Shown piece by piece: positions 1 through 12,004 of a stretch of DNA of 12,004 nucleotides. How positions within the stretch are numbered: the first letter of the stretch is position 1; each line of letters begins with the position of its first letter. Position numbers and translations under genes: made by a program. This DNA comes from Elusimicrobiota bacterium (GTDB taxonomy: Bacteria > Elusimicrobiota > Elusimicrobia > UBA1565 > UBA9628): positions 1 to 12,004 of the forward strand of contig JAQUNT010000024.1 of NCBI GenBank assembly GCA_028717525.1, written 5' to 3'. The notes beneath the pieces were generated by a model. The model had not been told where the DNA came from, did no database searches, and saw only the letters and a program-made list of their open reading frames with translations.

Positions 1-210
1 GCCCCAGACGTCCCAGCCCTCGGCGCGCAGGGCGCGCAGCAGGCGCCCCGTGCCGCAGGCCAGCTCCACGATCTTGTCGCGGGGCCGGAAGGCGCCGCGC
101 AGCGCGGCCAGCTCGGATTCCTGCGTCAGCCGGCCGGCCGGGGAGCCGAAGCGGGCGGCCTCGTAGCGCAGCGCCACCTGCGGGTCTCGATAGTAGGCGC
201 GCTTATCCAT
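1..210 (-). CDS. Class I SAM-dependent methyltransferase, 3'-truncated by window edge
   Basis: The first 70 codons of a gene that runs off the left edge. The reading frame opens MDKRAYYRDP, and residues 48-56 read VELACGTGR, a good match to glycine-rich motif I of class I methyltransferases, which binds the S-adenosylmethionine. The substrate cannot be told from this fragment. The ATG at 210 has an AAGGAG ribosome binding site 4 bases upstream. The start overlaps the last 8 bases of the upstream glycosyltransferase gene (203-210 serves both), so the two are probably translationally coupled. With that neighbour, a role in modifying a glycan, lipid or secondary metabolite is a reasonable inference. 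The methyltransferase fold is fairly secure from motif I; the specific role is not. Confidence 0.8.
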   Translation of the reverse strand, partial: MDKRAYYRDPQVALRYEAARFGSPAGRLTQESELAALRGAFRPRDKIVELACGTGRLLRALRAEGWDVWG

Positions 211-1327
211 AGAGCTCCTTCAAGTCCGGCGCGGCGGCCAAGCGGCCGTAGAGGCGGCGCTGGGCCCGGCGCATGCGCTCCGTCCGCTCCGGCTCGCGCA
301 GGACCAGCTCCATGAGGGCCCGAAGCCCCCGCCAGTCTCCCGGCGCCGCCCGCCAGAGAGCCTCGCCGTCCGGACCGAGCCCGTCGAGGGAGGGCGAACG
401 CGAGACGAGCAGGGGGACTCCGGCGCGCAGGGCCTCCAGAAGGACGACGGGAGGGGAGACCTGGCCGAACGAGGAGGTGAAGGGGAGGACCAAGGCGCGG
501 GCCGGAACGAACACGGTGGAGCGGTGCACGGGGTGCTCGACGATGCGGACCCGCTCCGTGAGAGCCAGGGCGCGCAGCTGCCTGCGCACCGCCGCCAGGT
601 CTCCCAGCCCGCTCCAGACCAGCAGCAGCGCGGCCTCGGGCGCGGCCAGGCCGGCGAAGGCTGTCAGGAGGACGTCGACTCCTTTGTTGGGGAGGAAATG
701 GCCGACATAGAGGAAGGTCGGGCGCTCCGCCAGCTCGCGCGCCAAGCGCAGCGAACGCTCGTCCGGCGCCGGCTCGGCGGGCAGGCGGGGGCAGGCGACG
801 GCGAGCTTGGCCTGCGGGCAACCGGCCCGGCGCAGCTGTCCGGCGACGTGATCGCTGCCCGCGATGTAGCGGTCGCAGAGGAAACGGCTGGCGGGAGACA
901 GGAGGCGGGCCGCGTAGCGCACCGCGTGGAAGCGCGGCGCGCGGCGGCACAGGGCCAGCCACTGCCGATGGGTCAGGTCGGGGTCCTCGCCCAGGCAGGT
1001 GACCAGGACGGGCCTGCCGGTGCGTCGCTTGATCCGGTCTCCGATCCACAGGAAGTACGGGGAGGGCAGGAAGAGGTGCAGGGCGTCCACCTCCCCGGCC
1101 AGGAGCTCGCAGCGGTCCAGGAAGCTCCACTGCTCGAAGACCTTGCGCAGGACGAACTCCCCGGCGGGCACGCGCAGATAGGGATGGCCGCGCAGGCGCT
1201 CCCCGCGGGGGGAGAAGAGCCTCGCCTCCAGGCCTGCGGCAGCGAGCGCCTCGGCCCAGCCGCGGAAGGCCTGGAACTCGCCGCTGAGCGCGAACTCGTC
1301 CTGGAGGGTCCCGAGCCCGATGCGCAT
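203..1327 (-). CDS. GT4-like family glycosyltransferase (GT-B fold)
   Basis: A 374-residue protein of normal length for a two-domain GT-B glycosyltransferase, which would transfer a sugar from a nucleotide-sugar to an acceptor, usually at the cytoplasmic face of the membrane. The N-terminal half starts MRIGLGTLQDEFALSGEF, with a Rossmann-type strand and a glycine- and serine-containing loop. The C-terminal donor domain starts around residue 204 with FLYVGHFLPNKGVDVLL, the typical GT4 strand with a K/G loop. It ends with PPVVLLEALRAGVPLLVS (292-309), the donor-binding segment. Only the second glutamate (E298) of the usual E-x7-E pair is present, and the segment before it (SFGQVSPPVV) is longer than the common form. 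The ATG at 1327 is preferred over an in-frame TTG at 1360, because homology-like sequence starts at MRIG. The gene overlaps the methyltransferase by 8 bp. Acceptor and sugar are unknown. Confidence 0.86.
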   Translation of the reverse strand: MRIGLGTLQDEFALSGEFQAFRGWAEALAAAGLEARLFSPRGERLRGHPYLRVPAGEFVLRKVFEQWSFLDRCELLAGEVDALHLFLPSPYFLWIGDRIKRRTGRPVLVTCLGEDPDLTHRQWLALCRRAPRFHAVRYAARLLSPASRFLCDRYIAGSDHVAGQLRRAGCPQAKLAVACPRLPAEPAPDERSLRLARELAERPTFLYVGHFLPNKGVDVLLTAFAGLAAPEAALLLVWSGLGDLAAVRRQLRALALTERVRIVEHPVHRSTVFVPARALVLPFTSSFGQVSPPVVLLEALRAGVPLLVSRSPSLDGLGPDGEALWRAAPGDWRGLRALMELVLREPERTERMRRAQRRLYGRLAAAPDLKELYG

Positions 1328-1392
1328 GACGCGCCTATGATACACAATGCGGCGGGGCAAATGTCATAGAATACAGCCCCAGGGGGAGCGTC
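1328..1392. promoter_or_regulatory. Divergent intergenic region with possible promoters
   Basis: These 65 bp separate the minus-strand glycosyltransferase operon from the plus-strand HD gene and are visibly more AT-rich than the neighbouring genes. Both transcripts must start here or close by. For the minus strand, ATGACA and TATCAT resemble -35 and -10 boxes but are about 19 bp apart, which is long. For the plus strand, TAGAAT at 1367-1372 resembles a -10 box with no convincing -35 partner. An AGGGGGAG ribosome binding site at about 1380-1387 serves the HD gene. The promoter assignments are weak pattern matches. Confidence 0.35.
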
Positions 1393-1995
1393 ATGCCTAG
1401 CGGAGAAGAGAAGGTCCTGCAGTGGGCGGTGGAGGCCGGGCTTTTGAAGCGGGTCAAGCGCACCGGCTGGTGGTGCTCCGGGGTCAAGGACCCCGAGAGC
1501 GTGGCCGAGCATTCCCACCGCATGTCTCTGCTCGCCTTCTACATCGCCGCGCAGGAGGGGGCCGACCCCTGCAAAGCGGCGTCCTTGGGCCTGTTCCACG
1601 ACCTGCCCGAGGCCCGCATCGGCGACGCCCATGCCGTGGTCAAGCGCTATTGGAAGAACCTCTCCGAGGACGAGGCTCGCGCGCGGGAAGAGCAGAACGC
1701 GGGGCTGCCCGCGGGCCCCGGTCGCGCGCGCATCGCGTCCCTGGGCCGGGAGTGGAGCGCCGGGCGCAGCCCCGAGGCCAGGGCCGCGCGGGACGCGGAC
1801 TACCTGGAATGCGCGATCCAGGCCCTGGAGTACTTCTGGCAGGAGAGGTCCGTGGCGCGGGAATGGGTGGATTCCAACGTGAAGCGCCTGCAGACCGGAA
1901 CGGGCAAGCGCCTGGGCCGGGCCCTCAAGCGGGTCTTCGCGCAAGGGAAGTGGGAGGGGCTGCGCACCTGGTGGAAGGACATCTACCAGCGCTAG
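1393..1995 (+). CDS. HD-domain hydrolase, HDDC2/YfbR-like 5'-deoxynucleotidase
   Basis: A 200-residue HD-superfamily metal-dependent phosphohydrolase. The metal ligands are visible: H40 in SVAEHSHRM, H69-D70 in GLFHDLPEARIGD, and D136 in RDADYLECAIQALEY. E73 and D78 follow the HD pair as they do in the HDDC2/YfbR branch (HD_3 type). Characterised members dephosphorylate deoxyribonucleoside 5'-monophosphates, so a nucleotide-salvage or pool-balancing role is the best guess. The specific substrate is inferred. A strong AGGGGGAG ribosome binding site precedes the ATG at 1393. The stop codon overlaps the ribosome binding site of the next gene, which begins 10 bp later, so the two are likely co-transcribed. 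Confidence 0.85.
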   Translation: MPSGEEKVLQWAVEAGLLKRVKRTGWWCSGVKDPESVAEHSHRMSLLAFYIAAQEGADPCKAASLGLFHDLPEARIGDAHAVVKRYWKNLSEDEARAREEQNAGLPAGPGRARIASLGREWSAGRSPEARAARDADYLECAIQALEYFWQERSVAREWVDSNVKRLQTGTGKRLGRALKRVFAQGKWEGLRTWWKDIYQR

Positions 1996-2005
1996 GAGGG
2001 ACGAG

Positions 2006-2620
2006 ATGAGAAGACTGTCCTGGCTGTTGACGCTGATGCTGGCCGCATCCTGGGCGGGCGCGGCCGAAGTCTATGACATCGACCCGGCGCATTCCACGGT
2101 CGGCTTCAAGGTGAAGCATCTGGGCATCAGCACGGTGCCCGGCAAGTTCGCCAAGTTCAAGGGCACGGTCACCTTGGAGAAGCACCAGTCGAGCGCGGCC
2201 CGCGTGGAAGCGCTCATCGAGGCGGCCAGCATCGACACCGGCATCGAGGCCCGCGACAAGCACCTCAAGAGCCCGGACTTCTTCGACGTCGAGAAGCACC
2301 CGGAGATCCGGTTCGTGAGCGCGAAGGTCTCCCGGATGAAGGACGGGAAGTTCGTCATGGAGGGGGACCTCACCATGCACGGGGTCACCAAGCCGGTCAA
2401 GCTCGACGCGGTCTTCGGCGGCGAGGTCAAGGACCCCTGGGGCGGGCACCGCGCGGCCTGCTCCGCGACCGGTGTCATCGACCGCAAGGACTTCGGGCTG
2501 ACCTGGAACAAGGTCATGGAGGCCGGCGGCCTCATGGTGGGCGAGAAGGTCCAGATCGCCATCGAAGTCGAAGGCGTCCTGCGCGTCGAGAAGTCCCGGG
2601 AACCGGCCCCGGCCAAGTAG
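2006..2620 (+). CDS. YceI-family periplasmic lipid-binding protein
   Basis: A 204-residue exported protein. Residues 1-19 form a signal peptide (MRR, a hydrophobic core, then AGA before the likely cut at 19/20). The mature protein opens with YDIDPAHSTVGFKVKHLGIS (23-42), the hallmark start of the YceI lipocalin-like beta-barrel. It continues with RDKHLKSPDFFDVEKHPEI (83-101) and GDLTMHGVTKPV (120-131), all strongly family-typical. YceI proteins bind isoprenoid chains such as polyprenyl compounds in the periplasm; the ligand here is unknown. An AGGAGG sequence starting on the previous gene's stop codon gives a strong ribosome binding site. An isoprenoid synthase gene lies about 7 kb downstream on the same strand, but a functional link is speculative. 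Confidence 0.93.
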   Translation: MRRLSWLLTLMLAASWAGAAEVYDIDPAHSTVGFKVKHLGISTVPGKFAKFKGTVTLEKHQSSAARVEALIEAASIDTGIEARDKHLKSPDFFDVEKHPEIRFVSAKVSRMKDGKFVMEGDLTMHGVTKPVKLDAVFGGEVKDPWGGHRAACSATGVIDRKDFGLTWNKVMEAGGLMVGEKVQIAIEVEGVLRVEKSREPAPAK

Positions 2621-2642
2621 GCTCCACCCGCCTCCCTCTTAA

Positions 2643-2690
2643 GTACGCGCGTATATACGCTTGCGCGCGAGACGCGTATTTGGGAGAATC
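2643..2690 (+). promoter_or_regulatory. Palindromic alternating purine-pyrimidine tract and candidate promoter before slipin
   Basis: The 102-bp gap between the yceI-like and slipin genes holds an 18-bp strictly alternating purine-pyrimidine run (2643-2660). It contains a 10-bp palindrome TACGCGCGTA (2644-2653) overlapping a 12-bp palindrome GCGTATATACGC (2649-2660). ATACGC at 2655-2660 also pairs with GCGTAT at 2674-2679. A weak promoter candidate lies just after: TTGCGC (2661-2666), a 17-bp spacer, then GAGAAT (2684-2689), about 33 bp before the slipin ATG. This is the largest gap in the plus-strand block, so an internal promoter or operator here is plausible. No U-rich terminator is visible. 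Confidence 0.4.
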
Positions 2691-2722
2691 TGCCCTACGG
2701 CTGTGCCAAGGAGGCCTACAAG

Positions 2723-3463
2723 ATGGGAATTGTCTCGATGCCTGTCCTGATCATCATCGTCGTCGCCTTCATGTCCATCAAGATCCTGACCGAATACGAG
2801 CGCATGGTGGTCTTCATCCTCGGGCGCCTCTGGAAGGTGAGCGGCCCCGGCCCCATCATCGTGGTCCCGGGCGTCATGAGCGCCCAGCGCATCAGCCTGC
2901 GCACCGTGGTGCTCGACGTCCCGCCGCAGGACGTCATCACCAAGGACAACATCTCCATCAAGGTCAACGCCGTGCTCTACTTCCGGGTCATCGACCCGGA
3001 GAAGGCCGTCATCCAGGTCGAGAACTACATGTACGCCACCTCCCAGCTCGCGCAGACCACTTTGCGCAGCGTGCTGGGAAAGCTCGAGATGGACGACCTC
3101 CTGATGAACCGCGAGAAGATCAACTCGGAGCTCCAGCAGATCCTCGACGCGCACACCGAGCCCTGGGGCGTCAAGATCAGCGCGGTGGAGGTCAAGAACG
3201 TGGACCTGCCCGAGGAGATGCAGCGCGCCATCGCCAAGCAGGCCGAGGCCGAGCGCGAGCGCCGGGCCAAGATCATCCACGCCGAAGGCGAACTCCAGGC
3301 TTCGGAGAAGCTGGGCCAGGCCGCCGAGGTCCTCTCCCGGAACCCGGCCTCGCTCCAGCTGCGCTACCTGCAGACCTTGGCCGAGATCGCGGTGGACAAG
3401 AACTCGACCACCATCTTCCCGCTCCCGATGGACTTGATCACGGCGTTCATGAAGAAGAACTAG
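2723..3463 (+). CDS. Slipin (stomatin/prohibitin SPFH-domain membrane protein)
   Basis: A 246-residue SPFH-family protein that oligomerises on the inner membrane and is thought to organise membrane microdomains or associated proteases. An N-terminal membrane segment (about 5-22) is followed by the SPFH core. Typical slipin sequences are [20 protein letters not shown] (61-80), [16 protein letters not shown] and [21 protein letters not shown] charged helical stretch rich in A, E, R and K (about 165-205) is probably coiled coil, and the end contains [14 protein letters not shown], the usual slipin C-terminus. An AAGGAGG ribosome binding site (2708-2714) sits 8 bases before the ATG. The NfeD-type partner often encoded beside slipins is not adjacent here; the next gene is a HemW-like protein 11 bp downstream. 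Confidence 0.93.
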
Positions 3464-3474
3464 CGGGGCCTGGA

Positions 3475-4572
3475 TTGTCCGACGCCGGGCCTCGGGGCCT
3501 TTACGTCCACATCCCGTTCTGCTCGGGGAAGTGCGCTTACTGCGACTTCACCTCCTTCCCCGGGCGGGCCGGGGACATCCCCCGCTACCTCGCCGCGCTG
3601 GAGGCCGAGGCGGCGCTGCGGGGGCCCCTGCCTGCCGTCGAGACCCTCTACATAGGCGGCGGCACTCCTTCGGAGCTCGGCGCCGCGCAGATCGCGGAGC
3701 TCTTCGCGCGCCTGCCCCAGGGGCGCTACGCGGAGGTGACCTTCGAGGCCAACCCGGAGAGCCTTGACCGCGACCGGCTGGCGGCCCTGCGCCGGGCCGG
3801 GGTCACGCGCCTGAGCCTGGGCTTCCAGTCCCTCGACGACACGGTCCTCCGGAGGGCCGGCCGGCGCCATTCGGCGGAGGCGGCGCGGACGGCCTTCCGT
3901 CTGGCCCGGGCCGGCGGGGATTGGTCGTTGTCCTTGGACCTCATCTGCGGCCTTCCGGGACAAGACTTCTCCCGGGACCTCGCGGCCGCGCTGGCGCTCG
4001 CTCCGGACCATCTCTCGGTGTACGGCCTCGACCTCCACGAGGGCACGCCCTTGGCCCGCTCCGGCTTCGTCCCGGATGAGGACCGGGGGCGGGAGATGCT
4101 GGAGCTGGCCATCGACCGCATCGCGGCGGCGGGCCTGGAGCACTACGAGATCTCCAATTTCGCCAAGCCCGGGCACGAGTCGCGGCATAACCTGAACTAC
4201 TGGGGCGCGGGCGAGTACGTGGGGCTGGGCTGCGCCGCCGCCTCGCACCTGGACGGCGAGCGCAGCCGCAACACCGCCGACCTCGGCGAGTATCTCCGGC
4301 AGGTGGAGTCCGGGGTCCGGCCCCTGGCGGAGAGCGAGCGGCTCTCCGGCAAGGCCAAGCTCGGCGAGCGGGCCCTCCTCGGCCTGCGCCGCCTGGCCGG
4401 GCTGCGTCTGGACCCCGTCCTGGAGGGCGAGTTCCGCGCGGAATGGCTCGACCTGGAGCGCCGCGGCCTGGTGACCCGGCACGGCGGGCGGGCGCGCCTG
4501 ACCCGGGAAGGGCTCTTCCTGGCCAACGAAGCCTTCTCCAGCTTCGTGGCCCCTTTCGAGGTGAACTCATGA
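3475..4572 (+). CDS. hemW: HemW-like radical SAM protein (coproporphyrinogen oxidase-like, heme chaperone family)
   Basis: A 365-residue radical SAM enzyme related to HemN. Near the N-terminus HIPFCSGKCAYCDF gives the CxxxCxxC cluster-binding motif (C16, C20, C23) of the 4Fe-4S/SAM site, followed by GGGTPSEL (61-68), the SAM-binding glycine motif. The phenylalanine after CAYCD, where HemN has a further cysteine, and the HNLNYW motif (238-243) point to HemW, which binds heme and is implicated in heme delivery, rather than to true HemN. The family is often misannotated as coproporphyrinogen dehydrogenase. No in-frame ATG lies near the conserved start, so a TTG at 3475 is chosen. It has only a weak GGGG-type ribosome binding site, which suggests coupling to slipin translation. 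The gene overlaps the PhoH gene by 4 bp (ATGA). Confidence 0.9.
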   Translation: MSDAGPRGLYVHIPFCSGKCAYCDFTSFPGRAGDIPRYLAALEAEAALRGPLPAVETLYIGGGTPSELGAAQIAELFARLPQGRYAEVTFEANPESLDRDRLAALRRAGVTRLSLGFQSLDDTVLRRAGRRHSAEAARTAFRLARAGGDWSLSLDLICGLPGQDFSRDLAAALALAPDHLSVYGLDLHEGTPLARSGFVPDEDRGREMLELAIDRIAAAGLEHYEISNFAKPGHESRHNLNYWGAGEYVGLGCAAASHLDGERSRNTADLGEYLRQVESGVRPLAESERLSGKAKLGERALLGLRRLAGLRLDPVLEGEFRAEWLDLERRGLVTRHGGRARLTREGLFLANEAFSSFVAPFEVNS

Positions 4573-5873
4573 AGACCTTCGTCCTGGACACCAACGTCAT
4601 CCTCCATGACCCCCTGGCCATGTTCGCCTTCCAGGGCTCGCGCGTGGTCATCCCCCTGCCGGTCATCGAGGAGCTCGACACCTTCAAGCGCAACAACGAC
4701 GAGCGCGGCCGCTCGGCCCGGCTCGTGGCGCGCCAGCTCGACGAGCTGCGCCAGAAGGGCAAGCTTTCGGACTGGGTCCCTCTGGAGCACGGCGGCCAGC
4801 TCAAGGTGGAGATGCAGGTCTCCGAGGGCCTGCCCCGGTCTTTCTCCCAGCACACCAAGGACAACGAGATCCTGTCCTGCGCCCAGTACCTCAGGAAGCA
4901 GGGCGAGAACGTGGTCTTCATCTCCAAGGACATCAACCTGCGCATCAAGGCCGAGGCCCTGGGCCTGGAGGCGCAGGACTACGAGAAGTCCAAGGTGGAC
5001 GTGGACGTGCTCTACGCGGGCTGGCGCGAGGTGGCCGTGGACTCCGGGGCCATAGACCGGTTCTACAAGGAGAAGAAGGCCGTGCTGCCGGGCGTGGAGT
5101 TCAAGCCCAACGAGTTCGCGGTCCTCAAGTGCTCTTCGGGCGGCTCCCAGAGCGCCCTGGCGCGGTTCGACGCCAAGGCCGCGGCCCTGGTCCCGCTGGC
5201 CAAGGGCGACACCGCGCCCTGGGGCATCAAGCCCCTCAACACGGAGCAGCGCTTCGCCATAGAACTCCTGCTCAACAAGGACATCCAGCTGGTGACCTTG
5301 GTCGGGGTGCCGGGCTCGGGCAAGACCTTGATGTCCCTGGCCGCGGGCCTGCAGCAGACGTTGGAGGAGAAATTCTACCGCCGCATACTCGTGGGCCGGC
5401 CCGTGGTCGCGGTCGGGCATGACATCGGCTTCCTGCCCGGGACCAAGCAGGAGAAGCTCACCAACTGGATGGGGGCCATCTACGACAACCTCAGTTTCCT
5501 GCTGGAGCGGCCCAAGGGCTCCCTGGAGACCACGGACATGGACATCCAGATGCTGCTGGAGGACGGGTCTCTGGAGATCGAGGCCGTCACCTACTTGCGC
5601 GGCCGCAGCCTGCCCAACCTTTACATCATCATCGACGACGCCCAGAACCTCACCCCGCACGAGGTCAAGACCATCATCTCCCGCGCGGGCAAGGGCGCCA
5701 AGATCATCCTGACCGGCGACCCCTATCAGATCGACAACTACTACCTCGACGCCTCGTCCAACGGCCTGACCTACCTGGTGGAGCGCTTCAAGGATCAGGC
5801 GCTCTTCGGGCACGTGACCTTCACCAAGAGCGAGAGGAGCCCGCTCGCCGCATTGGCCTCGGACCTGCTATGA
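4569..5873 (+). CDS. PhoH-family ATPase with N-terminal PIN domain (PhoH2/YlaK type)
   Basis: A 434-residue fusion of a PIN nuclease domain and a PhoH ATPase/helicase domain, the layout of PhoH2 and Bacillus YlaK proteins, which unwind and cleave RNA. The PIN domain (1 to about 150) shows acidic residues at the expected places: D7 (VLDTN), E35 (VIEELD), D98 (TKDNEIL) and D121 (SKDIN). The ATPase domain has Walker A GVPGSGKT (246-253) and Walker B YIIIDDAQN (352-360), then LTGDPYQID (381-389), all typical of PhoH. All key residues are present, so it is probably active in both domains. GAGGTG 5 bases before the ATG is the ribosome binding site. It overlaps hemW by 4 bp and the response regulator by 4 bp. 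A toxin-antitoxin role, known for some PhoH2 systems, is not supported, because no small antitoxin-like gene is adjacent. Confidence 0.93.
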   Translation: MKTFVLDTNVILHDPLAMFAFQGSRVVIPLPVIEELDTFKRNNDERGRSARLVARQLDELRQKGKLSDWVPLEHGGQLKVEMQVSEGLPRSFSQHTKDNEILSCAQYLRKQGENVVFISKDINLRIKAEALGLEAQDYEKSKVDVDVLYAGWREVAVDSGAIDRFYKEKKAVLPGVEFKPNEFAVLKCSSGGSQSALARFDAKAAALVPLAKGDTAPWGIKPLNTEQRFAIELLLNKDIQLVTLVGVPGSGKTLMSLAAGLQQTLEEKFYRRILVGRPVVAVGHDIGFLPGTKQEKLTNWMGAIYDNLSFLLERPKGSLETTDMDIQMLLEDGSLEIEAVTYLRGRSLPNLYIIIDDAQNLTPHEVKTIISRAGKGAKIILTGDPYQIDNYYLDASSNGLTYLVERFKDQALFGHVTFTKSERSPLAALASDLL

Positions 5874-6274
5874 CCATGGACCCCAAGAAGAAGATCCTCA
5901 TCATCGATGACGAAGACATGCTGCGCGAGACCGTGATCCTCGCTCTGGGTCACGCGGGCTTCGCCGCCGAGGGACTCGCGGACTCCACACGGGCTTTCGA
6001 CGCCATCAAGAAAGGCCGGCCGGACCTGGTCCTGCTCGACCTCTACATGCCCGAGGTCTCCGGCTTCGAGCTCTGCCGCCGGCTCAAGGCCGATCCCGAG
6101 ACCAAGGCCATCCCCGTGGTGATGTTCACCGGGTCCAACGAGACCGTAGACGTGATCAGCGGCATCTCGGCCGGGGCCTTCGAGTACATCACCAAGCCGA
6201 TCGACGGCGAGGCCCTCATCGCCAAGATCCAGTCTTTGCTCGGCGGGCCGCAGCCCTCCAAGGAGAAGCCCTGA
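5870..6274 (+). CDS. Single-domain response regulator (receiver only)
   Basis: A 134-residue CheY-like receiver domain with no output domain. The acidic pair is D13-D14 in ILIIDDED, the phosphoacceptor is D57 in LLDLYMP, T87 lies in VVMFTGS, and K109 lies in EYITKPID. All catalytic positions are intact, so phosphorylation by a histidine kinase is expected. No kinase is encoded in the window, so the partner is elsewhere. Stand-alone receivers act by protein-protein contacts or in phosphorelays. The ATG at 5870 overlaps the PhoH stop codon. A second ATG at 5876 is an alternative; neither has a strong ribosome binding site, which fits coupled translation. The stop shares one base with the valS start. 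Confidence 0.9.
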   Translation: MTMDPKKKILIIDDEDMLRETVILALGHAGFAAEGLADSTRAFDAIKKGRPDLVLLDLYMPEVSGFELCRRLKADPETKAIPVVMFTGSNETVDVISGISAGAFEYITKPIDGEALIAKIQSLLGGPQPSKEKP

Positions 6275-9030
6275 TGCTCGACAAGGTCTACACCTCCCGG
6301 CCGGTGGAGGAGAAGTGGAGCGCCAGTTGGCGCGCCGCCGACCTCTTCCACGGCGAGCCCCGTTCCGGGACCAAGCCCTTCGTGATGGTCATCCCGCCGC
6401 CCAACGTGACGGGCGCCTTGCACGTCGGCCACGCCCTGGACAACACCCTGCAGGACATCTTCGCCCGCTGGCAGCGCCTCCTGGGCCGGCCCGTGTGCTG
6501 GGTCCCGGGCACGGACCACGGCGGCATCGCGACGCAGAGCGTCATGGAGAAGCAGCTCAAGGCGGAGAAGCTGACCCGGCAGATGCTGGGGCGCGAGAAG
6601 TTCCTGGCCCGGATGCAGGCCTGGACCCGGCAGTGCAAGAGCACCATCCTGGGCCAGCTCGAGCGTCTGGGCTGCGCCCTGGACTGGCGGCGCGAGGCCT
6701 TCACCATGGACGCGGACCGGGCCGACGCCGTGCACGAGGCCTTCAAGGTCCTCTGGGAGAAGGGCCTGGTCTACCGCGGCGAGCGCATGGTGAACTGGTG
6801 CGTGCGCTGCGGCACCGCGCTCTCCGACATCGAGGTGGAGTTCGAGGAGCGCAAGGGCCATCTCTGGCACATCCATTATCCGGCCGCGGACGGCGGCCGC
6901 GGGCCGGTGGTGGCCACCACGCGGCCCGAGACCATGCTGGGCGATACGGCCGTGGCGGTCAACCCCAAGGACCCGCGCTACCAGGACCTGGTCGGCAAGA
7001 CCCTGCGCCTGCCCCTGGCGGGCCGCGATATCCCGGTCGTGGCCGACGAGTACGTGGACTCCGGGTTCGGCACCGGGGCGCTCAAGGTCACCCCGGCGCA
7101 CGACCCCAACGACTTCGAGATCGGCCAGCGGCACAAGCTCGCCTCGGTGGCCGTCATCTCTCCGGACGGCCACATGACCGCCGCCGCGGGCTCCGCTTAC
7201 GCGGGGCTGTCCCGCGAGGCGGCGCGCGAGAAGGTGGTCGAGGACCTCAAGGCGGCCGGGGTCTTGGAGAAGGTCGCGGACTACCCGCACAGCGTGGGAG
7301 TGTGCTACCGCTGCAACCAGCCCATAGAGCCCATGCTCTCCTGGCAGTGGTTCGTGCGCATGGAGGAGCTGGCCAAGCCCGCAGCCGTGGCGCTGGACTC
7401 GGGCCGGTTCCGGCTCTACCCCGAGTCCTGGGCCAAGCCCTACCGCGACTGGCTCTCCAACATCAGGGACTGGTGCATCTCGCGCCAGATCTGGTGGGGC
7501 CACCGCATCCCGGTGTGGTACTGCGTCCAGTGTCACGGCGAGCGCATCAGGACCGACTTCCATCAGGTCGCGGCCGCGCGCGGGGTGCTCAGCGTCGAGG
7601 CGCCCGGGTCCTGCCCGGTCTGCGGCGGCGCCGAGTTCGTCCGGGACCCGGACGTGCTGGACACCTGGTTCTCCTCGGCCCTGTGGCCCTTCTCGGTCTT
7701 CCGCTGGCCGGGGCGCACGGCCGAGCTGAAGTTCTTCTACCCGACGTCCCTGCTGGTGACGGGCTACGAGATCCTCTACCTGTGGGTGGCGCGCATGCAG
7801 ATGATGGGCCTGGCCCTCATGGGCGAGGCGCCCTTCCCGGAGTGCCTCATCCACGGCATCGTGCGCGACAAGCACGGCAAGAAGATGTCCAAGTCCCTGG
7901 GCAACGTGGTCGATCCACTGGTCATGATGGACAAGTACGGGACCGACGCCTTCCGCTTCTCCTTGGTCATCCAGGCCCACCCGGGCAAGGACATCCCCTT
8001 CGCGGAGAGCTCCATCACCGGCTCGCGCAACTTCGCCAACAAGCTGTGGAACTCCACGCGCTTCGTGCTCATGAACCTGCCCCCGGCCGGCCGCAAGGCC
8101 TACCGCGTCGCGGACCTCGACCGCGCGCGCCTGGAACTCTGCGACCGCTGGATCCTGGCCGAGTACCAGGCCACGCTGTCGCTGGTCCGCCAGAAGCTCG
8201 ACGCCTACGACCCGGCGGCCGCGGCCGACGCGCTCTACGGCTTCCTGTGGGACAAGTTCTGCGATTGGTACGTGGAGCTGGCCAAGATCCGCCTGCAGGG
8301 GCAGGGCGCCGGCCGTATGGAAGTCCGTCCGGCCGGTGCCGGCGGAACCTCCGCTACCGCCGGCGGGCCGGACCAGGAGTCCGCCCGCGCCGTGCTCGTG
8401 GAGGTGCTCAGCGGGACCCTGCGCATGCTCCATCCCTTCATGCCCTTCATCACGGAGGAGCTGCACGGGGCGCTCAAGCCGTTCAACGGCGTCAAGGCGG
8501 GCTTCATCGTGGAGGCGGGCGCCCCGGAGCTCTCCGGAGATTGGTCGGACGACGAGGCCTGCCGCGAGATGGGCACGGTGATGGAGGTGGTCGCCGCCCT
8601 GCGCTCCCTGCGCGCCCAGCTCAACGTGCCCCCCGGCCTCAGGATCGACGTGGTCAGCGCCGGGGGCTCGGCCGACGTGCGCGAGCTGCTGGCCAAGCGC
8701 GCGGGCTACCTGACGGCCCTGGCGCACCTGCGCGACATCCGGCATTCCCGGGAGGGGACGCGCCCCCCGCACAGCGCCACGGCCGTCGCCGCGGGCATGA
8801 GCTTCTACGTCCCGCTGGAGGGGGTCATCGACCTGGCCCAGGAATGCGGACGGCTGCGCAAGGAGATCGCCAAGGCCGAGGCCGACCTGTCCAAGCTCGC
8901 GGTCAAGATGGAGAACAAGGACTTCCTGGCCCGCGCCCCGCAGGCCGAGGTGGAGCTGGCGCGCCGCCAGTACGACGCGGCCCGCGGCCGGCTGGACCTG
9001 CTCGGAGAGACGCTCAGGATGCTCTCTTGA
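6274..9030 (+). CDS. valS: Valyl-tRNA synthetase carrying an in-frame repeat-derived insertion
   Basis: A 918-residue class Ia synthetase that charges tRNA-Val. Visible parts in order: PPPNVTGALHVGHAL with the HIGH-type signature HVGH (50-53); the CP1 editing domain with ATTRPETMLGDTAVAV; two Cys-x2-Cys regions (WCVRC/CYRC and YCVQC/CPVC) suggesting zinc sites; RDWCISRQIWWGHRIPVWYC; KMSKS (537-541); FCDWYVELAKIRL opening the anticodon-binding region; and a C-terminal coiled coil (about 845-918, ending LDLLGETLRMLS). AAGGAG at 6260-6265 is the ribosome binding site. Residues 680-697 (GRMEVRPAGAGGTSATAG) are encoded exactly by one copy of the 54-bp repeat also found at 10701-10811. They fall in the loop between AKIRL and ARAVLVEVL, which is short in Escherichia coli ValS. 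All catalytic motifs are intact, so the enzyme is expected to work. Confidence 0.97.
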   Translation: MLDKVYTSRPVEEKWSASWRAADLFHGEPRSGTKPFVMVIPPPNVTGALHVGHALDNTLQDIFARWQRLLGRPVCWVPGTDHGGIATQSVMEKQLKAEKLTRQMLGREKFLARMQAWTRQCKSTILGQLERLGCALDWRREAFTMDADRADAVHEAFKVLWEKGLVYRGERMVNWCVRCGTALSDIEVEFEERKGHLWHIHYPAADGGRGPVVATTRPETMLGDTAVAVNPKDPRYQDLVGKTLRLPLAGRDIPVVADEYVDSGFGTGALKVTPAHDPNDFEIGQRHKLASVAVISPDGHMTAAAGSAYAGLSREAAREKVVEDLKAAGVLEKVADYPHSVGVCYRCNQPIEPMLSWQWFVRMEELAKPAAVALDSGRFRLYPESWAKPYRDWLSNIRDWCISRQIWWGHRIPVWYCVQCHGERIRTDFHQVAAARGVLSVEAPGSCPVCGGAEFVRDPDVLDTWFSSALWPFSVFRWPGRTAELKFFYPTSLLVTGYEILYLWVARMQMMGLALMGEAPFPECLIHGIVRDKHGKKMSKSLGNVVDPLVMMDKYGTDAFRFSLVIQAHPGKDIPFAESSITGSRNFANKLWNSTRFVLMNLPPAGRKAYRVADLDRARLELCDRWILAEYQATLSLVRQKLDAYDPAAAADALYGFLWDKFCDWYVELAKIRLQGQGAGRMEVRPAGAGGTSATAGGPDQESARAVLVEVLSGTLRMLHPFMPFITEELHGALKPFNGVKAGFIVEAGAPELSGDWSDDEACREMGTVMEVVAALRSLRAQLNVPPGLRIDVVSAGGSADVRELLAKRAGYLTALAHLRDIRHSREGTRPPHSATAVAAGMSFYVPLEGVIDLAQECGRLRKEIAKAEADLSKLAVKMENKDFLARAPQAEVELARRQYDAARGRLDLLGETLRMLS
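8311..8364 (+). repeat. Copy A of a 54-bp palindromic repeat, in frame within valS
   Basis: This begins GGCCGTATGGAAGTCCGTCC and ends ACCGCCGGC. It differs from copy B (10701-10754) at three of 54 positions: 8 (T for A), 31 (G for T) and 51 (C for A). It holds two hairpins. Positions 1-24 form a GGCCG/CGGCC stem with an inner ATGG/CCGT extension; positions 28-54 form GCCGGCGG/CCGCCGGC around an 11-base loop. Positions 31 and 51 pair with each other and changed together (G-C here, T-A in B and C). The 54 bp equal 18 codons, so the valS frame is kept. The upstream GCGCC is also shared with copy B, so the true unit may be a little longer. Confidence 0.93.
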
Positions 9031-9755
9031 CCACGACGGGCCTGCTCCTGGCCGTGGCGCTCTGCGCTCCGCTGCGCGGTCAGGACTCGGCGGTCTCCAC
9101 GGCGACGGCCGCGGTGGAGGCCTCCACCGCGGCCGTGAGCGCTCCGGAGGCGCCGTCCGTCCCGGAGGCGCCGGCCATCCCCAAGAGCCGGGTCATCGTC
9201 CACAAGGAGGCCGCGGGCTGGGAGCCCTTCTCCGTGCGCCTGCGGCCGGCGGCAGGGGGGCGGAGCTCCTTCGCGGGCAAACTGCGCAAAGTCGGCGGCC
9301 GCTTCGAGGGCGGCTCCTCCCCGGCCAAGGCGGCGGCGCGCGTCTACCCGGCGGGAGAGGACCGCTGGCTGGTGGTGTGCGTCTACCCGGCCTCCTTGCG
9401 TCCCAACAGGATGCACCTGGAGGCGCGCTTCCTCGTCCAGGAGGGCTATCTGGAGGAGGTCCAGGTCGCGGCGGTGAAGATCGTAGGAGGGAGGTGGTCT
9501 CCGGACGATGATAAGGAGGACTCCTTCTCCCTCAGGGCCAAGGGCGTGGATTTCAACGAGCGCACTCCGGGCGGCGGCCAGGTCATCCTGACGGCCATCG
9601 ACCCGGGACCGGGGCGCGCCGCCAACGCGGGCGCGGTCCGCCACGCCGCCTTCGGCGGGAGGGACCTGGGCTTCGTGGATTTCGCGTGGTCGCTGACGAG
9701 CGTCATGGGGGAGAAAGCCGCGTCGGGAGCCAAGAAGCGGGCCGGCGGTCGATGA
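9027..9755 (+). CDS. Unrecognised secreted protein
   Basis: A 242-residue protein I cannot assign to a family. It starts with a TTG at 9027 overlapping the valS stop (TTGA), with AGGA 7 bases upstream; no in-frame ATG lies nearby. MTTTGLLLAVALCAPLRGQ looks like a short signal peptide; the cysteine is not in a good lipobox, so secretion is likelier than lipidation. Next comes a low-complexity linker (about residues 22-53) rich in A, S, E, P and V with the repeats TAAVEASTAAV and PEAPSVPEAPAIP. The rest (about 55-225) is a probable beta-rich domain with alternating polar and hydrophobic segments (RWLVVCVYPASLRPN, LEEVQVAAVKIVGGRWS, RTPGGGQVILTAIDPGPG). The tail is basic (GAKKRAGGR). It overlaps the next gene by 4 bp. 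The linker-coding DNA contains a 32-bp perfect palindrome. Confidence 0.75.
   Translation: MTTTGLLLAVALCAPLRGQDSAVSTATAAVEASTAAVSAPEAPSVPEAPAIPKSRVIVHKEAAGWEPFSVRLRPAAGGRSSFAGKLRKVGGRFEGGSSPAKAAARVYPAGEDRWLVVCVYPASLRPNRMHLEARFLVQEGYLEEVQVAAVKIVGGRWSPDDDKEDSFSLRAKGVDFNERTPGGGQVILTAIDPGPGRAANAGAVRHAAFGGRDLGFVDFAWSLTSVMGEKAASGAKKRAGGR
9105..9136 (+). repeat. 32-bp perfect palindrome inside a coding region
   Basis: The two 16-base arms, ACGGCCGCGGTGGAGG and its exact reverse complement, meet at 9120/9121 with no spacer. In mRNA this could fold into a stem of about 14 bp closed by a GGCC loop, starting about 78 bases after the TTG start of the unrecognised secreted protein gene. It encodes the TAAVEASTAAV part of the linker. 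The perfect symmetry exceeds what the amino-acid repeat requires. Confidence 0.9.
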
Positions 9756-10708
9756 TCCCGGACGACCTCCTGCGCGGGGTCTCGCGCTCCTTCTACCTCT
9801 CCCTGCGCGTGCTGCCCGCCGAACTGCGGCCGCAGATCGGCCTGGCCTACCTGCTGGCCCGGGCCAGCGACACGGTGGCCGACACCAAGGCGGTTCCAAG
9901 GCCGCGCCGGCTGGAGCTCCTGGGCGCCATGCGCCAGGGCGACTTCCGACCGGTCGCGGAGCTGGCCCGCGGACAGGCCCTGCCCGCGGAGCGGAGGCTC
10001 CTGGAGAGCCTCGACGCCTGCGCCGCCGAGCTGGCGGCGCTGGCGCCCGGCGACCGCGGGCTCGTCGTTTCTTTGCTCGACACCATCGTCTCCGGCCAGA
10101 TCTTCGACCTGGAGCGCTTCCCGGGCGAGAGCGAGCGGGAGCTGACGGCCCTGTCCGACGACGCGGAGCTGGACCGTTACGCCTACCTGGTGGCGGGCTG
10201 CGTGGGGGAGTTCTGGACCCGGATGTGCGCCGCGCATCTGCCGGCCTTCGCGGCCCTGGACCAGGAGGAGATGTTGCGCCTGGGGACGCGCCTGGGCAAG
10301 GGCCTGCAGCTGGTCAACATCCTCAGGGACATGGCCGGGGACCTGCGTATCGGCCGCTGCTACCTGCCCGCGTCCGAGCCGCGGCGGCTGCTCGACCCCG
10401 GGAACTTCGCCGAGGTCCGGGAGCTCTACGGGCGCTGGCTCGACGCGGCGCTGGGCCATCTGGACGCGGGCTGGGCCTACGTCCTGCGCCTGCCGCCGCG
10501 GCTCTGGCGCGTGCGCCTGGCCTGCATCTGGCCGATCTGGATCGGGCTGGGCACGATCGCCCTGCTGCGCCGGGCCAACCCTCTGGACCCGTCGCAGCGG
10601 GTCGTGGTCCCGCAGTGGCGGGTCAACGTCATGCTCGGGCAGTCCTGGCTGTGCGCGCGCAGCGACCGCCTGCTGGGGCTGGCCTACCGGCGCCTGCGCC
10701 GGCCGTAA
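9752..10708 (+). CDS. Squalene/phytoene synthase family protein
   Basis: A 318-residue head-to-head prenyl synthase. SRSFYLSLRVLPAELRPQ (11-28) leads to the first aspartate motif DTVAD (D40, D44). The second motif is LQLVNILRDMAGDLRIGRCY (185-204), with N189, D193 and D197, followed by LP. These bind the diphosphate-magnesium groups. YLVAGCVGEFWTRMC (145-159) is also family-typical. A hydrophobic stretch near 256-272 (ACIWPIWIGLGTIALL) could touch the membrane. The enzyme condenses two farnesyl or two geranylgeranyl diphosphates to squalene or phytoene; sequence reading alone does not decide which, and no desaturase or cyclase gene is nearby. The ATG at 9752 overlaps the preceding stop (ATGA). 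The TAA stop (10706-10708) lies inside repeat copy B, which also supplies part of the codons for the final residues. Confidence 0.9.
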   Translation: MIPDDLLRGVSRSFYLSLRVLPAELRPQIGLAYLLARASDTVADTKAVPRPRRLELLGAMRQGDFRPVAELARGQALPAERRLLESLDACAAELAALAPGDRGLVVSLLDTIVSGQIFDLERFPGESERELTALSDDAELDRYAYLVAGCVGEFWTRMCAAHLPAFAALDQEEMLRLGTRLGKGLQLVNILRDMAGDLRIGRCYLPASEPRRLLDPGNFAEVRELYGRWLDAALGHLDAGWAYVLRLPPRLWRVRLACIWPIWIGLGTIALLRRANPLDPSQRVVVPQWRVNVMLGQSWLCARSDRLLGLAYRRLRRP

Positions 10709-10754
10709 GGAAGTCCGTCCGGCCGGTGCCTGCGGAACCTCCGCTACCGCAGGC
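10701..10754 (+). repeat. Copy B of the 54-bp palindromic repeat, spanning the stop codon of the isoprenoid synthase gene
   Basis: This begins GGCCGTAAGGAAGTCCGTCC and ends ACCGCAGGC. Its second hairpin uses arms GCCTGCGG and CCGCAGGC, fully paired although position 31 and its partner 51 both differ from copy A. A shorter competing hairpin, GCGGA-ACC-TCCGC, lies within the same half. The TAA at element positions 6-8 terminates the synthase gene. With copy C it fills the space between converging genes, so a bidirectional terminator or mRNA-end role is possible; no U-tract follows the hairpins. Confidence 0.95.
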
Positions 10755-10757
10755 GCG

Positions 10758-10811
10758 GGCCGTAAGGAAGTCCGTCCGGCCGGTGCCTGCGGAACTTCCG
10801 CTGCCGCAGGC
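10758..10811 (+). repeat. Copy C of the 54-bp palindromic repeat, tandem to copy B
   Basis: Separated from copy B by 3 bp, giving a 57-bp period. It differs from B only at element positions 39 (C to T) and 46 (A to G), both in the loop of the long second hairpin, so the arms GCCTGCGG/CCGCAGGC stay intact. The change at 39 also extends the competing short hairpin to GCGGAA-C-TTCCGC (10789-10801). The copy ends 5 bp before the TAG stop of the convergent minus-strand gene. Confidence 0.95.
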
Positions 10812-10816
10812 GCGCC

Positions 10817-11401
10817 CTACCGGATGATCATCAGCTTGCCCTTCTTCTTGCCGCCCCCGGCCTGCTGGACGATGAAGAAATAGACCCCGCTGGCGACCGG
10901 GGAGCCCTGGTCGTTGTTGACGGGAGTCCAGGCCAGCCGGTCCGAGTTGTCCGACTTCGAGAGGGTCTTGACCAGGTGGCCGGAGAGCGTGAAGATCTTG
11001 ATGGTGACCTCCGGGGGCAGGGCCGAGAACATGATCCGGGTATGGCCTTGGGACGGGACGAAGGGCGTGGGGAAGGCGTGCGCCCGGCTGACGTCGGTCT
11101 GGGCGAGCGTCACCGCGGCCAGGACCCCGGGCCAGATCTTCAGGGACCCGCCGGTCATGGGCTGGTTGAACTTGCCCATCAGGTAGCTCAGATTGATGCC
11201 CGAGGTCGTGGTGCAGCGGTCGTCGTGGCTGGAGTCCTTCATGCAGCCCCCGCCGGCGGTGATGGCGTCTTCCGCCATGCAGAGGGTGCCGTCGGGCGAG
11301 TGGGGCAGCCCCTCCGTGCAGGTGGCCTGGCCCCAGGCCGCGCGCGGCGCGGCCGCGGCGGCGGCGAGCAAAGACGCGAGCAGGAGTTCCTTCCTGGTCA
11401 T
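10817..11401 (-). CDS. Secreted protein with C-terminal FlgD-like / type IX sorting-like domain
   Basis: A 194-residue exported protein. The signal peptide MTRKELLLASLLAAAAAAPR (1-20) is followed by AAWGQA, with cleavage near 24-26. A cysteine-bearing region follows (C28, C41, C53, C63), possibly two disulfides, then KIWPGVLAAVTLAQTDVSRA. Residues about 109-194 match the C-terminal beta-sandwich seen on many secreted proteins of Elusimicrobiota, Fibrobacterota and Bacteroidota-like lineages: FPTPFVPSQGHTRIMFSALP, VTIKIFTLSGHLVKTL, LAWTPVNNDQGSPVASGVYF and a basic KKKGKLMIIR end. That domain is FlgD Ig-like and often acts as a secretion or surface-anchoring signal; whether it does here is inference. 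No enzymatic domain precedes it. The start overlaps the upstream gene's stop by 4 bp, so they are probably one operon. Confidence 0.8.
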   Translation of the reverse strand: MTRKELLLASLLAAAAAAPRAAWGQATCTEGLPHSPDGTLCMAEDAITAGGGCMKDSSHDDRCTTTSGINLSYLMGKFNQPMTGGSLKIWPGVLAAVTLAQTDVSRAHAFPTPFVPSQGHTRIMFSALPPEVTIKIFTLSGHLVKTLSKSDNSDRLAWTPVNNDQGSPVASGVYFFIVQQAGGGKKKGKLMIIR

Positions 11402-12004
11402 TTGAATTCGCCCCCGTTCACGTCCGAATAGTTCCCGGCGACCGTGCCGGTCGCGTCCACGACCTTTGTCGGGGAGCAGTCGTTGCAGTAGTACATCACG
11501 CCGATGGCGCTGGCGGCGAGCCTCAGCTGGCCGATGCTGCGGCTGCGGAGCCGGAGGGTGGGCGTCCTGACCGCGCCCCCGGTGATCGCCACGTTCGAGG
11601 GGGAGAACTGCTTATAGGTCGCGCCTTCTTGCAGATTGTCCACGGTGGCGTTGCCTGTCGGCGGGCTGCTGCCGTTGCCCTTGAGGACTCCGCTCAGGGC
11701 CGCGGTGGTCGCGAGCGTGGTGGAATTGAGCTTGTAGAGCAAGCCTCCGTTCCCGCCGGGGAGGTTCGAGTATGTGCCGCCCCTCAGGAGGGCGGTGTAC
11801 TGCTCCTGGTTGATTTCGGAAGCGCTCGTCCAATAGGCGTTGTAGCCCGCAGTCATCCCGCCTAGGGCCGTGGGATCCGAGCCGTTGTTGACCTTGAGCG
11901 CGCCGGTGATGGCCGCGATGACCCCGAAGCCACCGGCGGTCTTGTAGATCAGATGCCCCAGGCCCGTCGCGCCGGAGAGGTCGGCGGCGGTCCCGCCTCT
12001 CGAT
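11398..12004 (-). CDS. Repeat-containing fibre-like surface protein, 5'-truncated by window edge
   Basis: The frame is open from the right edge (first whole codon at 12003) to a TGA at 11398-11400, giving 201 residues of C-terminal sequence. An internal ATG at 11856 is probably not the start, since similar sequence continues upstream. Two tandem repeats 72 residues apart are visible: RGGTAADLSG..GHLIYKTAG..ITGALKVNNGSDPT and RGGTYSNLPG..GLLYKLNS..LSGVLKGNGSSPPT. The G-L-K-x-N-x-G-S-x-P-T and L-I/L-Y-K elements resemble those in phage tail-fibre and beta-strand repeat proteins. The C-terminal part (about residues 110-201) is different, with IGQLRLAASAIGVMYYCNDCSPTKVV including a Cys-x2-Cys pair. 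It lies upstream of, and overlaps, the FlgD-like-domain gene. A surface adhesin or fibre is the best guess, without firm family assignment. Confidence 0.7.
   Translation of the reverse strand, partial: SRGGTAADLSGATGLGHLIYKTAGGFGVIAAITGALKVNNGSDPTALGGMTAGYNAYWTSASEINQEQYTALLRGGTYSNLPGGNGGLLYKLNSTTLATTAALSGVLKGNGSSPPTGNATVDNLQEGATYKQFSPSNVAITGGAVRTPTLRLRSRSIGQLRLAASAIGVMYYCNDCSPTKVVDATGTVAGNYSDVNGGEFK

Follow-up and report, generated by a model that had tools for sequence, protein, structure and literature searches.

The window analysed here, a 12,004-nt stretch of DNA, is one entire contig (C24) of an Elusimicrobiota metagenome-assembled genome (MAG) of 3.02 Mb in 562 contigs that is 79% complete and may hold a second valS. 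Its valyl-tRNA synthetase (ValS) gene has an open frame over its full length, and the protein sequence contains HIGH-type and KMSKS motifs. Inside the gene lies one of three copies of a short palindromic repeat (Table 1): positions 8311-8364 are identical at 51 of 54 nucleotides to 10701-10754, as first noted for this DNA, and at 49 of 54 to a further stretch at 10758-10811. A search of Rfam gave no match within the window. In the two relatives compared, the C-terminus of the squalene/phytoene synthase is formed by other sequence. Little can be read into the closeness of the copies in the window, because core identity averages 0.86 in 12 pairs of copies lying within 6 kb of each other and 0.853 in 2012 other pairs; local spread was therefore discarded as an explanation.

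Table 1. Features of the window that bear on the repeat, with positions counted from the first nucleotide.
Feature	Position	Strand	Remarks
valS, valyl-tRNA synthetase, host gene	6274..9030	+	918 aa; Pfam Anticodon_1, tRNA-synt_1, Val_tRNA-synt_C; structure 1gax
Element footprint in valS	8305..8367	+	model columns 1-63: GGCGCC - hairpin 1 - GGTGCC - hairpin 2 - GGCGGG
57 bp gained by valS	8309..8365	+	core of 55 bp (CC...GG) and one of the two CG dinucleotides of the duplication
Hairpin 1 module, valS copy	8311..8334	+	columns 7-30
Inner hexamer GGTGCC, valS copy	8335..8340	+	can pair with either outer hexamer
Hairpin 2 module, valS copy	8341..8361	+	columns 37-57
Squalene/phytoene synthase ORF	9686..10708	+	SQS_PSY; start uncertain; C-terminus ends on the element
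Second copy	10695..10757	+	supplies the TAA (10706-10708) at which the squalene/phytoene synthase gene upstream of it stops
Third copy	10752..10814	+	tandem with the second at a 57-bp period; precedes the convergent ORF 10817-11401 (-)

The insertion in valS

The net insertion in valS is 57 bp or 19 codons. The original prediction had counted exactly 18; the residues it named do span 680-697, but the gain is one codon larger. Since the dinucleotide CG is duplicated, 8309-8365 are the best bounds of the insertion and 8307-8363 are equally good. With 8309-8365 removed, the protein reads QGGPDQESARA, equal in length to the QDQAAQEAARA of its closest homologue.

The insert is missing, with both flanks intact, in 24 of the 24 relatives compared (the partial loci L130-L133 were left out). 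Those ValS relatives that carry a name are Elusimicrobia MAGs, several of them from groundwater. The spacing between DWYVELAK and LHPFMPF, which could be scored in 94 of 120 listed proteins including this ValS (26 were not scorable), is 28 residues in 83 proteins, 21-33 in 10 and 47 here, i.e. exactly 19 more than the usual value; no other protein reaches 40 or more, and the inserted segment is absent from all 93 other scorable homologues. At the DNA level, the net difference from relatives is 57 bp in 34 of 41 comparisons, into which some genomes entered twice, 63 bp in four and 78 bp in three. These comparisons support the view that the insertion is new to this species among the relatives compared. 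With every compared relative lacking the segment and many further copies in the genome (see below), they also agree with the earlier proposal of a recent, mobile, in-frame insertion. No site was seen to be polymorphic within one species.

In an AlphaFold2 model built from 32 sequences (mean pLDDT 87), residues 678-695 are the only ones of the 918 with a pLDDT below 50. They lie between helices 647-674 and 699-719 of the anticodon-binding domain (Anticodon_1), which places the insert in a loop of that region, as had been proposed. A segment modelled with such low confidence between two helices makes it plausible that ValS tolerates the added loop. An essential enzyme thus appears to have gained 19 residues in a predicted surface loop, apparently without being broken.

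A dispersed family in one genus

A 61-bp query returned 47 listed BLAST matches in the window's own genome, 46 of them with E≤2.5e-8, and the copies lie both inside and outside genes. In 1.31 Mb of fetched stretches, a weight matrix found 131 copies, as opposed to none when these stretches were reversed; the copies were drawn from the surroundings of listed matches and are not whole-genome counts. A covariance model (R1), built from 62 copies, matched at E≤0.01 95 times in the own genome, 40 times in G001, 21 times in G003, seven times in G004 and 49 times in G006, all of which are upper counts since a copy can match on both strands. Of the six other genomes in the genus, four (G001, G003, G004 and G006) thus carry the family, with no R1 match in the remaining two, G002 and G005.

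Outside the genus, R1 gave five matches in G044 and 14 weaker ones in G012. It gave none in G031 and so did not confirm the single partial match found there (E 4e-4). Under stricter filters and at E≤1e-5, 6 of 294 Elusimicrobiota genomes match, namely the five carriers of the genus and G044. The G044 copies probably sit on misbinned contigs, because contig C108 of that assembly is 80% identical over 754 bp to contig C80 of the own genome while the ValS proteins of the two share 60% identity. Among the matches listed in a search of open-access literature, no palindromic repeat family of this kind was described in Elusimicrobiota. With carriers, non-carriers and empty sites at hand, the genus makes both the movement of such elements and their tolerance by proteins testable.

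Other empty sites show the same gain in length. Among 31 other comparable sites, the net length is exactly 57 bp against at least one relative at seven (five in the own genome, on C70, C318, C75, C155 and C137; one each in G004, on C124, and G006, on C180). The other 24 depart from this value: five give 58-78 bp, the tandem pair of the window gives 106-108 bp, several give 33-51 bp, and some come out near 0 where a copy is also present in the relative or the alignment of the flanks is poor. In a gene for a biotin/lipoyl protein, G003 and G006 carry a copy at one place, the own genome carries one about 15 bp further on and G001 carries none, a pattern best read as two insertions.

Two hairpins and three hexamers

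The element is laid out as GGNNCC - hairpin 1 - GGmmCC - hairpin 2 - GGNNCC, with conservation beginning at column 2-3 and ending at column 63. Covariation backs the two hairpins, which join columns 7-11 with 26-30 and columns 31-41 with 53-63: 7 of the 16 hairpin pairs have changed on both sides, and 92.5% of cells are paired as opposed to 85.9% in shuffles and 24-52% when the pairing is slid. Most sequences have TA or GC at pair 37-57 and CG or GC at pair 10-27. Two pairs are weak, 34-60 failing in 36 and 31-63 in 18 of 61 sequences. As RNA, the hairpins are strong (z about -3.5). Two further structures were discarded. An alternative fold of columns 1-6 with 31-36 pairs 66% of cells (first helix only) and, when slid by -2, has more cells changed on both sides (33 vs 24). 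A loop-loop pseudoknot of GGAAG with CTTCC would join columns 17-19, which vary, to columns 43-48, which are mostly constant as read off the consensus.

The target beyond columns 5-59 favours GG before NN and CC after it, and the 57-bp gain results from a 55-bp core plus a 2-bp duplication. Single copies, i.e. the 131 minus 27 that scored below 60 or stood in tandem, have equal left and right NN in 87 of 104 cases, compared with 55.5 in shuffles and 73.9 when shuffling is confined to copies of the same mm. The inner dinucleotide mm pairs with NN above chance on both sides, too: columns 33 and 61 pair in 99 of 104 copies (86.8 in shuffles) and columns 4 and 33 in 93 of 104 (83.3). In the commonest form, CA against CG (53 of 104), one position is mismatched on the top strand, and the opposite strand has a G-T. 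Rare NN show no tie to core ancestry, as copies sharing the same NN have a core identity of 0.852, the shuffled value being 0.862 and 225 of 300 shuffles equalling or exceeding the observed one. It therefore seems that every insertion creates the match between NN and mm afresh, or that the match is selected afresh each time. No other trait of the element is as unexpected as this three-way agreement between the NN of both outer sides and the inner mm.

Copies inside genes

By a rough coding test, 43 of the 131 copies are intragenic, with one coding frame on both sides and no stop. The classifier behind this figure was trained on 3375 codons of the window and placed 72 further copies at gene edges and 16 in the classes 'nc' or 'IN_stop'. 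The intragenic copies are read in frames +0 (17), -0 (11), +1 (8) and -1 (7), and none in +2 or -2. In frame +2, 94 of 117 copies contain a stop. In frame -2 only 15 of 117 do, so the lack of copies read in -2 may have another cause: if open frames were used equally, finding no copy in -2 would have P of about 2e-4, and the arginine-rich peptide encoded there may be responsible. The original prediction, that the repeat is free of stops in at least two frames, is true yet says little, as about 34% of random 63-mers of this GC content are open in at least five. By the coding test, host genes use four frames.

Forty of the 43 intragenic ORFs were run against Pfam, cut to 400 residues on each side of the element; several had no match. 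Hosts with Pfam support in the own genome include ValS, PheT, an M18 aminopeptidase and a protein with an isochorismatase domain. Those in G006 include glutamine synthetase III (GSIII), a protein with an acyltransferase domain, DegT, AcrB and L20, the last with its copy at the C-terminal end, adjoining the end of the contig. IleS in G044 and a Mur ligase in G001 are further hosts. When aligned to the solved chains of an M18 aminopeptidase (2glj), IleRS (8c8v) and GSIII (3o6x), the insert stands out as a clean gap of 19-20 residues. The inserts of IleS and ValS align to the same place of these related enzymes, an alignment that the similar inserts themselves help. Genes of three different aminoacyl-tRNA synthetases hence host the family, one of them on a contig of doubtful binning.

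Five genes, the squalene/phytoene synthase gene of the window among them, end on a TAA supplied by the element. A copy at locus L023 had seemed to lie beside a tRNA-like stretch; ARAGORN finds no tRNA in L023, L254 or L262. Overall, copies are depleted in genes (41 of 124 vs 781 of 1500 random positions, p 5e-5), which suggests that many intragenic insertions were lost and were probably harmful.

Origin and maintenance of the insertion

The 57 bp in valS very probably represent one copy of a double-hairpin element, non-autonomous and dispersed in one Elusimicrobiota genus, that enters GGNNCC-like sites, duplicates the 2 bp NN and as a rule adds 57 bp, which is why the gene keeps its frame. Much of this can be read directly from the sequences: the family, its two hairpins, the empty sites, the frame-preserving length at valS and other sites, the presence in four frames and the low confidence of the ValS peptide in the model. 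The steps by which such a copy would arise and persist are more conjectural. The element would insert at a GGNNCC-like site and leave the NN duplication behind, its movement presumably requiring an enzyme that acts in trans and recognises the hairpins. Once in place, the peptide would be translated and stay in ValS as a tolerated surface loop, the element persisting as a near-neutral genomic parasite, and copies in a stop-bearing frame or at damaging positions would be lost.

With regard to target choice, the matched hexamers lead us to favour a mechanism that compares target and element by pairing or homology, because a simple target duplication would not account for the inner hexamer. One specific version, which we offer tentatively and regard as rather unlikely in this exact form, is a choice of target by base pairing in which the inner GGmmCC serves as a built-in guide and pairs both with the GGNNCC of the target at entry and with the right end of the element itself, which would bring the NN of both outer sides into agreement with mm. 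To our knowledge, there is no other small repeat in which a single guide serves both ends and the length is neutral for the reading frame. The hexamer match is in any case a concrete and checkable hint of the insertion mechanism.

What might move the element

The strongest competing account sees the element as a tiny MITE whose short terminal repeats read CCKGCSGTA and which would be mobilised by a DDE transposase that makes a 2-bp duplication at palindromic GGNNCC. It is possible, although we lean against it. The target is indeed roughly symmetric, with GG at columns 1-2 and CC at columns 62-63, the two ends of the element agree at seven of their first nine bases, and both the equality of left and right NN (87 of 104 single copies) and the net gain of 57 as 55 plus 2 bp are what such a transposase would leave. 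A plain target duplication, however, would leave NN and the inner hexamer unlinked, whereas columns 33 and 61 pair above chance. Nor did G001 and G003, searched for lone left and right ends with at most one mismatch, hold such a pair within a few kb of each other, so that no parent transposon was found there; reversed end patterns gave 7 and 9, and 4 and 3, chance matches in these two genomes, and several of eight stretches around lone ends proved to be decayed composites or chance matches.

We consider it unlikely that a REP-associated Y1 transposase (RAYT) resident in the genome moves the element as a REP doublet (REPIN/BIME), even though two hairpin modules, tandem and partial arrays and a weak resemblance of reversed hairpin 2 to hairpin 1 (32 of 2000 shuffles reach its alignment score of 20) would all fit. 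Y1_Tnp, searched for in 32 genomes, is present in the own genome, G001, G003 and G006, but G004 has copies of the element without a Y1 match and G002 and G005 have Y1 genes without the element. In a scan of 20 stretches (126,783 bases) that include 10 Y1 genes of the own genome, G001, G003 and G006, the only module near a Y1 gene was a single copy lacking hairpin 2, about 1.3 kb from a Y1 domain in G001; several of the 10 genes carry their own inverted repeats in their 400-bp flanks. The carriers' Y1 proteins, part of a comparison of 21, share 40-65% identity with the best match that a different carrier offers, as against 84-92% identity to the own protein for ValS. The stem end bears no GTAG or CGTC tag, GTAA and CGTC occurring in the hairpin-1 loop region of the consensus. 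With no element-flanked Y1 gene in the stretches scanned and with Y1 genes so patchy and diverse, a RAYT link is not supported. Copies with at least 8 kb of context show no orientation bias relative to GC skew either (33 of 65; the own genome was left out for its short contigs), a result that also led us to reject insertion on the lagging strand.

It is very improbable that the insertion owes its retention to an improving or regulatory effect on ValS or its mRNA: the strong RNA hairpins could serve such a role, but the same element occurs in unrelated genes as well as in intergenic DNA, on either strand and in four frames, and its segment of ValS is modelled with low confidence. The view of the loop as an ordinary indel or an old ValS domain can practically be dismissed, for although spacing at this point of ValS does vary (21-33 residues in 10 of the 94 scorable homologues), the sequence is 51/54 identical to another locus, has 46 strong matches in the genome and is absent from 24 of 24 relatives.

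Relation to known palindromic repeats

In its behaviour inside genes, the double-hairpin element is like the Rickettsia palindromic elements (RPEs) and the intragenic REP dimers. Closest by behaviour are the palindromic elements of Rickettsia and Wolbachia, the former of which had been named as the precedent from the outset: they, too, are dispersed palindromic repeats that form stem-loops and lie in frame in conserved protein genes. According to the account in PMC3767692, RPEs insert at solvent-exposed places, a parallel to the presumed surface loop of ValS. As far as RPEs are described in these sources, their length of 105-146 bp (PMC2229807) sets them apart from the element presented here, as do its net 57 bp, its Elusimicrobiota hosts, its GC-rich sequence and its GGNNCC rule.

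REPs with GTAG/CGTC tags and REP dimers have been described within genes of Opitutus terrae, Rickettsia conorii, Xanthomonas and others, as short hairpin units that often form dimers and more than half of whose inserts encode 20-30 aa (PMC3733652). The same account already places intragenic REPs in tRNA synthetase genes of free-living bacteria and reports that GTAG REPs often give neighbouring ORFs a stop codon (PMC3733652); hairpin units in synthetase genes and five genes ending on the element's TAA are clear parallels. Unlike REPs, the element has no tag at its stem end and no linked RAYT was found, and what PMC3733652 relates of intragenic REPs includes no mention of a fixed 57-bp unit or of an NN-inner hexamer match.

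Correia/NEMIS, ERIC, RUP and YPAL are likewise reported to be non-autonomous, several with target duplication and some fused to genes in frame, at lengths of about 100-200 bp and mostly with 5'TA3' ends (PMC2229807). The element shares with such open-frame MITEs its non-autonomous nature, a 2-bp target duplication and in-frame copies, but differs in its net 57 bp, and no parent transposon was found for it in the two genomes searched, G001 and G003.

In-frame palindromic repeats are best known from Rickettsia, and an independent-looking family is now found in environmental bacteria of another phylum, read in four frames. The two even share a host gene, as PheT carries the element here and an insertion of the RPE-4/6/7 group in Rickettsia, as described in PMC3767692.

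Variant arrangements of the element

Downstream of valS, a tandem pair of the element takes up the space before a convergent ORF and contains the TAA that serves as stop codon of the squalene/phytoene synthase gene, the end of which is a different sequence in both of the two relatives compared. A biotin/lipoyl protein gene shared by sister species has copies close to its start, at places ~15 bp apart, which are probably separate insertions.

G012, a genome from another genus of the family, carries a related form with a footprint of 69 nt, in which hairpin 1 has three additional bases and hairpin 2 differs; its unit would come to 63 bp net, a length that is likewise divisible by three. In G000, one solitary hairpin 1 lies in the middle of a palindromic sequence, CCGCGGCC/GGCCGCGG.

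Long inverted repeats (GGTCAGGTCTTGACATTGGACATT) lie on both sides of a Y1 transposase gene of the same-genus carrier G001, an arrangement resembling the TIR-flanked tyrosine transposases of PMC3733652.

Locations of the features in the window and in fetched DNA stretches (L)
Feature	Sequence	Positions
Tandem pair	window	10695-10814
Convergent ORF	window	10817-11401
Biotin/lipoyl protein gene	L017	465-1034
Biotin/lipoyl protein gene	L261	
Biotin/lipoyl protein gene	L276	9914-10483
G012 form	L312, L313, L082, L090, L097, L104	
Lone hairpin 1	L051 (G000, contig C94)	1489-1520
Y1 gene with inverted repeats	L330	2900-4100
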